64,000 bases of DNA. Origin: Halarcobacter sp. Its GTDB lineage: Bacteria > Campylobacterota > Campylobacteria > Campylobacterales > Arcobacteraceae. The position numbers and the translations under genes are program-made. The stretch spans positions 2,576,680-2,640,679 of the forward strand of contig NZ_OY781470.1 in NCBI RefSeq assembly GCF_963676935.1, in the 5' to 3' direction. The notes beneath the pieces are model-generated. The model searched no databases, had not been told where the DNA came from, and was given only the letters and a program-made list of their open reading frames with translations. Below, piece by piece: positions 1 through 64,000 of this stretch; within the stretch, counting starts at the first letter, position 1; the number at the start of each line of letters is the position of its first letter.

Positions 1-1097
1 TAAAATTAGGTTTTGGAAATGCTGAGATGATTATGCAAAATCCTATAGAAAGCCTAAATAACTTAAGTTCAATGAAACCTGAAAGTTTTTTTCTATTTTC
101 ATGTATGGCAAGAAGAAGATATATGCCAAGCTTTATCCAAGTAGAGGTGGAACCCTTTGCAAAAATTGCACCCACTTCTGGTTTTTTTACCTATGCAGAG
201 TTTTATCACAATGGAACTAATAATCTTCTTTTAAATCAAACATTGACAATAGTTGCACTTACAGAAGATTCTTCTGAAAGTGACTTTAAAGAGTTAAATC
301 TAGAACCAAAAGAAAAGAATGAACATGCGAGAACAATAAGAGCTTTAACTCATCTTATACAACAATCAACAAAAGATTATGATAAACAAACTGCAAAATT
401 AAATGAAGAAAAATTATATACCCATAATCTATTAGCTGCACAAAAACAGTTTTTAAGACATACAATTCATGAAACAAACACACCTTTATCTTCTATTATG
501 TGGAATGTTGAACTACATGAAATGGAATTAGGAAAAAGTAGATACTTATCAAACATTGAAGTTGCTATGAAAAATCTTTTTTCAATCTATGATGATTTAA
601 GTTATCTAGTAAAAAGAGATCAAATAAATTATTCTACTCAAAGAATTGATTTAACAGATTACCTTAGAAGTAGAATTGATTTTTTCTTTCAAGTTGCATT
701 AAAAGCAAAATCTAAATTAATATTTGATAGCTCAAATAAATCTCGTTTTATAAATTTTAATGAAACAAAACTTCAAAGAATCATAGACAATAATTTAACA
801 AATGCGATAAAATATACTTTTGAAAACGAAGATATACATATTGTACTTTATGAAGAAAATGATTTTTTTAAACTTCAGTTTACAAGCCATTCAAGTGTAA
901 TTCAAGAACCTCAAAAAATTTTTGAAGAGTATTATAGAGAAGAGAAATTAAAAGAGGGTTTTGGCTTAGGTTTAAATTTAGTAAAAAAAATATGTGATGA
1001 GGAAGATGTAAAAATAAAAGTAGAATCAAACAACTATTTTACAACTTTTTCATATTACTTTAAAAAGGAAGATAAAGATGAAAATTCTATTACTTGA
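1..1097 (+). CDS. FIST-domain sensor histidine kinase, 5' end missing
   Basis: This is the C-terminal part of a sensor histidine kinase. The reading frame is open to the left window edge, so the true start lies outside. The first 80 or so visible residues resemble the end of a FIST_C sensory domain (GFFTYAEFYHNG followed by a TLTIVALT strand). A coiled-coil linker follows, then a dimerisation helix with the phospho-acceptor motif HETNTP (His about residue 148 counted from the Met at 27). An N-box (NNLTNAIKYT) and a G-box (GFGLGLNLV) mark the ATPase domain. FIST domains are thought to bind small ligands, but the ligand is unknown here. The gene overlaps the next response-regulator gene by 20 nt, so the two very probably form a two-component pair. 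Kinase identity is sure; the FIST call is from pattern recognition. Confidence 0.85.
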   Translation, partial: KLGFGNAEMIMQNPIESLNNLSSMKPESFFLFSCMARRRYMPSFIQVEVEPFAKIAPTSGFFTYAEFYHNGTNNLLLNQTLTIVALTEDSSESDFKELNLEPKEKNEHARTIRALTHLIQQSTKDYDKQTAKLNEEKLYTHNLLAAQKQFLRHTIHETNTPLSSIMWNVELHEMELGKSRYLSNIEVAMKNLFSIYDDLSYLVKRDQINYSTQRIDLTDYLRSRIDFFFQVALKAKSKLIFDSSNKSRFINFNETKLQRIIDNNLTNAIKYTFENEDIHIVLYEENDFFKLQFTSHSSVIQEPQKIFEEYYREEKLKEGFGLGLNLVKKICDEEDVKIKVESNNYFTTFSYYFKKEDKDENSIT

Positions 1098-1737
1098 AGA
1101 TGATTTGATGTTAAATGATGCAATAACTCAATATTTAACATCTGTAGGACATCAAATTGTATCATCAAAAGATGGAAAAACTTGCCTTGAAATATTAGAA
1201 AATGAAAAGTTTGATATGTTAATACTAGATATTAATCTTCCAGATATTGATGGTTTTACTATTTTAGAAGAACTTCATAAACAAAAAAGAACAATTCCTA
1301 CTATATTTATCTCTGCACTTTTAGATATTGAAGAGATATCAAGAGCTTTTGATATTGGTTGCCATGATTATTTAAAAAAACCCTTTCATCTAAAAGAATT
1401 AAATCTTCGAATAAATAAGATTTTAAAATCTTCAGTTGTTCCTCAAAATCATAAAAGATTATCAAAATTATATAGTTTTGATCACGATAATATGACACTT
1501 TATTTTAATAATGAACCCCATATTTTACCCAAAAGACAACTTATGATAATCTCTTTATTGTCTAAAAATAGAAGTTTAGTTGTAAATTATGATATGTTTA
1601 GAGAATATGCTTATGATGGAGATGATATAGATACCGCAACTATAAGAGCTGAAGTTAATAGAGTAAAAAAAGTATTAAAAGAGGACTTTATAATAAATAT
1701 CAGAGGAATTGGATATATGGTTGAAAGACCAAATTAA
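1078..1737 (+). CDS. OmpR-family response regulator
   Basis: A 219-residue DNA-binding response regulator. The receiver domain (about residues 1-115) shows the acidic pair E7-D8-D9, the phospho-acceptor Asp51 in LILDINLPD, Ser79 at the switch position and the conserved Lys101 in YLKKPF. The C-terminal half (about 125-217) reads as a winged-helix domain of the OmpR/PhoB type and ends with the usual RGIGYMVE hairpin. It starts inside the 3' end of the FIST kinase gene (20 nt overlap), which indicates translational coupling and a cognate pair. Its stop codon is only 1 nt from the stop of the convergent CHASE kinase gene. Target genes cannot be read from this window. Confidence 0.93.
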   Translation: MKILLLEDDLMLNDAITQYLTSVGHQIVSSKDGKTCLEILENEKFDMLILDINLPDIDGFTILEELHKQKRTIPTIFISALLDIEEISRAFDIGCHDYLKKPFHLKELNLRINKILKSSVVPQNHKRLSKLYSFDHDNMTLYFNNEPHILPKRQLMIISLLSKNRSLVVNYDMFREYAYDGDDIDTATIRAEVNRVKKVLKEDFIINIRGIGYMVERPN

Positions 1738-1738
1738 A

Positions 1739-3694
1739 TTACATCATAGGTAACTCAATAAAAAATTTAGCTCCATTTTTTGTATTTTTAGCATAAATAT
1801 TACCTTTTAGACTTTCATTAATAATTCTATAACTCATATTTAATCCTAAACCTGTTCCTAATGTTTGATGTTTTGTTGTAAAATATGGTTCGAAAATATG
1901 TGGCATATTTTTTTCAGGAATTCCCCCTGCATTATCTTCAACAGCAATGATAATTCTATCATCAATCGAATATAGTTCTAGCTTTATCCATGGATTTATC
2001 GTTTCCTTTTCCAACAAAGCATCTTTTGCATTATTAAAAATATTTAATAAAACTTGCTCTAATTGACCAATAATTAAATTAACTTTTGTTGTTTTTTCAT
2101 AATCAATATTATCAATCAAATCAATACTCTTTTCCTTTAATGTAGCATCAATAATCATTTTAGCAGCAATAATTCTATCTTCTAAATTTGTTTTTTCAAC
2201 ACTTTTTCTAACTCTTAGAAAATCTCTAAAAGTATCAATTGTTTTTGACAAATGAAGTGTATACTCAACTATGTTGCCTAATTTTTTATATAAATTTTCA
2301 TCATCAATAATATTTGCTTTTTTCTCAAATATTAAACCACTTGCTAAGGTACTAATAGCACTTAAAGGTTGTCTCCATTGATGAGCAATATTACCTATCA
2401 TCTCTCCCATTGCTACCATTTTTGCATTTTGAAAATAGTCTACTTGATTCTCTTCAAAAGTTTTTTTCGCTGTTATATCTTGTCTAATAGCTATAAATCC
2501 AACTAAAGAGTTATTTTCATCATATTCTGGTGAAATCATAGAGTAAACCCAAAAACTATGTCCAGATTTTGCTTTATTTTTAAGTTCTCCTGCCCAAGTT
2601 TTCCCAGATTTGATAGTATTCCACATATTTTCATAAAATTGATTTGAATAGTTTGTTTCTTTTAAAATACTATGAGTTTTTCCTATCAATTCATCTTTTG
2701 AATAACCTGTTAATTTACAAAATGCTTCACTAACTTCAGTAATAATCCCTTCACTATCTGTTCTAGAATAAAGAACATAAGTACCTATTAAATCAAGATT
2801 ATTTTGTATTTTTTTTGTTTGTTCTTGAACTTTTTTTTCTAATAAATCATTTAATTTTTCTAATTCTCTTGGTCTATTTAAAATAATAAATAAAAGATAT
2901 CCAAGTAAAAATGAGATTAATATACTAACAAAATATAAAATAAAAACTAAACTGTTAGATAAATAGATTCCAGTATATTGTATATCTAAATACCAAGTAC
3001 CATTTGGAACTTTTAAACTCTTAGTATAAACTTTTTGCTCAGAAGAAAAATTCTTATTTCCATAAAAAATATCCATTTTTTCTGTGTCAGGATGAACTCT
3101 TTTTAGTCTAAAAATATAATTTTTTTCTTTTAATTCATTGATGTTTGTATTTTTAATCAAATCATCCAAAATAATCAAAGCTGACGCAAAACCCCAAAAT
3201 TTATCATTGATATAAATAGGCTTTCTTGCAATAATCCCTACTCCACCTTGTATTAATGTAAAAGGGCCAGCTAAAGTTAATTTATGACTTTTTCTTGTTA
3301 GAAAAGCTTCTTTTTTTCTTGCATCATCTTTAAATAAATCATGTCCAATAGCTTTTTCATTTCCTTCTAATGGATAGATTTTTTTAACTACTGCATCAGG
3401 AGCTAATTGTAGATTACTAACACCTTTTAATTCAGATAAAAGCATTTTAGCAAAAGTATCAAAACTACTCATATTGCCATTTACTATCTTTATATGTTCA
3501 CCTAAAATTGTTGCACTTTTTGTATTTCGAAAAATAGTTCTTTCTAAAACATTTGCTTGAGAATTAAGAACTTCTGTAGATAAATTATCAATACTACTTT
3601 CAATATTGTAATTATTACTTTCTATTAGCTTATGGCTTATATAAATTAGTATGATAGTTACTATTAGAGAAATAATTCTTTCTTTTTTAATCAT
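1739..3694 (-). CDS. CHASE-PAS sensor histidine kinase (HQWRQPL type)
   Basis: A 651-residue membrane sensor kinase. A first membrane segment (about 8-22) and a second (about 247-272) flank a periplasmic region of CHASE type; the string APDAVVKKIYPL and the following AGPFTLIQGG are typical of that domain. A cytoplasmic PAS domain follows (about 300-405, with FCKLTGYSKDELIGK). Next come the phospho-acceptor helix with NIAHQWRQPLSA (His near 440) and a HATPase domain with an N-box (NIFNNAKDALL) and a G-box (GTGLGLNMSY). CHASE domains sense small extracellular molecules; the ligand is not known. No response regulator is in the same operon. The gene converges on the OmpR-type regulator with a 1 nt gap, but that regulator pairs with the FIST kinase. 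Confidence 0.9.
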   Translation of the reverse strand: MIKKERIISLIVTIILIYISHKLIESNNYNIESSIDNLSTEVLNSQANVLERTIFRNTKSATILGEHIKIVNGNMSSFDTFAKMLLSELKGVSNLQLAPDAVVKKIYPLEGNEKAIGHDLFKDDARKKEAFLTRKSHKLTLAGPFTLIQGGVGIIARKPIYINDKFWGFASALIILDDLIKNTNINELKEKNYIFRLKRVHPDTEKMDIFYGNKNFSSEQKVYTKSLKVPNGTWYLDIQYTGIYLSNSLVFILYFVSILISFLLGYLLFIILNRPRELEKLNDLLEKKVQEQTKKIQNNLDLIGTYVLYSRTDSEGIITEVSEAFCKLTGYSKDELIGKTHSILKETNYSNQFYENMWNTIKSGKTWAGELKNKAKSGHSFWVYSMISPEYDENNSLVGFIAIRQDITAKKTFEENQVDYFQNAKMVAMGEMIGNIAHQWRQPLSAISTLASGLIFEKKANIIDDENLYKKLGNIVEYTLHLSKTIDTFRDFLRVRKSVEKTNLEDRIIAAKMIIDATLKEKSIDLIDNIDYEKTTKVNLIIGQLEQVLLNIFNNAKDALLEKETINPWIKLELYSIDDRIIIAVEDNAGGIPEKNMPHIFEPYFTTKHQTLGTGLGLNMSYRIINESLKGNIYAKNTKNGAKFFIELPMM

Positions 3695-3844
3695 AAAAAT
3701 TCCATGCTATCTTATTAATATTTTCATTATATAAAAATTTACTAAAAATACTATTATAAATATAATGTTTTTTATATATTAAGATTTATTGTTTAATATA
3801 ATGATATTTTTGTTAAAATCTATAAAATAGAAAGGGTATTTGTT

Positions 3845-4045
3845 ATGAATCTAATAGTAAACGGTGAAGAGAAAAACTTTAATGAAAACTCTACACTACA
3901 AGAAATTATCTCTATACTTAAAATTGAAGATAAAGTTATGGCAGCAGCTGTAAATATGGAGATTGTTAAAAAAGATGAATGGAATAGTTTTGTTCTTAAT
4001 GAGAATGATAAATTAGAATTATTACAATTTGTAGGTGGTGGTTGA
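3845..4045 (+). CDS. thiS: ThiS sulfur carrier protein
   Basis: A 66-residue ubiquitin-fold sulfur carrier. It ends in the diglycine tail typical of ThiS (QFVGGG); the last Gly is adenylated by ThiF and converted to a thiocarboxylate that donates sulfur for the thiazole ring of thiamine. The N-terminal beta strand (LIVNGEE), the internal AAAVNMEIV and the DKLELLQ strand match ThiS rather than MoaD, which is longer. An AAAGGG ribosome-binding site lies about 8 nt upstream. The next gene, a formate-dehydrogenase-like molybdoenzyme, starts 3 nt after the stop, so they are probably cotranscribed. No thiG, thiF or thiH is visible nearby. Confidence 0.9.
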   Translation: MNLIVNGEEKNFNENSTLQEIISILKIEDKVMAAAVNMEIVKKDEWNSFVLNENDKLELLQFVGGG

Positions 4046-4048
4046 TAA

Positions 4049-6133
4049 ATGATTGCAGATATAAATTCAGTTTGCACATACTGTGGTGTTGGTTGTGATA
4101 TTACAGGACAAGTAAAAGATAATAAAATATTAAAAATCTATGCACAAAATGATGGTTATGTTAGTCAAGGTAAGCTTTGTATTAAAGGAGCAAAAGGTTT
4201 CGGTTTTGTTGATTCTGATGATAGGATAAGAAATAGTAGAGTTAAAAAAAGTTTTATTGAGAAAAACTTAGAAGAGTTACCAAGAGAGTTAAAAGCAAGA
4301 GCAAAAACATTAAAAGAGTTTGATGAAAAGTATTTTGAAACCCCATATGAGTTTACAACATCTCTTGCAGCTTGGAAACTTATGGAGATAAAAGACACCT
4401 ATGGCAGACATAGTTTTTGTGGAATGGGAGGAGCTAGAACTTCATGTGAGAGTTCTTATATGTTCCAAAAATTCATTAGAGAAGGGATGGATTCTCCCCA
4501 TGTAGATTGTTGTGCGAGAGTTTGTCATAGTCCTAGTTTAAAAGGGATGAAACCTCTTATTGGAGAAGGTGCAGCAACAAACCCATTTGACGATATTTAC
4601 AAAACTGAAAATATAATTATTATGGGTTCAAATACTACAGAGGCACATCCTATTGTTGCAAATAGAATAATAAAAGCAGCAAAAGCTAAAACAGCCAATG
4701 TAACAGTAATTGATGTTAGAAATATTCAAATAGGTAAATATGGAAAAGAGTTAGTAATTCCATATGAAGCAAATCTTTTAGTACTTAACATGATGGCATA
4801 TGTAATTCTTTCTGAAAAACTTTATGACAATAACTTTATAGATTCAAGATGTGTAGGTTTTGAAGAGTATAAAAAATCAATTCTAAATGACCCTTATGCA
4901 AATCCTGAATATATGAGAAAAATTAAAGGTTATGAAGATTTAGCAGATTCTATTCCTGAAGTAGCTAGAGAGTATGCCTCAAAACAATCAATGTTTTTTT
5001 GGGGTTTGGGAATAACTGAACATTTAGATGGTTCATATGCTGTAATGGCAATAGTACACCTTGCTTTATTAACAGGAAATATTGGTAAAACAGGAACTGG
5101 TCTTATGCCTTTAAGGGGACAAAATAATGTACAAGGAGCCTGTGATACAGGATGTCTTCCATATTTTGATCCTGATTATGCAAAACCAAAAGAGATTGGA
5201 CTTATGACACCTCAACTTATAGATGAGATGTTAAAGGGTAAAATCAAAGCTATGTATGTGATGGGAGAAGATATTGCCCATATTCATCCAAATCAAAACA
5301 AAGTACACAAAGCTTTAGAAAACCTTGAATTAATTATCTCAAATGAACTTTTTATGAATGAGATTACAAAAAAAGCAGATATTATTTTTGGTGTTAGATC
5401 TGCTTATGAAAAAACTGGTGTTTATGTAAATGCCATGAGAAGACTTCACCTTTCTCAACCTCTTGTGGAAGCAGATATGCCAGATGATTGGGAAGTATTA
5501 AGAGATATAGAAAACAAAATAAAAGGGAATTTTATTTATGAAACTAGTGAAGATGTATGGAATGAAACTAAAGAAAAAGTAAAATCTAGATTTAGTGGTG
5601 CAACATATCATAAACTTTCAAAAAATAGAAATAGAGGTATGCAATGGCCTATTGAAAAAGAGGATACTCCTATTTTACACCTTGAACAATTTAGAACCGA
5701 AGATGGAAAAGGATATTTTCAATACCACCAATATAAATTAAGAGAACAGATTAAAAAACTTGTAAATAATGAAGTTTTTGAGAATAATGAGTTTTATTTA
5801 ACTACTGGAAGAACTATTGTTCACTATAATAATGCTGCCCAAACCATAAGAAGTGAAGCACTAAATTCTAGATATGACAAAGATATTATTTTAGCCTCTA
5901 AAGAGGATGAAGAAAAAATTGGTGCCAATCATATTATAATGAAAACCCAATATGGTGAAACTGCAATTATGCCAATTAAATATACTAAAAATATAAGACC
6001 TGGAACTTTATATACAACTTTTCATCATCCCCAATCAAAAGTTAATTTTATCTTTGGAGATGAAGCAGATGAACTAATTTTAACTGCAAGATTCAAATCA
6101 ATTAGAGTAGAAATTGAGCCGATTAAAGGGTGA
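4049..6133 (+). CDS. Formate dehydrogenase alpha subunit, cysteine type (FdhF-like)
   Basis: A 694-residue molybdopterin oxidoreductase. The N-terminus carries a 4Fe-4S motif: Cys9, Cys12, Cys16 and Cys44. The active-site string DCCARVCHSPS places Cys159 where E. coli FdhF has selenocysteine, followed by the conserved His160, so this is a non-selenium formate dehydrogenase of the FDH-H kind. Further molybdopterin features include GSNTTEAHP, the GLGITEH region, PLRGQNNVQGACD and a C-terminal dinucleotide-binding domain with LTTGR. There is no Tat signal, so the enzyme is likely cytoplasmic. No partner electron-transfer subunits or fdhD are adjacent, so its acceptor is unknown. It follows thiS by 3 nt and overlaps yraN by 20 nt. 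Another substrate within the superfamily cannot be excluded. Confidence 0.85.
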   Translation: MIADINSVCTYCGVGCDITGQVKDNKILKIYAQNDGYVSQGKLCIKGAKGFGFVDSDDRIRNSRVKKSFIEKNLEELPRELKARAKTLKEFDEKYFETPYEFTTSLAAWKLMEIKDTYGRHSFCGMGGARTSCESSYMFQKFIREGMDSPHVDCCARVCHSPSLKGMKPLIGEGAATNPFDDIYKTENIIIMGSNTTEAHPIVANRIIKAAKAKTANVTVIDVRNIQIGKYGKELVIPYEANLLVLNMMAYVILSEKLYDNNFIDSRCVGFEEYKKSILNDPYANPEYMRKIKGYEDLADSIPEVAREYASKQSMFFWGLGITEHLDGSYAVMAIVHLALLTGNIGKTGTGLMPLRGQNNVQGACDTGCLPYFDPDYAKPKEIGLMTPQLIDEMLKGKIKAMYVMGEDIAHIHPNQNKVHKALENLELIISNELFMNEITKKADIIFGVRSAYEKTGVYVNAMRRLHLSQPLVEADMPDDWEVLRDIENKIKGNFIYETSEDVWNETKEKVKSRFSGATYHKLSKNRNRGMQWPIEKEDTPILHLEQFRTEDGKGYFQYHQYKLREQIKKLVNNEVFENNEFYLTTGRTIVHYNNAAQTIRSEALNSRYDKDIILASKEDEEKIGANHIIMKTQYGETAIMPIKYTKNIRPGTLYTTFHHPQSKVNFIFGDEADELILTARFKSIRVEIEPIKG

Positions 6134-6446
6134 TATTGCTGAAGAGAAAGCTTGTGAGTATTTAAACTCTCAAGCTTTTAAAATAGTAGAAAAAAACTTC
6201 TATGCAAAAAAATTAGGAGAGATAGATATTATTGCAACTAAAGATAATATTTATCATTTTATTGAAGTAAAATCCTCAAACTCATATGAAAGTGCCATAA
6301 ACAATATTACAACAAGTAAACTCTCTAAACTAAAAAGAAGTGTTGAGTATTACTTACAAAAAAAAGAGATTAACTCTAGTTTTTGTATAGATGCGATTAT
6401 TGTAGTAGATGAAGATATAGAGTTTTTAGAAAACATTACTTTTTAG
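6114..6446 (+). CDS. YraN family (UPF0102) nuclease-like protein
   Basis: A 110-residue protein of the YraN/UPF0102 family, which has a restriction-endonuclease-like fold and unproven function. It starts with the usual SRLKGDIAEEKACEYL helix and then shows KLGEIDIIA and FIEVKSS, the E...D...ExK residues expected of that fold. The start is TTG at 6114, inside the end of the formate dehydrogenase gene (20 nt overlap). Family alignment supports this start, since the SRxxGxxAE motif follows directly. Its 3' end overlaps the convergent ClC gene by 11 nt. Confidence 0.85.
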   Translation: MSRLKGDIAEEKACEYLNSQAFKIVEKNFYAKKLGEIDIIATKDNIYHFIEVKSSNSYESAINNITTSKLSKLKRSVEYYLQKKEINSSFCIDAIIVVDEDIEFLENITF

Positions 6447-7848
6447 CTTTTTTATTTCTAATTCTTCTTCTTGATTTAACATATATAATTCTTATAACTC
6501 TTCTTATATTCTTAAAAAATCTAGTTGTATACGTAGCCTCTGCATTCTCAATCTCTTCTCCAAGTTTTACATTTATGGCATCTGATTTTTTCATTGATAA
6601 AACCTGTGAAGGGAATACACTTCTATGCCCAGTCATCAAAAATGCAATTATAATTGATAAAGCGGCATAGTGAGCTACGTTTACTCCAAATAGCTCAACT
6701 GCCATAATCATTGCAGCAATTGGTGCACTTGTTGCCCCTGCTAAAACACTAACAAAGCCTAAAGCAGCAAAAAGTGGAATATATCCATCAACTAAACCAC
6801 CAAAAAAGTTACCACTTGTTGCCCCAATGTAAAATACAGGAGTAATAACCCCTCCACTTCCACCAAAACCTAAAGTTAAAGAGGTAAAAATCGTTTTTAG
6901 TATAAATGAATACCAAGGAACATTTTCATGATCTAAAGTACTTGATGATAAAGATTCTTTTATTGTTTCAAATCCTAAACCTAGATATTGATCTCCAACA
7001 ATCAAAGTTAAAATAACAATAACAACCCCACCTAAAAATGCTTTTAAAATATAATGCATTTTCAATGAACTTGCGTAATTATGAATAGCTTTTAAAATAG
7101 TAATAATAAAATCAGCAACTAATCCAAAGAAGATACCAGCTAAAATTACTTTTGCTATAAGTACATAGTTAAAATCAAAAGTTACATAATATGCGATATC
7201 AAAGTATGTATAACTTATCCCAACCATTTTTGCAACAAAAAATGCAGAAAATCCAGCTACAATTGATGGTAATAAAATATCATACATTAAAGCACCAACA
7301 ATAAGTATCTCTACTCCAAAGATAGCTCCAGCTAAAGGTGTTCCAAATACTGAGGCAAAACCGGCACTAATACCACATATTACCATTTTTTTTCTATCTC
7401 TTTTTGAGAATTTAAAAAGAGTTGCTATAGACGAAGCTGCTGCTGCACCAATTTGAGCACCCGGTCCCTCTTTACCAACAGAACCACCTGCAAATATTGT
7501 AATTACTGTAGCAACTAATTTAACAGGGATAACAGATAATTTCATCTCCCCAGAGTTTTTATGTACAGCTTCAATAACTTTTTCAGTTCCATGTCCCTCT
7601 GCTGTTGGTGCAAACTTTTTTACAATAATAACAGTAACAACTAAGGCGAAAGGTAATAAATAATAATAGTCAAAGGGTAAAGTACTTCTAGAATTTTCAC
7701 AATACTCCAAAAACTTTAGAAAAAAAGCAACTATTAAGCCAATTAAAGCTCCAATTGAAGAGGAGATTAATATCCATTTTGTAATTGTTGCAAACATAAC
7801 TGTTTGCTCAGCAATATGCTTACCCATTTTTTTATTATTATTTTCCAT
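6436..7848 (-). CDS. ClC-family chloride channel/exchanger
   Basis: A 470-residue polytopic membrane protein of the ClC family. The anion-pathway motif GSVGKEGP (residues 122-129) keeps the gating glutamate Glu127, which suggests a Cl-/H+ exchanger rather than a passive channel. Other family strings are GHGTEKVIE near 85-93, GISAGFASVFGTPLAGAIFG and GFGGSGGVITPVF. About ten or more membrane helices are visible. The C-terminal tail is strongly basic (KSRRRIRNKKAKK), unusual but plausible for a cytosolic tail following the positive-inside rule. No CBS domains follow. The gene is convergent with yraN. Confidence 0.93.
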   Translation of the reverse strand: MENNNKKMGKHIAEQTVMFATITKWILISSSIGALIGLIVAFFLKFLEYCENSRSTLPFDYYYLLPFALVVTVIIVKKFAPTAEGHGTEKVIEAVHKNSGEMKLSVIPVKLVATVITIFAGGSVGKEGPGAQIGAAAASSIATLFKFSKRDRKKMVICGISAGFASVFGTPLAGAIFGVEILIVGALMYDILLPSIVAGFSAFFVAKMVGISYTYFDIAYYVTFDFNYVLIAKVILAGIFFGLVADFIITILKAIHNYASSLKMHYILKAFLGGVVIVILTLIVGDQYLGLGFETIKESLSSSTLDHENVPWYSFILKTIFTSLTLGFGGSGGVITPVFYIGATSGNFFGGLVDGYIPLFAALGFVSVLAGATSAPIAAMIMAVELFGVNVAHYAALSIIIAFLMTGHRSVFPSQVLSMKKSDAINVKLGEEIENAEATYTTRFFKNIRRVIRIIYVKSRRRIRNKKAKK

Positions 7849-7947
7849 TTTACCACTTGCACTAATTTAGTTTTTATAGTAGAAGAGTAACATAAAAATT
7901 AATAAAAAATGGTGTAAAAATGACTAAATTTTAATAATATTAAAAAT

Positions 7948-8655
7948 TTATTTTACAATATCAAATTTTTCCTCTTTATTTTCTTCAAACTGCTTTAAAT
8001 ATTGCTCTAATGTTTCAAACTCTTCTATAGGCTTAGGATCTATTTTTACAATCTCTGCTAAAGATTTTACACCCATTGATAAAAGATATTGTAAATTACT
8101 ATCAAATGTAGCTTCTTTAATAACTCTAATCTTATCTTTATGTACTTCAAACATATATCCACCATTTGGGATAGGAGTCATAGATAAAACAACTGTATAA
8201 TGATCTTTAATAACAGATTCTTTTGTTGAATACATTAACCCAACATTATAATCCTCTTTTGAAAATCCTCTTATTAGTACAACCAATACTTTTTTCTCTC
8301 CAGATTTTGAAGTATTAAAAATATTTACTAATTCTTTAATTGTGGAATATCCTGGTACTTTTGAGTATAACTTTTGAATAAAATTAATCATACCTGTTTC
8401 TACAAATATTCCTAATATATAAGCAAAAAAAGCTATTAACCCTACTCCTATAAAGGTCCAAAGGATAGGATAATTATCTGGTTCAAATCCTATTAAAGTA
8501 AAAAGATACCCTGTTAAACTATTAAATTTTTCATAAACCCAAAGTATTATTATAGTAATTGCAGCTATGGGAGCCAACCAAAAAAGACCTTTTAATATAA
8601 CTGTAATAATATGATCTTTACCATGTCCAAAAAAATCTTTTATTTTATCTAGCAT
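7948..8655 (-). CDS. DUF502 membrane protein
   Basis: A 235-residue protein of the DUF502 family, whose function is unknown. Two membrane helices are clear (about residues 18-42 and 64-88). They are followed by the conserved KVPGYSTIKELVNIF region and a soluble domain with VLVVLIRGF and SMTPIPNGGYMFEV. The start is ATG with AGGAGC six nt upstream. It lies alone on the minus strand, divergent from dgkA with an 82 nt gap that must hold both promoters. A membrane location is certain; no reaction can be assigned. Confidence 0.85.
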   Translation of the reverse strand: MLDKIKDFFGHGKDHIITVILKGLFWLAPIAAITIIILWVYEKFNSLTGYLFTLIGFEPDNYPILWTFIGVGLIAFFAYILGIFVETGMINFIQKLYSKVPGYSTIKELVNIFNTSKSGEKKVLVVLIRGFSKEDYNVGLMYSTKESVIKDHYTVVLSMTPIPNGGYMFEVHKDKIRVIKEATFDSNLQYLLSMGVKSLAEIVKIDPKPIEEFETLEQYLKQFEENKEEKFDIVK

Positions 8656-8737
8656 TATTGCTCCTAAATTTTGAATATAACCTATTGGTAACTCTTTTTT
8701 ATTAATATATCTAAAATATAATAATTAAAGGGATTAA

Positions 8738-9106
8738 ATGAGAAACCAACCAAAATATCACTTCATAAAGAATACAATATATGCCCTTAAAGGACTAAAA
8801 GATATTATAAAAACTGAAAACTCTTTTAAAATAGAATTATCTCTATTTTTTATCTCTATACCAATATTATTTTTTCTAGATACAACATTAACTAATAAAA
8901 TTTTACTTTTTGCCACTTTAGGTCTTGTTCTTTTAACTGAAGCAATGAATTCTGCAATTGAAAGAGCAGTAGACTTAGTTACCCTAGAGCATCAAAAAAT
9001 GGCAGGAATGGCAAAAGATGCAGGAAGTGCAGCAGTTTTTATCTCCATAATAATTGCTCTTACTACATGGATTTTAATAGTATTAAACAGTTTCAATATA
9101 ATTTGA
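8738..9106 (+). CDS. dgkA: Diacylglycerol kinase DgkA
   Basis: A 122-residue integral membrane kinase that phosphorylates diacylglycerol to phosphatidate, recycling lipid by-products of envelope synthesis. The signature TEAMNSAIERAVDL followed by KDAGSAAVFIS is the DgkA active-site region. Three membrane helices are visible (about 33-48, 53-70 and 96-118). The length matches the E. coli enzyme. The GGGATTAA upstream of ATG serves as a ribosome-binding site. A KefB-like antiporter gene follows after 57 nt but seems to have its own promoter. Confidence 0.93.
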   Translation: MRNQPKYHFIKNTIYALKGLKDIIKTENSFKIELSLFFISIPILFFLDTTLTNKILLFATLGLVLLTEAMNSAIERAVDLVTLEHQKMAGMAKDAGSAAVFISIIIALTTWILIVLNSFNII

Positions 9107-9151
9107 TCTATTTGTATACAAAATCTTAATATAAAATCCAAATTTATTGGA

Positions 9152-9157
9152 TAAAAT
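9152..9157 (+). promoter_or_regulatory. -10 box (TAAAAT) of the KefB-like gene, possibly leaderless
   Basis: TAAAAT followed by ACGAAA and then the ATG at 9164. The six-nt spacing would put transcription start at or next to the start codon. No purine-rich ribosome-binding site precedes the ATG. Confidence 0.4.
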
Positions 9158-9163
9158 ACGAAA

Positions 9164-10786
9164 ATGGAAACAATACTATTAATAATATTTTTATCATTAG
9201 CAATATCTACAGTGCTAAATATAATTTTAAAAAAGCTATCTATGTCACACATTATTGGATATATAATTACAGGAACATTGATAACTTTTATTTTTGATTT
9301 ATCAAATAGTTCTGATCTTCATATCTTAGAATTGATTGGAGAGTTTGGAATAGTTTTTCTTATGTTTACTATTGGTCTTGAGATGCCCTTTAACAAACTA
9401 AAAAGAATGAAAGAGATACTTTTTGTAAATGGAGTATTTCAAGTTGGGGTAAGTGCTCTTATTATCTTTTTAGCTTCACGATTTATTTTTTCTATTGATA
9501 CTGTCTCTTCAATTATAATTGCACTTGCTTTCTCTTTATCTTCAACAGCTATTGTATTAACATATTTAAAACAATCAAAGGATATACATACCCCTTATGG
9601 AGAAAGATCTACAGCAATATTAGTTTTTCAAGATTTAGCAGTAATTCCAATTCTTTTATTAATCTCATTTTTAGCAAACGATACCCTAAGCTTAAGCGAA
9701 ATATTAATTAATACTTTTTTATCGGCTCTATTAGTTATCCTTTTTATGTTTACTATAGGTAAAAAACTTCTTGAATGGCTTTTAAAGTTTGCATCACAAA
9801 CAAGACTAGAAGAGTTGTTTCTAGCTTCAGTCCTATCAATAGTTATAGGAACTTCAATTTTTGCTCATTATTTAGGTTTTACTTACTCGTTAGGAGCATT
9901 TATTGCTGGTATGATTATTGCTGAGACCAAATACCATATAAAAGTTGAATCAGATATTGCCTCATATAAAGATTTGCTTCTTGGAGCATTTTTCTTTTCA
10001 GTTGGTACAAAAATAGATCTACCTTTTCTTCTTTCAAATATCCATTATGTTTTTTTAGTTTTTATAATGGTACTTATAATAAAAGCTTTTGTTGTTTATA
10101 TTTTAATAAGAAGAAAATCAAATAAGAGTGATGCAATAAAATCCGCTCTTGCACTTTGTCAGATTGGAGAATTTTCATTTGCAGTATTTGCTCTTGCTTC
10201 AAATGATAATCTTCTAGATAAAGAGTTATCTAACTTCTTAATCTTAGTAACTGTTATCTCTATGATAATTACTCCATTTATAATAAACAATATCTATAAA
10301 TTAGCTTCTTATTTTGTAATTGAATTTTATGAATCAGATAAAATTACCCCTATTAATAAAAAGAACCATACTATTATTTGTGGATATTCAATACTTGGAA
10401 GAATAATTGCACACCAACTAAAAAGAAAAAAAAGAAGTTTTGTAATAATCTCAGATAATCTAAAACATGTTGTTTTAGCTAGAAGAAATGGCTATTTAGC
10501 ATATTTTGGACATTTAGAAAAACTGCCTGTTTTAGAATCTCTAAAAGTTGATGAAGCCTCAGATATAATAATCACATTAAGTAGTGTAAATGAAAAAAAA
10601 CTAATTTGTGAAGCTGTATTAAACTTTAAAAGTGATGCAAACTTAATAGTTAAAATTGATTCTTTGGATGAAAAAAAAGAATTAAAAGAATTAAATATCA
10701 AATACTTTGTACACTCACAACTAGAAACTGCTAATTTAATGATTGAAAAGAGTTTAAGTTTTCAAGAAAAAAAAGAGCAAAACTAA
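9164..10786 (+). CDS. KefB/CPA2-type cation:proton antiporter with TrkA-N domain
   Basis: A 540-residue monovalent cation:proton antiporter-2 family protein. The first about 385 residues form a 12-13 helix transporter domain with FGIVFLMFTIGLEM, LSSTAIVLTYL, FQDLAVIPILLL and YSLGAFIAGMIIAET, all typical of KefB/RosB transporters. A soluble Rossmann domain follows (about 400-520, HTIICGYSILGRIIA), the TrkA-N nucleotide-binding unit that gates K+ efflux in Kef proteins. The substrate is likely K+ or Na+, but sequence alone does not decide. There is no ribosome-binding site at the ATG. Translation ends inside the loop of a hairpin that serves as terminator. Confidence 0.9.
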   Translation: METILLIIFLSLAISTVLNIILKKLSMSHIIGYIITGTLITFIFDLSNSSDLHILELIGEFGIVFLMFTIGLEMPFNKLKRMKEILFVNGVFQVGVSALIIFLASRFIFSIDTVSSIIIALAFSLSSTAIVLTYLKQSKDIHTPYGERSTAILVFQDLAVIPILLLISFLANDTLSLSEILINTFLSALLVILFMFTIGKKLLEWLLKFASQTRLEELFLASVLSIVIGTSIFAHYLGFTYSLGAFIAGMIIAETKYHIKVESDIASYKDLLLGAFFFSVGTKIDLPFLLSNIHYVFLVFIMVLIIKAFVVYILIRRKSNKSDAIKSALALCQIGEFSFAVFALASNDNLLDKELSNFLILVTVISMIITPFIINNIYKLASYFVIEFYESDKITPINKKNHTIICGYSILGRIIAHQLKRKKRSFVIISDNLKHVVLARRNGYLAYFGHLEKLPVLESLKVDEASDIIITLSSVNEKKLICEAVLNFKSDANLIVKIDSLDEKKELKELNIKYFVHSQLETANLMIEKSLSFQEKKEQN

Positions 10787-10796
10787 TTGCTCTTTT
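10771..10796 (+). terminator. Hairpin terminator of the antiporter gene
   Basis: A perfect 10 bp stem, AAAAGAGCAA with TTGCTCTTTT, around a 6 nt loop that holds the stop codon of the antiporter gene. The descending arm ends in a T run. Confidence 0.75.
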
Positions 10797-10932
10797 CTCT
10801 ACTATGAAGGACGTTTAATTAGTAGGTAAAAGAATTATAATAAGTGTTTGTAGCAAAACAATAGCATTAAAAAGAAATTTAACAATTTTTAATAGATTTT
10901 TATATAAAATACCTAAATTATTAGGAGCACTT

Positions 10933-12027
10933 TTGTATTCAAAAGAACTAAATTCTATAAAAAAATCCAACAGACTACGTAAAAGAGAAGTTTTTGATAA
11001 ATCTCTTATTGACCTAGCTTCAAACGACTATCTTGGTCTTACTACCAATAAAGATATATTTAATAAAGCTTATGAAAGAGTACTAAAAGAACAATACCAT
11101 GGTCCAAAAGCGTCTATGTTGGTAAATGGCTACTCTAAAATTCATCAAGAGTTTGAAGATGAACTAAAAAAAGCAAATAACTTTGAAGATGCGCTTATTG
11201 TAGGGAGTGGTTTTTTAGCAAACCTATCAATGATTGAAGCTTTAGTTAGAAAAGGTGATACTTTATTTATAGATGAAGAATACCATGCAAGTGGTATGGT
11301 CGCAACAAGACTTTTAAATAAAAATCAGGTTGTTATATTTAAACATAATAACTGCATTGATTTAAAAAACAAAATAAACCAAACAGATACAAAAGGCAGA
11401 AAAATCATAGCTATAGAAGGAGTCTACTCTATGGGTGGAGATTTAGCACCTAAAGAGATGTTTGATATAGCAGATGAAACAAATGCTTTACTAATAGTTG
11501 ATGAAGCTCATTCTTCAGGTGTTTTAGGGGATAAACTTACAGGTATATTTGATTTTTATTCAATAAATCCAAAAGAGAATCATATAAAAATGGGAACACT
11601 TGGAAAAGCTTATGGAAGTTATGGCGCTTATATCCTAGCTAGCTCTAATATTATTGAGTTTTTATTAAATAGAGCAAAAGCTGTTATATACACAACTGCA
11701 CCATCACTTTTTGATACCGCTTTGGGTTTAGAGTCTTTAAAATATATCCAAAAAAATAAAGAGACTATTAAAAACAAAATATCAACCAATTTACAAGTTA
11801 TAAATGATATTTTAGGTATAACTTCAAATAGTTTAATCATTCCAATTGTAATTGGTGATAATAAAAAAGTCATTGATATACAAAATAGATTAAAAAATGA
11901 AGGCTTTTTAGTTGGAGCAATAAGGCAACCAACTGTAAGTAATGCTATAATTAGGCTTATTGCAAAAATAGATATAGAACCTTTTGTTTTAGAAAAGGTG
12001 TGTAAAAGAATAAAGGAGTTTAAATGA
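10933..12027 (+). CDS. bioF: 8-amino-7-oxononanoate synthase-like enzyme (BioF family)
   Basis: A 364-residue PLP-dependent alpha-oxoamine synthase. Biotin BioF condenses pimeloyl-ACP or pimeloyl-CoA with L-alanine. Visible motifs are DLASNDYLGL, the substrate loop GPKASMLVNG, the cofactor-binding DEAHSSG (Asp190, His193) and the Schiff-base Lys225 in GTLGKAYGSYG. The start is TTG, backed by AGGAG five nt upstream (10923-10927); no ATG fits as well. No other biotin genes are near, so a related alpha-oxoamine synthase role is possible, but length and motifs favour BioF. The stop overlaps the start of the next small gene by 4 nt (ATGA). Confidence 0.85.
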   Translation: MYSKELNSIKKSNRLRKREVFDKSLIDLASNDYLGLTTNKDIFNKAYERVLKEQYHGPKASMLVNGYSKIHQEFEDELKKANNFEDALIVGSGFLANLSMIEALVRKGDTLFIDEEYHASGMVATRLLNKNQVVIFKHNNCIDLKNKINQTDTKGRKIIAIEGVYSMGGDLAPKEMFDIADETNALLIVDEAHSSGVLGDKLTGIFDFYSINPKENHIKMGTLGKAYGSYGAYILASSNIIEFLLNRAKAVIYTTAPSLFDTALGLESLKYIQKNKETIKNKISTNLQVINDILGITSNSLIIPIVIGDNKKVIDIQNRLKNEGFLVGAIRQPTVSNAIIRLIAKIDIEPFVLEKVCKRIKEFK

Positions 12028-12263
12028 AAAAACTGTTGATTTTAATGATGTTCTCTCTTCTTTGTTTTGCAAATGATAAATTTATAAATATGAAAAGTTG
12101 TGAATCACTAAAACTTTCAAAATTTACAACTTTAGTATCTTGTCATAATGTAGACTATTTAATAGAATATAAATACCAAGATGATGAAGAGAAAGACAAT
12201 ATTAAAAAAATTACAGCAATAACTGTAAACGATCAAAAAATTATTAAAACAATGGGTAATTAA
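12024..12263 (+). CDS. Small exported protein of unknown function
   Basis: A 79-residue protein that I do not recognise. The first 17 residues form a signal peptide (MKKLLILMMFSLLCFAN), so the mature part of about 62 residues should be periplasmic. Two cysteines (in MKSCESL and LVSCHNV) could make a disulfide. The rest is rich in Asp, Glu and Lys. It is translationally coupled to bioF through an ATGA overlap and sits 1 nt before the carbonic anhydrase gene, so it belongs to that operon. Confidence 0.7.
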   Translation: MKKLLILMMFSLLCFANDKFINMKSCESLKLSKFTTLVSCHNVDYLIEYKYQDDEEKDNIKKITAITVNDQKIIKTMGN

Positions 12264-12264
12264 A

Positions 12265-12924
12265 ATGATTTTAACTGAGTTAATTAAAGGTAACGAAAAC
12301 TTTAGAAAAAGTGGTTTTTTAAATCTTGAAGAAGAGATAAAAAATTTAGTTCAACACGGACAAAAGCCTGAAGTTATGTTTATTGGTTGCTCTGATAGTA
12401 GAGTTACTCCTGATTTGATGCTAGGAACAAAACCTGGGGATATGTTTATTTTAAGAAATGTTGGTAACTTTGTTCCTCCATATAAACATGATGAAGATTT
12501 CCATGGTAGTGCAGCTGCTATTGAATATGCAATTGCTGTTTTAAAAGTTAAGCATATTATCATTTGTGGACACTCACATTGTGGCGCATGTAAAAGTTTA
12601 TATGAAGATATTCCGGATGATGGTTCTTTTATTCATATAAAAACATGGTTAACTTTGGGTGCGAAGGCAAAAGAAACAACACTAAGAAATAAAAAATTTA
12701 CCACAGAAGAGGAGATGTATAGAGCAACTGAGCGAAACTCTATTCGACATCAATTAGATAATCTATTAACTTATCCAGTTGTAGCAAAGCTACATGAAGA
12801 TGGAGACTTAAAAGTGCATGGTTGGTATTATGATATTGAGACTGCACAAATTGATTATTATGATAAAGAAGATGATAAATTTAAACCACTAAACGAGATG
12901 ACTTATGAGCCAAGAAGAGATTGA
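12265..12924 (+). CDS. can: Beta-class carbonic anhydrase
   Basis: A 219-residue cytoplasmic zinc enzyme that interconverts CO2 and bicarbonate. The metal and catalytic residues are all present: Cys42, Asp44 and Arg46 in GCSDSRV, then His103 and Cys106 in GHSHCGAC. The length and the ending fit the bacterial beta class. Bicarbonate supply matters for carboxylases in CO2-loving Campylobacterota. It lies in a tight operon after bioF and a small exported protein, and its 3' end overlaps the next gene by 20 nt. Confidence 0.95.
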   Translation: MILTELIKGNENFRKSGFLNLEEEIKNLVQHGQKPEVMFIGCSDSRVTPDLMLGTKPGDMFILRNVGNFVPPYKHDEDFHGSAAAIEYAIAVLKVKHIIICGHSHCGACKSLYEDIPDDGSFIHIKTWLTLGAKAKETTLRNKKFTTEEEMYRATERNSIRHQLDNLLTYPVVAKLHEDGDLKVHGWYYDIETAQIDYYDKEDDKFKPLNEMTYEPRRD

Positions 12925-13231
12925 AGTAAGAAAATTACCTAAGAAGAGTATTATAACTATTGCCGTAATGGCAATATTAATTATAATTGGTTTTATGTTT
13001 GAAGTTTTTACTATTAACTTAAAAATGGAAGAAGAATTAGCAAAAATGGGACATAAAAATATATCTGATATAAAAGTTGTTAATAAAATGAGCGTAGAAG
13101 ATAAAGAAACAAGAATTAAAAGTACTGTATATAAACTTACTTTTTTTGATAAAGACTTGCAAAAAGAGTGTATAGGTTTCGTTCATAGAAGTAACAACGG
13201 GAAATATAGTAAAGATATTGATTGTAAATAA
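12905..13231 (+). CDS. Small single-pass membrane protein, unknown
   Basis: A 108-residue protein that I do not recognise. A short basic N-terminal region is followed by one membrane helix (about 15-34, IITIAVMAILIIIGFMFEVF). A soluble domain of about 70 residues, probably periplasmic, contains two cysteines (KECIGFV and the C-terminal IDCK). It starts 20 nt inside the carbonic anhydrase gene and precedes mqnE by 11 nt, so it is part of the same transcription unit. The pairing with carbonic anhydrase gives no clear functional clue. Confidence 0.7.
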   Translation: MSQEEIEVRKLPKKSIITIAVMAILIIIGFMFEVFTINLKMEEELAKMGHKNISDIKVVNKMSVEDKETRIKSTVYKLTFFDKDLQKECIGFVHRSNNGKYSKDIDCK

Positions 13232-13242
13232 AGAGATATTAT

Positions 13243-14304
13243 ATGAGTATTTTAGAAAAATTTGAGAAAAAAGAAGATTATACATTTGAAGAAGCATTAA
13301 AGTTATACGATTTAGAACTGTTTGAATTAGCTACTCTTGCAAACAAAATTAGAGAAGAGAAACATGGTAAAAAAACGTATTTTAATATAAATAGACATAT
13401 TAATCCAACAAATGTATGTAAAGATGTATGTCAATTCTGTGCCTATAGTGCAACAAGAAAAAATCCTAATCAATATACCCTATCACATGAAGAGATTTTA
13501 AATACAGTTGATAATTCTGTTAAAAATGGTATAAAAGAGGTACATATTGTTTCTGCCCATAATCCAAATACAGGCTTGGAGTGGTATTTAGATATATTTA
13601 GGAAAATAAAAAACAAACACCCAGAGATTCATGTAAAAGCATTAACAGCAGCAGAGATTCACTTTTTATCTGAAGAGTATAATCTAAGTTATGAAGAGGT
13701 TATTGAAAAAATGATTGAAAGTGGTGTTGATTCGATGCCTGGTGGTGGAGCTGAAATTTTTGATGAAAAGGTGCGAAAAAAAATCTGTGGTGGGAAAGTA
13801 AAATCTGACCAATGGTTAAAAATCCACGAGTTATGGCATAAATCAGGTCATCAAAGCAATGCAACAATGCTTTTTGGTCATGTTGAAAATAGAGAGCATA
13901 GAATTGATCATATGTTAAGACTTAGAAAACTTCAAGAAAAAACTGGTGGATTTAATGCTTTTATACCACTTGTTTATCAAAAAGAAAATAACTATTTAAA
14001 AGTTAAAGATTTTTTAACAGGTCAAGAGATTTTAAAAACAATGGCAATTGCTAGAATCTTACTTGATAATATTCCTAATATAAAAGCATATTGGGTTACT
14101 TCAACTACTAAACTTGCACTTCTTGCACAAGAGTTTGGTGCAAATGATTTAGATGGAACAATTGAAAAAGAATCTATTCAAAGTGCAGCTGGAGCAAAAA
14201 GTGCAAATGGAATTGCTTTAGAAAACTTTGTTGATTTAATCAAAAATTCTGGTTTTATCCCAGTTGAGCGGGACTCTGTTTATAATGAAATAAAGGTTTG
14301 GTAA
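13243..14304 (+). CDS. mqnE: Aminofutalosine synthase MqnE
   Basis: A 353-residue radical SAM enzyme of the futalosine route to menaquinone; it joins 3-[(1-carboxyvinyl)oxy]benzoate and the adenosyl radical to form 6-amino-6-deoxyfutalosine. The radical SAM cluster motif CKDVCQFC (Cys59, Cys63, Cys66) is preceded by NINRHINPTNVC, and SMPGGGAEIF, NATMLFGHVE and FNAFIPLVYQ are typical of MqnE rather than MqnC. Campylobacterota use this pathway for their respiratory quinone. It ends the bioF-can operon and its stop codon sits in a terminator hairpin. Confidence 0.95.
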   Translation: MSILEKFEKKEDYTFEEALKLYDLELFELATLANKIREEKHGKKTYFNINRHINPTNVCKDVCQFCAYSATRKNPNQYTLSHEEILNTVDNSVKNGIKEVHIVSAHNPNTGLEWYLDIFRKIKNKHPEIHVKALTAAEIHFLSEEYNLSYEEVIEKMIESGVDSMPGGGAEIFDEKVRKKICGGKVKSDQWLKIHELWHKSGHQSNATMLFGHVENREHRIDHMLRLRKLQEKTGGFNAFIPLVYQKENNYLKVKDFLTGQEILKTMAIARILLDNIPNIKAYWVTSTTKLALLAQEFGANDLDGTIEKESIQSAAGAKSANGIALENFVDLIKNSGFIPVERDSVYNEIKVW

Positions 14305-14315
14305 ACAAACCTTTA
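14291..14315 (+). terminator. Hairpin terminator after mqnE
   Basis: A perfect 10 bp stem (TAAAGGTTTG with CAAACCTTTA), 5 nt loop containing the mqnE stop codon, followed by a T-rich tract (TTTTCCTATTTTTT). Confidence 0.85.
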
Positions 14316-14403
14316 TTTTCCTATTTTTTACTACATAAAGTATTTACAATTCTTATATAGAATGCTAGACTTTTTATAATCAGCAAAAGATAAAAAATGA
14401 AAA

Positions 14404-14536
14404 AAAGATATTCATAAAGATCTTGTTGATAAAGCAGTTATTAAATATAGGTCAATAAACAGTTGCTCAGAATGTAGAAGAGTTAACAAAAATAGGAATA
14501 ACTTACGGTCAAGGTTTTTTTGTCTTAAAACTATTT
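14404..14536 (+). pseudogene. Decayed EAL-domain (c-di-GMP phosphodiesterase) fragment
   Basis: This stretch holds no intact gene but two short translated segments that match the end of EAL domains. From 14404 one frame reads KKDIHKDLVDKAVIK, like the helix after the catalytic core of EAL proteins. From 14459 another frame reads TVAQNVEELTKIGITYGQGF, like the usual TVAEFVEN...LKELGIDYGQGY ending. The two lie in different frames, with a stop codon between them and about five to ten residues missing. It is most simply a remnant of a larger gene lost by deletion. The similarity is judged by eye. Confidence 0.5.
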
Positions 14537-16096
14537 TGGTTGATGGAATTGAACTATAAATTCAACTTCAATTCCAGCTTCTGTTTTAACAAAACTTATT
14601 GGATAAGTTATATTTATTGAATACAATTCATTATTCATTTTATCAATTAAAGTAAAAAACTCTAAAGGCTTTTGAATAACAATTGTTACTAAATAGTTAA
14701 AAGTTGTAACTTGTGATTTAAAACTATTTTTAAAAGTTACATTAGAGCCTTCAGGGAAAAGTATTTTCATCTGCTCTGTAACTCTAATAATTGGCATAAA
14801 TTCATTTTCAATATATGCTTCTTTATAGTCTTTGAAATTTACAATCTGTTTTTGTTTTGCACCTTCTGCTTTCAGCTGGGCTTCTAAAACTGGTGTCTTA
14901 CTCTCTTTAAATACTATATTTGCCATATCATAGTATTTTAATAATTCAGGCTGTAATACTTTTATAAAGGTGTCTTTATTTAAAAGATTAATCTCCATAG
15001 AAAGTGAGTTTTTATCTAAGTCTAACTCTTTTAAAACTACATCATAAGGAATCACCTCTAAAGCTTTTAAAACACTTGATTCAATTTGATTATTTTTTTC
15101 TATATGGTTTGGTAATTCTACTTTTTTCTCTATAGGTTTTTTAGCTACAATATTTTCATCTTTTTTATTTATTAACTCATTAATTTGAGGATAAAAAAGA
15201 TATCCAATTGCTACAAGAAGAATAAAAATAATAGAAATTAATGTGAAGTTTTTAAACTTATTATTTGGTTTTTTTCTCGGCTTTATAAAACTCTTTACTT
15301 TATGTGAATCTCGTGAAAGCTCAAATAACTCTTCATCAACAGAGATTGGATGATAAGTTATATCAAGCATAAAATCCTCTGACATCTTACTTATTTGACT
15401 ATCTGAAACAAGTTTTAAGTTGTAAAGTAAAGAAACTTTCTCTATAAACATATTTTTTGTTATTGAATAAAACTCTTCAATTGTATTTTTAATTGTCTCA
15501 TAAAGTTCTAATGCATAAACCTCATCAAACAATTTTTGACCTAAAAGTTCATTTTCATAAAATTCACTTTTTTTAATCTCTTCAAAAGGGGTTAAATCTA
15601 TTTTTTTATTAAAAACAATTTCAGAGTTTGAGTTTAAAATTACACAAAAGGCTTGATTATTAAAAAGTAGAATTACAAGATTATTATTGCAAGGATTTTT
15701 CTCTATATGTAGATTTAAAATATGATATGCTGAGAAGATATAATCTATTCCACATTTATCAAAGTAGTTTCTTGTTTCAAATAAAGTATTTTTAGAAACT
15801 GCTATATTGAATTGTTCAGTTAATGATGTTATTGCATAATCTTTAGGTGTAGGCAATTTTTTTTGAATTAGTTTTGTTTCATCTTGAAGTAAAAGAGTAG
15901 AGATATATGTATTATCTATTTCACTTTGATTGGATACAAGTTTTGTGGCAATATCTCTACCCATGATTTCATCATAGGCTAAAAATGTAGAGGCATTAGT
16001 CTCTACAATATCATTATTATTTAATTTTTTATAATTTATTTTAAGCTGTGTTTTGTATTTTATGGCATTTATGTATAAATACTCTTTTGAAAACAT
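14531..16096 (-). CDS. Bitopic membrane protein, GspL/PilM-N-like layout (unknown)
   Basis: A 521-residue protein that I cannot name. Residues 1-280 are soluble and contain alternating strands such as NNLVILLFNNQAFCVILNS, which recall the actin-like cytoplasmic domain of PilM or GspL. One membrane helix follows at about 285-304 (LISIIFILLVAIGYLFY). The rest, about 200 residues, should be periplasmic; it includes a helical stretch and a beta-rich end, similar in plan to PilN/PilO or the periplasmic part of GspL. This would suit an inner-membrane platform of a type II secretion, type IV pilus or DNA-uptake machine. That is inference from layout only. It is followed, on the same strand upstream, by lpxJ, miaB and the HP0268 gene, probably one operon. 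Confidence 0.7.
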   Translation of the reverse strand: MFSKEYLYINAIKYKTQLKINYKKLNNNDIVETNASTFLAYDEIMGRDIATKLVSNQSEIDNTYISTLLLQDETKLIQKKLPTPKDYAITSLTEQFNIAVSKNTLFETRNYFDKCGIDYIFSAYHILNLHIEKNPCNNNLVILLFNNQAFCVILNSNSEIVFNKKIDLTPFEEIKKSEFYENELLGQKLFDEVYALELYETIKNTIEEFYSITKNMFIEKVSLLYNLKLVSDSQISKMSEDFMLDITYHPISVDEELFELSRDSHKVKSFIKPRKKPNNKFKNFTLISIIFILLVAIGYLFYPQINELINKKDENIVAKKPIEKKVELPNHIEKNNQIESSVLKALEVIPYDVVLKELDLDKNSLSMEINLLNKDTFIKVLQPELLKYYDMANIVFKESKTPVLEAQLKAEGAKQKQIVNFKDYKEAYIENEFMPIIRVTEQMKILFPEGSNVTFKNSFKSQVTTFNYLVTIVIQKPLEFFTLIDKMNNELYSINITYPISFVKTEAGIEVEFIVQFHQPK

Positions 16097-16109
16097 CTTA
16101 AACTAAACC

Positions 16110-16724
16110 TTATTCCATTGAATTTAAAAGCAACTTCTTTTTTATCAACTCTTTTGCCTCATCTATTTCTAAAGAGTTTAAATCAAATGGTTCTTGAATA
16201 AAAAACTCTAATTTTCCAAAAGGCTTAGGAACGATAAACTTATCCCAAGAATTAAACTGCCAATATTTAGTTGGTTTACAATTAAATATGAGTATTCTAG
16301 CATTTGTTTTCTGTGAAATAGCTACAATTCCATCTGCAACTGAATGCCTAGGACCCCTTGGTCCATCTGGTGTAATTGCTATATCATCACCTGCTTTTAA
16401 CTCTTTAATTGCTCCTATTAAAGCTTTTGCTCCCCCTCTAGTACTTGAACCTCTAATTGAATCAATTCCTAAGTACTCAACGGTTCTTGTAATAGCTTCC
16501 CCATCTTTGTGCTCACTTATCATAGCACTAACTTTGCCTTTAGGCTTAATTTTTTTATAATTAAATGGTTGCATCAAAAGTTCACCATGCCAAAAAGTAA
16601 CAATAAAAGGCTCATTGAGATCAATTTCTGGATGATGAAAAACTTTTTTACTTGTTAAATAGATAAATCTTACAAAAAGTTGTAATACAAAAGGAACAAC
16701 TCTTGTGATTAAAAAAAGCTTCAT
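16110..16724 (-). CDS. lpxJ: DUF374 lipid A acyltransferase (LpxJ-like)
   Basis: A 204-residue protein of the DUF374 lysophospholipid-acyltransferase-like family. Motifs seen are VTFWHGELLMQPF, ISEHKDGEAI, GSSTRGGAKAL and ITPDGPRGPRH. In Helicobacter and Campylobacter a protein of this family next to miaB was identified as LpxJ, a late acyltransferase adding a secondary acyl chain to lipid A. The same neighbourhood is present here, with miaB directly upstream. An N-terminal hydrophobic stretch (about 4-25) should hold it at the inner membrane. Family is sure; the specific activity is inferred from synteny. Confidence 0.8.
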   Translation of the reverse strand: MKLFLITRVVPFVLQLFVRFIYLTSKKVFHHPEIDLNEPFIVTFWHGELLMQPFNYKKIKPKGKVSAMISEHKDGEAITRTVEYLGIDSIRGSSTRGGAKALIGAIKELKAGDDIAITPDGPRGPRHSVADGIVAISQKTNARILIFNCKPTKYWQFNSWDKFIVPKPFGKLEFFIQEPFDLNSLEIDEAKELIKKKLLLNSME

Positions 16725-18041
16725 CTATTTTACCACTTCACCTTTCAATGCTGTTCTTGTAGCATCTGTAACTTTTACATCAACTATTTCTCCAAGAAGT
16801 TCATCACTACCTTTTACAAAAACCTGACAATAATTATCAGTAAATCCTGATACTTCACCATTTGGTTTTAAACTCTCAAATAAAACACTTACTGTTTTAC
16901 CTATGTTTTTATTCATAAGTTCACTTTGATGTTTTTTATGAAGTTCAATCACCTCAATAAGTCTTGCACTCCCAATCTCATCAGCAACTTCAATATCTTT
17001 TAGATTTAAAGCTTGTGTATTTGGTCTAGGTGAATATTTGAAATTAAATATTTGATCAAATTTAACTTGATTTATCACATCAATTGTATCTTCAAAATCC
17101 CCTTGAGTTTCCCCAGGAAAAGCTACAATTATATCTGTAGTGATTCTTACATTTGGAACTAAATCTCTAATCTTTTTAGCTCTGTTTAAAAACCACTTTT
17201 TTGTATATCCCCTTTTCATAGCTTTTAAAATAGTTGTTGAACCACTTTGTAAAGGCATATGGATACATTTTGATATTTTTGGATTTTTTGCAAACTCTTC
17301 AATAAATTCATCATCCATATGTAAAGGATGTGGAGAAGTAAATCTAATTCTTTCTAAACCATCAATTTTTGAAACCTCTTGAAGAAGTTTCGTAAAAGTT
17401 GTTTTTTCTCTTTTATCACTAAACCTTCTACCATAAGAGTTTACATTTTGTCCTAAAAGAGTTACCTCTTTTGCACCTTTTTCAATATCTTTTTTTATCT
17501 GTTCAACAATCATTTCAGGTGGAATAGAAATCTCATCACCTCTTGTTGCAGGAACGATACAATAGGTGCACTCTTTATCACATCCAATTGAGATATTTAC
17601 TGAAGTTTTATATAAATTATGTGAATTTTGTGCAAATTGATATGTAGAATCATCATAATCTATATCAATCTCAACTGCACCTTTTTTATCAACTACATCT
17701 TTGATTTTTGAAATATTTCTAGCCCCTAAAACAAAGTCAACATAAGGAGCTCTTTTCATAATATCTTTTCCTAAATGACTTGCAGTACATCCACATACTC
17801 CAATTTTAGCCCCATCTTTTTTCTTAATATTAAATTGCCCTATTTCTGAAAAAAGTTTAGAAACAGGCTTTTCCCTTACTGAACATGTGTTAATAATAAT
17901 TAAATCTGCATCTTCGATATTATCTGTTGTGCTATAGTTTTTATGCTCTTTTAGTTCAGCAATCATATGTTGACTGTCAGTATCATTCATCTGACAGCCA
18001 AGAGTCTGTATAAATAGTTTTTTATCTTCTTGTTTACTCAT
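16725..18041 (-). CDS. miaB: tRNA-2-methylthio-N6-dimethylallyladenosine synthase MiaB
   Basis: A 438-residue radical SAM methylthiotransferase that modifies adenosine 37 of tRNAs. The N-terminal UPF0004 domain shows the three auxiliary-cluster cysteines in [16 protein letters not shown] and CGCTAS. The radical SAM motif CDKECTYC follows with IVPATRGDE, and a TRAM domain closes the protein (about 370-435). IRFTSPHP and MPLQSGS favour MiaB over RimO, and a true RimO is found separately at 59.4 kb. It sits between lpxJ and the HP0268-type gene in the order found in Helicobacter. Confidence 0.95.
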
Positions 18042-18064
18042 TAATACTTTTCGCTTTTGTAAAA

Positions 18065-18307
18065 TTACAGCGCATGAACCTCATACATATATTCATCATC
18101 TGCAAGACCATATTTTACTTCTCTAAAGTATACGTTGTACCCTTCATCTTCTAATGAGTCAACTAAAGACATCATATCTTTATGAGAGTTATCTCTATCA
18201 AAATAAAATATTTTTTCTCCATCTTTTTGTAACTCTTCTTTTATCTTATCAAGTTGAACTTTTTTCGGTTTTTCAGTTAGTTCGTTTCTTGCGAATAATA
18301 ATTCCAT
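18065..18307 (-). CDS. HP0268-family nuclease
   Basis: An 80-residue protein matching the HP0268 family of Helicobacter pylori in length and sequence pattern (N-terminal [22 protein letters not shown] in the middle, C-terminal EYMYEVHAL). The H. pylori protein was reported as a small nuclease with DNA-nicking and RNase activity and an Smr-like fold. The family is largely restricted to Campylobacterota, so it is a good taxonomic marker. It lies 23 nt upstream of miaB on the same strand, as in Helicobacter. Confidence 0.85.
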
Positions 18308-18404
18308 CTCATTAAACCTTTTTATTAAATTAGCTAGATAGTTTATCTTAAAATTGCTTTAATTTGAATAAAAGCTCTTTTAAGCTAAAATATTGTTCTA
18401 CTCT

Positions 18405-18436
18405 ACATTGAAAATCAAAACTTTACATTTCAATGT
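18405..18436 (+). promoter_or_regulatory. Leader hairpin upstream of nusA
   Basis: A 9 bp inverted repeat (ACATTGAAA with TTTCAATGT) around a 14 nt loop, placed just before the nusA ribosome-binding site (AAGAAGG) and just after a -10-like TAAAAT near 18386. It would form in the 5' untranslated RNA. No U-tract follows, so a control element is more likely than a terminator. Confidence 0.45.
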
Positions 18437-18457
18437 CAAAAATTAAGAAGGTAACCA

Positions 18458-19627
18458 ATGGACAAAATTATAGATATTTTAGATTCTATCGCCTATGAAA
18501 AAGGCTTAAAAATTGAAGATGTTGAAAATGCATTAAAAGAAGCATTAATTAAAACTGCTGAAAAAATGGTAGATTCTACTCTAAGATTCGATGCAGAGAT
18601 TGATAGACCAAATAAAAAACTAGAATTATTTCAAAAAATTGAAGTTGTTCCAAATGATGATGAAAGATTAACTGAAGATGGTTTAGATCAATATGAAAAT
18701 ATTATAAGTAAAGAAAACTATATCTCAATAGATGAAGCTAAAAAAATTGATGAATCTCTAGAGATTGGAGATTTTGTTAATTATGATTTAGAATTTGAAA
18801 ATATGGGAAGAAATGCAGCTACTATCTTACATAACAATTTCGAATATAGAGTACAAAGATTTTTAGAAGAATCACTTTTAAGTAAATATAAAAATAAAGT
18901 GGGAAAAACTATTAGTGGAAGTGTAACAAGAGTTGATAGACAAGAAAATACTTTTGTTGAGATTGGTGAAGTAAAAGGTATGCTTCCAAGAAAAAGTAGA
19001 ATTAAAGGTGAATCTTTTAAAGTTGGAGATACAGTAAAAGCAGTTGTTAGAGGTGTAAATATTGATAAAACTAACGGTTTAGTTGTTGAGATTTCAAGAA
19101 CTAGTCCTAAATTTTTAGAATCACTTTTAAAATCTGAAGTACCTGAATTAAAAGATGAAATCATTGCCATAGAAGCTAGTGCTAGAATTCCTGGAAGTAG
19201 AGCTAAAATTGCATTATCAACAACTGATGCAACAGTTGATCCTATCGGTTCAATTGTAGGTGTAAAAGGTGTTAGAATTGGTGCTGTTTCAAGACAATTA
19301 AGCGGTGAAAATATTGATTGTGTTGAATACTCAAATGTACCAGAGATGTTCATAGCAAGAGCTTTAAGCCCAGCAATTATCTCTAGTGTAAAAATTGAAA
19401 AACATGCAGAAGGTAATGAAAAAGGTAAAGCTATTGTTACAATTCCTGGTGATCAAAAATCAAAAGCAATAGGGAAATCTGGACTTAATATTAGACTAGC
19501 TTCAATGCTTACAAAATATGAAATTGAGTTAAAAGAGATTGGTGGAGCTTCTGTTGGAGGAAGTTCAGAATCTAAAGAGCAAGAAAAAACAACAGATACA
19601 GCAAGTTTAGAGGCACTATTTAAATAA
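18458..19627 (+). CDS. nusA: Transcription termination/antitermination protein NusA
   Basis: A 389-residue RNA polymerase-binding factor that controls pausing, termination and antitermination. The N-terminal domain (about 1-130) is followed by an S1 domain (about 148-215, GKTISGSVTRVDRQ and KVGDTVKAVVRGV). Two KH domains come next, marked by GSIVGVKGVRIGAVSRQL and GKSGLNIRLAS. The C-terminal acidic repeats of E. coli NusA are absent, as usual outside the gammaproteobacteria. The cysS gene begins at its stop codon (TAATG, 1 nt overlap). A leader hairpin lies upstream. Confidence 0.95.
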   Translation: MDKIIDILDSIAYEKGLKIEDVENALKEALIKTAEKMVDSTLRFDAEIDRPNKKLELFQKIEVVPNDDERLTEDGLDQYENIISKENYISIDEAKKIDESLEIGDFVNYDLEFENMGRNAATILHNNFEYRVQRFLEESLLSKYKNKVGKTISGSVTRVDRQENTFVEIGEVKGMLPRKSRIKGESFKVGDTVKAVVRGVNIDKTNGLVVEISRTSPKFLESLLKSEVPELKDEIIAIEASARIPGSRAKIALSTTDATVDPIGSIVGVKGVRIGAVSRQLSGENIDCVEYSNVPEMFIARALSPAIISSVKIEKHAEGNEKGKAIVTIPGDQKSKAIGKSGLNIRLASMLTKYEIELKEIGGASVGGSSESKEQEKTTDTASLEALFK

Positions 19628-21030
19628 TGGCAAAATTAACAATATTTGATTCGGTAAAAAAAGAAAAAGTTCTTTTTGAACCTATAAAAAACAATGATGT
19701 AAAAGTATATGTTTGTGGACCAACTGTTTATGATGATTCCCATTTAGGTCATGCAAGAAGCGCTATAGCTTTCGATCTTTTACATAGAGTTTTGAAAGCT
19801 AATGGTTATAATGTAACTATGACAAAAAACTTTACAGATATAGATGATAAAATCATCAAAAAAATGAATGAATCAAATAGAAGTTTAGAAGATATTACAA
19901 GTGAATATATACTTAAATATAAAAGTGATATGGAGGCTTTAAATATCTTACCAAATAGCTTTGAACCAAAAGCAACTGAAAATCTTCAAGTTATGATTGA
20001 TATGATTGAAGATTTAATGAAAAAAGATATTGCTTATAAAATCTCAGATGGTGTTTATTTTGATGTTTCAAAAGATGAGAATTATGGTTCAATCTCACAT
20101 AGAGCAAGTGATGAAAACTCTATTGCTAGAGTTGAATCAAATAGTGAGAAAAGAAACCCAAGTGATTTTGCACTTTGGAAATTTGAAAAACAAAATGATG
20201 TAGCTTACAATTCACCTTTTGGAAAAGGAAGGCCAGGTTGGCATATTGAGTGTAGTGCTATGATAAATGAACATCTAGCATATAAAGATGAAGCTTATCA
20301 AATAGATATTCATGGGGGTGGAGCAGACTTACTTTTCCCTCATCATGAAAATGAAGCTGCACAAACAAGATGCTCAACAAAAGCACACTTAGCAAAATAT
20401 TGGATGCATAATGGTTTTGTAACCATTGATGGAGAAAAAATGAGTAAATCTTTAGGGAATTCATTTTTCTTAAAAGATATTTTAAAATCATATAGTGGAG
20501 AGGTTGTTAGATTTTATCTACTAACTGCCCAATATAGAGCAAACTTTAACTTTAATGAAGAGGATTTAATCTCTTCTAAAAAAAGATTAGACAAATTATA
20601 TAGAGTTAAAAAAAGAGTTTATGGCTTAGGAAAGTCTGCTGTAAATAAAGAGTTTAAAGAAAATATTTTAACAGCTTTAAATGATGATTTAAATACTGCA
20701 AAAGCTATATCAATTATTGATGAATATATAAATAAAGCAAATGAGACTTTAGATAAAGAACCAAAAAACAAAAATTTTAAAAAAGAACTTGTAGCTACCT
20801 TTGAGTTTATCGATGAGATTATTGGTATTGGATTTAATGATGCTTATAAATATTTCCAGTTTGGTATCTCAAAAGAAGATATTGAAAAAATTGAGTCTCT
20901 TATAGAAAAAAGAACTCTAGCTAAAAAAAATAAAGACTTTGAAACTGCTGATAAAATTAGAGATGAAATATCATCTTTAGATGTATCTATTATGGATACT
21001 CCAAACGGTGTTGTTTGGGAAAAACTATAA
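19627..21030 (+). CDS. cysS: Cysteinyl-tRNA synthetase
   Basis: A 467-residue class I aminoacyl-tRNA synthetase charging tRNA-Cys. Zinc ligand and catalytic regions are clear: VCGPTVYDDSHLGHARS (Cys30, HLGH at 39-42), GWHIECSAM, HGGGADLLFPHHENE and the GEKMSKSLGN loop. The C-terminal DALR-like domain and the helical tail are of normal length. It is coupled to nusA by a 1 nt overlap, and a long hairpin ends the unit. Confidence 0.97.
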   Translation: MAKLTIFDSVKKEKVLFEPIKNNDVKVYVCGPTVYDDSHLGHARSAIAFDLLHRVLKANGYNVTMTKNFTDIDDKIIKKMNESNRSLEDITSEYILKYKSDMEALNILPNSFEPKATENLQVMIDMIEDLMKKDIAYKISDGVYFDVSKDENYGSISHRASDENSIARVESNSEKRNPSDFALWKFEKQNDVAYNSPFGKGRPGWHIECSAMINEHLAYKDEAYQIDIHGGGADLLFPHHENEAAQTRCSTKAHLAKYWMHNGFVTIDGEKMSKSLGNSFFLKDILKSYSGEVVRFYLLTAQYRANFNFNEEDLISSKKRLDKLYRVKKRVYGLGKSAVNKEFKENILTALNDDLNTAKAISIIDEYINKANETLDKEPKNKNFKKELVATFEFIDEIIGIGFNDAYKYFQFGISKEDIEKIESLIEKRTLAKKNKDFETADKIRDEISSLDVSIMDTPNGVVWEKL

Positions 21031-21054
21031 AAAGAAAGAATTTCTTTTTATAGT
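21024..21054 (+). terminator. Hairpin terminator after cysS
   Basis: A perfect 14 bp stem (ACTATAAAAAGAAA with TTTCTTTTTATAGT) with a 3 nt loop, overlapping the cysS stop codon. The stem is AT-rich and the tract after it is only loosely T-rich. Confidence 0.65.
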
Positions 21055-21134
21055 ACTTACTTTTACTTTTATTTCAACAAAAATCATATACTATTGGGCT
21101 TTTTAATTCTATTAATTTTTTAAAGGAGAAGAAG

Positions 21135-22424
21135 ATGTTTGAACAAAACAAATTCTCTATTATGACAATATCTTCCCTATTTTTTGCAATAACTTTTTTA
21201 GCAATTGGTTATGGTATGATTTTAACATTTATTGGTGTATATTTAAAAGAGATGGGAGTAAATGATATAGCTATTGCTATAATTAATGCTTCATTCTTTT
21301 TAGGTGCTGTAGGCTCTTCAATATTTAGTCAAAGTATTATTTCAAGTGTTGGGCATATCAGAAGTTTTGCTACATTTGCAGCAATTATGGTTATCTCATT
21401 TTTATTACATTCTGTTTTTTTTAATGAATATTTATGGGCAATACTAAGGGCAATTTCTGGTTTCTCTTTTTATAGTTTATTAATTATCTTAGAAAGTTGG
21501 TTAAATGAAAAAAGTACACAAGATTCAAGAGGTAAAGTATTAGCTATTTATACAATTATTTTTTATCTCTCAACAGCATTAGGACAACTATTTTTAAATG
21601 TTGATGAAAACTTTAAACAATCTATTTTTACAATAGGTTCTGTACTTATACTTTTTTCTATTCTTTTTATTTCCTTAACAAAAATTAAAGAACCAGACCT
21701 AAAACCATTTGAAAGAATCTCAATCCCTAAAGTGTATTCAGTTGTACCTCTTGCTACAACTTCTAGTTTTCTAGGAGGATTTATAGTTGGTTCTTTTTTT
21801 ACAATGGCACCAGTTTATATCCTTACAAAATTTAATTCAATTGAGATTGTTTCATATTTTATGTCAATTGCAATTCTTGGTGGATTAATATCTCAATGGC
21901 CAGTAGGAATATTATCTGATAAATGGGGAAGAAGAAAACTTATATCATGGGTAGCAGCAATAACTGCAATAACTTCGATTCTATTTCTATTTACCCAAGA
22001 TAACATCACATATATCTATATTTGTGCATTTTTATTAGGTCTAACAATCTTTACAATATATCCTTTAAGCGTTGCTAGGGCCAATGACGTTTTAGATGAA
22101 GATAGTGATTTACTTGAAATCAGCAGAACACTACTATTTACTTATGGTATTGGTTCTTTTATAGGACCTCTTGTAATTGGTATACTACTAAAATATTATG
22201 AATACTCTATGTTTGTACTATATTTTGCAATTGGTATTTATCTGACATTTTATGCTTTATCTAAGAAAAGAATTGCAGATGATGAAAGAAGTACATTCGT
22301 TAATTTTCCTGTTACATCTGGTCCTGAGTTAACAATGCTAGACCCAAGAATTGATGAAGAAGAGATAGGGGAAGAAGAAGTAAAAGAGGAAGAGAATAAA
22401 ACCGAAGAGAGTAGTAAGAATTAG
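21135..22424 (+). CDS. MFS transporter (YcaD-like)
   Basis: A 429-residue major facilitator with 12 predicted membrane helices in two halves of six. The loop 2-3 and 8-9 regions carry typical features (GRRKLISW after SDKWGRR). The strings ESWLNEKSTQDSRGKVLAIY and FTIYPLSVARAND are typical of the YcaD-like subgroup. The substrate is unknown. A strongly acidic cytoplasmic tail of about 35 residues ends the protein (EEEIGEEEVKEEENK). AAGGAG lies upstream of the ATG. The stop overlaps the convergent fbpC gene by 4 nt. Confidence 0.88.
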   Translation: MFEQNKFSIMTISSLFFAITFLAIGYGMILTFIGVYLKEMGVNDIAIAIINASFFLGAVGSSIFSQSIISSVGHIRSFATFAAIMVISFLLHSVFFNEYLWAILRAISGFSFYSLLIILESWLNEKSTQDSRGKVLAIYTIIFYLSTALGQLFLNVDENFKQSIFTIGSVLILFSILFISLTKIKEPDLKPFERISIPKVYSVVPLATTSSFLGGFIVGSFFTMAPVYILTKFNSIEIVSYFMSIAILGGLISQWPVGILSDKWGRRKLISWVAAITAITSILFLFTQDNITYIYICAFLLGLTIFTIYPLSVARANDVLDEDSDLLEISRTLLFTYGIGSFIGPLVIGILLKYYEYSMFVLYFAIGIYLTFYALSKKRIADDERSTFVNFPVTSGPELTMLDPRIDEEEIGEEEVKEEENKTEESSKN

Positions 22425-22439
22425 TTTTTTCTTACTACT
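22410..22439. terminator. Shared terminator between the MFS gene and fbpC
   Basis: An 11 bp stem (AGTAGTAAGAA with TTCTTACTACT) and 8 nt loop that lies across the stop codons of two convergent genes, so it can act in both directions. Confidence 0.65.
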
Positions 22440-23422
22440 TTGATATTCTCTTTATTTATATTTAAATAACACTCTTTTTGATTATTATCAAAATCTCCTT
22501 GAGTTGTTTTTACTAAAAGTTCTACATTTTCAAACTCCTCTAAAACAACTTCTATCTCATAATAATCTCCACAAAAAGATATATCTTGAATAGTAGCTTT
22601 TATTTTAGAAGGGCTTGAACTTACTTCAATTTTATCAACTGAAATAATTGCAACATTTTCCTTATCAATTTCTATTCCATATGATTTAACCAAACTTTCT
22701 GGAAGTTTGTTAATCTTATTTAAAAAGTTAGCAACATACAATGAACTAGGACTATTAAAAAGCTCTTGAGGAGTACCAAATTGTTCTATTTTTTTATCAT
22801 TAATAATAGCAATTCTATCTGACATACTTAAGGCTTCTTTTTGATCGTGTGTAACTAAAATCGCACTAAGCCCCATATCTTTAATAAGTTTTTTTAACCA
22901 TGTTTTTGTTTTATTTCTAAGAATTGAGTCAAGATTTGAAAAGGGTTCATCAAGTAGGATTACTTTAGGTTCATAAGCTAATACTCTTGCTATAGATACC
23001 CTTTGTTGTTGTCCCCCACTTAATTCATGAATTTGTTTATTTCTATGCTCAACCAAATCAAACTGTTTTAAAAGTTTATCTACTCTTTTTTGTTTTTCAA
23101 TATTATCTAGTTTATAAAGTGCAAACTCTATATTATCTTTTACATTTAAATGGGGGAATAATGCATAATCTTGGAAAATATACCCAATATCTTTGTGACA
23201 ATGTTTTTTCCCATCTTTTATAAGACAGTGATTATTTATAAAAATATCTCCCTTATATTCATCTTGTAAAGATGCTATACTTCTTAAAATTGTACTTTTC
23301 CCACAACCACTAGGACCTAAAATTGTAACTATCTCCCCTTGAACTACATCAAAAGAGATATTTTCTAAAATCTTTGTATCTCCAAAAGAGATAGAAAAAT
23401 CCTTTACACTTATACCAATCAT
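22421..23422 (-). CDS. fbpC: Iron(III) ABC transporter ATP-binding protein
   Basis: A 333-residue ATPase of the FbpC/PotA group. It shows Walker A GPSGCGKST (about 34-42), a Q-loop in YIFQDYALFP, signature LSGGQQQRVS, Walker B VILLDEPFSNLD and a switch His in LVTHDQKEA. A regulatory TOBE-like domain fills the last about 100 residues. It powers uptake of iron released from host or environmental chelates. AAGGAT precedes its ATG. It is the last gene of the fbpA-fbpB-fbpC operon; the upstream permease ends 1 nt before its start. Confidence 0.93.
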   Translation of the reverse strand: MIGISVKDFSISFGDTKILENISFDVVQGEIVTILGPSGCGKSTILRSIASLQDEYKGDIFINNHCLIKDGKKHCHKDIGYIFQDYALFPHLNVKDNIEFALYKLDNIEKQKRVDKLLKQFDLVEHRNKQIHELSGGQQQRVSIARVLAYEPKVILLDEPFSNLDSILRNKTKTWLKKLIKDMGLSAILVTHDQKEALSMSDRIAIINDKKIEQFGTPQELFNSPSSLYVANFLNKINKLPESLVKSYGIEIDKENVAIISVDKIEVSSSPSKIKATIQDISFCGDYYEIEVVLEEFENVELLVKTTQGDFDNNQKECYLNINKENIKVVRKN

Positions 23423-23423
23423 C

Positions 23424-25004
23424 TTAATCCTTGACCATTTTTTTTGCTAAAACTAAAACTGAAACAATACCTAATAAAACAATAAACATTGCCGGTACAC
23501 TTGATTCTATTATTTGTGCTTGAGTTACAAGTTCATGGGATAAAACAGGCAACGTATCAAAATTAAAAGGTCTTAATATCATTGTTAAGGGTAACTCTTT
23601 CATTGTTTCTATAAAAACTATAATAAAGCTTGCCATCATTGAACCTTTTACAAGGGGTAAAATCACTTTAAAAAAAGTTTGAAATGAACCTATTTGCATT
23701 GTTTTACAAGCATCATCATAGGTTTGTGGAATTTTTGAAAATCCAGATTCATAGTTATTAATAGAAACAGCAATAAATCTTACTACATATCCAAATACAA
23801 TTGCAATTACACTTCCACTAATTAAAATATCAAAGCTTTTATCTATAATACTAAAAAAACTTAATACCCCAACTGCAACAACAGCACCTGGTATAGAATA
23901 ACCCAATTTAGAGATTTGAAGTAGGTTTTCTGCTATTTTATTTTTATGCAATCTTACATTATATGTAATTACAAAAGCTAAAAGAGTAATAAGAATTGAA
24001 CTAAAAACACCTAAAGATAAAGTTTGTAAAAGTATTCTTAAAAAATCTTCATCTATTATCTCCTCATATGAGATATAAAACCAAAAACTCATCTGTGAAA
24101 AAGGTAATAAGAATCCAAAGAAAAAAGGGATAAAACAGGCAATAAAAGCTAAAAAAGCTTTTGTCCCTGTAAGTTTCTCTTTTATAATTGGTTTAAAATC
24201 TTTACCACTACTTTTATATCTTTTATTTCTTCTTTGAAATCGCTCACAAAAAATCAATACAAAAATAAAAATCATTAACATTGAGGCTAATTTTGAAGCA
24301 TCTTCAACACTTCCCATCCCAAGCCAAGTTCTAAAAATACCCGTTACAAAAGTTGAAACTCCATAATAATCCATCACACCATAATCGGCAACTGCTTCCA
24401 TGACAGCTAATATAACTCCAGCCACAATAGCAGGTCTTGAAATAGGAATTATTACCTTATAAAAAATTTGAAAATTTGTTAAGCCCATTGTTTTTGAAGC
24501 ATCAATTATAGAAGAGGACTCAGATTTTAAATATGTTTTTGAGATAAGATATACATAAGGGTATAAAACTAATGACATAACAAGTATTGCCCCTTCAATG
24601 GACATAATATCAAAGAAATAAACCTCATTTAAAGTTTTTCCTAAAAGGTTAAGTATAAAAGTTGTTACAGTACCTGTAATATCAAACATTCCCCCATATA
24701 TATAAGACATTATATAAGTTGGAATAGCAAAAGGTAAAATTAAACCATAATGGAAAAACTTTGAACCTGTAAATTGAAAAAAAGTTGTTATATATGCTGT
24801 TGTAAATCCTAAAATTGAAGTTAGAAATGCCACACCAAGCATTATATATAAAGAGTTAAATATATAATCAAAAAGTACTGTATCGACTAGATGTTGCCAA
24901 TTTTCACTTGGTGCGAAAACATTTGCAATTAAGATTAATCCAGGAATAGAGATAAGTAGTGTAAGCAATACACTACTTATGGTTAGTTTATTAAATATAT
25001 TCAA
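23424..25004 (-). CDS. fbpB: Iron(III) ABC transporter permease
   Basis: A 526-residue inner-membrane permease with about 12 helices, made of two fused copies of the binding-protein-dependent transport domain. Each half has its EAA-like loop: DASKTMGLTNFQIFYKVIIP (first) and DACKTMQIGSFQTFFKVILP (second), where the ATPase docks. This two-in-one layout is typical of FbpB/HitB. The start is TTG at 25004, as no in-frame ATG comes before the first helix. It lies 8 nt after fbpA and next to fbpC. Confidence 0.93.
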   Translation of the reverse strand: MNIFNKLTISSVLLTLLISIPGLILIANVFAPSENWQHLVDTVLFDYIFNSLYIMLGVAFLTSILGFTTAYITTFFQFTGSKFFHYGLILPFAIPTYIMSYIYGGMFDITGTVTTFILNLLGKTLNEVYFFDIMSIEGAILVMSLVLYPYVYLISKTYLKSESSSIIDASKTMGLTNFQIFYKVIIPISRPAIVAGVILAVMEAVADYGVMDYYGVSTFVTGIFRTWLGMGSVEDASKLASMLMIFIFVLIFCERFQRRNKRYKSSGKDFKPIIKEKLTGTKAFLAFIACFIPFFFGFLLPFSQMSFWFYISYEEIIDEDFLRILLQTLSLGVFSSILITLLAFVITYNVRLHKNKIAENLLQISKLGYSIPGAVVAVGVLSFFSIIDKSFDILISGSVIAIVFGYVVRFIAVSINNYESGFSKIPQTYDDACKTMQIGSFQTFFKVILPLVKGSMMASFIIVFIETMKELPLTMILRPFNFDTLPVLSHELVTQAQIIESSVPAMFIVLLGIVSVLVLAKKMVKD

Positions 25005-25012
25005 GATTTATT

Positions 25013-26020
25013 TTATCTCCACCCTGCTTCATCAAAAATTCTAACTGCTTTAGCGTTATATTTTCCAAGTGTATTTATAGAGATTGTATCATCTTTAAAC
25101 TCTCCCCATGAAGCAACTACAGGATTCTTTTTCATACCTTTTACAACTGGATATTCAAAATTGCCATTTGCAAAAATCTCTTGGGCTTCAGGGCTTGCTA
25201 AAAACTCTATAAATTTAATTGCATTCTCTTTATTTGGAGCATATTTAGCAACCCCAGCACCACTTACATTTATGTGAGTACCACCATTTTCAAATTTAGG
25301 AAATATGATTTTTACATTTTTTACAGCTTCAGATTCTGACAAATCTTTATTTCCTATCATTTTACCTACATAATATGTATTTGCAATTCCTATTTTTCCA
25401 ATACCATTTGCAACCGCTTTTACTTGATATCTATCATTACCTTTAGGTCTTCTAGCTAGATTTTCAACCACGCCCTTTGCCCATTTTAAAGCATACTCTT
25501 CCCCATGATGTGCTATAACTGCAGCTAACATCGATTGGTTATATATATGATTTGATGATCTTACCATAATCATTTTTTTATATTCTGATTTTATTAAATC
25601 TTCATAAGTTTTTAAATTTTCATCTAAATTGCTATCTTTTGGAATAACAAAAGCTCTAACTCTTTTTGTAAGTGCAAACCATTGATTATCTTCATCTCTA
25701 AGTTTTGCTGGAATATTTTCTATTAAATATTTTGAATCAATTGCTTGCAATAATCCTTTTGATTTTGCCTGATATAATCTTCCTGCATCTACAGTAATAA
25801 GTACATCTGCTGGAGATTTTTCACCCTCACTTGATAATCTTTTAATTAATGCATTTGCATCTGCTTTTACTACATTTACTTCTATCCCAGTTTTTTCTTC
25901 AAACATTTTAAATAATTGTTTATCTGTATCATAATGTCTGTGGGAATATACATTAACTTCTGATGATAGTAATACTGAAGTTGATAATAATATTGTAGCT
26001 AATAAAATCTTCTTTATCAT
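25013..26020 (-). CDS. fbpA: Iron(III)-binding periplasmic protein, copy 1
   Basis: A 335-residue periplasmic solute-binding protein for ferric iron. A signal peptide (MIKKILLATILLSTSVLLSS) is followed by EVNVYSHRHYDTD. The neighbouring tyrosines in NTYYVGKM are the iron ligands of the Campylobacter FbpA class. A longer frame starts at a TTG (26038), but AAGGAT lies six nt before the ATG at 26020, so I chose that. The result equals the length of the paralogue at 26181-27188, with which it is similar along the whole length. It heads the fbpABC operon and has its own Fur-box-like site upstream. Confidence 0.93.
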   Translation of the reverse strand: MIKKILLATILLSTSVLLSSEVNVYSHRHYDTDKQLFKMFEEKTGIEVNVVKADANALIKRLSSEGEKSPADVLITVDAGRLYQAKSKGLLQAIDSKYLIENIPAKLRDEDNQWFALTKRVRAFVIPKDSNLDENLKTYEDLIKSEYKKMIMVRSSNHIYNQSMLAAVIAHHGEEYALKWAKGVVENLARRPKGNDRYQVKAVANGIGKIGIANTYYVGKMIGNKDLSESEAVKNVKIIFPKFENGGTHINVSGAGVAKYAPNKENAIKFIEFLASPEAQEIFANGNFEYPVVKGMKKNPVVASWGEFKDDTISINTLGKYNAKAVRIFDEAGWR

Positions 26021-26091
26021 AAATATCCTTTTTATCAATAATAATTATTGAAATTGTAATTAAATATAGCTTAATTGCCTCTTATAATAAG

Positions 26092-26110
26092 AACGATTAT
26101 CATAATAATT
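26092..26110. promoter_or_regulatory. Fur-box-like site upstream of fbpA copy 1
   Basis: The sequence AACGATTATCATAATAATT contains the GATTATCAT core shared with the site before the second fbpA and resembles the Fur consensus palindrome. It lies about 72-90 nt before the fbpA start. Iron-dependent repression would fit the genes. The match is imperfect. Confidence 0.55.
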
Positions 26111-26122
26111 AATAAATATAAA

Positions 26123-26151
26123 AAAAGGGAATAGAAAAACTATTCCCTTTT
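26123..26151 (-). terminator. Terminator after fbpA copy 2
   Basis: A perfect 12 bp stem (AAAAGGGAATAG with CTATTCCCTTTT) and 5 nt loop. On the minus strand it is followed by a long T run, so it ends the second fbpA transcript before the fbpABC operon begins. Confidence 0.85.
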
Positions 26152-26180
26152 AAGTTCTAAATTTCATAATTAGAATGCTT

Positions 26181-27188
26181 CTATTTCCATCCTGCTAAAT
26201 CAAATATTTTTACTGCTTTTGCATTATTTTTACCCAATGTGTTTATTGAGATATTATCTTCTTGGAAATCTCCCCATGAAGAAACTAATTCAGATGTTTT
26301 CACACCTTTTAATACTGGATATTCAAAGTTTCCTTCTGCAAAAAGTTTTTGTGCTTCTTCTGATGCCATATATTCTAAAAATTTAATTGCATTTTCTTTA
26401 TTTGGAGCAGTTTTAATAACACCAGCACCAGAAATATTTATATGTGTACCACCATTTTCAAACTTTGGAAAGAATATTTTTACTTTCTTTACAGCTTGAG
26501 CTTCTGATTTATCTTTATTATCAACCATTTTACCAATATAATAAGTGTTTGCAATAGCAATTTTCCCTACTCCATTTGCAATTGCTTTTACTTGGTATCT
26601 ATCATTACCTTTTGGTTGCATTGCCATATTTGCAACTACACCTTTTGCCCATTTCAATGCATACTCTTCCCCATGATGAGCAATAATTGCAGCTAATAAA
26701 GATTGATTATAAGCATTATTAGACGATCTAACCATAATCATACCATTAAATTTTGGATTTGCTAAATCCTCATAAGTTGATAACTCATTTTCTATGCCCG
26801 TTCCAATTTTATATACTGTTACTCTTGATCTTTTTGTTAATCCAAACCATTGCTTATCCTCATCTCTTAATTCACTTGGAATATTATTCATTAAGACATC
26901 TGAATTAATAGTTTGAAAAAGACCTTCACTTTTTGCTTTGTATAATCTTGCTGCATCTGCCGTAATTAATATATCAGCAGGAGACTTTTCACCCTCATTT
27001 TTTATTCTATTAATTAAAGCAGAAGCTTTTGCTTTAACAACATTTACTTTTATTCCTGTTTTCTCTTCAAACATTTTAAACAATTTTTTGTCAGTATCAT
27101 AATGTCTTGTAGAATAAATATTAACCTCACTTGCACCTATTAACGAACTTGTTAAAACTAAACTAGATAAAACTAATTTTTTAAACAT
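26181..27188 (-). CDS. Iron(III)-binding periplasmic protein, copy 2
   Basis: A 335-residue paralogue of FbpA. It has a signal peptide (MFKKLVLSSLVLTSSLIGAS), the EVNIYSTRHYDTD start of the mature protein and the iron-ligand tyrosines in NTYYIGKM. Long stretches match copy 1 (such as NENAIKF-type helices and the FENGGTHIN region), so this is a tandem duplication. It differs mainly around residues 95-150, near the HRH/TRH and linker regions. AAGGAT precedes its ATG. Flanked by its own Fur box and terminator, it should be transcribed alone as an extra binding protein for the FbpBC transporter or for a different ferric chelate. Confidence 0.92.
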   Translation of the reverse strand: MFKKLVLSSLVLTSSLIGASEVNIYSTRHYDTDKKLFKMFEEKTGIKVNVVKAKASALINRIKNEGEKSPADILITADAARLYKAKSEGLFQTINSDVLMNNIPSELRDEDKQWFGLTKRSRVTVYKIGTGIENELSTYEDLANPKFNGMIMVRSSNNAYNQSLLAAIIAHHGEEYALKWAKGVVANMAMQPKGNDRYQVKAIANGVGKIAIANTYYIGKMVDNKDKSEAQAVKKVKIFFPKFENGGTHINISGAGVIKTAPNKENAIKFLEYMASEEAQKLFAEGNFEYPVLKGVKTSELVSSWGDFQEDNISINTLGKNNAKAVKIFDLAGWK

Positions 27189-27242
27189 ACATATCCTTTT
27201 TTTTAAGTGGGGAAATTATAATTTAAATTTATTAAATTAATC

Positions 27243-27261
27243 TTAATAATGATTATCATTA
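27243..27261. promoter_or_regulatory. Fur box upstream of fbpA copy 2
   Basis: TTAATAATGATTATCATTA is a close match to the 19 bp Fur consensus palindrome: AATGATTATCATT differs from AATGATAATCATT at one base. It lies about 55-73 nt before the start codon. Confidence 0.75.
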
Positions 27262-27282
27262 AATATATTTTATTTTACATAA

Positions 27283-27314
27283 AAAAAGGGAGATAGATAA
27301 CTATCTCCCTTTTT
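27283..27314 (-). terminator. Terminator of the rpsF-ssb-rpsR operon
   Basis: A perfect 14 bp stem (AAAAAGGGAGATAG with CTATCTCCCTTTTT) with a 4 nt loop, followed on the minus strand by more T residues, 21 nt after the rpsR stop. Confidence 0.88.
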
Positions 27315-27334
27315 CCTATTTTAAAAAAACTAAA

Positions 27335-27592
27335 TTATTTAATGTATGCTGCGTCAGTTACATTTTGAGTATTAACGATATATGGAACTAGTGCCATATG
27401 TCTTGCTCTTTTAATTGCTTTTTCTACCATCTCTTGTGAGTTTTTAGAGTTACCTGTAAGTCTTCTAGGCATAATTTTACCTCTTTCACTCATAGATATT
27501 TTTAGTAAATCTACATTTTTGTAATCGATGAAATCAATTTTCATCTCAGTATATTTACAATATTTTTTTCCGTATTTTCTTCTTTCTGCCAT
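27335..27592 (-). CDS. rpsR: 30S ribosomal protein S18
   Basis: An 85-residue ribosomal protein of the small subunit platform, where it pairs with S6. The family strings [19 protein letters not shown] and [14 protein letters not shown] are present. It is the last gene of rpsF-ssb-rpsR, 16 nt after ssb, the standard bacterial order. Confidence 0.97.
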
Positions 27593-27608
27593 TTTTAATC
27601 CTTATATT

Positions 27609-28148
27609 CTAGAAAGGTATTTCATCATCATCAATATTGATTTCAGGTATTCTTTGCTCAGGCATTTGTTGTGAACCTGAGTTATTCATACCACCATAAT
27701 TATTTTGACCCATATTATTTTGTTGAGGAGCTTGTTGTTGATTATTGTATTGTGAACCTTGAGGGTTATAACTATTTTGTTGGTTGTAAGAACCTTGGCT
27801 ATCCGACATGTTTTGTGAATCTGCTTTTGTATCTAACATCTTCATAGTATCGACTCTAAGAGCATGTTTACTTCTGTTAGAACCATCTTGAGCAGTCCAT
27901 TGTTCAAATACTAATCTTCCTTCTAATAAAACTTTCGAACCTTTTCTTAAGTATTGGTTAGCAACTTCAGCACTTCTTCCAAAAATATTAAAATCTAAAA
28001 AACAAACTTCTTCTTTTTGCTCTCCAGTATTTGTCTTATATCTATGACTTGTAGCTATTGCTGACTTAGCTAAAGCTGATCCATTTGGCATATATCTAAG
28101 CTCAATATCTCTTGTTAAGTTTCCTACCATTACTACTTTATTATACAT
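27609..28148 (-). CDS. ssb: Single-stranded DNA-binding protein
   Basis: A 179-residue SSB. The OB-fold occupies about residues 1-110 (MYNKVVMVGNLTRDIELRY, then FNIFGRSAEV and GSKVLLEGRLVFEQW). A flexible Gln/Asn-rich linker follows. The acidic tip DDDEIPF at the C-terminus is the docking peptide for replication and repair partners. It lies between the S6 and S18 genes in one operon. Confidence 0.97.
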   Translation of the reverse strand: MYNKVVMVGNLTRDIELRYMPNGSALAKSAIATSHRYKTNTGEQKEEVCFLDFNIFGRSAEVANQYLRKGSKVLLEGRLVFEQWTAQDGSNRSKHALRVDTMKMLDTKADSQNMSDSQGSYNQQNSYNPQGSQYNNQQQAPQQNNMGQNNYGGMNNSGSQQMPEQRIPEINIDDDEIPF

Positions 28149-28170
28149 AAGATGTCCTATAAAATTTTAA

Positions 28171-28524
28171 TTAGTTAGCTTTTTTAGCTGCCTCATCGCT
28201 CATTTTTGTCCATGCAGCGATCTCTTTTTTACTTTCATATTTAATGAAAATAAATCTCATAATATTTTCGTTGATTCTGTAGTTTCTTTCTATTTCTAAG
28301 ATTCCTTCAGTTGAACCCTTGAAGTAAATTACGAAATAGTAACCTCTTTTGTTTTTTTCAATTTCATAAGCTAGTTGTCTTGTTCCCATGTCGTCACAAG
28401 ATGAAATTTCACCACCATTTTTTTCGATTGTAGCTTTAACTAAATCGATTTGAGCCTTAGTTTCCTCTTCAGTAAGAGTTGGCTTTAAAATAAACATTGT
28501 TTCATAATGTTTGATTCTTGACAT
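28171..28524 (-). CDS. rpsF: 30S ribosomal protein S6
   Basis: A 117-residue ribosomal protein. It starts with [16 protein letters not shown] and carries the [18 protein letters not shown] strand pair that contacts S18. It opens the rpsF-ssb-rpsR operon. A hairpin in its leader may be an S6:S18 autoregulatory element. The upstream holA gene ends 68 nt before. Confidence 0.97.
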
Positions 28525-28535
28525 TAATTCTCCTT

Positions 28536-28583
28536 ATAGATTGTGCCGGTATCTTTACAAATATCAGCAAGGTTTTTGTAAAG
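28536..28583 (-). promoter_or_regulatory. rpsF leader hairpin, candidate S6:S18 autoregulatory RNA
   Basis: On the minus strand a 9 bp stem (CTTTACAAA with TTTGTAAAG, 13 nt loop, 28553-28583) is followed by ACCGGCAC and then the ribosome-binding site. Many bacteria have a leader before rpsF that binds the S6:S18 complex. The position fits; the conserved core was not verified, so it could also be a terminator of holA. Confidence 0.4.
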
Positions 28584-28592
28584 TCTGTGATT

Positions 28593-29573
28593 TTATCTAA
28601 TTAAAACTGAAATTTTCCTAAGACAAGCTTGTAAATAAAGATTTTGATTTGATATTTTAGAGGATTTTAGTTCTAATTCTATCCCTAAAAGATAATCTAT
28701 TATCTCTGAAAACTTTTCAGGCTTTATATTCATAGCTAGTCTGCTTTTCTTTTCCCAAACATTTTTTGGAGGAACAAAACCTAAAATCTCTTTTGCATTT
28801 GCACTTCCATAAACTCTAATATACGAGCTTATCATAAATAGTTGTTGCACAAAAGATGTAACTTGATTTAGAAGATAAATCTCATTTATCCCCTCTTCTA
28901 AAAGTGTTTCCAAATCTAAACTTATATCTTGTGAAGAGATAAGATTATGTAAAAAATCTTCAAAATTAACTGCACCAATACCAAAACAATGTTTATAAAC
29001 TAAATCAGGAGTAATAGTTTCATCTAAAATTGCAAGTTTTTTTAAATCATTCATACATAAAGACAAGTCTTGTCTATGCATAAAATATAGATTATTTAAT
29101 GCTGACATTTCATATTTCATATTTAACTGTTTTGCATGATTTTCAATAAGTCTAATCGCCTCATTTGGAAATGGTGAAAACATTCGTACACTTACTGCAT
29201 TTAATTTTTGTGTAAAATATCCACCCATAGTTTTAAACTCACTATCATCCATACAAGCAAAAATAACTTTTGAATCAGGGTTTGTATTACAAGCTTCTAT
29301 TAAAGTTGTAACCTCTTTTTTATTTAACTTTTTTTCTAATTTTATAATTAAAATATTGTTTGAAGCAAAAAGTGAGGATTGAAGAAGTTTATCTTTAGCG
29401 TATTTAAAATCAAAATCATCAAAATACATCTTTTCTATCTCATCGGGACTACCTAATCTGTTTGCAACAAGATTAGTATAATAATCAATTAAAAAAGTTG
29501 ATTGCCCATAAAACATATAAGCACTAAAAGTTTTGTTCTGATTTAATAAGTTATCGAATTCGTTTTTATACAT
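28593..29573 (-). CDS. holA: DNA polymerase III delta subunit
   Basis: A 326-residue clamp-loader subunit. The N-terminal Rossmann-like part shows YMFYGQSTFLIDYY and the strand NILIIKLEKKL, as in HolA, followed by the helical lid and the collar domain with LHNLISSQDI. It opens the sliding clamp during loading. Sequence conservation of HolA is low, so identity rests on layout, length and position just before rpsF, as in Campylobacter. Confidence 0.85.
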   Translation of the reverse strand: MYKNEFDNLLNQNKTFSAYMFYGQSTFLIDYYTNLVANRLGSPDEIEKMYFDDFDFKYAKDKLLQSSLFASNNILIIKLEKKLNKKEVTTLIEACNTNPDSKVIFACMDDSEFKTMGGYFTQKLNAVSVRMFSPFPNEAIRLIENHAKQLNMKYEMSALNNLYFMHRQDLSLCMNDLKKLAILDETITPDLVYKHCFGIGAVNFEDFLHNLISSQDISLDLETLLEEGINEIYLLNQVTSFVQQLFMISSYIRVYGSANAKEILGFVPPKNVWEKKSRLAMNIKPEKFSEIIDYLLGIELELKSSKISNQNLYLQACLRKISVLIR

Positions 29574-29658
29574 AATGAAATATTAACTAAAATTTACTTT
29601 TTTTTACTTTTTAATTTATAATTTTATACAATTGCCTAAAAATAAAAAGGTTTTTTAA

Positions 29659-30057
29659 ATGGACATTGAGATATCAACACCTGCACTACTTTTCCCGGCG
29701 ATTTCACTACTTCTTTTAGCATATACGAATAGATTTTTAACAACAGGACAATTAATCAGGGCTCTTAGTAGTCAAGCAAGGAAAGATGGGATTAGAGAGT
29801 TTAAAGGTCAAATTGCAAATTTGAAAAAAAGACTTGAACTTACAAAATGGATGCAGTTTTTTGGTGTGGTATCTATACTTTTATGTACTATTTCTATGTT
29901 TTGTCTTTTTCTAGGTTTTTATGATATTGGAAAAAAAATCTTTGGCTTAAGTCTTATTACAATGTGTATCTCACTAGGAATTTCTCTTTGGGAAGTATAT
30001 ATCTCATCAAATGCTCTTGATTTGGAGTTAAAAGATTTAACAGACAAATGTAATTAA
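29659..30057 (+). CDS. DUF2721 membrane protein
   Basis: A 132-residue protein with the DUF2721 pattern: an N-terminal helix with TPALLFPAISLLLLAYTNRF, a cytoplasmic middle part (FKGQIANLKKRLELT) and two further membrane helices (about 62-84 and 90-112). Function is unknown across the family. It stands divergent to holA and has its own promoter region of about 85 nt. Confidence 0.8.
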   Translation: MDIEISTPALLFPAISLLLLAYTNRFLTTGQLIRALSSQARKDGIREFKGQIANLKKRLELTKWMQFFGVVSILLCTISMFCLFLGFYDIGKKIFGLSLITMCISLGISLWEVYISSNALDLELKDLTDKCN

Positions 30058-30092
30058 ATTTAAATATTTATAAAAGTAAAAGCAATCAATGT

Positions 30093-30098
30093 TATAAT
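30093..30098 (+). promoter_or_regulatory. -10 box of the DsrE-family gene
   Basis: TATAAT 27 nt before the ATG at 30126, with AAAAGG as ribosome-binding site between them. Confidence 0.55.
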
Positions 30099-30125
30099 TT
30101 TTTAAATTACATAAAAGGTTTAGTT

Positions 30126-30464
30126 ATGCAAAAAGAGGTAAAAATTTTATGGACTACAGACAATAAAGAAACAGCTTTACATATGGTACTTTTATATGCA
30201 CACAATGCAAAAATTAAAGGTTGGATGGAAGAGGTTTCTGTTTTAGTTTGGGGAGCTAGTCAAAAACTAATAGCTGAAGATAAAGAGATTCAAGAAAAAG
30301 TTAAAGCTATGATTGATGATGGAGTAAAAGTTACAGCTTGTCTCAAATGTGCTGAAAATATGCAGATTGCAGAAGGCTTAGAAGCTTGTAATATTGATAT
30401 CTATTATACTGGTGAGCTTTTAAGTGATTGGATAAAAAGTGGAGATACAATAATTAGTGTCTAA
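30126..30464 (+). CDS. DsrE-family protein
   Basis: A 112-residue soluble protein of the DsrE/DsrF-like fold (alternating strands and helices: VKILWTTDN, VSVLVWGAS, KVTACLKCAENM). Some members relay sulfur on a cysteine. Two cysteines sit close together in ACLKCA and a third in LEACNI, but whether they act in persulfide transfer is not known. It stands alone, with convergent rnr ending 5 nt after its stop. Confidence 0.78.
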   Translation: MQKEVKILWTTDNKETALHMVLLYAHNAKIKGWMEEVSVLVWGASQKLIAEDKEIQEKVKAMIDDGVKVTACLKCAENMQIAEGLEACNIDIYYTGELLSDWIKSGDTIISV

Positions 30465-30468
30465 GACA

Positions 30469-32319
30469 CTAGTACCTCACACTTCCTATTATCTTTTTAG
30501 AGATTAAATCACTTGATTTAAGAATTACTCTTATTTTACTAAAAAGTACTTGCCCTTTGTAATTATCTAGATATATTTTAGCTCCACTAATTTCTGAATA
30601 AGTAACTGCTATTCCCCTTTCTGTATCAGTGATTTTTGCTTTTACTTCTTTTCCTATATTTTTTAAAGCCCATCTTGCATATTTTCTATCTTCATAGTCC
30701 CAAACCATTTGATCTATTTTTCTCTCTTGCGTAGAGATATATTCACATATAACATCTATATCTTTTGGAGTTTGTTTTGTTTTTAAAATTCTATGTAAAA
30801 CTAAATCAGAGTATCTTCTAATTGGACTTGTAAAATGAGAATATGAAGCAAACCCTAGTCCAAAGTGTCCTAAGTTTTTAGAACTATATTTTGCTTGAGT
30901 TTGCGAATGAATAATGAGTTCATCAATCTCCTCACGCAAAGTCGTTTTATTTGCTTTTTCTTGTATATGTGTGATTGTAGTATGAACATCGTTTTGCAAT
31001 TTTACTTTTACACCTAAAGCATTTACTTCATCTACAAGTTTTGATATGGCTTTAAATGGTGGCTCTTCGTGTATTCTAAAAATTCCTACACTATTAACTT
31101 TTTTACTAGCTTCAATATTTGCTAAAAGCATACACTCTTCTATTAGTTGATGTGAAGCAGATGATCTCTCTATCTCTACACTTTGAATATCTCCATTTTT
31201 TAATTTTAGTCTATGCTCACTACTTCTAAAATCATATCCCTTTACAAGCCTTTTTTTTCTAAATGCTTTTGTAACCTCATATAGTGGTAAAATATAATCA
31301 AAGATATTTTTCTCAGTTTGAGTAAAAGTATCAAACTTCTCTTCTAATACTCTATCAATTCTACCATATGAAAATTTCTTGTGTGAGTTTATAAGTGCTT
31401 CAAAAAGTTCTGATTTTTTCACTTCAGATTTCTCTAAATCTAAATATATTTTAAATACATATGAGTATCTATCAACACCCTCTTTTAAAGAGCATAAATC
31501 TTCACTTAACTCATTTGGCAACATTGGTAAAACTTTTGAAGGCAAATATGCAGACATAGATTTTTTATATGCTAATTCATCTAATGCACTTCCCTCTTTT
31601 ACAAAATATGAAACATCGGCTATCGCTACATATAAAACTGCATTTTCCCAATCAAAATATATCGCATCATCATGGTCTTTGGCAGTATTAGGGTCAATTG
31701 TACAAAAAGGTAAATCTCTTAAATCTACTCTTTGTTTTATATCATCCATCTTAGCTTCAACTTCAATTTTTGTATTAACCCTATAATCTTCTGAATACAA
31801 ATGTAGAGATATTATCTCATCAACTCTATTGTCACTTATATTTCCAAAGTTTTTTAATACTTCAAAACTTTTACTATCTATTAATAAAATATCTCCTTCA
31901 GCTAAGTTTTTATCAACTTTTGCTTGAAGTTTTATTGACTCTTTTATTGTAAAATAATTTCTATCTTTTATATAAACTAATATTTCACTTTTTTTACTAT
32001 TTGAAAAAACTTTTTCCACTTTTGCTTTTATTTTACTTCTTGGATTAAAGACCCTTTTTGCAAGGACTAAATCCCCATCATATGCACCATTTAAATGTTC
32101 GAAATCTAAATTTATATTTTTATGTTCATTAAGTAAATCACAAAGAATAGCTTTATTCTTTTCTATTTTTACTATTCCAACTCTATATTTAGAGTTTATT
32201 TCATATGTTTCATTTTTTATAATAAAACCATCTTTCATAAAACCTTTCAATATCTCTATCTCTTGTTCATCAAAATCTTTTATATGTTGTTGTATCTTTT
32301 GAAATAATTCATTAAACAA
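30469..32319 (-). CDS. rnr: Ribonuclease R / RNase II-family exoribonuclease
   Basis: A 616-residue 3'-5' exoribonuclease of the VacB/RNase II family that degrades structured RNA. The RNB catalytic core shows TIDPNTAKDHDDAIYF with the metal-binding aspartates (about residues 205-220) and later HFGLGFASYSHFTSPIRRYSDL. N-terminal cold-shock-like and C-terminal S1-like regions are short compared with E. coli RNase R, as usual in Campylobacterota. The start is TTG at 32319 with AAGG eight nt upstream; the nearby ATG is out of frame. Divergent from the binding-protein gene. Confidence 0.9.
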   Translation of the reverse strand: MFNELFQKIQQHIKDFDEQEIEILKGFMKDGFIIKNETYEINSKYRVGIVKIEKNKAILCDLLNEHKNINLDFEHLNGAYDGDLVLAKRVFNPRSKIKAKVEKVFSNSKKSEILVYIKDRNYFTIKESIKLQAKVDKNLAEGDILLIDSKSFEVLKNFGNISDNRVDEIISLHLYSEDYRVNTKIEVEAKMDDIKQRVDLRDLPFCTIDPNTAKDHDDAIYFDWENAVLYVAIADVSYFVKEGSALDELAYKKSMSAYLPSKVLPMLPNELSEDLCSLKEGVDRYSYVFKIYLDLEKSEVKKSELFEALINSHKKFSYGRIDRVLEEKFDTFTQTEKNIFDYILPLYEVTKAFRKKRLVKGYDFRSSEHRLKLKNGDIQSVEIERSSASHQLIEECMLLANIEASKKVNSVGIFRIHEEPPFKAISKLVDEVNALGVKVKLQNDVHTTITHIQEKANKTTLREEIDELIIHSQTQAKYSSKNLGHFGLGFASYSHFTSPIRRYSDLVLHRILKTKQTPKDIDVICEYISTQERKIDQMVWDYEDRKYARWALKNIGKEVKAKITDTERGIAVTYSEISGAKIYLDNYKGQVLFSKIRVILKSSDLISKKIIGSVRY

Positions 32320-32418
32320 ATCTTAAACCTTTAAACTATTTATATATTTTAATATAACTTTTGCTAATATTATATAGTTATATATCACAAAATATACCCT
32401 AACAGAAGGAGGAGTATT

Positions 32419-33180
32419 TTGTTCAATAAAATCATACTCTCATTACTCTTAACATTTATATTTTCTATTAATCTTTATGCAAATAAGCCAATTCTTATTT
32501 TATATTCAGGTGTAACGATGGTTAAACCAATGAAAGAGATTGCAAAAATAATTGAAGAAAAATACAACTGCATAATAAAAGTTTCACAAGGAAGTTCAAA
32601 AGACCTGTACGAATCTTTAAAATATTCCCAAAAAGGTGATTTATATCTGCCAGGAAGTGCATCTTATAGAATAAATAATTTAAAAGATGGATACCTACTA
32701 GAAGGTGTAGAGATAGGTTTTAATCAAGCTGCAATTTTTGTGAGAAAAGGAAACCCCTTAAATATAAAAAGTTTAGATAGTTTTGTTAATAAAAATATTA
32801 AAACAATTCTTTGTAATCCGGAAGCAGGAAGTATTGGTCGAGAGACAAAGAAGATATTTTTAAAATATAAAGATAAATCATTTTTAAATAAAGCCTATGA
32901 TAACTCTATATTTATAGGGACTGATTCTAGAAATTTAAATCGTGCTCTAATTGAAAATGAAGCTAATTTAACTATCAATTGGAGAGCTACAGCATTTTGG
33001 AATGAAAATTCAAAATATATAGATATTGTTCCTTTACCTGAAAAGCTAGCATCTAAGAAAAAGTTGATTATTTCACTTTTAAAATTTTCAAAGAATAAAA
33101 AAATTGCAAGGGCATTTATTGATTTCGCAAGTTCAAAAAAAGGTCAAAAAATTATGAAAAAATATGGTTTTGTTAGGTAG
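32419..33180 (+). CDS. ModA-like periplasmic substrate-binding protein
   Basis: A 253-residue exported protein of the type II periplasmic binding fold. A signal peptide (MFNKIILSLLLTFIFSINLYA) is followed by PILILYSGVTMVKPM, a domain 1 strand. GDLYLPGSASY and NQAAIFVRKGNPL resemble ModA/molybdate-type binders. The start is TTG, decided by a strong AAGGAGGAG at 32406-32414, with six nt between its AGGAGG core and the TTG. The gene sits 3 nt before a sensor kinase gene rather than ABC transporter genes, so it probably feeds ligand information to that kinase. The ligand (an oxyanion is the usual guess) is unknown. Confidence 0.82.
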   Translation: MFNKIILSLLLTFIFSINLYANKPILILYSGVTMVKPMKEIAKIIEEKYNCIIKVSQGSSKDLYESLKYSQKGDLYLPGSASYRINNLKDGYLLEGVEIGFNQAAIFVRKGNPLNIKSLDSFVNKNIKTILCNPEAGSIGRETKKIFLKYKDKSFLNKAYDNSIFIGTDSRNLNRALIENEANLTINWRATAFWNENSKYIDIVPLPEKLASKKKLIISLLKFSKNKKIARAFIDFASSKKGQKIMKKYGFVR

Positions 33181-33183
33181 ACA

Positions 33184-35214
33184 TTGATTAAAGCAAAAAT
33201 AAATAAAACATTAAAGCATCTTATTTTATTAATAGCTATTTTTGTGATGGGAATGGTTGTTTTAGTTTCTTTACATAGTTTTTTTCTTCATTTAATAGAT
33301 GATTTAGATAAAAAAACTGAAAATTTAAAAGCAAAAATAGAGATTGGTGAATTTATTATAAATGATATATATAAAATAAGATCTGATTTTTATGAATTAG
33401 CTACAACTGTAACTAGCAAAAAAAGTCTTGAAGGAGTAAATAAAAGACTAGATGAAAAAATAAAATTTATTGAAAAATGTTTAAATGTATTAGATAAAGG
33501 GGGAAAGCTAGAAAGAGTTATCAAATTAAATATTGAAGGGCACTATAACTCTACAAAACTAGTGATTTATAAAAAAATAGATAACACTCCATCTTTAGAA
33601 GTTATAGAATTAGCACCCAAAATTCAAGAATTAAAAAAAATAATAAAAGAGATTAATTTATTGATAATTGAACAAATAGATAATAGCGAATCAAATGACA
33701 TTGAAAATTTTATGCTTCAAAACAGAACAATAAAGAGATTTTACAAAAGAACTCCTGCTTTTTTTATAAGAATAACTGAAAATGCCAATAGACTACTTTT
33801 TGAAGGAAATCTTGAATTAGAAAAAATAGAAAAAAAACTTATAGAACAAAAAAATCAATATACAAATTTAGAGTTTTTCTTAATAATAAACTTTATATTA
33901 TTTGCAATTCTTCTAGGAACAATTATAGCAATTCAAATCAACAAAAATACTAATCTTTTACAAAGACAAGAACAGTTTACAAGGGGAACACTAGATTCAC
34001 AAGAGAGTATTGTAATTGTTAGTGATGGAGAAAAGATGATTGATGCAAATGAAGCATTAATCAATTTCTTTGACAACTATGATAACTTTGATGACTTTAA
34101 AAGAAACCATTTATGTATATGTGATTTTTTTGAAGAACATGAAAACTTAGGTGATGAATTTATTACTGATAGAATTTACAAAAATATGATTTGGTATGAA
34201 AATATAATTGAAAATCCAAATATTTTACATAAAGTGGCAATTTCTAAAAAAGATAAAATACACTACTTTTCAATAACTGCAACAATGAAACAATTAGACA
34301 AAGATAATAGTATTGTTATTGTTACCTTAAATGACATAACTGAAGAGATGAGAATACAAAAAGAGTTAAAAAAACTTAATGAAAATCTTGAAGAGATTGT
34401 AGATGAAAAAACAAAAGAACTACAAATACTTAATGAAAATCTTGAACAGAGAGTTGAAGAGGAAGTTAAAAAAAACAGAGACAAAGAAAGAGCCTTAATC
34501 CAACAATCAAGATTTGCAGCATTAGGTGAGATGATTGCAAATATTGCCCACCAATGGAGACAACCTTTATCTGCAATATTAACAACTGTTACATCAATAC
34601 AACTGCAAAGGGAACTTAAAATTGCAAGTGAAAAAGATATTGATAATTGTCATAACTCTATTGTAAAATATGTAAAATTTCTTAATCAAACAATTGAAGA
34701 TTTTAGAGGCTTTTTTAACCAAGATAAAAAATTAGTTAAATACAATATTATTGATGTAATAAATAATGCAACCTCTATAACAAGTGCCGTATACAAAAAC
34801 CATTCAATAAATATTGTTTTTGAATCAAAAAAAGATAAATATGAGATAACTGGCTATCCAAATGAATTATCACAAGCTTTATTAAATATCTTAACAAATG
34901 CAAAAGATATTTTAATAGAAAGAACAATCAAAGAAAAAATTGTAAAAATTAAAATTGATGAAAATGATAAAAATATAAATATTGAGATAACTGATAGTGC
35001 AGGTGGAATAGACGATAATGTTTTATTAAAAATATTTGACCCATATTTTACTACAAAACATAAATCTCAAGGAACAGGAATAGGTCTTTATATGAGTAAA
35101 TATATCATTGAAAAAAATGTAAAAGGCTTATTAAGTGCAAGCAATCAGAGTTTTGAATATGAAAATAAAATTTATAATGGTGCTTGTTTTAAAATAGAAT
35201 TACCTAAGATTTAA
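33184..35214 (+). CDS. Sensor histidine kinase (HQWRQPL type) paired with a binding protein
   Basis: A 676-residue membrane kinase. Two membrane helices (about 11-32 and 232-252) frame a mostly helical periplasmic domain of about 200 residues. A PAS-like region (about 270-385) and a long coiled coil (KKLNENLEEIVDEKTKEL) lead to the phospho-acceptor helix NIAHQWRQPLSAIL. N-box (NILTNAKDIL) and G-box (GTGIGLYMSKYII) identify the ATPase domain. The start is TTG at 33184, 3 nt after the stop of the ModA-like gene, so they form an operon. No response regulator gene is adjacent; ilvC follows with its own promoter. Confidence 0.88.
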   Translation: MIKAKINKTLKHLILLIAIFVMGMVVLVSLHSFFLHLIDDLDKKTENLKAKIEIGEFIINDIYKIRSDFYELATTVTSKKSLEGVNKRLDEKIKFIEKCLNVLDKGGKLERVIKLNIEGHYNSTKLVIYKKIDNTPSLEVIELAPKIQELKKIIKEINLLIIEQIDNSESNDIENFMLQNRTIKRFYKRTPAFFIRITENANRLLFEGNLELEKIEKKLIEQKNQYTNLEFFLIINFILFAILLGTIIAIQINKNTNLLQRQEQFTRGTLDSQESIVIVSDGEKMIDANEALINFFDNYDNFDDFKRNHLCICDFFEEHENLGDEFITDRIYKNMIWYENIIENPNILHKVAISKKDKIHYFSITATMKQLDKDNSIVIVTLNDITEEMRIQKELKKLNENLEEIVDEKTKELQILNENLEQRVEEEVKKNRDKERALIQQSRFAALGEMIANIAHQWRQPLSAILTTVTSIQLQRELKIASEKDIDNCHNSIVKYVKFLNQTIEDFRGFFNQDKKLVKYNIIDVINNATSITSAVYKNHSINIVFESKKDKYEITGYPNELSQALLNILTNAKDILIERTIKEKIVKIKIDENDKNINIEITDSAGGIDDNVLLKIFDPYFTTKHKSQGTGIGLYMSKYIIEKNVKGLLSASNQSFEYENKIYNGACFKIELPKI

Positions 35215-35225
35215 CTTTATTTAGA

Positions 35226-35231
35226 TATAAT
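35226..35231 (+). promoter_or_regulatory. -10 box of ilvC
   Basis: TATAAT in GATATAATCC, 28 nt before the ATG at 35260; GAGGAAC serves as ribosome-binding site. Confidence 0.65.
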
Positions 35232-35259
35232 CCAACAAAATTTACTAGAGGAACTATAA

Positions 35260-36282
<1,023 letters not shown>

Positions 36283-36288
36283 AAATTT

Positions 36289-36320
36289 ATTTAAAGTAAG
36301 GTTTAAACCTTACTTTAAAT
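36289..36320 (+). terminator. Perfect 32 bp palindrome after ilvC
   Basis: Both arms of 16 bases are perfectly complementary, from ATTTAAAGTAAGGTTT onward. A small loop would form in the middle; the next gene begins 13 nt later. Terminator function is likely though there is no clean T tract. Confidence 0.6.
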
Positions 36321-36333
36321 CTACTAAATTTTC

Positions 36334-37371
36334 ATGACAAAAAGAAAAAAAACTACTAGAAGAAAAAATACAAAAACTAATAAGAGTAATATTAAGTTAA
36401 TAAACTTTCTTTTATTCATAATTATATTACTGCTTATAGCAATTGGTTTTTTAATATATACAATTGATACAAATAAATTAAAAGAGACTAAAAAAGAGAT
36501 CCCTAAAGTAGTAAAAAATATTGAAAAAAAAGTAAAAGAAACAAATGATGAATTTGATAAATATTTTGAACAAATAGAAAAAATCAAAAAAGATAAATTT
36601 GAAGAATATACAAAAGATTTTTATAAAGAGTATTCTGACACAGAAGAAATAAAAACAATAAAGAAAAAAGAAGACAACAAAAGAACTGAAGAAAAACCTA
36701 AAGTAATAACTACAAACAAACCTAAGCTTGCAATTATTTTTGATGATGTTACAACAGAATATCAAATAAATAAAATCAAGGATATAGGATATACTACTAC
36801 TTTATCTGTAATGCCTCCAACAAAAAGACATCCTAATTCTGCAAAAATTACAAAAGATTTACCATTTTATATGATTCACCTTCCTCTTGAAGCTAGAGTA
36901 TTTAAAAATGAAGAAACTAGTACTCTACATGTAAATGATTCTTACGAAAAGGTAGAAAAAAGAATTGCCCAAATAAGAAAATTGTATCCAAATGCAAAAT
37001 ACACTAACAATCATACAGGAAGTAAATTTACAGCAAATGAACAAGCTATGGATTATCTATTTAAAGCTTTAAAAAAATATGATTTTATTTTTGTAGATAG
37101 TCGTACAACCAGTAAAAGTGTGGCTAAAAAAATGGCTAAAAAATATAATATGCCATATATCTCAAGAAATGTTTTTTTAGACAATGAACAAGATTTTAAG
37201 TATATTCAAGGACAATTAAAGAAAGCAATCAATATTGCCAAGAAAAATGGTTCTGCAATTGCAATTTGCCATCCCCATTCAATCACAATAAAAACTTTAA
37301 AAGAATCTAAATTTTTATTAGATGGATTAGATATGATACATCTAAATCAATTGCCTTCTTTATTGAACTAA
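36334..37371 (+). CDS. Divergent polysaccharide deacetylase family protein (YibQ-like)
   Basis: A 345-residue protein. A very basic N-terminal tail (about residues 1-22, KRKKTTRRKNTKTNK) precedes a single membrane helix (about 26-46). A charged spacer rich in Lys and Glu leads to the catalytic-like domain from about residue 130. KLAIIFDDV, PFYMIHLPLEA, NNHTGSKFT and AIAICHPH are the motifs of the divergent deacetylase family (COG2861). Its substrate is unknown; envelope glycans are assumed. It follows ilvC and precedes dprA, the same order as in Campylobacter. Confidence 0.85.
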   Translation: MTKRKKTTRRKNTKTNKSNIKLINFLLFIIILLLIAIGFLIYTIDTNKLKETKKEIPKVVKNIEKKVKETNDEFDKYFEQIEKIKKDKFEEYTKDFYKEYSDTEEIKTIKKKEDNKRTEEKPKVITTNKPKLAIIFDDVTTEYQINKIKDIGYTTTLSVMPPTKRHPNSAKITKDLPFYMIHLPLEARVFKNEETSTLHVNDSYEKVEKRIAQIRKLYPNAKYTNNHTGSKFTANEQAMDYLFKALKKYDFIFVDSRTTSKSVAKKMAKKYNMPYISRNVFLDNEQDFKYIQGQLKKAINIAKKNGSAIAICHPHSITIKTLKESKFLLDGLDMIHLNQLPSLLN

Positions 37372-37377
37372 TTTATT

Positions 37378-37590
37378 TTAAATATCTAAATACTTAGAAA
37401 GACTTATTTTAAGTCCACTACTTTTAAAATCTCTCATAAATGTTTTTACCCTTAACTCACCAAAATCATTTATAGCATCTACTATAAAATTGTTTTTTGT
37501 ATCACTAGCTGAAATAATTTTTTCACCACCAATCGCATCATTTAAATAAATTGATCTCATAAAAGCATTATAATCATTCTCAAATACCAT
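37378..37590 (-). CDS. Small protein, unknown (third of a three-gene set)
   Basis: A 70-residue soluble protein that I do not recognise. It has the mixed alpha/beta look of a small domain (AIGGEKIISASDTKNNFIVD, then GELRVKTFMRDF). AAGGAT precedes its ATG. It overlaps the 37-codon gene upstream by 11 nt and ends 6 nt from the convergent deacetylase gene. No function can be given. Confidence 0.55.
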   Translation of the reverse strand: MVFENDYNAFMRSIYLNDAIGGEKIISASDTKNNFIVDAINDFGELRVKTFMRDFKSSGLKISLSKYLDI

Positions 37591-37693
37591 TTTTATTTTT
37601 ATCCTTTTTTATCTCATCTTTTAAAATCTCTTTTTTAAGATTATCAAATCTTTTTTGTAAAAGTTTAATATCTAGCTTTTTTTCAGATTCCAT
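37580..37693 (-). CDS. 37-residue helical peptide, unknown
   Basis: A short frame with AAGGA five nt before its ATG. It encodes a very charged, probably coiled-coil peptide (LLQKRFDNLKKEIL), with Lys making up nearly a third. It lies between two other small genes and overlaps the downstream one. Such a short frame could be chance, but the ribosome-binding site and the packing support it. Confidence 0.45.
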   Translation of the reverse strand: MESEKKLDIKLLQKRFDNLKKEILKDEIKKDKNKNGI

Positions 37694-37719
37694 ATTTATC
37701 CTTTTTATGGATTATATTA

Positions 37720-37890
37720 TTAATACTCATTAATCAGTTTTGTTGCAATTGAAGCAATATGTTTTTGATCAACATTACCATATTTCATTCTAAATAGTTT
37801 TACAATTGAGCAAACCATTTTTGGATCTACCCCGCATACTGAAGTTTTCAAGTATCTTCTTACTTCCCTTTTAATCATTAAATCAGACAT
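37720..37890 (-). CDS. 56-residue small protein, unknown
   Basis: A short frame on the minus strand with a strong ribosome-binding site (AGGAG, six nt before ATG). The product is basic and helical (MIKREVRRYLKTS, then KMVCSIVKLFRMKYG) with two cysteines. It may bind nucleic acid, but this is a guess from charge only. It opens a row of three small genes. A palindrome overlaps its ribosome-binding site region. Confidence 0.6.
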   Translation of the reverse strand: MSDLMIKREVRRYLKTSVCGVDPKMVCSIVKLFRMKYGNVDQKHIASIATKLINEY

Positions 37891-37900
37891 ACCCTCTCCT

Positions 37901-37921
37901 TTTTGATATTAATTATCAAAA
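37901..37921. promoter_or_regulatory. Palindrome in front of the small-gene set
   Basis: TTTTGATA and TATCAAAA arms around a 5 nt centre. One arm touches the ribosome-binding site of the 56-residue gene, so it could be an operator or an RNA hairpin that hides the site. From here to the dprA start at 38059 I see only AT-rich promoter-like sequence. Confidence 0.45.
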
Positions 37922-38058
37922 TAATAACAATATAAAACTTAAACCAATATAATATCTATAATAATTATTAAATATACTATTAAATTTATGTTTTCATTTT
38001 AATTTATTATATATATAAGGATATTTAAAATATAATTTTTATAATTATAAGGTTTATT

Positions 38059-38829
38059 ATGACAAAAGAATATAATGATAGAATTGAAGAATTAGAACAT
38101 ATGAGTAGATATCCAGAAAATATCTATTATAGAGGAAATCTAAATTTATTAAAAAAAAGAAAAGTATCTATAGTAGGGAGCAGAAAACCCTTATCATACA
38201 CAAATAAAACTACCTTTAAACTTGCAAATGAACTTGCAAAAAGAGACATAATTATTGTAAGTGGTGCAGCATTAGGCGTAGATGCGATTTCCCATAAAGC
38301 AGCATCCCCAAATAACACAATAGCTGTTATGGCAAATGGTTTAGATATAAAATACCCAGCTGTTAACAGTAAACTAATCTCTTCAATTGAAAATGAAGGT
38401 TTAGTTTTAAGTATGTATCAAGATACACAAAAACCTAGAAATTATACATTTGTACAAAGAAATGAACTTGTGGTTGCCTTAGGTGAAATATTAATTGTCA
38501 CTCAAGCAGATTTAAATAGTGGAACTTTATCATCAATAAATTATGCATTAAAAATGGGGAAAGAGGTTTATACTATACCTCACCAGATAGATGATAGTCT
38601 AGGTACACAAAAGTTGCTTGAAAAAAATCTAATCAAGCCCATATATAATCTAGAAGATTTTGTAAATAACTTTGGTAAAATAAAAAAAAGTGAAGATGAA
38701 AAACTTAGTAGTTTTTTAAATACTTTTCCATCATATCAAGATGCACTTAGATTATATAAAGACAAAATATTTCAACTTGAATTAGAAGGTAAAATAGTTA
38801 TAGAAAATGGTTTAGTTAAACCTATTTAA
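38059..38829 (+). CDS. dprA: DNA processing protein DprA
   Basis: A 256-residue protein that hands incoming single-stranded DNA to RecA during natural transformation. The Rossmann-like core shows KVSIVGSRKPLSYTNK, SGAALGVDAISHKAA, RNYTFVQRNELVVALG and SGTLSSINYALKMGKEVYTIP. The C-terminal about 60 residues are a short extra domain; the family in Campylobacter is similarly short. The window has no other certain competence genes. The stop overlaps convergent nhaA by 4 nt. Confidence 0.93.
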   Translation: MTKEYNDRIEELEHMSRYPENIYYRGNLNLLKKRKVSIVGSRKPLSYTNKTTFKLANELAKRDIIIVSGAALGVDAISHKAASPNNTIAVMANGLDIKYPAVNSKLISSIENEGLVLSMYQDTQKPRNYTFVQRNELVVALGEILIVTQADLNSGTLSSINYALKMGKEVYTIPHQIDDSLGTQKLLEKNLIKPIYNLEDFVNNFGKIKKSEDEKLSSFLNTFPSYQDALRLYKDKIFQLELEGKIVIENGLVKPI

Positions 38830-40013
38830 ATAGAACATCTTCTTTTTCCCTTTATAAATCGTAAGATAAAATATCCTAAAACTCCAGAAAGAAAAGAACC
38901 TATTAAAATTCCTAATTTATCTGTATAAAAAAACTGATGACTATTTTCAAAAGCAAGGCTGTCAATAAATAAACTCATAGTAAAACCTATCCCAGTTAAT
39001 ACTGATACACCATATAACTGCGCCAATGTTGAACACTTAGGAAGTTTTGCGAGATTGTATTTAATTGCCAAATAAGAAAAAACAAAAACTCCAAGCTGTT
39101 TACCTATAAATAGACCAAAAATAATCCCTAATGCAGTGGGATTTGACATTTTATCTATTGATACATTACTTAAATCTACACCTGCATTAACAAATGCAAA
39201 TAAAGGTAAAATATAAAATGCAACCCAATAATGTATATGGTGCTGTAAAGATTTAGCAGGAGATACCAATTTTCTTTTTTCATTTACTGCATGTAAAGGG
39301 ATACAAAATGCAACTATAATCCCTGCAAGTGTCGCGTGTACACCTGATTTTAATACAAATATCCATAGTAATATTCCAAAAATCCAATAAAATCCCAATC
39401 TTGTAACTTTAAATCTATTTAAAACAAATAGCATCAATATACATATTCCAGCTAAAGAGATTGCATGAAAAGATAAATCATTTGTATAAAAAAATGCAAT
39501 AATCAAAATTGCACCTAAATCATCAAATATTGCCAATGCCATCAAAAATATTTTTAAAGATACAGGAATTCTTCTACCTAAAAGAGATAAAATTCCTAAA
39601 GCAAATGCAATATCTGTTGCAGTAGGAATTGCCCATCCTTGTAAAGAGTAATCATCCCCATAATTAAAAATAAAATATATAAATGCGGGAACAATCATTC
39701 CCCCTAAAGCTGCAATAGCAGGAAGAGCTATTTTACTTGGAGTTGATAAATGTCCAGCAATAACTTCTCTTTTTATTTCTAAACCAATTAGAAGAAAAAA
39801 TACTGCCATAAGTCCATCATTTATCCACAAAATCAGTGGTTTATCAATATCAAGTATATGTCCAACTTTAAATGTAATTTGAGTTTCAAGTATAGAAGTA
39901 TAGTATTCAGAAAAAGAAGAATTATTTAAAATAAGTGCCGCAATTGTTGCAAAAATTAAAATAATACCTGAAGTAGATTCTTTTTTAATATATTTTTTTA
40001 CTAAGATTTTCAC
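38826..40013 (-). CDS. nhaA: Na+/H+ antiporter NhaA
   Basis: A 395-residue antiporter that expels Na+ in exchange for protons, important for marine or salty habitats. About 12 helices are visible. The signature region LMAVFFLLIGLEIKRE, the ion-binding aspartates in FDDLGAILIIAFFY, and TATDIAFALGILSLLG are intact. The start is GTG at 40013 with AGGAG five nt upstream (40019-40023). A long hairpin lies 2 nt before that ribosome-binding site. Confidence 0.95.
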   Translation of the reverse strand: MKILVKKYIKKESTSGIILIFATIAALILNNSSFSEYYTSILETQITFKVGHILDIDKPLILWINDGLMAVFFLLIGLEIKREVIAGHLSTPSKIALPAIAALGGMIVPAFIYFIFNYGDDYSLQGWAIPTATDIAFALGILSLLGRRIPVSLKIFLMALAIFDDLGAILIIAFFYTNDLSFHAISLAGICILMLFVLNRFKVTRLGFYWIFGILLWIFVLKSGVHATLAGIIVAFCIPLHAVNEKRKLVSPAKSLQHHIHYWVAFYILPLFAFVNAGVDLSNVSIDKMSNPTALGIIFGLFIGKQLGVFVFSYLAIKYNLAKLPKCSTLAQLYGVSVLTGIGFTMSLFIDSLAFENSHQFFYTDKLGILIGSFLSGVLGYFILRFIKGKRRCSI

Positions 40014-40024
40014 AACTTCTCCTA

Positions 40025-40062
40025 ATAAAATTGTATTTTATAAATACAAAATACAATTTTAT
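40025..40062 (-). terminator. 15 bp hairpin between the chemoreceptor gene and nhaA
   Basis: Perfect 15 bp arms (ATAAAATTGTATTTT with AAAATACAATTTTAT) and an 8 nt loop. It can end the chemoreceptor transcript, but because it touches the nhaA ribosome-binding site it may also control nhaA. Confidence 0.55.
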
Positions 40063-40107
40063 TTCTAAGAGAAGTATTAATTATGAGAAATTATTTTTTA
40101 TTTAATC

Positions 40108-42081
40108 TTAAAAACTTTCCCATTCATCATCATCTTTTGTATTGCTTTTTATCTCATTATTTGAAACTTTTTTTGTTTCCTCTTTTCTAGGTGTAACTTT
40201 TTTATCAAATGATGTAAACTCTTTTTTAGTTTGTGAAGTATTAGTTCTTGCTTTTACTTCATTTTTCCCTAAGAACTCTTTTGATTGTGCATCTGCTACT
40301 ATCTCTTTTGCTATAGTATCAGCTTCAACTGCAATGTCATGCGTTTCTGTTGCAATTTGTGCATTTTGCTGAGTTTGTTGGTCTAACTGATTAACAGCAT
40401 CATTAATTTGAGTAATACCTTGTTCTTGTTCTTTACTAGCATTTGCAATCTCTGATATTTTTTCAGTTGATTTACTAATATCTACTAATAATTCTTCATA
40501 TCCAGAAATCATTTGATTACTAATCTCTTTTCCTTGAGAAGCTTTAGTTGTAGCATTTTCAACTAAATCTTTAATCTCTTTAGCAGCTTCAGCAGATCTA
40601 GAAGCTAAATTTCTAACCTCTTGAGCAACAACAGCAAAACCTTTTCCAGCTTCACCAGCTGTAGCAGCTTCAACAGCAGCATTTAATGAAAGAATATTTG
40701 TTTGGAATGCAATTTGATCAATTACTGATATTGCTTCATTAATCGAATTTACTTGATCAGTAATATCTTCCATAGCTTTAGTAGTATTTTGGGCTAAAGT
40801 TTGTCCTGTTTGTGCAGAGTTACTTAGATTATCTGCATAATCACTCATAAGTTGTACATTTTCAGCATTATTTACAATTGTACTTGTAATCTCTTCAAGA
40901 GCTGCTGCTGTTTCTTCTAATGAAGCTGCTGCCTCAGTTGAACTTTTATTTAATGTATCTACATTTACTATTAATTTATCTGATGAATTATCAAGAGTTA
41001 ACCCTATAGTATATGATTGTTTTAACAGATTAGATATCTCATCTGTTAAGAAATTTAGACTCTCTAAAAGTTTTTTAATATCACCTTCAACATTTTTAGC
41101 ATCAATTTTTCTTGTAAAATTATAATTACTAAATTCTGATAAAACAACATTTATTGAATCAATTTTATCTTTTATACCACTTAACATTGTATTTAAAGCA
41201 CTACATAATTGAACCAATTGTGGATTATTTGGCTCACTTTTAACAAGATTATTCAAATATCCTTGATTTGCTTTTTCTACTATAGATAAAACCTCTTTTA
41301 CAGTTTCATTATCTTTTAATAAACCTTTTTTTGTTTTTTCTATACTTTCATTCACAGATTGTGCCATTAAAGCAAATTCATCTTTACCATCAATCTCTAA
41401 TAATTTACTATCTTCACTCTCTCTATTTATAAATGCAAAAAATGAAGCTAAACCATCTTTAAATTTTTCAATTGAACCAATAATAATATTTGATAACATT
41501 ATCGAGAAGATAACAAATATAAGAACTGAAACAATAACAATACCGATTAGAATACTATTCATAGTAGATTCTGCATCATCTCTTAACTCTTGAGCACTAT
41601 TATTTATCTTTTTTAGTTCCTCTTCAAGCTTTAAACCTGAATTAACCATCTTACTAATTATTGGTTTTAACTCTTCAGATTCTTTTAAAATACCATTTTC
41701 ATAATCTATTATTCTCTGTTTTGAAAATTGATTAAAGTATTTTATATAATTTGACGACTCTTTTAAGATATTGTCACATAGCTTTTTATTTGATTCTTGA
41801 CTAACATTTTCTCTTAAATCAGATACATTTTTATCAAGTTCTTTAAAACTTACAACAACATTTTGTGCGTTTGCATCAGATGGTGCACGCAAAAACTGAT
41901 AAACAGCTATTCTACCCTTCAACACTTGTTGAATAAAAACTTCTGTTTGTACTGCTGATTCTATTCTAAACTTTACAAGATTATTATAATATGTAAAGAT
42001 GATTGTAACTATTGTCACAATTAAAACATAAACAATTGGTACAAGCATTAATTTTATCTTTGTACTAAAATTTTTTAACAT
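40108..42081 (-). CDS. Methyl-accepting chemotaxis protein
   Basis: A 657-residue chemoreceptor. The first helix (about 11-31) and the second (about 176-198) flank a helical periplasmic sensor of about 145 residues. A HAMP-like linker and a long cytoplasmic signalling rod follow; its tip reads [33 protein letters not shown], the site of CheA/CheW contact. The protein ends in DDEWESF, close to the xWxxF tether that recruits CheR methyltransferase. The ligand is unknown. The ribosome-binding site lies in a run of six G. Confidence 0.95.
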
Positions 42082-42195
42082 ACGTCCCCCCTAGGTTCAT
42101 TGACTATTATATCAATAATAGCATATTAGATATTAAATTAATTAACGAAAAATTATAAAAAAATTATATTTTAAACAAAAAAGTAACAAAAGTAA

Positions 42196-42225
42196 TAAGA
42201 AATAACATAAAAATGTTATTTCTTA
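42196..42225 (-). terminator. Terminator after murC
   Basis: A perfect 13 bp stem (TAAGAAATAACAT with ATGTTATTTCTTA) with a 4 nt loop, overlapping the murC stop and followed on the minus strand by a T-rich tract. Confidence 0.75.
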
Positions 42226-43524
42226 TCTAAGTTGATAAGTTATATCCCCAGCACCAACTCCTAAAATTATTCCAGAATCAATTGTTTTAATTATTTTTTC
42301 ATCTTTAATTAATTCAACTTTTCCTTTTGAAGTTTTAAGCTTATCTGCAAATATAGGCTTATATTGAGCAAATTCTTTTTCGAAATCTATCTCTATTACT
42401 TGCTCTCCGGGAATTGTCCAAATTGGCAAAATAATCAATTCATCACATCTTCTAAAACATCTTTTAAAACCCTCTAAGTTATCATTTGTTCTAGAATATT
42501 TATGTGGTTGCCAAATAACTACTCTTTTATTTATATTTGTAAGGTTATCGTATAACTCAACTGACTTCATAGTAGCCTCAATTTCAGTTGGATGATGTGC
42601 ATAATCATCAATTAATGCAAAATTTTCATTTTTTTGAACTAAATCAAACCTTTTTTTAATCCCTTTGTAGTAAGTTATATTTTTTCTAATAGTTTCAATA
42701 TCAAGTTCATTTAAAGCTGCTAATATTGCCAATGAAGCATCAACTGCAATATGATAACCAAAGCCCCACACTTCAAAAGAACCTAAATCTTTTAAATCAA
42801 ATTTAGTACAAGGCTCTCCATCTTTTAAAAGATATGATAAATTTTTAATATCACAACTTGGATATAAAAAATCTGCATCTTTGATATCTAATTTTTGAAT
42901 ATGTTCATCTTCACCGTTTAAAACTCTTTTAGTTCCCAACTCTATAAATTTTCTATAAGCTTCATAAAATTTTTCATAATCATAATGGTAATACTCCATG
43001 TGTTCTGGTTCTGCATTAGTAACAATAGAACAATATGGATTTGACAAAAGAAAAGAAGCATCCGACTCATCTGCTTCAAAACAAACTAAATCATTTACAT
43101 ATCTAAAATTTGAACCAAAATCTTTTGAGATAGCACCTATTAAAGTTGAACTTTGCATTATTGAAGCTAATATTGCAGTTGTTGTTGATTTTCCATGAGC
43201 TCCTGCTACGCAAAAATTCTTTTTATCACCTAATACAATCGGTAAAGCCTCTTTTCTTGACAAAGTTCTTATTTGTTTTAATCTTGCTTCAATTAATTCT
43301 GGATTTTCATCTGTAACTGCTGCTGAATATATAACTAAATCAAAATCTTCTGAAATATTTTTTGCATCTTGAGGAGATGATACTTTTATTCCTTCTTTTT
43401 CCAATTCTAAAGTGATTGGGGAACTTTTCATATCTGAGCCACTTACTTCATGACCATCATAATTTAAAAATCTAGCTAATGCAGAAAGGCCTATTCCACC
43501 TATTCCTATAAAATGTACTTTCAT
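42223..43524 (-). CDS. murC: UDP-N-acetylmuramate--L-alanine ligase
   Basis: A 433-residue peptidoglycan ligase that adds L-Ala to UDP-MurNAc. The N-terminal Rossmann motif is GIGGIGLSALARFL; the ATP-binding loop is GAHGKSTTTAIL; FALIDDYAHHPTEI is the family signature of the central domain. It is the last gene of a row dapC / unknown / murC, with 1 nt overlap (TAATG) with the unknown gene. Confidence 0.97.
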   Translation of the reverse strand: MKVHFIGIGGIGLSALARFLNYDGHEVSGSDMKSSPITLELEKEGIKVSSPQDAKNISEDFDLVIYSAAVTDENPELIEARLKQIRTLSRKEALPIVLGDKKNFCVAGAHGKSTTTAILASIMQSSTLIGAISKDFGSNFRYVNDLVCFEADESDASFLLSNPYCSIVTNAEPEHMEYYHYDYEKFYEAYRKFIELGTKRVLNGEDEHIQKLDIKDADFLYPSCDIKNLSYLLKDGEPCTKFDLKDLGSFEVWGFGYHIAVDASLAILAALNELDIETIRKNITYYKGIKKRFDLVQKNENFALIDDYAHHPTEIEATMKSVELYDNLTNINKRVVIWQPHKYSRTNDNLEGFKRCFRRCDELIILPIWTIPGEQVIEIDFEKEFAQYKPIFADKLKTSKGKVELIKDEKIIKTIDSGIILGVGAGDITYQLR

Positions 43525-44102
43525 TAATTTCCTAATAAATGTTTTAATTCTTTATATTCTTTTTCTAAAATATCTGTATTATTATTTATATGTTCGTTTA
43601 AATTATATATAAAATTTGTAATAAAATACCCATACTTTTCCTCATCATTTGTATTACTTAAATCAACTTCTTTTTCATAAAAAGTATCTAAATCAATCCC
43701 TTTTGACAGTGCAATTATATGTGATTGTAACCCTTTACATAGTTTTTCATCATCAACAATATTTGATAAAACAAAAAGTAATTCCTTTGCACCTTGTAAA
43801 TTTTCATAGCTCCATCTTTCAATTGCATGCTCATAAAATGCTCTTGTAAAATATAAATCATCATCTTCAAGGTTTAATTTTCTTTTTTTGATAATCTCTT
43901 CTACATTTTCAAAAGATATTTGTAAAATATTTTGATATATCTCATTTATTTTTTCTTCATCTAAATCTAAAATTAAAAATGAATCTAAAACCTCATACAA
44001 AGCTGAAATATTTTTTGTATTTATTGCGTCCACTCTTGTTTTTTCTAAATATTTTAGAAAATCTGGATTTGTTCTTGCTTCTTGAAGTTGCTTTTTATCC
44101 AT
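43524..44102 (-). CDS. Conserved-looking protein of unknown function
   Basis: A 192-residue soluble, acidic, almost all-helical protein that I do not recognise. No signal peptide or membrane helix is seen. It is wedged between dapC (8 nt overlap) and murC (1 nt overlap), so it is translated together with two cell-wall precursor enzymes. A role in wall synthesis is possible but only by association. Confidence 0.7.
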   Translation of the reverse strand: MDKKQLQEARTNPDFLKYLEKTRVDAINTKNISALYEVLDSFLILDLDEEKINEIYQNILQISFENVEEIIKKRKLNLEDDDLYFTRAFYEHAIERWSYENLQGAKELLFVLSNIVDDEKLCKGLQSHIIALSKGIDLDTFYEKEVDLSNTNDEEKYGYFITNFIYNLNEHINNNTDILEKEYKELKHLLGN

Positions 44103-45225
44103 CTATAAAATCCTTCAATCTTTCTAATACCTCTTTAGTTTTATTTTCATTTTCAACAAGAGCAATTCTTACATACCCTTTTCCAATACCATTTCTTCCT
44201 AAAAAACTTCCTGGTAAAACTTTTATATGTTTCTCTTCAAAAAGTTTTTTTGTAAACTCCAACTCATCATCAACTTTTAACCAAATATAAAAAGTAGCTT
44301 TTGGAGGATTAACTCCTAAAATCTCTTTTGCTAATTGGAAATTTTTCTTATAAATTTTTCTAAATGCATCAACATGTGATGATTCATTCCAAGCTACAGT
44401 TGCTGCTTTTTGTAAAGGCACAGGTGAAGCACACCCTACATAAGTCCTATACTTCATATACTCTTTTAATATTTTTGCATCTCCTGCTATAAATCCACTT
44501 CTTAAACCAGGAGCTGAGCTTCTTTTTGAAATTGAATTCATAACTAATACATTTTTAAATTCAGTGTTTCCAACTGCTAAACTAGCTTCTAATAATGAAG
44601 CAGGTTTATCACTTTCATCAAAATATATCTCAGAATAACACTCATCATTTACCAATATAAAATTAAACTCTAAAGCTTTTTTAACCCAAAGGGCTAATTC
44701 ATCTTTTGTCATCTCAGCAGAAGTTGGATTATTTGGATAGTTTAAGATTACCAAATCACATTTTTTTAACTCATCATCACTTAATTGAGCTTTAAAGTCA
44801 TTTTCTAAAGTTAAATCAATATGTATCACTTTAGCTCTACTTGCAATTGCAGCACCCTCATATATTTGATAAAAAGGGTTTGTAAATGCTATAGTTGGGT
44901 CTTTTTTATCAAATAGTGCAAATTGTGGGAAGTTGAAAAGTACCTCTCTTGTACCAAAAGTAGGAATAATTTGTTCATTTTCCAAATCTACATTAAATCT
45001 ATTTTTAACAAAGTTTCTCATTGCATCTTTTAACTCAGGTAAGCCTGCACTTGCTGGATATTTTTGTAACAAAGTAGTGGTTCTTGCTAACTCTTCTTGA
45101 ATAAAACTTGGGGTTTCAAATTTTGGTTCCCCTATTGTTAAGGCACTTAACTCATATTTATCACTTGGTTTTATACCCTCTAATAATTCATTTAATTTTT
45201 CAAATGGATATTTCTCAAAATTCAT
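44095..45225 (-). CDS. dapC: Succinyldiaminopimelate transaminase-like aminotransferase
   Basis: A 376-residue class I/II PLP aminotransferase. It matches the DapC group of Campylobacterota, which converts N-succinyl-2-amino-6-ketopimelate to succinyldiaminopimelate in lysine and peptidoglycan synthesis. Seen are LTIGEPKFETP, LNYPNNPTSAEM, NDECYSEIYF and the Schiff-base lysine in NSISKRSSAPGLRSGF. Its link with murC supports the wall role. An exact substrate test is not possible from sequence. Confidence 0.85.
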   Translation of the reverse strand: MNFEKYPFEKLNELLEGIKPSDKYELSALTIGEPKFETPSFIQEELARTTTLLQKYPASAGLPELKDAMRNFVKNRFNVDLENEQIIPTFGTREVLFNFPQFALFDKKDPTIAFTNPFYQIYEGAAIASRAKVIHIDLTLENDFKAQLSDDELKKCDLVILNYPNNPTSAEMTKDELALWVKKALEFNFILVNDECYSEIYFDESDKPASLLEASLAVGNTEFKNVLVMNSISKRSSAPGLRSGFIAGDAKILKEYMKYRTYVGCASPVPLQKAATVAWNESSHVDAFRKIYKKNFQLAKEILGVNPPKATFYIWLKVDDELEFTKKLFEEKHIKVLPGSFLGRNGIGKGYVRIALVENENKTKEVLERLKDFIDG

Positions 45226-45233
45226 TTTTTTCC

Positions 45234-46664
45234 TTACTCTTCAATAACTGGTATTAACAGTTGATTATAATTACCCATATCAAAAGATATTAAATCTGGG
45301 TTTGTATATAAAAATTGCCATGAAAGCCTTGTTTTTAACATACTTTGTTTTAATGGCAATATTTGTAATATATTTGTATGTTTTTTTAATTCTCTAATTG
45401 GATTCTTATCATTTGAAACAATCTCAATTTTTTCATTAAATATTTTTGCTAAATTTTCAAAATGGTCTAATAGATTTGATTTATCTTTATTTTCCCCTAA
45501 AGGATCCATATTGAAAATTTTTGTTTTTGTTTTTAATTGACTTGATACATCAAATACAACTGGTGAGATTTGCTCATAAGAGTTTACATCATTAATTAAA
45601 ACAACTGATCTTTTTACACCTGTTCCATCAACGTTTTCACCGATTTTAAATACTGGAAGTTTTAAATCTAATACATGTTTACTTTTTTTCCTATTATTAA
45701 ACATCTCATTAGTTAAAATCAACATTCCAATATCATAAGCCCTAGTATCACTTTTTAATAATTTTTCCATACCTAAATTATGATAATCCATTTTTAACTC
45801 AACTGAATCATTATTAGCAAAAGTTTTTTTAATCTCTTCTAGTACACTTACTGTAGTTGGCCTTGTAATTCTAATAATCAATTTACCATTTTTTAATCTT
45901 TGATGTAAAAATTGAACCTCATCAATTACATTTAAAATTCTTTCATCTGTTTGTAAATACATATCTAAATATAGATATAAGTTGTGTCCAAAAGGCATAG
46001 GAAATTGACCTTGTGATTTTCCTATTGCATTATAAACTTGCATTAAAACAGCTGGTTTACCAATAACTAATATTACATCATTGGGTTTCAAAATCAATGA
46101 TGGTTTTATATTTATAAGCTTTTCACCCCTATATAGGCCAAATATTTTCCACTCTTTTTGTTCTATTGAACCTATATATCTATAAGCATATGAACTTCCA
46201 AAAGGGATTTTAATCTCCATGATTTCACCCTGTTTTAATCCAATATTTTGTGCCATTACAGGAATATTTGGAAGTCTTTCTACCATTCCATTAGCTAAAA
46301 CCTCTATTCCTTTGTATACATTTACATATGGGTCTTTTATATTTATTCCCCAATAATCAAGTATAGCCATAGGAAGGTTTTTCTTTCTAGCTTTTATATT
46401 TTTTATAACATTTAACATCTCATCTTTTGAGTTTAATGCTACTAAAACTTGTGTGTGTACATCTTTATCTAATACCATAGCTAGCTTAGATTCTGATGTT
46501 GGATCAAATTTATAAAAAGTAAAATTAGATGCTTTTTGCTCCGGGACTATTGCATCATTCATATAAACAACATCATAACTGTTTTCAGTTGTATTTGTTT
46601 CTATAATTCTTTGCATTAATTTTTTTGCAACAATACCATCAAGAATAATTAATATTTTTTTCAT
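45234..46664 (-). CDS. TrkA-related (COG3400-like) protein of unknown role
   Basis: A 476-residue soluble protein. The N-terminal part resembles a TrkA-N Rossmann unit (KKILIILDGIVAKKLMQRI). A TrkA-C-like domain seems to lie at about 150-215 (GEIMEIKIPFGSSYAYRYIG, then LKPNDVILVIGKP). The remainder looks like a repeat of nucleotide-binding type domains. Such proteins regulate K+ channels or transporters, but no membrane partner is encoded here. The -10 box lies 5 nt from the ATG with no ribosome-binding site, suggesting a leaderless mRNA. The dapC gene follows after 8 nt. Confidence 0.75.
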   Translation of the reverse strand: MKKILIILDGIVAKKLMQRIIETNTTENSYDVVYMNDAIVPEQKASNFTFYKFDPTSESKLAMVLDKDVHTQVLVALNSKDEMLNVIKNIKARKKNLPMAILDYWGINIKDPYVNVYKGIEVLANGMVERLPNIPVMAQNIGLKQGEIMEIKIPFGSSYAYRYIGSIEQKEWKIFGLYRGEKLINIKPSLILKPNDVILVIGKPAVLMQVYNAIGKSQGQFPMPFGHNLYLYLDMYLQTDERILNVIDEVQFLHQRLKNGKLIIRITRPTTVSVLEEIKKTFANNDSVELKMDYHNLGMEKLLKSDTRAYDIGMLILTNEMFNNRKKSKHVLDLKLPVFKIGENVDGTGVKRSVVLINDVNSYEQISPVVFDVSSQLKTKTKIFNMDPLGENKDKSNLLDHFENLAKIFNEKIEIVSNDKNPIRELKKHTNILQILPLKQSMLKTRLSWQFLYTNPDLISFDMGNYNQLLIPVIEE

Positions 46665-46669
46665 ACGGT

Positions 46670-46675
46670 ATTATA
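46670..46675 (-). promoter_or_regulatory. -10 box 5 nt before the TrkA-related gene
   Basis: TATAAT, then ACCGT, then ATG on the minus strand. A start of transcription at or near the A of ATG would give a leaderless mRNA. Confidence 0.5.
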
Positions 46676-46700
46676 TCAAAAAGTACTAAATTTTAGATGC

Positions 46701-47561
46701 TTATTTGTTTTTGATATTTTTATCTAAAAAATTTTTATAGAATAGTTCTAATTTATCTAAATCATGCTCTTCTACTTCACTTACATTTTGGATTTGTATA
46801 TAGTTTGTAGTTTCGGAATTATCTCCCGTTTTATTTATATTTGAAATAAGTTTATTAGCTATTTCAGATATTTTTTTATCCATATTTTTTCTTTTAAAAC
46901 CCATTCCTAAAAAAAAGATTTTTTCTGATTTAGTTATGATCTCGACTTTTTCTTTTATTTGAGGATTTAATTCTATCATAGTATCATACATAGATTTAGA
47001 CATTATCGAAATACTATTTTCTTTAAAAAAAGGTTCATAAAATAGTTTTTTGGGTTTATTTACTTTTTTTATTTTTGAAGATATATTATTTATAGATTCT
47101 AAATCAATTAAAGACTCAAACCATATCTTTGCATATTTATCTATATATAAAACCTCTTGAGTTTCAAGATTATTTAATGTAAATTTTGATTTTTGATTTT
47201 TGATTAAATATAACTCTTCAAATTTTTCACTTGATCTGCTTACAATCCATTTTTTATCAGAATAATCATTTATATATTTTTTATTTTCTAAATAAAACAG
47301 ATCATTTGATAAGATTGCAGAGAGTTTTTTATCTTTATAATCTTTTAAAAGAGCTCTTTCATCTTTATAAAACTTTATACTTAATTTTATATCTGGATAT
47401 TCTTTATTTATGTACTTTTCCCAAAGTCTTGCACCAACTTCAGATATGTTTTTATCATTTATAAAAAGTCTATCATAATACATACCTATATTAATAGTCA
47501 TTTTTGCATTTAAATTTAAAGTAAGTAAAAAAGTTAAAATAAGAAATTTAAAAAACTTCAT
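46701..47561 (-). CDS. PhnD-like periplasmic binding protein, copy B
   Basis: A 286-residue exported protein. A signal peptide (MKFFKFLILTFLLTLNLNA) precedes a type II binding fold of the phosphonate-binding-protein kind (INIGMYYDRL, AILSNDLFYL, then SISIMSKSMYDTMIELNPQ). The last region is similar in plan to the other binding protein at 49168-50064 (AYNDIVALNPAIK there), so the two are probably paralogues. It lies 8 nt after the kinase gene. No ABC transporter genes are present, so it likely works as a sensor accessory. Ligand unknown. Confidence 0.78.
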   Translation of the reverse strand: MKFFKFLILTFLLTLNLNAKMTINIGMYYDRLFINDKNISEVGARLWEKYINKEYPDIKLSIKFYKDERALLKDYKDKKLSAILSNDLFYLENKKYINDYSDKKWIVSRSSEKFEELYLIKNQKSKFTLNNLETQEVLYIDKYAKIWFESLIDLESINNISSKIKKVNKPKKLFYEPFFKENSISIMSKSMYDTMIELNPQIKEKVEIITKSEKIFFLGMGFKRKNMDKKISEIANKLISNINKTGDNSETTNYIQIQNVSEVEEHDLDKLELFYKNFLDKNIKNK

Positions 47562-47569
47562 AATACCCC

Positions 47570-49168
47570 TTATATATTTGGCACAGATATTGTAAACACT
47601 GCCCCATCCTTACTATTTTCTACTTTTAATTCTCCTTGCATATTCTCTTCAATAATCATTTTTGACATATAAAGTCCAATTCCTGTACCTTGAGACTTAT
47701 GTTTTGTTGTAAAATATGGTTCAAATATTTTATCTATAATATTATTATCAATTCCACCTGCATTATCTTTTATTGCAAGTACACCTAAACCATTTTTTTC
47801 ATAGATTTTTAAATCTATAGTGGGGTTTTGGATACTTCTATCTACTAAAATATCTTTTGCATTATTTAATATATTCATAATTGCTTGAGCATATTCATTT
47901 GCAAAACCATTTACAATTATCTCTTTTTCAACATCTATATTTACACTTATATGATAATATTTAAAACTTGCCCCAACTAATTCTAAAGATTGTTTTAACA
48001 TTGTCTCAATATTAAAATTCTCTTTTTCTTTATTTGGTTTAAAAAAATTACTAAAATCTTCAATTGTATTTGAAAGATATATAGAGGTTTTCATAATAGT
48101 TTCAACTTTATTTAACTCTTCTTTTTCTGAAGAGATACCAAACTCTTTTTCAACTTTTATACCTGATGCAGCTGTTGTTATAATAGATAAAGGCTGTCTC
48201 CATTGATGAGCAATATTTCCTATCATCTCACCCATTGCAGCTAATCTTGATTGTTGGATAAGTAGTCTCTCTTGATCTGTTCTTTTTTCCACTTCATCTT
48301 TTACTTTTTTGTCTAATTGTTTATTTAAATATTCTAATTCAATTGTTTTTTCTTCAAGTTTTTTATTTGTTTCATTTAACTCTAATGTTCTAATCTCTAC
48401 TCTATTTTCAAGCTCTTCATGGGATTCTTTTAACTGTTCTTGAGAACTTTGTATTTTAGAAATCATTTTATTAAAACTATTTGATAATTGTCCAAATTCA
48501 TCTTTACTTTTATAGTCACTTCTTACTTGTAAATTGCCATGGGAAATCTCATTTGCAATCTCATTTAATTTAATTATTGGTTTTGAAAAACTTTTTGCTA
48601 TAAAGTAAGAAACTAAAGAGGTAATAAATAATAAGACAATAAAGAAAAGAGAAAAACTTACATACATACTTGTTATTCTTTTGTTATATTGCTCTAATGA
48701 AAAACTTAAATGGATATGTCCCCAGTTTGTTGCAGAGAATACAATTGGATAAGTATAATGAAAGACCATCTCATCTAAAACCTTACTTTTCATAATCTTA
48801 GCTCTTGCAGTATCACCCTCAAGTTTCGTAAAACTACTGTCAATACTCTTTTCAAATAACCATTTATCTTTTTTTATTATAAAGTATTCATTAGAATTTT
48901 TAGAGATTATAATAGATTTCAACAATTCATGTTGAGAAAGGAATTCATGATTAAACTCTACTATATAAGCTCCATCATTTAAAACAATCGCATCTGAAGT
49001 AACATATACAATCATTTTTGCAATACTTTTTGCTTCTAATTGCATAGAATCAATAATCTCTTTTTTTTGATTTTTTACATAATATATTGAAAATATTACA
49101 GAAAAAAATAGTATTGATAAAAACATTGATATAAAAATTTTTAAAGATATTCTATTTATACTTACCAT
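47570..49168 (-). CDS. Sensor histidine kinase (HQWRQPL type) with HAMP domain
   Basis: A 532-residue membrane kinase. The first helix (about 9-29) and second helix (about 172-192) bracket a periplasmic domain of about 140 residues. A HAMP domain follows (IANEISHGNLQVRSDYKSKDEFGQL split over about 205-250), then a coiled coil and the phospho-acceptor NIAHQWRQPLSIIT. N-box NILNNAKDIL and G-box GTGIGLYMSKMI are intact. It is flanked by two PhnD-like binding protein genes in the same operon (1 nt overlap upstream, 8 nt gap downstream), an arrangement like AioX-AioS, where a PhnD-like protein presents the ligand to the kinase. No regulator gene is near. Confidence 0.88.
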   Translation of the reverse strand: MVSINRISLKIFISMFLSILFFSVIFSIYYVKNQKKEIIDSMQLEAKSIAKMIVYVTSDAIVLNDGAYIVEFNHEFLSQHELLKSIIISKNSNEYFIIKKDKWLFEKSIDSSFTKLEGDTARAKIMKSKVLDEMVFHYTYPIVFSATNWGHIHLSFSLEQYNKRITSMYVSFSLFFIVLLFITSLVSYFIAKSFSKPIIKLNEIANEISHGNLQVRSDYKSKDEFGQLSNSFNKMISKIQSSQEQLKESHEELENRVEIRTLELNETNKKLEEKTIELEYLNKQLDKKVKDEVEKRTDQERLLIQQSRLAAMGEMIGNIAHQWRQPLSIITTAASGIKVEKEFGISSEKEELNKVETIMKTSIYLSNTIEDFSNFFKPNKEKENFNIETMLKQSLELVGASFKYYHISVNIDVEKEIIVNGFANEYAQAIMNILNNAKDILVDRSIQNPTIDLKIYEKNGLGVLAIKDNAGGIDNNIIDKIFEPYFTTKHKSQGTGIGLYMSKMIIEENMQGELKVENSKDGAVFTISVPNI

Positions 49169-50064
49169 TAATACTTTCTTTTCAGTTCTATATATTCATC
49201 ATAAAATTTTTCTAATTCAAATAAATCTTCTGGATATATTCTTTTAATTTTTACATTTCCTAATAATTCTAATAAAGATTGATAGTCTTTATCAAATGTT
49301 CCATCTTTTACTATTTTATCAAATCCATTAATTATCTTTTTACTTACATTTTTGTGCATTAATCCTAATCCAAAAAGAAATATTGGTTTAGATTCTTTTA
49401 GAATTGATACTCTTTTTTTAATTGCAGGATTTAATGCTACAATATCATTATAAGCACTTTTTCTTATAACAGAAAAATCTGATTTATTAAAATAAAGATC
49501 CAAAACTAATGTAGAATCACTTTGCACTTCTTTAATATTTTTTACAATCTGCTTGTATGGTTTATGTAACTCTTTAAGGGTTATATAATCAAGCCAATCC
49601 GAATAATTATCATTTGCTACAAAGGTAGAAAAGTTTTTACCTTTTAAATCTCTTATAGATTTAATATTAGATTTATTATTTACAAGTAAAACATATTGTT
49701 GAAACTCTTTATTATAATCAAAAGTAAAATAATACTGAGAAGATTCTTTTAGCCTTTTTCTATCTCTTAAATAGAAACTTGCATAAGTAATAATTGAATT
49801 ATATTTTGAGTAATTAATATAACTATCAAAGAGTTTTTTATTATTATCTAAAAAAGTAACATCTACAAAATAATTATCCTCATTTAGAGTTTGAAATTGT
49901 TTTGAAATTCTCGTCACAACACTTTTTATTTTATTTTGTCGTATTTTATCATATTTACTTATTATTACACCAAAGCTATAATTATTATCTAAATAATCAT
50001 TAGCTTTTAAAAAGTTTGCTACTAGAGATAATAAAATAAAAAGACTAATAAGTCTGGTTTTCAA
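49168..50064 (-). CDS. PhnD-like periplasmic binding protein, copy A
   Basis: A 298-residue protein with a signal peptide (TTG start, then KTRLISLFILLSLVANFLKA). The mature part has the binding fold of the phosphonate-binding type: SFGVIISKYDK, NSIITYASFYLRDR, IRDLKGKNFSTFVAND and AYNDIVALNPAIK. The start at 50064 overlaps the TolC-like gene by 20 nt and the stop overlaps the kinase gene by 1 nt, so translation is coupled on both sides. The ribosome-binding site is weak (GAGAAA). Confidence 0.78.
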   Translation of the reverse strand: MKTRLISLFILLSLVANFLKANDYLDNNYSFGVIISKYDKIRQNKIKSVVTRISKQFQTLNEDNYFVDVTFLDNNKKLFDSYINYSKYNSIITYASFYLRDRKRLKESSQYYFTFDYNKEFQQYVLLVNNKSNIKSIRDLKGKNFSTFVANDNYSDWLDYITLKELHKPYKQIVKNIKEVQSDSTLVLDLYFNKSDFSVIRKSAYNDIVALNPAIKKRVSILKESKPIFLFGLGLMHKNVSKKIINGFDKIVKDGTFDKDYQSLLELLGNVKIKRIYPEDLFELEKFYDEYIELKRKY

Positions 50065-51508
50065 TTTCTCTACCCACTAATTTATCTATTGTTGCTAAAG
50101 ATAGTAAATAATCATGAACATTTTTTAAATAATCAGATTTTACATATACTTCCATTAGTTGAGATTGAACTAAATCTCTAGCCTCAACCATTTCATATTG
50201 ATAACCTTTAAAATTCATTTTACTATTCTCTTTTGCAGTTTTAACTGCATCTTTGAGTATTTGCACTTGATTAAACCCAATTGAACTTTTTATAAACTCA
50301 TTTTTAAGTTGTAATGCAACAGCATCTTCTAAAAACAACTTCTTTTCATTTATTATACTTTTATCAACTCTTTTTTCAATAACTTCATTTTTTGTTTTAA
50401 ACCCATTAAATAGATTCATTTTTACAGCTAGCCCTATACTCCATCTATTTTCATCATCTTCATTTAAATAACCATATTCATATGAGTTGTAAGTATGACT
50501 TATATTTCCAAAAACATTTACCATAGGATAATAATCTGCTTTTTTTTCTTTTATTTGCTCATCTTTAATTTTTAATGCTAAATTTATAGTTTTTACATCA
50601 GGATTTAACCTCATAGCTTCTTTTACAAGCTCTTGTAAAGCAATGTTTTGTTTAAGTATTTTTTGTTCTTCATATACAATTTTTATAGTATCATTATATT
50701 TAAGTCCCATTACATTAGCAATTGCACCCTCTAACATTTTCCTGTTTAAATCAATTTTTGCCCTTGTTGATTCAATCAAAGAGGTAAGTAACTTAATATT
50801 TAAATAATCTGTTTTCTTAATCTCTAAAGATGTACCATTTTCTAAAAAATCTTTTGTTAAATCTCTACTAAATTTCATATTTGAGTATATACCATCAACT
50901 AGATTATATAATTCATTAGTAAGAACATATCCATAAAAATATTTTTTTACATCATAAACAACACTATTTTCATCTCTATTTATTGCTTCTCTTTTAATAT
51001 CTTTATTTAACCTAGCTTGTTCAATAATAGAAGATATTTTTCCACCTGTGTACAAGGGGTAATTTACTTCAAGTTGACCAACAACAGTATCTCTACCTTT
51101 TGCAATACTATCTATGTCTGCATTAATTTGACCTTGAGGAAAAGCATTTGCTGGCATAGCAGATATAGTTGCTTGTGCAGCATCTCTTGCAGCACCTGCT
51201 GGAATATTTAAAGTATTAGCTAATGCAAATATTTTTGAATATTCTGAAGATAAAGTAAAATATCCTCTTTGTTGAAATATAGTGTCATTTTTATCTCTAT
51301 TTGCATAAAAAATTGCATCAAGACTGGGATAATTTGCACTTAATGCCTGTTGATATTGGGCATCTGCCATTTGTAAATTTAACTTAGAGATTCTATTCAT
51401 TGCATTATTTTGTATAGCTAAATCAATAGCCTTATTTAAATCTACTTCCACTTCTTTTGAGATAAGTGAATTTATTAATAACAATGATGAAATAATTATC
51501 TTCTTCAA
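50045..51508 (-). CDS. TolC-family outer membrane protein
   Basis: A 487-residue outer membrane efflux protein. A short signal peptide (KKIIISSLLLINSLIS) is followed by two repeats of the OEP fold: long helices with heptads and beta strands such as VNYPLYTGGKIS (first) and VKMNLFNGFKTKNEV (second), both typical of TolC barrels. The start is TTG at 51508, with AAGG seven nt upstream. The region at about 95-135 is an Ala-rich insertion. No inner-membrane pump or adaptor follows; instead two binding proteins and a kinase do, which is unusual. Confidence 0.88.
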   Translation of the reverse strand: MKKIIISSLLLINSLISKEVEVDLNKAIDLAIQNNAMNRISKLNLQMADAQYQQALSANYPSLDAIFYANRDKNDTIFQQRGYFTLSSEYSKIFALANTLNIPAGAARDAAQATISAMPANAFPQGQINADIDSIAKGRDTVVGQLEVNYPLYTGGKISSIIEQARLNKDIKREAINRDENSVVYDVKKYFYGYVLTNELYNLVDGIYSNMKFSRDLTKDFLENGTSLEIKKTDYLNIKLLTSLIESTRAKIDLNRKMLEGAIANVMGLKYNDTIKIVYEEQKILKQNIALQELVKEAMRLNPDVKTINLALKIKDEQIKEKKADYYPMVNVFGNISHTYNSYEYGYLNEDDENRWSIGLAVKMNLFNGFKTKNEVIEKRVDKSIINEKKLFLEDAVALQLKNEFIKSSIGFNQVQILKDAVKTAKENSKMNFKGYQYEMVEARDLVQSQLMEVYVKSDYLKNVHDYLLSLATIDKLVGREIENQTY

Positions 51509-51536
51509 ACTAATACCTTTTTTTAATATTAATTAA

Positions 51537-52778
<1,242 letters not shown>

Positions 52779-52790
52779 CCTCTTTTTAGG

Positions 52791-52796
52791 TATAAT
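52791..52796 (+). promoter_or_regulatory. -10 box in front of gatC
   Basis: TATAAT in GGTATAATCCG just after the tgt stop, similar in context to the ilvC box. The hairpin at 52810-52832 would lie in the resulting leader. Confidence 0.45.
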
Positions 52797-52809
52797 CCGA
52801 ACAATTTAT

Positions 52810-52832
52810 AAGAGCTGTTCATTGCTCTTTTT
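52810..52832 (+). terminator. Weak hairpin terminator after tgt
   Basis: A 6 bp stem (AAGAGC with GCTCTT), 8 nt loop and a T run. Because a -10 box lies before it, it might instead act as an attenuator for gatC. Confidence 0.5.
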
Positions 52833-52915
52833 ACAATTTTATACTTTTTATTAACAAAAAGTAGTTATTAAACTTCAAGTATCTTTGATATGGATACTTT
52901 TAAAAGGAATTATAA

Positions 52916-53206
52916 ATGACTGTTGATGACAAACTAATAGATAAGTTAGCTAAGCTATCAAGCCTAGAGATTGAAGAATCAAAAAAAGAAAACCTTAAAT
53001 CTGAACTTGCAGATATTATCAACTTTGTTGAAAATCTAAATGAGATCGATGTTTCAAATATTGAAGCAACATTTAATACTGTTGAGGGTGGTACACCATT
53101 AAGAGAAGATGAAGCTAAACAAGATTTAGAGTTATCAAATCATATTTTAAAACATGCACCACAATCTGAAGATGGGTATTTTATAGTTCCAAAAATTATT
53201 GAGTAA
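52916..53206 (+). CDS. gatC: Asp-tRNA(Asn)/Glu-tRNA(Gln) amidotransferase subunit C
   Basis: A 96-residue subunit that steadies GatA in the GatCAB amidotransferase, which makes Gln-tRNA and Asn-tRNA from mischarged precursors. The typical LIDKLAKLSSLEI start, the IINFVENLNEIDVSNIE centre and the PLREDEA and FIVPKIIE ends are all present. gatA and gatB are not in this window. AAAAGGA precedes the ATG. Confidence 0.95.
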   Translation: MTVDDKLIDKLAKLSSLEIEESKKENLKSELADIINFVENLNEIDVSNIEATFNTVEGGTPLREDEAKQDLELSNHILKHAPQSEDGYFIVPKIIE

Positions 53207-53214
53207 GGAATAAA

Positions 53215-53559
53215 ATGTCATATAAAATTTATGGAATAAAAACTTGTAACTCAGTAAGAAGTGCACTAAAGTTTTTCAAAGACAACAATATAGAAGTTGA
53301 GTTTTGTGATTTAAGAAAAGAACCACCTTCATCTGAAGAAGTAAAATTTTGGGTTGATAAAGCAGGGATAGACACTGTTTTTAATAATAAAGGTGCAAAA
53401 TATAGAGACCTAAAACTAAAAGAGTTAAATCTTGATGATAATGGTAAATTTGAATGGTTATGTAAAGAACCAATGCTTGTAAAAAGACCTGTAGTAGTTT
53501 TTGATAACAATGTACTAGTTGGTTTCAAAGAAGATATCTACAAAGAAACTTTCAAATAA
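53215..53559 (+). CDS. ArsC/Spx-family protein (YffB-like)
   Basis: A 114-residue thioredoxin-fold protein. It opens with YGIKTCNSVRSALKFF, where Cys11 is the only cysteine of the usual active-site loop, and later has FNNKGAKYRDL and MLVKRPVVV, the ArsC-like substrate loop. It fits YffB-type proteins, of unclear glutathione-dependent role, better than true arsenate reductases. Cotranscribed with gatC (8 nt gap). Confidence 0.85.
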   Translation: MSYKIYGIKTCNSVRSALKFFKDNNIEVEFCDLRKEPPSSEEVKFWVDKAGIDTVFNNKGAKYRDLKLKELNLDDNGKFEWLCKEPMLVKRPVVVFDNNVLVGFKEDIYKETFK

Positions 53560-53567
53560 AAATAAAA

Positions 53568-53593
53568 ATATCACTGGAAAAATCCAGTGATAT
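53568..53593. terminator. Terminator between the arsC-like gene and aroG
   Basis: A perfect 11 bp stem (ATATCACTGGA with TCCAGTGATAT) and 4 nt loop. The T-rich tail is on the minus side, so it best serves aroG but may act both ways. Confidence 0.8.
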
Positions 53594-53596
53594 AAT

Positions 53597-54949
53597 CTAA
53601 GCTCTAGCTTCTTTTAAAGTCTCAGCTATCATAAATGCCAATTCTAAAGATTGATCAGCATTTAATCTTGGATCACACTGTGTATGATATCTACTAGAAA
53701 GACCTTCAGCAGTAATAGCTGAACTTGAACTTCCTGTACACTCAGTTACATTTTGTCCTGTCATCTCTAAATGAATACCACCTGCTACACTTCCTTGTGC
53801 TTTATGGATTTGGAAGAACTGTTTAACTTCACTTAAAATATTAGCAAAATCTCTTGTTTTATAACCATTATCCGTTTTTTCAACATTTCCATGCATTGGG
53901 TCACATGACCAAACAATATTTTTACCTTCACTCTCAACTTTTTTAAGAAGATTAGGAAAAATATCAGCTACCTTATCGTGTCCCATTCTAACAATAAGAT
54001 TTAATCTTCCTGCTTCATTTTCAGGATTAAGAGCATCTATAAGTTTAATTAGTTCATCCTCTTTCATAGATGGACCAACTTTACAACCTATCGGATTTTT
54101 AATACCTCTGAAATATTCAAGATGGGCACCATCTAATTCTCTAGTTCTATCACCTATCCATAACATATGTGCACTACAATCATACCAATCATCTGTTAAT
54201 GAATCTTTTCTTGTTAATGCTTCTTCATAATTTAGTAATAAAGCTTCGTGTGAAGTATAAAGTACTGTTTCTCTTAATTGGTTTGTATTTTCACTTGTTA
54301 TTCCACAAGATTCCATAAATTTTAATGTCTCAGAGATTTTATTTGCTAACTGATCATATTTTTCACCTAAAGCATTATCTTTAACGAAGTCCAAGTTCCA
54401 TGCATGAACTTTATGTAGATCTGCCATACCACCTCTTGCAAAAGCCCTTAAAAGATTTAGTGTAGCAGCACTTTGATTATAAGCTTTTAGAAGTCTTTTT
54501 GGCTTTGGAGTTCTATCTTTTTGAGAAAAACCTACATCATTAATTATATCTCCTCTGTAAGATGGTAGTGCAATTCCATTTACCTCTTCATAGTCTGAAC
54601 TTCTAGGTTTTGCAAATTGACCTGCTATCCTTCCAACTTTTACGACAGGACATCCACCTGAAAAAGTCAATACAACTGCCATTTGCATCATAACTTTAAA
54701 TAAATCTTTTATATTATTTGCATCAAAAGCATTAAAAGATTCAGCACAATCTCCACCTTGAAGTAAAAAAGCTTTTCCTCTAGAAACATCAGCTAATTGA
54801 CTTTTTAATCTTCTTGCTTCTTCTGCAAAAATTAATGGAGGATAAGTTGCTAACTCTTTCTCAACTTTTGTTAATTTTTCTAAATCATCATATATTGGTT
54901 GTTGTTTTATTGGAAAGTTTCTCCAACTATCTGGATTCCAATTATTCAT
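53597..54949 (-). CDS. aroG: Class II DAHP synthase
   Basis: A 450-residue enzyme of the plant-like (type II) family that condenses phosphoenolpyruvate and erythrose 4-phosphate, the first step to aromatic amino acids. The string [11 protein letters not shown] carries the metal-binding cysteine, [15 protein letters not shown] the phosphate site, and CDPMHGN and [15 protein letters not shown] the remaining active site. The class II type is normal for Campylobacterota. Encoded alone, with an own terminator. Confidence 0.95.
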
Positions 54950-55049
54950 ATTTTAAGCCTTATTTTTTAAATAGTTGTAGATTTTATCTAAAATTATCTT
55001 AAGTATTAAAAGTGTAACAAGAAAGGTTACTTCCAAGTTACACTTAAAT

Positions 55050-56045
55050 TTAATCTTTTTGTAGTTTGTTAAGTAAGTCTTTAAAAGAGTCTTTAAAAGC
55101 TGCTAATCCATCTTCTAAAAGTTTTGCATAATTACTTTTCATATCAATTTTATTATCAGCTAAAGTTTTAAAATATTTATCACAAACCTCTTCAGATGGG
55201 ATTTCACTTGGTTCAGTTTGTCCATTTTCTAACCACTCATCAATAGTGGCTAGTGGAGCTGTATTTACAGAATTTGGATAAAGAAGTTTATCAATATAAT
55301 AACTACCTTCTAAATCATCACCTTTTACTCCCGTACTAGCGAATAGTGTTCTGATATTTGTGTTTTCAAACTTTTCTATTTCGTGGTAACACTTAGTTGC
55401 ATTCATAACACCTAATTGACCCTTTTTTAATCCTTTTGCAAAAAGTTCTGAATCACATAGTCTATCTAATCTTGAAACAAAAATAGAGATTACAGCTTTT
55501 GTATCTTTATTTGAAAGTTTTATCCCTTCATCTAAAGCCTTTGCACAAGAAATTGCTTGTTCAGGAGAAAAAATCAATGTAGCATTTACATTAATTCCTT
55601 GAGAAGTTAATTCTTTCATTGCTTCATATCCTGCATTAGTTGCAGGAACTTTTATCATAACATTTTCTGAACTAATTAAAGAATTAAGTCTAATCCCTTC
55701 TTCAATAGTACCTTGTGTATCATCGCAAAGCTCTGGATCAACTTCTATTGATATAAATCCATCATCTTGATTTTCTATATATAAATCATTTAAAAGTTCT
55801 GCTGCTCTTTTTATATCTGTAATTGCCAACTCTTCATAAATTGTTTTTGCTTCATTAGCTTGTAACATTTGAAGTTGCTGACCATATGCTACTGAATTAG
55901 AGATTGAAGATTCAAAAATTGCAGGGTTTGAAGTCGCCCCATAAATAATCTTCTCTTCAATTAGTTTTTTAAATCTATTCTCTAAAAAATCTCTTTCTAT
56001 AAAATCACACCAAAGTGAAAAATTTATATCTTCTTTTAAACTCAT
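55050..56045 (-). CDS. tal: Transaldolase
   Basis: A 331-residue enzyme that transfers a dihydroxyacetone unit between sugar phosphates in the pentose phosphate pathway. The catalytic lysine lies in NVMIKVPATNAGYEA; other strings are YGATSNPAIFESSI and VSIEVDPEL. It follows serB by 10 nt, the same pair as in Campylobacter. Together with aroG it supports erythrose 4-phosphate supply, though the two have separate promoters. Confidence 0.93.
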   Translation of the reverse strand: MSLKEDINFSLWCDFIERDFLENRFKKLIEEKIIYGATSNPAIFESSISNSVAYGQQLQMLQANEAKTIYEELAITDIKRAAELLNDLYIENQDDGFISIEVDPELCDDTQGTIEEGIRLNSLISSENVMIKVPATNAGYEAMKELTSQGINVNATLIFSPEQAISCAKALDEGIKLSNKDTKAVISIFVSRLDRLCDSELFAKGLKKGQLGVMNATKCYHEIEKFENTNIRTLFASTGVKGDDLEGSYYIDKLLYPNSVNTAPLATIDEWLENGQTEPSEIPSEEVCDKYFKTLADNKIDMKSNYAKLLEDGLAAFKDSFKDLLNKLQKD

Positions 56046-56055
56046 ACTTATATCC

Positions 56056-56676
56056 TTAAATATATTCTAATATTTTAGTCAAATCCTTTTCATCAACAAT
56101 AATATTAGCTTCTTTTTTCAAAATCTCTCTTCCACAAAATGCAACTCTTTTATCTGCATATGGAAACATAGAGACATCATTTGCTCCATCCCCCGCAACA
56201 AGTGTATTCTCTTTTGATACTCCTAGTAAAGATTGAACTCTTTGAATCATATCCCCTTTTGAAAATCCAAACATCATATCTCCACCAACAAGACCTGTTA
56301 ATATTCCATCTTTTTCATGTAAAATATTAGAAAAATCTGCATCAAGCTTTAATTTTTCTTTTGCTGGTGTTGTACCAATTCTAAAACCACCTGAAAAACA
56401 AACTACTTTATAACCATTCTCTTTTAATTTCGCAATTGTTTCAAAAGCTCCTGGCATAAGTGGTAAATCTTTACATATATCTACAGCCTTTGAATACTCT
56501 AAACCTTTTAGTAAAGATACTCTTTCAACTAATGATTCAAAAAAATCTAACTCTCCAGCCATTGCTTGTTCTGTAATAGCTGCAACTTTTTCTTCTAAAC
56601 CTAAAGGTTTTGCTAAAAAGTCAATAGTTTCACCATCCATAAGTGTTGAATCAAAATCAAAAACTGCTAATTTCAT
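56056..56676 (-). CDS. serB: Phosphoserine phosphatase
   Basis: A 206-residue HAD-type phosphatase that makes L-serine. It shows motif I FDFDSTLMDGETID, motif II VCFSGGFRIG and motif III/IV GDGANDVSMF with the conserved lysine before it. The N-terminal ACT domain of E. coli SerB is absent, as in other Campylobacterota. tal follows in the same operon. Confidence 0.95.
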   Translation of the reverse strand: MKLAVFDFDSTLMDGETIDFLAKPLGLEEKVAAITEQAMAGELDFFESLVERVSLLKGLEYSKAVDICKDLPLMPGAFETIAKLKENGYKVVCFSGGFRIGTTPAKEKLKLDADFSNILHEKDGILTGLVGGDMMFGFSKGDMIQRVQSLLGVSKENTLVAGDGANDVSMFPYADKRVAFCGREILKKEANIIVDEKDLTKILEYI

Positions 56677-56708
56677 GCCTATTTTTCCTAGTTTTATTTT
56701 TTTAAGGC

Positions 56709-56714
56709 TATAAT
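56709..56714 (+). promoter_or_regulatory. -10 box of ruvX
   Basis: TATAAT 29 nt before the TTG start at 56744, divergent from serB. Confidence 0.5.
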
Positions 56715-56743
56715 ATTATCTAAATTTAACTAAAGGTAGCTGA

Positions 56744-57121
56744 TTGAAACTTGCATCTATTGATATTGGACTTAAAAGAATAGGTATGGCAATATCCCTA
56801 CACAATGATATAGTAACCCCTATTCCTGCTGTTTTAAGAAAAAATAGAAATCAAGCTTCAAATGATGTTTTAAAAGTTTTAAAAGAATGGGAAATTGAAA
56901 AACTAATTGTCGGCTTTCCAAGTGCAAGTGAAGATATGCAAAAAAGAGTTAAACACTTTACTAAACTATTAGAACTAAATATCCCCTATGAGTTCCAAGA
57001 AGAGAATATGAGTTCTATCGAAGCAGAAGAGCTTATTAAAGGCGATATAAAATATAAAAGAGATGGGAGAGTTGATTCTCTTGCTGCTAAAATTATTCTT
57101 GAAAGATACTTATCTAAATAG
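56744..57121 (+). CDS. ruvX: Putative pre-16S rRNA nuclease YqgF/RuvX
   Basis: A 125-residue RNase H-fold nuclease of the YqgF family, linked to 16S rRNA end maturation. Motifs: SIDIGLKRIGMAIS (first Asp), LIVGFPSA, and the last acidic site in RDGRVDSLAAKIIL. The start is TTG with AAAGG some eight nt upstream; no in-frame ATG precedes the first motif. Its stop abuts that of acpS without a gap. Confidence 0.9.
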   Translation: MKLASIDIGLKRIGMAISLHNDIVTPIPAVLRKNRNQASNDVLKVLKEWEIEKLIVGFPSASEDMQKRVKHFTKLLELNIPYEFQEENMSSIEAEELIKGDIKYKRDGRVDSLAAKIILERYLSK

Positions 57122-57472
57122 CTATTTTTTAATATTATATACCACTGCTACAGCTATACCCTCATCATGAGTAATAGATAGATGGGACTTTTTGATTTTA
57201 AACTTTTTTCTAATCTGCTTTGAATACTTTAGTTTTGGAGCACCTAATTTATTCTTTTTAATTTTAATATCACGAAAAGAGCACTCTCTTCCAATACCTG
57301 TACCTATTGCTTTACTAGCAGCCTCTTTTGCTGCCCAAAATCCAGCAGCAGTACTTGATGACTTCACAAGTGCAATCTCTTCTTCATCTAAGAACCTTGC
57401 ATATGCCTTTTGGCCAAATTTTTCATACATCTTTTCAATTCTTTGAATTGAAGCTATATCTATACCTATCAT
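57122..57472 (-). CDS. acpS: Holo-[acyl-carrier-protein] synthase
   Basis: A 116-residue phosphopantetheinyl transferase that activates acyl carrier protein. The magnesium-binding MIGIDIASIQRIE and the WAAKEAASKAIGTGIG signature are both complete, and HLSITHDEGIAVAV closes it. Its promoter region overlaps that of the divergent ABC permease; only 15-30 nt separate the two starts. Confidence 0.95.
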   Translation of the reverse strand: MIGIDIASIQRIEKMYEKFGQKAYARFLDEEEIALVKSSSTAAGFWAAKEAASKAIGTGIGRECSFRDIKIKKNKLGAPKLKYSKQIRKKFKIKKSHLSITHDEGIAVAVVYNIKK

Positions 57473-57490
57473 TTTTAACCTATCTACTTG

Positions 57491-57496
57491 TATAAT
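57491..57496 (+). promoter_or_regulatory. -10 box 6 nt before the ABC permease gene
   Basis: TATAAT, then ACGCTC, then ATG at 57503. There is no ribosome-binding site between them, so a leaderless mRNA is suggested. The reverse complement holds a TATTAT that could serve acpS. Confidence 0.5.
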
Positions 57497-57502
57497 ACGC
57501 TC

Positions 57503-58462
57503 ATGAAACTATTTATGAACAAATTATTATATCTTATTATCATGCTTTTTATAATAAGCTTAATATCATTTTTAGCTATCAATCTAGCACCTAATTCTTT
57601 TTTTGCTAGTGGAGAGTTGAATCCAAATATTACGCCTGAATCAATTGAACAATTAAAAGCAGTATATGGACTTGATAAACCATTATATATACAATTTTTT
57701 TCATGGCTAACTGCTTTATTACATTTAGATTTTGGTATATCTTTTGCAAGTGGGAAAATGGTAAAAGAGGAGATATTAGATAGAATTCCAATTACACTTA
57801 CCATAAATATTATCTCTATGTTTTTAATTTTTGTTATATCACTATATTTAGGAATACAAGCTGCACTTAAGAAGGATTCAAAACTTGATAAGTTTGTAGG
57901 ACAATTATCACTTTTAAGTTTTTCAATGCCATCTTTTTACCTTGCTCTATTATTAGTTATGATATTTTCAATCTATTTTGAAATTTTACCAATAGCAGGA
58001 TTACATTCTGTACCAAATGATGGAAGTTTAACTTACTATTTAGATTTTGCTTGGCATTTAATTTTACCTATTTTTATAATAACATTTGGTGGAATTGGAA
58101 GTTTAATTTTATATATTAGGTCTTTAACTATAGAGATACTTAAATCTGATTACATATTTTTTGCAAAATCGAGAGGTTTAAGTAAAAAAACAATATTAAG
58201 ATATTATATTTTGCCAAATTTATATCCACCGGTAATCACTCTTTTGGGACTTTCTTTACCGGGAATTATTGGTGGTAGTGTAATTTTAGAAACTATCTTT
58301 TCTATTGATGGAATGGGTTTATTATTTTATCAAAGTGCTTTAAGTCATGATTATCCAGTTATTATGGGAATATTAATAATTGGTGCTTTTTTAACACTTT
58401 TAGGAAATATGTTAGCAGATTTAATTCTGCTAAAACTAAACCCTAATTATGATGAAAACTAG
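57503..58462 (+). CDS. DppB-type ABC transporter permease, without partner genes
   Basis: A 319-residue inner membrane permease of the peptide/nickel (DppB/OppB) family. Six helices are seen, the first at about 7-27. The family string VYGLDKPLYIQFFSWL lies in the periplasmic loop and DYIFFAKSRGLSKKTILRYYILPN is the EAA loop for ATPase contact. A longer frame starts at a TTG (57488) that would precede the -10 box; I chose the ATG at 57503. No binding protein, second permease or ATPase gene is near, so it must work with subunits encoded elsewhere. Substrate unknown. Confidence 0.85.
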   Translation: MKLFMNKLLYLIIMLFIISLISFLAINLAPNSFFASGELNPNITPESIEQLKAVYGLDKPLYIQFFSWLTALLHLDFGISFASGKMVKEEILDRIPITLTINIISMFLIFVISLYLGIQAALKKDSKLDKFVGQLSLLSFSMPSFYLALLLVMIFSIYFEILPIAGLHSVPNDGSLTYYLDFAWHLILPIFIITFGGIGSLILYIRSLTIEILKSDYIFFAKSRGLSKKTILRYYILPNLYPPVITLLGLSLPGIIGGSVILETIFSIDGMGLLFYQSALSHDYPVIMGILIIGAFLTLLGNMLADLILLKLNPNYDEN

Positions 58463-58531
58463 ACTTTACTTTTTTAAATGGAATTTATTTCCATGTATAA
58501 AAGAAGTTAAAAAAGATTATAAGGAATTTTT

Positions 58532-59350
58532 TTGAAGATTTTAAAAACTATTGAAGAACTACAAGAGGTTCGAAAAAATATTTTAGGAACTGTTGGTTTT
58601 GTTCCTACAATGGGAGCTCTACATGATGGACATATCTCATTAATAAAACAAGCTAGAAATGAAAATGACACAGTATTTGTATCTATTTTTGTAAATCCCA
58701 CTCAGTTTTTACCAGGTGAGGATTTAGATGCTTATCCAAGACGTGAAGAAGCAGATAAAAAAATATGTGAAATGTGTAAAGTTGATTATCTTTTTATGCC
58801 AGAAATCAACTCTATGTATACAGAAGAAGAGGTATTAATTAAGGCTCCAAATAAAAGCTATATGTTGGAAGGAAAAGCAAGACCAGGACACTTTGATGGT
58901 GTTTTACAAGTTGTTCTTAAACTCTTTGGATTAGTACAACCAACAAATGCCTACTTTGGGAAAAAAGATGCACAACAACTTTCATTAATTCAACAAATGG
59001 TAAAAAATCTATTTTTACCAATTAATATTGTACCTTGTGCTATTGTAAGAGAGAGTGATGGCTTAGCAAAAAGTTCAAGAAATGTTTATCTTACACCTGA
59101 ACAAAGAAAAGATGCTTTACTTATCTCAAAATCTCTATACTCAGCAGCAAACTTAATAGGTAAAAAAGAAACCAATATTGAAACTATAAAAAATAGAATG
59201 TATGAAGTTATGGAACCTTTAGATGTAGAATATATAGAGATTGTAAGTAGAGAGTTTGATAAGTTAAAAAGTATAGAGATAGGAAATACAATCATTTTAG
59301 TTGTGGCAAGATTTGGTAATACTAGACTTCTTGACAATATTTGGTTATAA
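58532..59350 (+). CDS. panC: Pantothenate synthetase
   Basis: A 272-residue enzyme that joins pantoate and beta-alanine with ATP to give pantothenate. The HIGH-like motif is in FVPTMGALHDGHISLI; substrate strings are FVNPTQF, ARPGHFDGV and FGKKDAQQ, and GLAKSSRN carries the ATP loop. The start is TTG with AAGGAA five nt upstream (58521-58526). panB and panD are not in the window. Confidence 0.95.
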   Translation: MKILKTIEELQEVRKNILGTVGFVPTMGALHDGHISLIKQARNENDTVFVSIFVNPTQFLPGEDLDAYPRREEADKKICEMCKVDYLFMPEINSMYTEEEVLIKAPNKSYMLEGKARPGHFDGVLQVVLKLFGLVQPTNAYFGKKDAQQLSLIQQMVKNLFLPINIVPCAIVRESDGLAKSSRNVYLTPEQRKDALLISKSLYSAANLIGKKETNIETIKNRMYEVMEPLDVEYIEIVSREFDKLKSIEIGNTIILVVARFGNTRLLDNIWL

Positions 59351-59411
59351 ATTTTACAATTCTTTTAGAATATGTTAAAATTCGCAAAATTTAAATGAAA
59401 GATAAAAATAT

Positions 59412-60761
59412 ATGAAATTTAGTGAAAATAAACCTTCAAAATCACTACACTTAGTAAGTCTTGGTTGTACAAAAAATCTTGTAGATTCTGAGATAATGTT
59501 AGGAAAATTAAAAGAGTATAAAATTACTAATGAACCAGAAAATGCTGATGTAATTATTGTAAATACCTGTGGATTTATAGATAGTGCAAAAGAAGAGAGC
59601 ATAAATACAATTTTAACACTTCATGATGAAAGAAAAGAAGAATCTGTTTTAGTTATGGCTGGATGCTTAAGTGAGAGATACAAAGAGGAGTTGCAAAAAG
59701 AACTTCCAGAAATTGATATCTTTACAGGTGTTGGAGATTATGACAAAATTGATAAACTTGTAGAAGAAAAAAGAAGTTTTTTTACCGATGAAGTTTTTTT
59801 ATTAAATGAAGAGAATGATAGAGTTATTACAGGATCTTCATATCATGCATACATAAAACTAAGCGAAGGGTGTAATCAAAGTTGTTCATTTTGTGCTATT
59901 CCAAGCTTCAAAGGGAAGCTTCATTCAAGAACACTTGAATCTTTAGTTAAAGAGGTTAAAAATCTAGTTAAAAATGGTTATACAGATTTTTCTTTTGTTT
60001 CGCAAGATTCTTCATCTTATTTAAGAGATTTAAACATAAAAGATGGACTTGAAAAACTAATAGAAGAGGTTGAAAAAATTGAAGGGGTAAAAACGGCTAG
60101 AATACTTTATTTATACCCCTCAACTACAACTTTAAGTTTGATTGAAAAAATAAAAAATTCAGATATATTTGAAAACTATTTTGATATGCCTTTACAACAT
60201 ATTTCAGCCAATCTTCTTAAAATTATGAAAAGAGGTAAAGGTGTTGAGAAGCTAAAAGAATTAATGGATGCTATGAGAAAAGTTCCAAATAGTTTTGTTA
60301 GAACTACTTTTATAGTTGGTCACCCGGGGGAAACACAAGAAGATTTTGAAGAACTTTGTAAATATGTAAAAGAGTATAAATTTGATAGAGCAAATGTATT
60401 TTCTTATTCTGATGAAGAGGGGACTAGTGCTTATGATAGAATTGATAAGATTCCACAAGAACTTATAGATTCAAGAGCAGAGATATTAGGTGAAATTATC
60501 TCTGAAACTACAAATAACTCTTTAGAAAATGAAATTGGAAAAGAGTTTGAAGTTTACATTGATGGAGAAAGTGATGAACATGAATATCTATTAAGTGCAA
60601 GAAAAACAACTTGGGCACCAGATATTGATGGAGAAATCTACATTAATGATAATGAATTGTATGATGAAAAAAATCCAAAACAATTAGAATTTGGAAAAAT
60701 TTATAGAGTAAAAATAACAGAACTTGCTGGAGATAAACTTTTAGCTACTGTTATAAAATAA
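59412..60761 (+). CDS. rimO: Ribosomal protein S12 methylthiotransferase RimO
   Basis: A 449-residue radical SAM enzyme that adds a methylthio group to an aspartate of ribosomal protein S12. The N-terminal cluster cysteines lie in SLGCTKNLVDSE, VNTCGFIDSAKEE and MAGCLSERY; the radical SAM motif is CNQSCSFC followed by AIPSFKG, the RimO version (MiaB has IVP). A TRAM domain ends the protein. MiaB is separately present at 16.7 kb. tilS follows after 1 nt. Confidence 0.95.
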   Translation: MKFSENKPSKSLHLVSLGCTKNLVDSEIMLGKLKEYKITNEPENADVIIVNTCGFIDSAKEESINTILTLHDERKEESVLVMAGCLSERYKEELQKELPEIDIFTGVGDYDKIDKLVEEKRSFFTDEVFLLNEENDRVITGSSYHAYIKLSEGCNQSCSFCAIPSFKGKLHSRTLESLVKEVKNLVKNGYTDFSFVSQDSSSYLRDLNIKDGLEKLIEEVEKIEGVKTARILYLYPSTTTLSLIEKIKNSDIFENYFDMPLQHISANLLKIMKRGKGVEKLKELMDAMRKVPNSFVRTTFIVGHPGETQEDFEELCKYVKEYKFDRANVFSYSDEEGTSAYDRIDKIPQELIDSRAEILGEIISETTNNSLENEIGKEFEVYIDGESDEHEYLLSARKTTWAPDIDGEIYINDNELYDEKNPKQLEFGKIYRVKITELAGDKLLATVIK

Positions 60762-60762
60762 T

Positions 60763-61746
60763 ATGAATCTAAATTTCAAAAAAATCGATACCAAAAGAAA
60801 TCTATTAGCATTTTCTGCTGGTGTTGATTCAACTGCACTATTCTTCCTGCTTTTAGAAAAAAAGATCCCTTTTGATATAGCAATTGTAAATTACAATCAA
60901 AGAGAGCAATCAAAAGCTGAAGTTGAATATGCGAAAGAATTAGCAAATAGATATGAAAAAAAGATTTATATAAAAGATGTAAAACTAAACAATATTTCAA
61001 ATTTTGAAAAAAAAGCTAGAGATATTAGATATGATTTTTTTGAACAATTAATAAAAGAAAACAATTATGAAACTCTTATAACTGCCCATCAATTAAATGA
61101 TAAACTTGAATGGTTTCTAATGCAGTTAAGTCGTGGAGCAGGACTTCTTGAACTTATAGCTTTTGATAAAATAACACAAAAAGATTCATACAAAATATAT
61201 AGACCTCTTTTAGATATTACAAAAATACAACTGCAAGAATATCTAGATAAAAAAAATATACAATACTTTATAGATATTACAAACTTTGATGAAAAATATA
61301 AAAGAAACTATTTTAGAAAAAACTTTTCAAATAAGTTCTTAGATGAATTTCAAGAGGGAATAAAAAGAAGTTTTGAATATCTGAAAAATGATATAGAATC
61401 TTTAAGTATTAAAGAGATTCCTGTATATAAAGAAAAAGACTTAGAAGTATTTGAGAACCTAAATGACAATAACCTAAATATAAGGCTTGTAGATTTAAGT
61501 TTAAAAAAAAGAGGTATTCTTTTAAGTAAAGCTCAAAGAGATGAGATATTAAAACAAAAAAAATTAGTTATTTCCCACAAAATTTCAATAAGTATAACTC
61601 CAAAATATATTTTTATATCACCTTATGAACTTTGTACTATGGATAAAAATTTTAAAGAAAAATGTAGATTGGCAAAGATACCAAAAAATATTAGAGCTTA
61701 TATTTTTAAAGAAAATATATTAGAAGTATTTGAGTTAATTATTTAA
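60763..61746 (+). CDS. tilS: tRNA(Ile)-lysidine synthase
   Basis: A 327-residue N-type ATP pyrophosphatase that turns C34 of one tRNA-Ile into lysidine so that it reads AUA. The PP-loop is LLAFSAGVDSTALFFLL (SAGVDS instead of the usual SGGxDS), and TAHQLNDKLEWFLMQLSRGAGL is the typical second motif. The C-terminal domains are shorter than in E. coli. Its stop overlaps the convergent small gene by 12 nt. Confidence 0.93.
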   Translation: MNLNFKKIDTKRNLLAFSAGVDSTALFFLLLEKKIPFDIAIVNYNQREQSKAEVEYAKELANRYEKKIYIKDVKLNNISNFEKKARDIRYDFFEQLIKENNYETLITAHQLNDKLEWFLMQLSRGAGLLELIAFDKITQKDSYKIYRPLLDITKIQLQEYLDKKNIQYFIDITNFDEKYKRNYFRKNFSNKFLDEFQEGIKRSFEYLKNDIESLSIKEIPVYKEKDLEVFENLNDNNLNIRLVDLSLKKRGILLSKAQRDEILKQKKLVISHKISISITPKYIFISPYELCTMDKNFKEKCRLAKIPKNIRAYIFKENILEVFELII

Positions 61747-62004
61747 AAATTTTCTTAGTTTTCTATTTTCAACCATATCTTTTCTTGTTTTTTCTTTGTG
61801 TTCTTTCAAGAAATTTATATTTTTATAGAAAAGTTCATACAATATTTTAAAGTCTTCATTACTTAGTTCAAAATCTGTAATTTTTGTTTCTGTAAGATAT
61901 TTTTCATTCCATCGAACAAGACCACTAGCCTTCTCGTAGGAATCTAAAGAATCAATATATATTAATTCTTCAAGAGCCTTTATAGACCAGTTTCCTCTTT
62001 CCAT
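61735..62004 (-). CDS. Small protein after fliS, unknown (FliT-like position)
   Basis: An 89-residue charged helical protein that I do not recognise. It overlaps the end of fliS by 25 nt, so it is coupled to that chaperone gene. In many bacteria the gene after fliS codes for FliT, another small helical flagellar chaperone of similar length, so it may be an analogue. There is no sequence proof. Confidence 0.65.
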   Translation of the reverse strand: MERGNWSIKALEELIYIDSLDSYEKASGLVRWNEKYLTETKITDFELSNEDFKILYELFYKNINFLKEHKEKTRKDMVENRKLRKFLNN

Positions 62005-62336
62005 GCGTCGATTAAACCTTGTACAACTTTCATTACTTGATTTACTGAATTAATATTATCGTCAATTCCAGCACCGAATAAAGTTTCAATTTGATAAAGA
62101 TATAAACCATCTAAATAGTAAGATACATCTCCACCTTCAAAATCTAGTACATTTCTAAGTTCATCAAAAATTGCTACTGATTTATTTATATATTTAAACT
62201 TTGTTTCAATATCGCCACTTTCCATTGAAGATTTTACAAAAGAAAGATATTTTAGTAAGCCTTCATATAGCTTTAATATTAATAAATATGGATCATCAGA
62301 CACTGCATTTTGCTGTTGATATGCTTCAATTCCCAT
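61980..62336 (-). CDS. fliS: Flagellar export chaperone FliS
   Basis: A 118-residue helical chaperone that holds flagellin until export. It opens with GIEAYQQQNAVSDDPYLLI, followed by LKLYEGLLKYL and a C-terminal VNQVMKVVQGLIDAW helix, all usual in FliS. A longer frame begins at a TTG (62366), but GGAG seven nt before the ATG at 62336 and the family start (MxxxAYxQ) decide for 62336. Confidence 0.93.
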   Translation of the reverse strand: MGIEAYQQQNAVSDDPYLLILKLYEGLLKYLSFVKSSMESGDIETKFKYINKSVAIFDELRNVLDFEGGDVSYYLDGLYLYQIETLFGAGIDDNINSVNQVMKVVQGLIDAWKEETGL

Positions 62337-62373
62337 AAGATAACTCCATAAATTTATATTGAACAAAAAGTAT

Positions 62374-62379
62374 ATTATA
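62374..62379 (-). promoter_or_regulatory. -10 box (TATAAT) of fliS
   Basis: TATAAT on the minus strand, 37 nt before the fliS ATG, in the gap between flgH and fliS. No clear sigma-54 or sigma-28 flagellar promoter was found. Confidence 0.35.
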
Positions 62380-62422
62380 TAAATACTTAAAAAAAGTTAT
62401 ATTTAGAAAAATATATCCTATA

Positions 62423-62443
62423 TTAGAAAAATTATTTTTCTAA
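62423..62443 (-). terminator. Palindrome at the end of flgH
   Basis: TTAGAAAAAT and ATTTTTCTAA arms with a single central base, over the flgH stop. AT-rich and short-looped, so only a weak terminator. Confidence 0.4.
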
Positions 62444-63138
62444 AATGGCCAAAACATTTGAATAATACTTAATCCCCAAGGTATTTGCATAACATTTTGT
62501 TCTTGTCCATCTTTTGAATAAAGAATTTTTAAATTTGCTATCTGAGAAGATGAAACAGAATTATCAGCTGTAATATCATATGGTCTGATTACTCCTGTTA
62601 GAATTAAAGATTGTTTTTGTCCATCTATTAACATCTCTTTTGTAGCTTTAATAAAATAGTTTCCATTTTGATATACTTCTTGAATAATAGCAGAAACTGT
62701 CGTTGCAAAATCTTCACTCAGCTTAGTTTTTACTTCACCTTTATTGTCTATTGCAGAATTTGTTTCAAAACCTAAATCAGTAAAAGGATTTATTTTGTTT
62801 GCTAACCTCTCAGCGAAACCACCTTCTGTACCTGCGGTAGCAACTCCTCCACCAAATGAATTACTTCTATCTGAACTAGTTTCTCTTTTGTTATTTGTAT
62901 TAGAAGATAAAGATTCATCAATCTTAACTTGTAAAATATCTCCAATTTGTAAATCTTTTTTATCTGCAAATAAAGATGGTCCTTTTATAGAATATAAGGA
63001 ACCTTTATTTTTTCTAACAACTGGTTGTGCTTTAGGTACTTGTTCTTTGGGTTTAGAAAATTCTATTTCTGGGTTTTGTGATACACACCCAACTAGAAGA
63101 AAAGGGATAAGAGATAAAAATATATATTTAATTTGCAT
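62440..63138 (-). CDS. flgH: Flagellar L-ring protein FlgH
   Basis: A 232-residue outer membrane lipoprotein that forms the L-ring around the flagellar rod. The lipobox is LLVGC (lipid-bearing cysteine about 18 from the chosen start). Typical strings are GSLYS, LFADKKDLQIGDILQVKIDE and the C-terminal GLSIIQMFWPF. The frame extends to a TTG at 63153; the ATG at 63138 gives a normal signal peptide (MQIKYIFLSLIPFLLVGC) and is preferred. It overlaps the upstream gene by about 11 nt. Confidence 0.93.
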   Translation of the reverse strand: MQIKYIFLSLIPFLLVGCVSQNPEIEFSKPKEQVPKAQPVVRKNKGSLYSIKGPSLFADKKDLQIGDILQVKIDESLSSNTNNKRETSSDRSNSFGGGVATAGTEGGFAERLANKINPFTDLGFETNSAIDNKGEVKTKLSEDFATTVSAIIQEVYQNGNYFIKATKEMLIDGQKQSLILTGVIRPYDITADNSVSSSQIANLKILYSKDGQEQNVMQIPWGLSIIQMFWPF

Positions 63139-63556
63139 TATATTTACTTTCAATTACATATTTTAAATCAATCGCAATTTTTATATCTTTTAAATCTTTT
63201 TTGATTAAAGCAGCACTTCCATATCTTACAGTTAATGCATCTAAGTTAGTATCTGGGTCTACAACAATCAATGCCCTATTTGATACAATCTTTACATCAA
63301 TAACCTTTCTTTGACCAATCAAGTCTACTGCTGTCTCAATCTCTCTATAAATTACTCGCTCTAATTTTTTAGCACTTTCATTTTTTTCATTAATCTCTAT
63401 TTGTTTTAATTTTTTTTCACTTTCTAACTGTTCACGTTTTGTGTATTCTTCACTCATGTGAAAATAGTATGCAATAAGCATTACAACTAGTGCACCTATT
63501 GAAAGGAGCTTTATTAAAGCTCTTTTCTTACTATTTGTTTTAACAGCTACTATCAT
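63128..63556 (-). CDS. Small membrane-anchored protein between fliL and flgH, unknown
   Basis: A 142-residue protein that I do not recognise. A basic start and one membrane helix (about 16-33) are followed by a charged helix (about 35-75, KREQLESEKKLKQIEI) and a compact domain with VDVKIVSNRALIVVDPD. It should face the periplasm. It lies 4 nt after fliL and overlaps flgH, so a role in the flagellar basal body or its assembly is likely by position only. Confidence 0.68.
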   Translation of the reverse strand: MIVAVKTNSKKRALIKLLSIGALVVMLIAYYFHMSEEYTKREQLESEKKLKQIEINEKNESAKKLERVIYREIETAVDLIGQRKVIDVKIVSNRALIVVDPDTNLDALTVRYGSAALIKKDLKDIKIAIDLKYVIESKYNAN

Positions 63557-63560
63557 TTTT

Positions 63561-64000
63561 CTATTTTATTACAAATGAAGTAAACAATATTTGTTTAACA
63601 TTATTCTTTTGGATATCATCATTATTTGAAGTAACTTCATTTATAATTGAATTAATATCATCTAGTAATTCTTCTTTTAAAAGTGCTTTTCCACCTACAG
63701 TTAAAAGTTCTTCTGAACTTCTAGAACTAATTTGTGCTATAACTGAATCAACAATTTCTGGTTTATACTCCTCAACAATTGCTTCAATTGTAGGTTCTGT
63801 ACTTTTTATAGAGAATGATAATTTCATCAATTTTTCTCTACCTTTTGCGTTTGTAATATTTAAAACTAAATCATTTATACTTGTTTTATAAGTTTCATTT
63901 GAATTAGTACTTTCTTGCTTTTGTACTTGTTCTTGACCATTTTGATTTTGACCATTTAACACACCACTAGAAACTAATAAATACCCTCCAATACCAACTG
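63561..64000 (-). CDS. fliL: Flagellar basal body-associated protein FliL, 5' end missing
   Basis: The last about 145 residues of FliL. The frame stays open to the right window edge; upstream of an internal GTG it reads VGIGGYLLVSSG, the end of the membrane helix, so the true start lies outside. The visible periplasmic part shows a Gln/Asn-rich linker (NGQNQNGQEQVQKQE), then NDLVLNITNAKGREKLMKLS and the C-terminal LFTSFVIK, typical of FliL. It stabilises the stator and supports torque. Confidence 0.88.
   Translation of the reverse strand, partial: VGIGGYLLVSSGVLNGQNQNGQEQVQKQESTNSNETYKTSINDLVLNITNAKGREKLMKLSFSIKSTEPTIEAIVEEYKPEIVDSVIAQISSRSSEELLTVGGKALLKEELLDDINSIINEVTSNNDDIQKNNVKQILFTSFVIK

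Follow-up and report, generated by a model that had tools for sequence, protein, structure and literature searches.

A probable multi-input three-component sensor with a dedicated TolC-family channel in Halarcobacter

In the AioX-AioS-AioR, ArrX and ArxX systems, the gene for a PhnD-fold periplasmic protein adjoins that for a membrane kinase, and the regulators involved are of the AtoC type (AioR, ArxR) or CitB-like (ArrR) (PMC5908839). The AioX pocket comprises Tyr88, Cys106, Tyr131, Ser161, Ser163, His192 and Asp210, with Cys106 serving as the arsenite-binding cysteine (PMC5908839). In the NspS-MbaA polyamine sensor of Vibrio, a periplasmic binding protein controls c-di-GMP by way of a membrane partner (PMC8967002). 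The locus described here also recalls the phosphonate/phosphite binding proteins PhnD and PtxB, in the fold of one of its binding proteins and in a weak profile match (TIGR01098, 24.8 bits), as well as the TolC factors of tripartite pumps and type I secretion, in the two OEP stretches of its outer membrane protein. However, unlike the AioX, ArrX and ArxX systems, it has no adjacent regulator and no cysteine in its binding proteins, and it adds a TolC and extra binding proteins; unlike PhnD and PtxB, those proteins have no ABC permease or ATPase gene in their flanks and, by a weak alignment, differ in their pocket residues.

The window, a stretch of 64,000 nucleotides from a Halarcobacter genome, carries four genes on one strand (Table 1), which encode a TolC-family outer membrane factor, a binding protein (PBP1), a HAMP sensor kinase (HK) and a second binding protein (PBP2). 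A sequence-only reading of this DNA had described them as coupled, with overlaps of 20 nt (TolC/PBP1) and 1 nt (PBP1/HK) and a gap of 8 nt (HK/PBP2), and as lacking any neighboring ABC transporter, inner-membrane pump or response regulator; coordinates and domain searches confirm the former description, and the flanking genes the latter. As only 36 nt separate PBP2 from a co-directional gene for a TrkA_C-domain protein (trkA-C), followed by dapC and others, and as our promoter/terminator scan found no terminator at the cassette, the transcript may extend into trkA-C/dapC. Promoter-like sites showed no excess over shuffled sequence, and the scan was uninformative. The overlap and gap pattern is preserved in the relative G068, whose proteins are 82–93% identical, and NG86 dN/dS values against this genome (0.064–0.172 across the four genes) indicate purifying selection on all of them; both observations argue that the arrangement is not due to chance. 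The binding proteins (82–84% identity to G068) are changing faster than the kinase and TolC (93%).

Table 1. Features of the cassette and its boundaries in the window, with gene orders and regulators at related loci (PBP, periplasmic binding protein; HK, kinase; slot, the space between tgt and trkA-C/dapC).
Feature or gene order	Position in window	Strand	Evidence or genomes
TolC-family outer membrane factor, 487 aa, TTG start	50045..51508	-	OEP 119 bits; same-slot orthologues 61–93% identical
TolC/PBP1 overlap (coupling)	50045..50064	-	20 nt; 14–29 nt in the genus's other slot loci
PBP1, secreted periplasmic binding protein, PhnD/AioX fold, 298 aa, TTG start	49168..50064	-	PF12974 37.7 bits; model; own clade 100/99
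HAMP sensor histidine kinase, 532 aa	47570..49168	-	HAMP, HisKA, HATPase_c; full-length homologues in other families
Predicted periplasmic sensor domain of kinase, ~residues 33–160	48689..49072	-	long helix and small PAS/CACHE-like sheet in model
HQWRQPL motif, DHp helix phospho-acceptor	48188..48208	-	followed by SIITTAASGIKVEKE, orphan-type class
PBP2, second secreted binding protein, 286 aa, separate old lineage of PBP1's family	46701..47561	-	PF12974 14.4 bits; own clade 99/94
TrkA_C-domain protein gene, right-hand boundary, outside cassette	45234..46664	-	in 16/16 genus genomes
tgt, left-hand boundary, divergent	51567..52778	+	abuts trkA-C in 7 cassette-free genus members
TolC-PBP-HK in slot			G057, G058
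TolC-PBP-HK-PBP in slot			G000 (window genome), G068, G060
TolC-PBP-HK-PBP-PBP in slot			G055
TolC-PBP-HK-PBP-PBP-PBP in slot			G059
TolC-PBP-PBP-HK in slot			G067
TolC-PBP-HK before trkA-C, other genera			G001, G019, G086, G087
TolC-HK-PBP before trkA-C, other genera			G032
PBP-TolC-PBP-HK, other families of the order			G310, G318
PBP-TolC-HK, other family of the order			G225
TolC-PBP-HK, other family of the order			G385
PBP-PBP-TolC-HK			L024, a Sulfuricurvum
TolC-small ORF-PBP-HK			L022, a Helicobacteraceae MAG
Full run TolC-PBP-HK-HDGYP-RR-HK-GGDEF			G080
Receiver-GGDEF divergent to TolC (Pfam)			G091, G089
Comparable receiver genes in the corresponding position			G086–G088; 160-aa receiver in G036
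Receiver-GGDEF-EAL and receiver-GGDEF			L022
Receiver-GGDEF			G385
HD-GYP regulator			G225, L024

We favor a reading of the cassette as a three-component sensor that takes several inputs and has an outer-membrane channel of its own. Both binding proteins would be secreted and would, in our somewhat favored view, recognize different periplasmic ligands and so provide two separate inputs. They would act on the kinase by docking to its small sensor domain, one at a time or both at once, a route of signaling that we consider likely, and docking would set the kinase/phosphatase balance of the single HAMP kinase. TolC would, with good confidence, be a functional member of the cassette; more tentatively, it could be the outer-membrane section of a route by which the sensed compound, or a related one, leaves or enters the cell, with an inner-membrane partner encoded elsewhere. 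The same set would signal in distant relatives via adjacent receiver-GGDEF, -EAL or -HD-GYP regulators, and in the window's clade the kinase would pass phosphate to an unlinked, possibly shared regulator. We found no description of a TolC-PBP-HK cassette in the open-access literature searched, which is no proof of absence, and the locus is apparently an undescribed variant of the PBP-plus-kinase three-component sensor, distinguished by its dedicated TolC and variable number of binding proteins.

The N-termini of both binding proteins are signal-peptide-like. PBP1 scores above the 27-bit cut-off of PF12974 (Phosphonate-bd) and PBP2 below it; PBP2 nevertheless aligns to PBP1 (28.7% identity over 108 residues, E 6e-10) and reaches 295 bits with a family profile that includes it as a row. 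An AlphaFold model of PBP1 (pLDDT 82, 12 sequences) has structural matches at Z 18–20 in ArrX (6x8w, 19.8), PtxB (19.5), AioX (6esv, 19.2) and PhnD (18.7), which, together with PBP-kinase pairs in many loci, lends model-based support to the earlier proposal that proteins of the PhnD/AioX type feed the sensor. Arsenite as the ligand gains no such support. Neither binding protein contains a cysteine, such that an equivalent of AioX Cys106 is absent, and in a weak, low-identity alignment to PtxB the Ser-x-Ser positions are occupied by D-N-Y in PBP1 and K-Y-A in PBP2, and the pocket His by Q and N, respectively. Given the missing cysteine and the apparent absence of the Ser and His pocket residues, the ligand is probably other than arsenite, and perhaps no classical oxyanion. 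In a 57-row tree the PBP1-type proteins (12 rows, 100/99) are separate from those of the PBP2 type (15 rows, 99/94), which argues against a recent duplication of PBP1 as the origin of PBP2. The sole binding protein of the slot is of the PBP1 type in G057, G058, G001 and G019, and of the PBP2 lineage in G032, G086 and G087. As such, either lineage seems able to serve the kinase, and the suggestion of two inputs to one kinase gains support where both proteins are present.

In its model, the kinase combines a HAMP domain with a transmembrane helix and a small alpha/beta domain in the periplasm, and the sensor region (helices 7–56 and 66–79, strands 83–157, pLDDT ~90) is PAS/CACHE-like by our reading; a Foldseek search with the full kinase listed kinase cores and whole kinases, with no sensor-domain match isolated. 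Eleven slot kinases share an HQWRQPLSxI[TS]TxA[ST]G-like sequence after the phospho-acceptor His, whereas regulator-linked kinases carry a HQWRQPLNALGL..QN-type sequence there instead. The tree of the kinase core (DHp plus ATPase) rejects a grouping of slot kinases of both classes (AU p = 0.0005), but with the ATPase domain alone that grouping stays unrejected (p 0.39), and the sensor data group the slot kinases of both classes without firm support (93), the alternative being unrejected (p 0.10). Probably the sensor was kept while either recombination or divergence altered the phospho-acceptor part. Replacement of the whole core was considered on the strength of the core result and set aside in view of the ATPase and sensor values, which are compatible with recombination as well as in-place change. 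The window genome contains 34 pattern matches to HQWRQPL[ST]; of the 30 that we read, most lack a regulator within the flanks inspected, and a similar DHp helix is found in many, which suggests that these orphan kinases may share regulators. Because its DHp class is common to many orphan kinases, the window kinase probably phosphorylates a regulator encoded elsewhere, which may be shared.

Throughout the 16 genomes sampled from the genus, the slot is either empty or holds TolC-PBP-HK plus zero to three more binding proteins (Table 1), with additional kinase and regulator genes upstream of TolC in G055 and G067; the slot of G066 is truncated by a contig end. The exact gene order of the window, for which the sequence-only reading had proposed a search, recurs in G068 and G060, but the genus has several arrangements, of which this is one. 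The seven empty slots are those of G054, G056 and G061–G065, and on a tree of trkA-C and dapC the presence and absence of the cassette needs three changes, best read as three independent losses of the whole block. Among 104 genomes of the family, a TolC orthologue (E <= 1e-45) is found in 27, all 27 being among the 30 with PBP1 matches; three have the binding protein without TolC, and 74 have neither (Fisher 6e-22, kinship ignored). In a phylum-wide sample of 298 genomes, too thin to define the range, the binding protein family (E <= 1e-15) occurs in only four, all within the window's own family. Beyond the family, TolC, PBP and HK are linked in reshuffled orders in other families of the order Campylobacterales, TolC-HK and TolC-PBP pairings among them, and we regard this as strong evidence for a functional tie. 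The cassette TolCs cluster in a tree at a distance from the four other TolCs of the window genome tested, across a weakly supported branch, and from sequence comparison the window TolC is a member of a subfamily dedicated to the PBP/kinase cassette. It differs in this from the TolCs of tripartite pumps and type I secretion, and also in that no cassette locus examined has a linked adaptor or pump. Accordingly, the earlier suggestion of a link to export stands in part: the co-occurrence, the block losses and the linkage in other families bear out a tie to TolC, but not export of the sensed compound, as a pump is linked in no locus read.

The lack of a linked pump also fits an alternative in which TolC is a mere neighbor, an orphan efflux channel that shares the sensor's promoter but not its function, as does the retention of TolC in the slot of five genomes (G090, G092, G093, G094 and G099) whose PBP-HK genes lie elsewhere; unrelated genes are, moreover, common in operons. 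We nonetheless consider this improbable, given that TolC joins PBP and HK genes in other families in differing orders, that its subfamily is confined at the above threshold to genomes bearing the binding protein, and that the cassette TolCs stand apart from the others tested. Nor do we think it likely that only PBP1, encoded upstream of the kinase, signals, with PBP2 left as a scavenger that is in decay or has a separate use. PBP2 is missing from G057, G058, G067, G001 and G019, and its PF12974 score below the cut-off agrees with decay; however, its lineage provides the lone binding protein beside the kinase in three genomes, has been amplified to three copies in G059, and shows a dN/dS of 0.12 against G068 in the window's protein. 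That both proteins are leftovers of a phosphonate ABC importer whose transporter genes were lost appears very improbable: the PhnD fold and the further transporter-type binding proteins in the genome are compatible with it, but ABC genes are absent beside the slot and the PBP-HK copies examined, the binding proteins are linked to kinases, and the oxyanion pocket residues are apparently missing by the weak alignment.

Regulators ending in GGDEF, EAL or HD-GYP domains stand next to TolC, PBP and HK genes in G080, G055, G067, G089, G091, G095, G225, G385, L022 and L024, though not next to the window cassette, and the adjacent regulators examined at the distant TolC-PBP-HK loci end in one of these domains, in contrast to the AtoC-type and CitB-like regulators of the arsenic-sensing systems. 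Because different c-di-GMP output types lie beside the same sensor across lineages, a c-di-GMP role is likely in those relatives, and this was probably the ancestral output. In NspS-MbaA the membrane partner is itself a c-di-GMP enzyme, whereas in the present loci that part would fall to a kinase, joined in relatives by separate receiver-GGDEF/EAL/HD-GYP regulators. Since linked regulators are missing from most of the window's clade and its DHp class is a different one, the argument transfers weakly, and an output in c-di-GMP for the window kinase as well is possible, at somewhat less than even chances. A receiver-PAS-PAS-HD-GYP and a receiver-PAS-GGDEF regulator adjoin paralogous PBP-HK pairs, including one in the window genome (G000:C1 541.9–547.5 kb), and cross-talk between the two PBP-HK loci, with the window kinase acting on these regulators (544.3–547.5 kb), was weighed. 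The receiver-PAS-GGDEF regulator does co-occur with the binding protein family (19/21 genomes, Fisher 3e-11) and lies directly upstream of TolC in G055 and G067; the HD-GYP regulator, present in 57/104 genomes, is too widespread to serve as a marker. However, slot kinases with the same DHp persist in genomes without that GGDEF regulator (E <= 1e-100; G058, G059, G060, G001, G019 and G032), and their DHp is unlike that of the regulator's own neighbor kinase. The proposed search for a co-occurring regulator thus yielded a candidate but no certain partner, a status that we reject for the paralogous regulators, and we regard such cross-talk as doubtful. The sequence-only reading had overlooked the regulator side, namely the c-di-GMP response regulators adjacent to the cassette in distant relatives.

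Should the sensor reading hold, these loci, in which one kinase would be served by anything from one to four binding proteins, would form a natural series in which to examine multi-ligand integration by a single receptor; they would also offer an outer-membrane TolC channel tied to signaling instead of to a pump, and a sensor retained while its output class changed, with the empty-slot relatives as ready-made comparisons; a large set of orphan kinases with a similar phospho-acceptor type is exposed in the window genome as well. Taken further, and speculatively, the cassette might represent an envelope-spanning device of the Campylobacterales, composed of a dedicated TolC, one kinase and one to four interchangeable PhnD-fold binding proteins whose number and sequence shift fast and so alter what is sensed, with the kinase in one clade redirected away from c-di-GMP regulators and toward one shared among many orphan kinases. 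An observation that is suggestive only, as about 27 IS copies occur in the genome in question, comes from G083: there the slot TolC is disrupted by a DDE transposase gene, an identical copy of which also breaks up the kinase gene of a PBP-PBP-HK locus ~1.8 Mb from it.

The cassette can be split, because in five of the genomes compared (G090, G092, G093, G094 and G099; L226, L228-L231) TolC is its only gene in the slot between tgt and trkA-C, and a PBP-HK-receiver-PAS-GGDEF array, which includes a binding protein (PBP) and a sensor kinase (HK), lies away from the slot, following an ftsH-like gene. In genome G083, one IS transposase disrupts the TolC in the slot as well as the kinase belonging to a remote PBP-PBP-HK locus, and its copies at these two sites are identical at 454/454 residues; the element is present in approximately 27 copies in that genome.

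Coordinates of features discussed in this part
Feature	Position	Strand	Remark
IS transposase, G083	L141:9350-10714		
IS transposase, G083	L233:9393-10757		
PBP-HK-receiver-PAS-PAS-HD-GYP-receiver-PAS-GGDEF locus	L143:6915-12489 = G000:C1:541914-547485		paralogous; in the window's own genome, outside the window
SBP_bac_11 protein	window 32419-33180	+	binding protein of second binding-protein/kinase pair in window
Kinase with HQWRQPLS motif	window 33184-35214	+	partner of SBP_bac_11 protein
Receiver and Trans_reg_C regulator	window 1078-1737	+	
CHASE-PAS kinase, HQWRQPLS type	window 1739-3694	-	

The window's own genome (G000) holds approximately 30 HQWRQPL[ST] kinases (34 places listed; L263-L292 and others), many of which have a similar phospho-acceptor helix, and for most the flanks that were read contain no adjacent response regulator. 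It is possible that this set constitutes a many-to-one signalling hub.

Within the second binding-protein/kinase pair (window 32419-35214, +), the SBP_bac_11 gene lies 5' of the kinase gene with 3 nt between them, and the receiver-Trans_reg_C regulator and CHASE-PAS kinase (window 1078-3694) are convergent, separated by 1 base.
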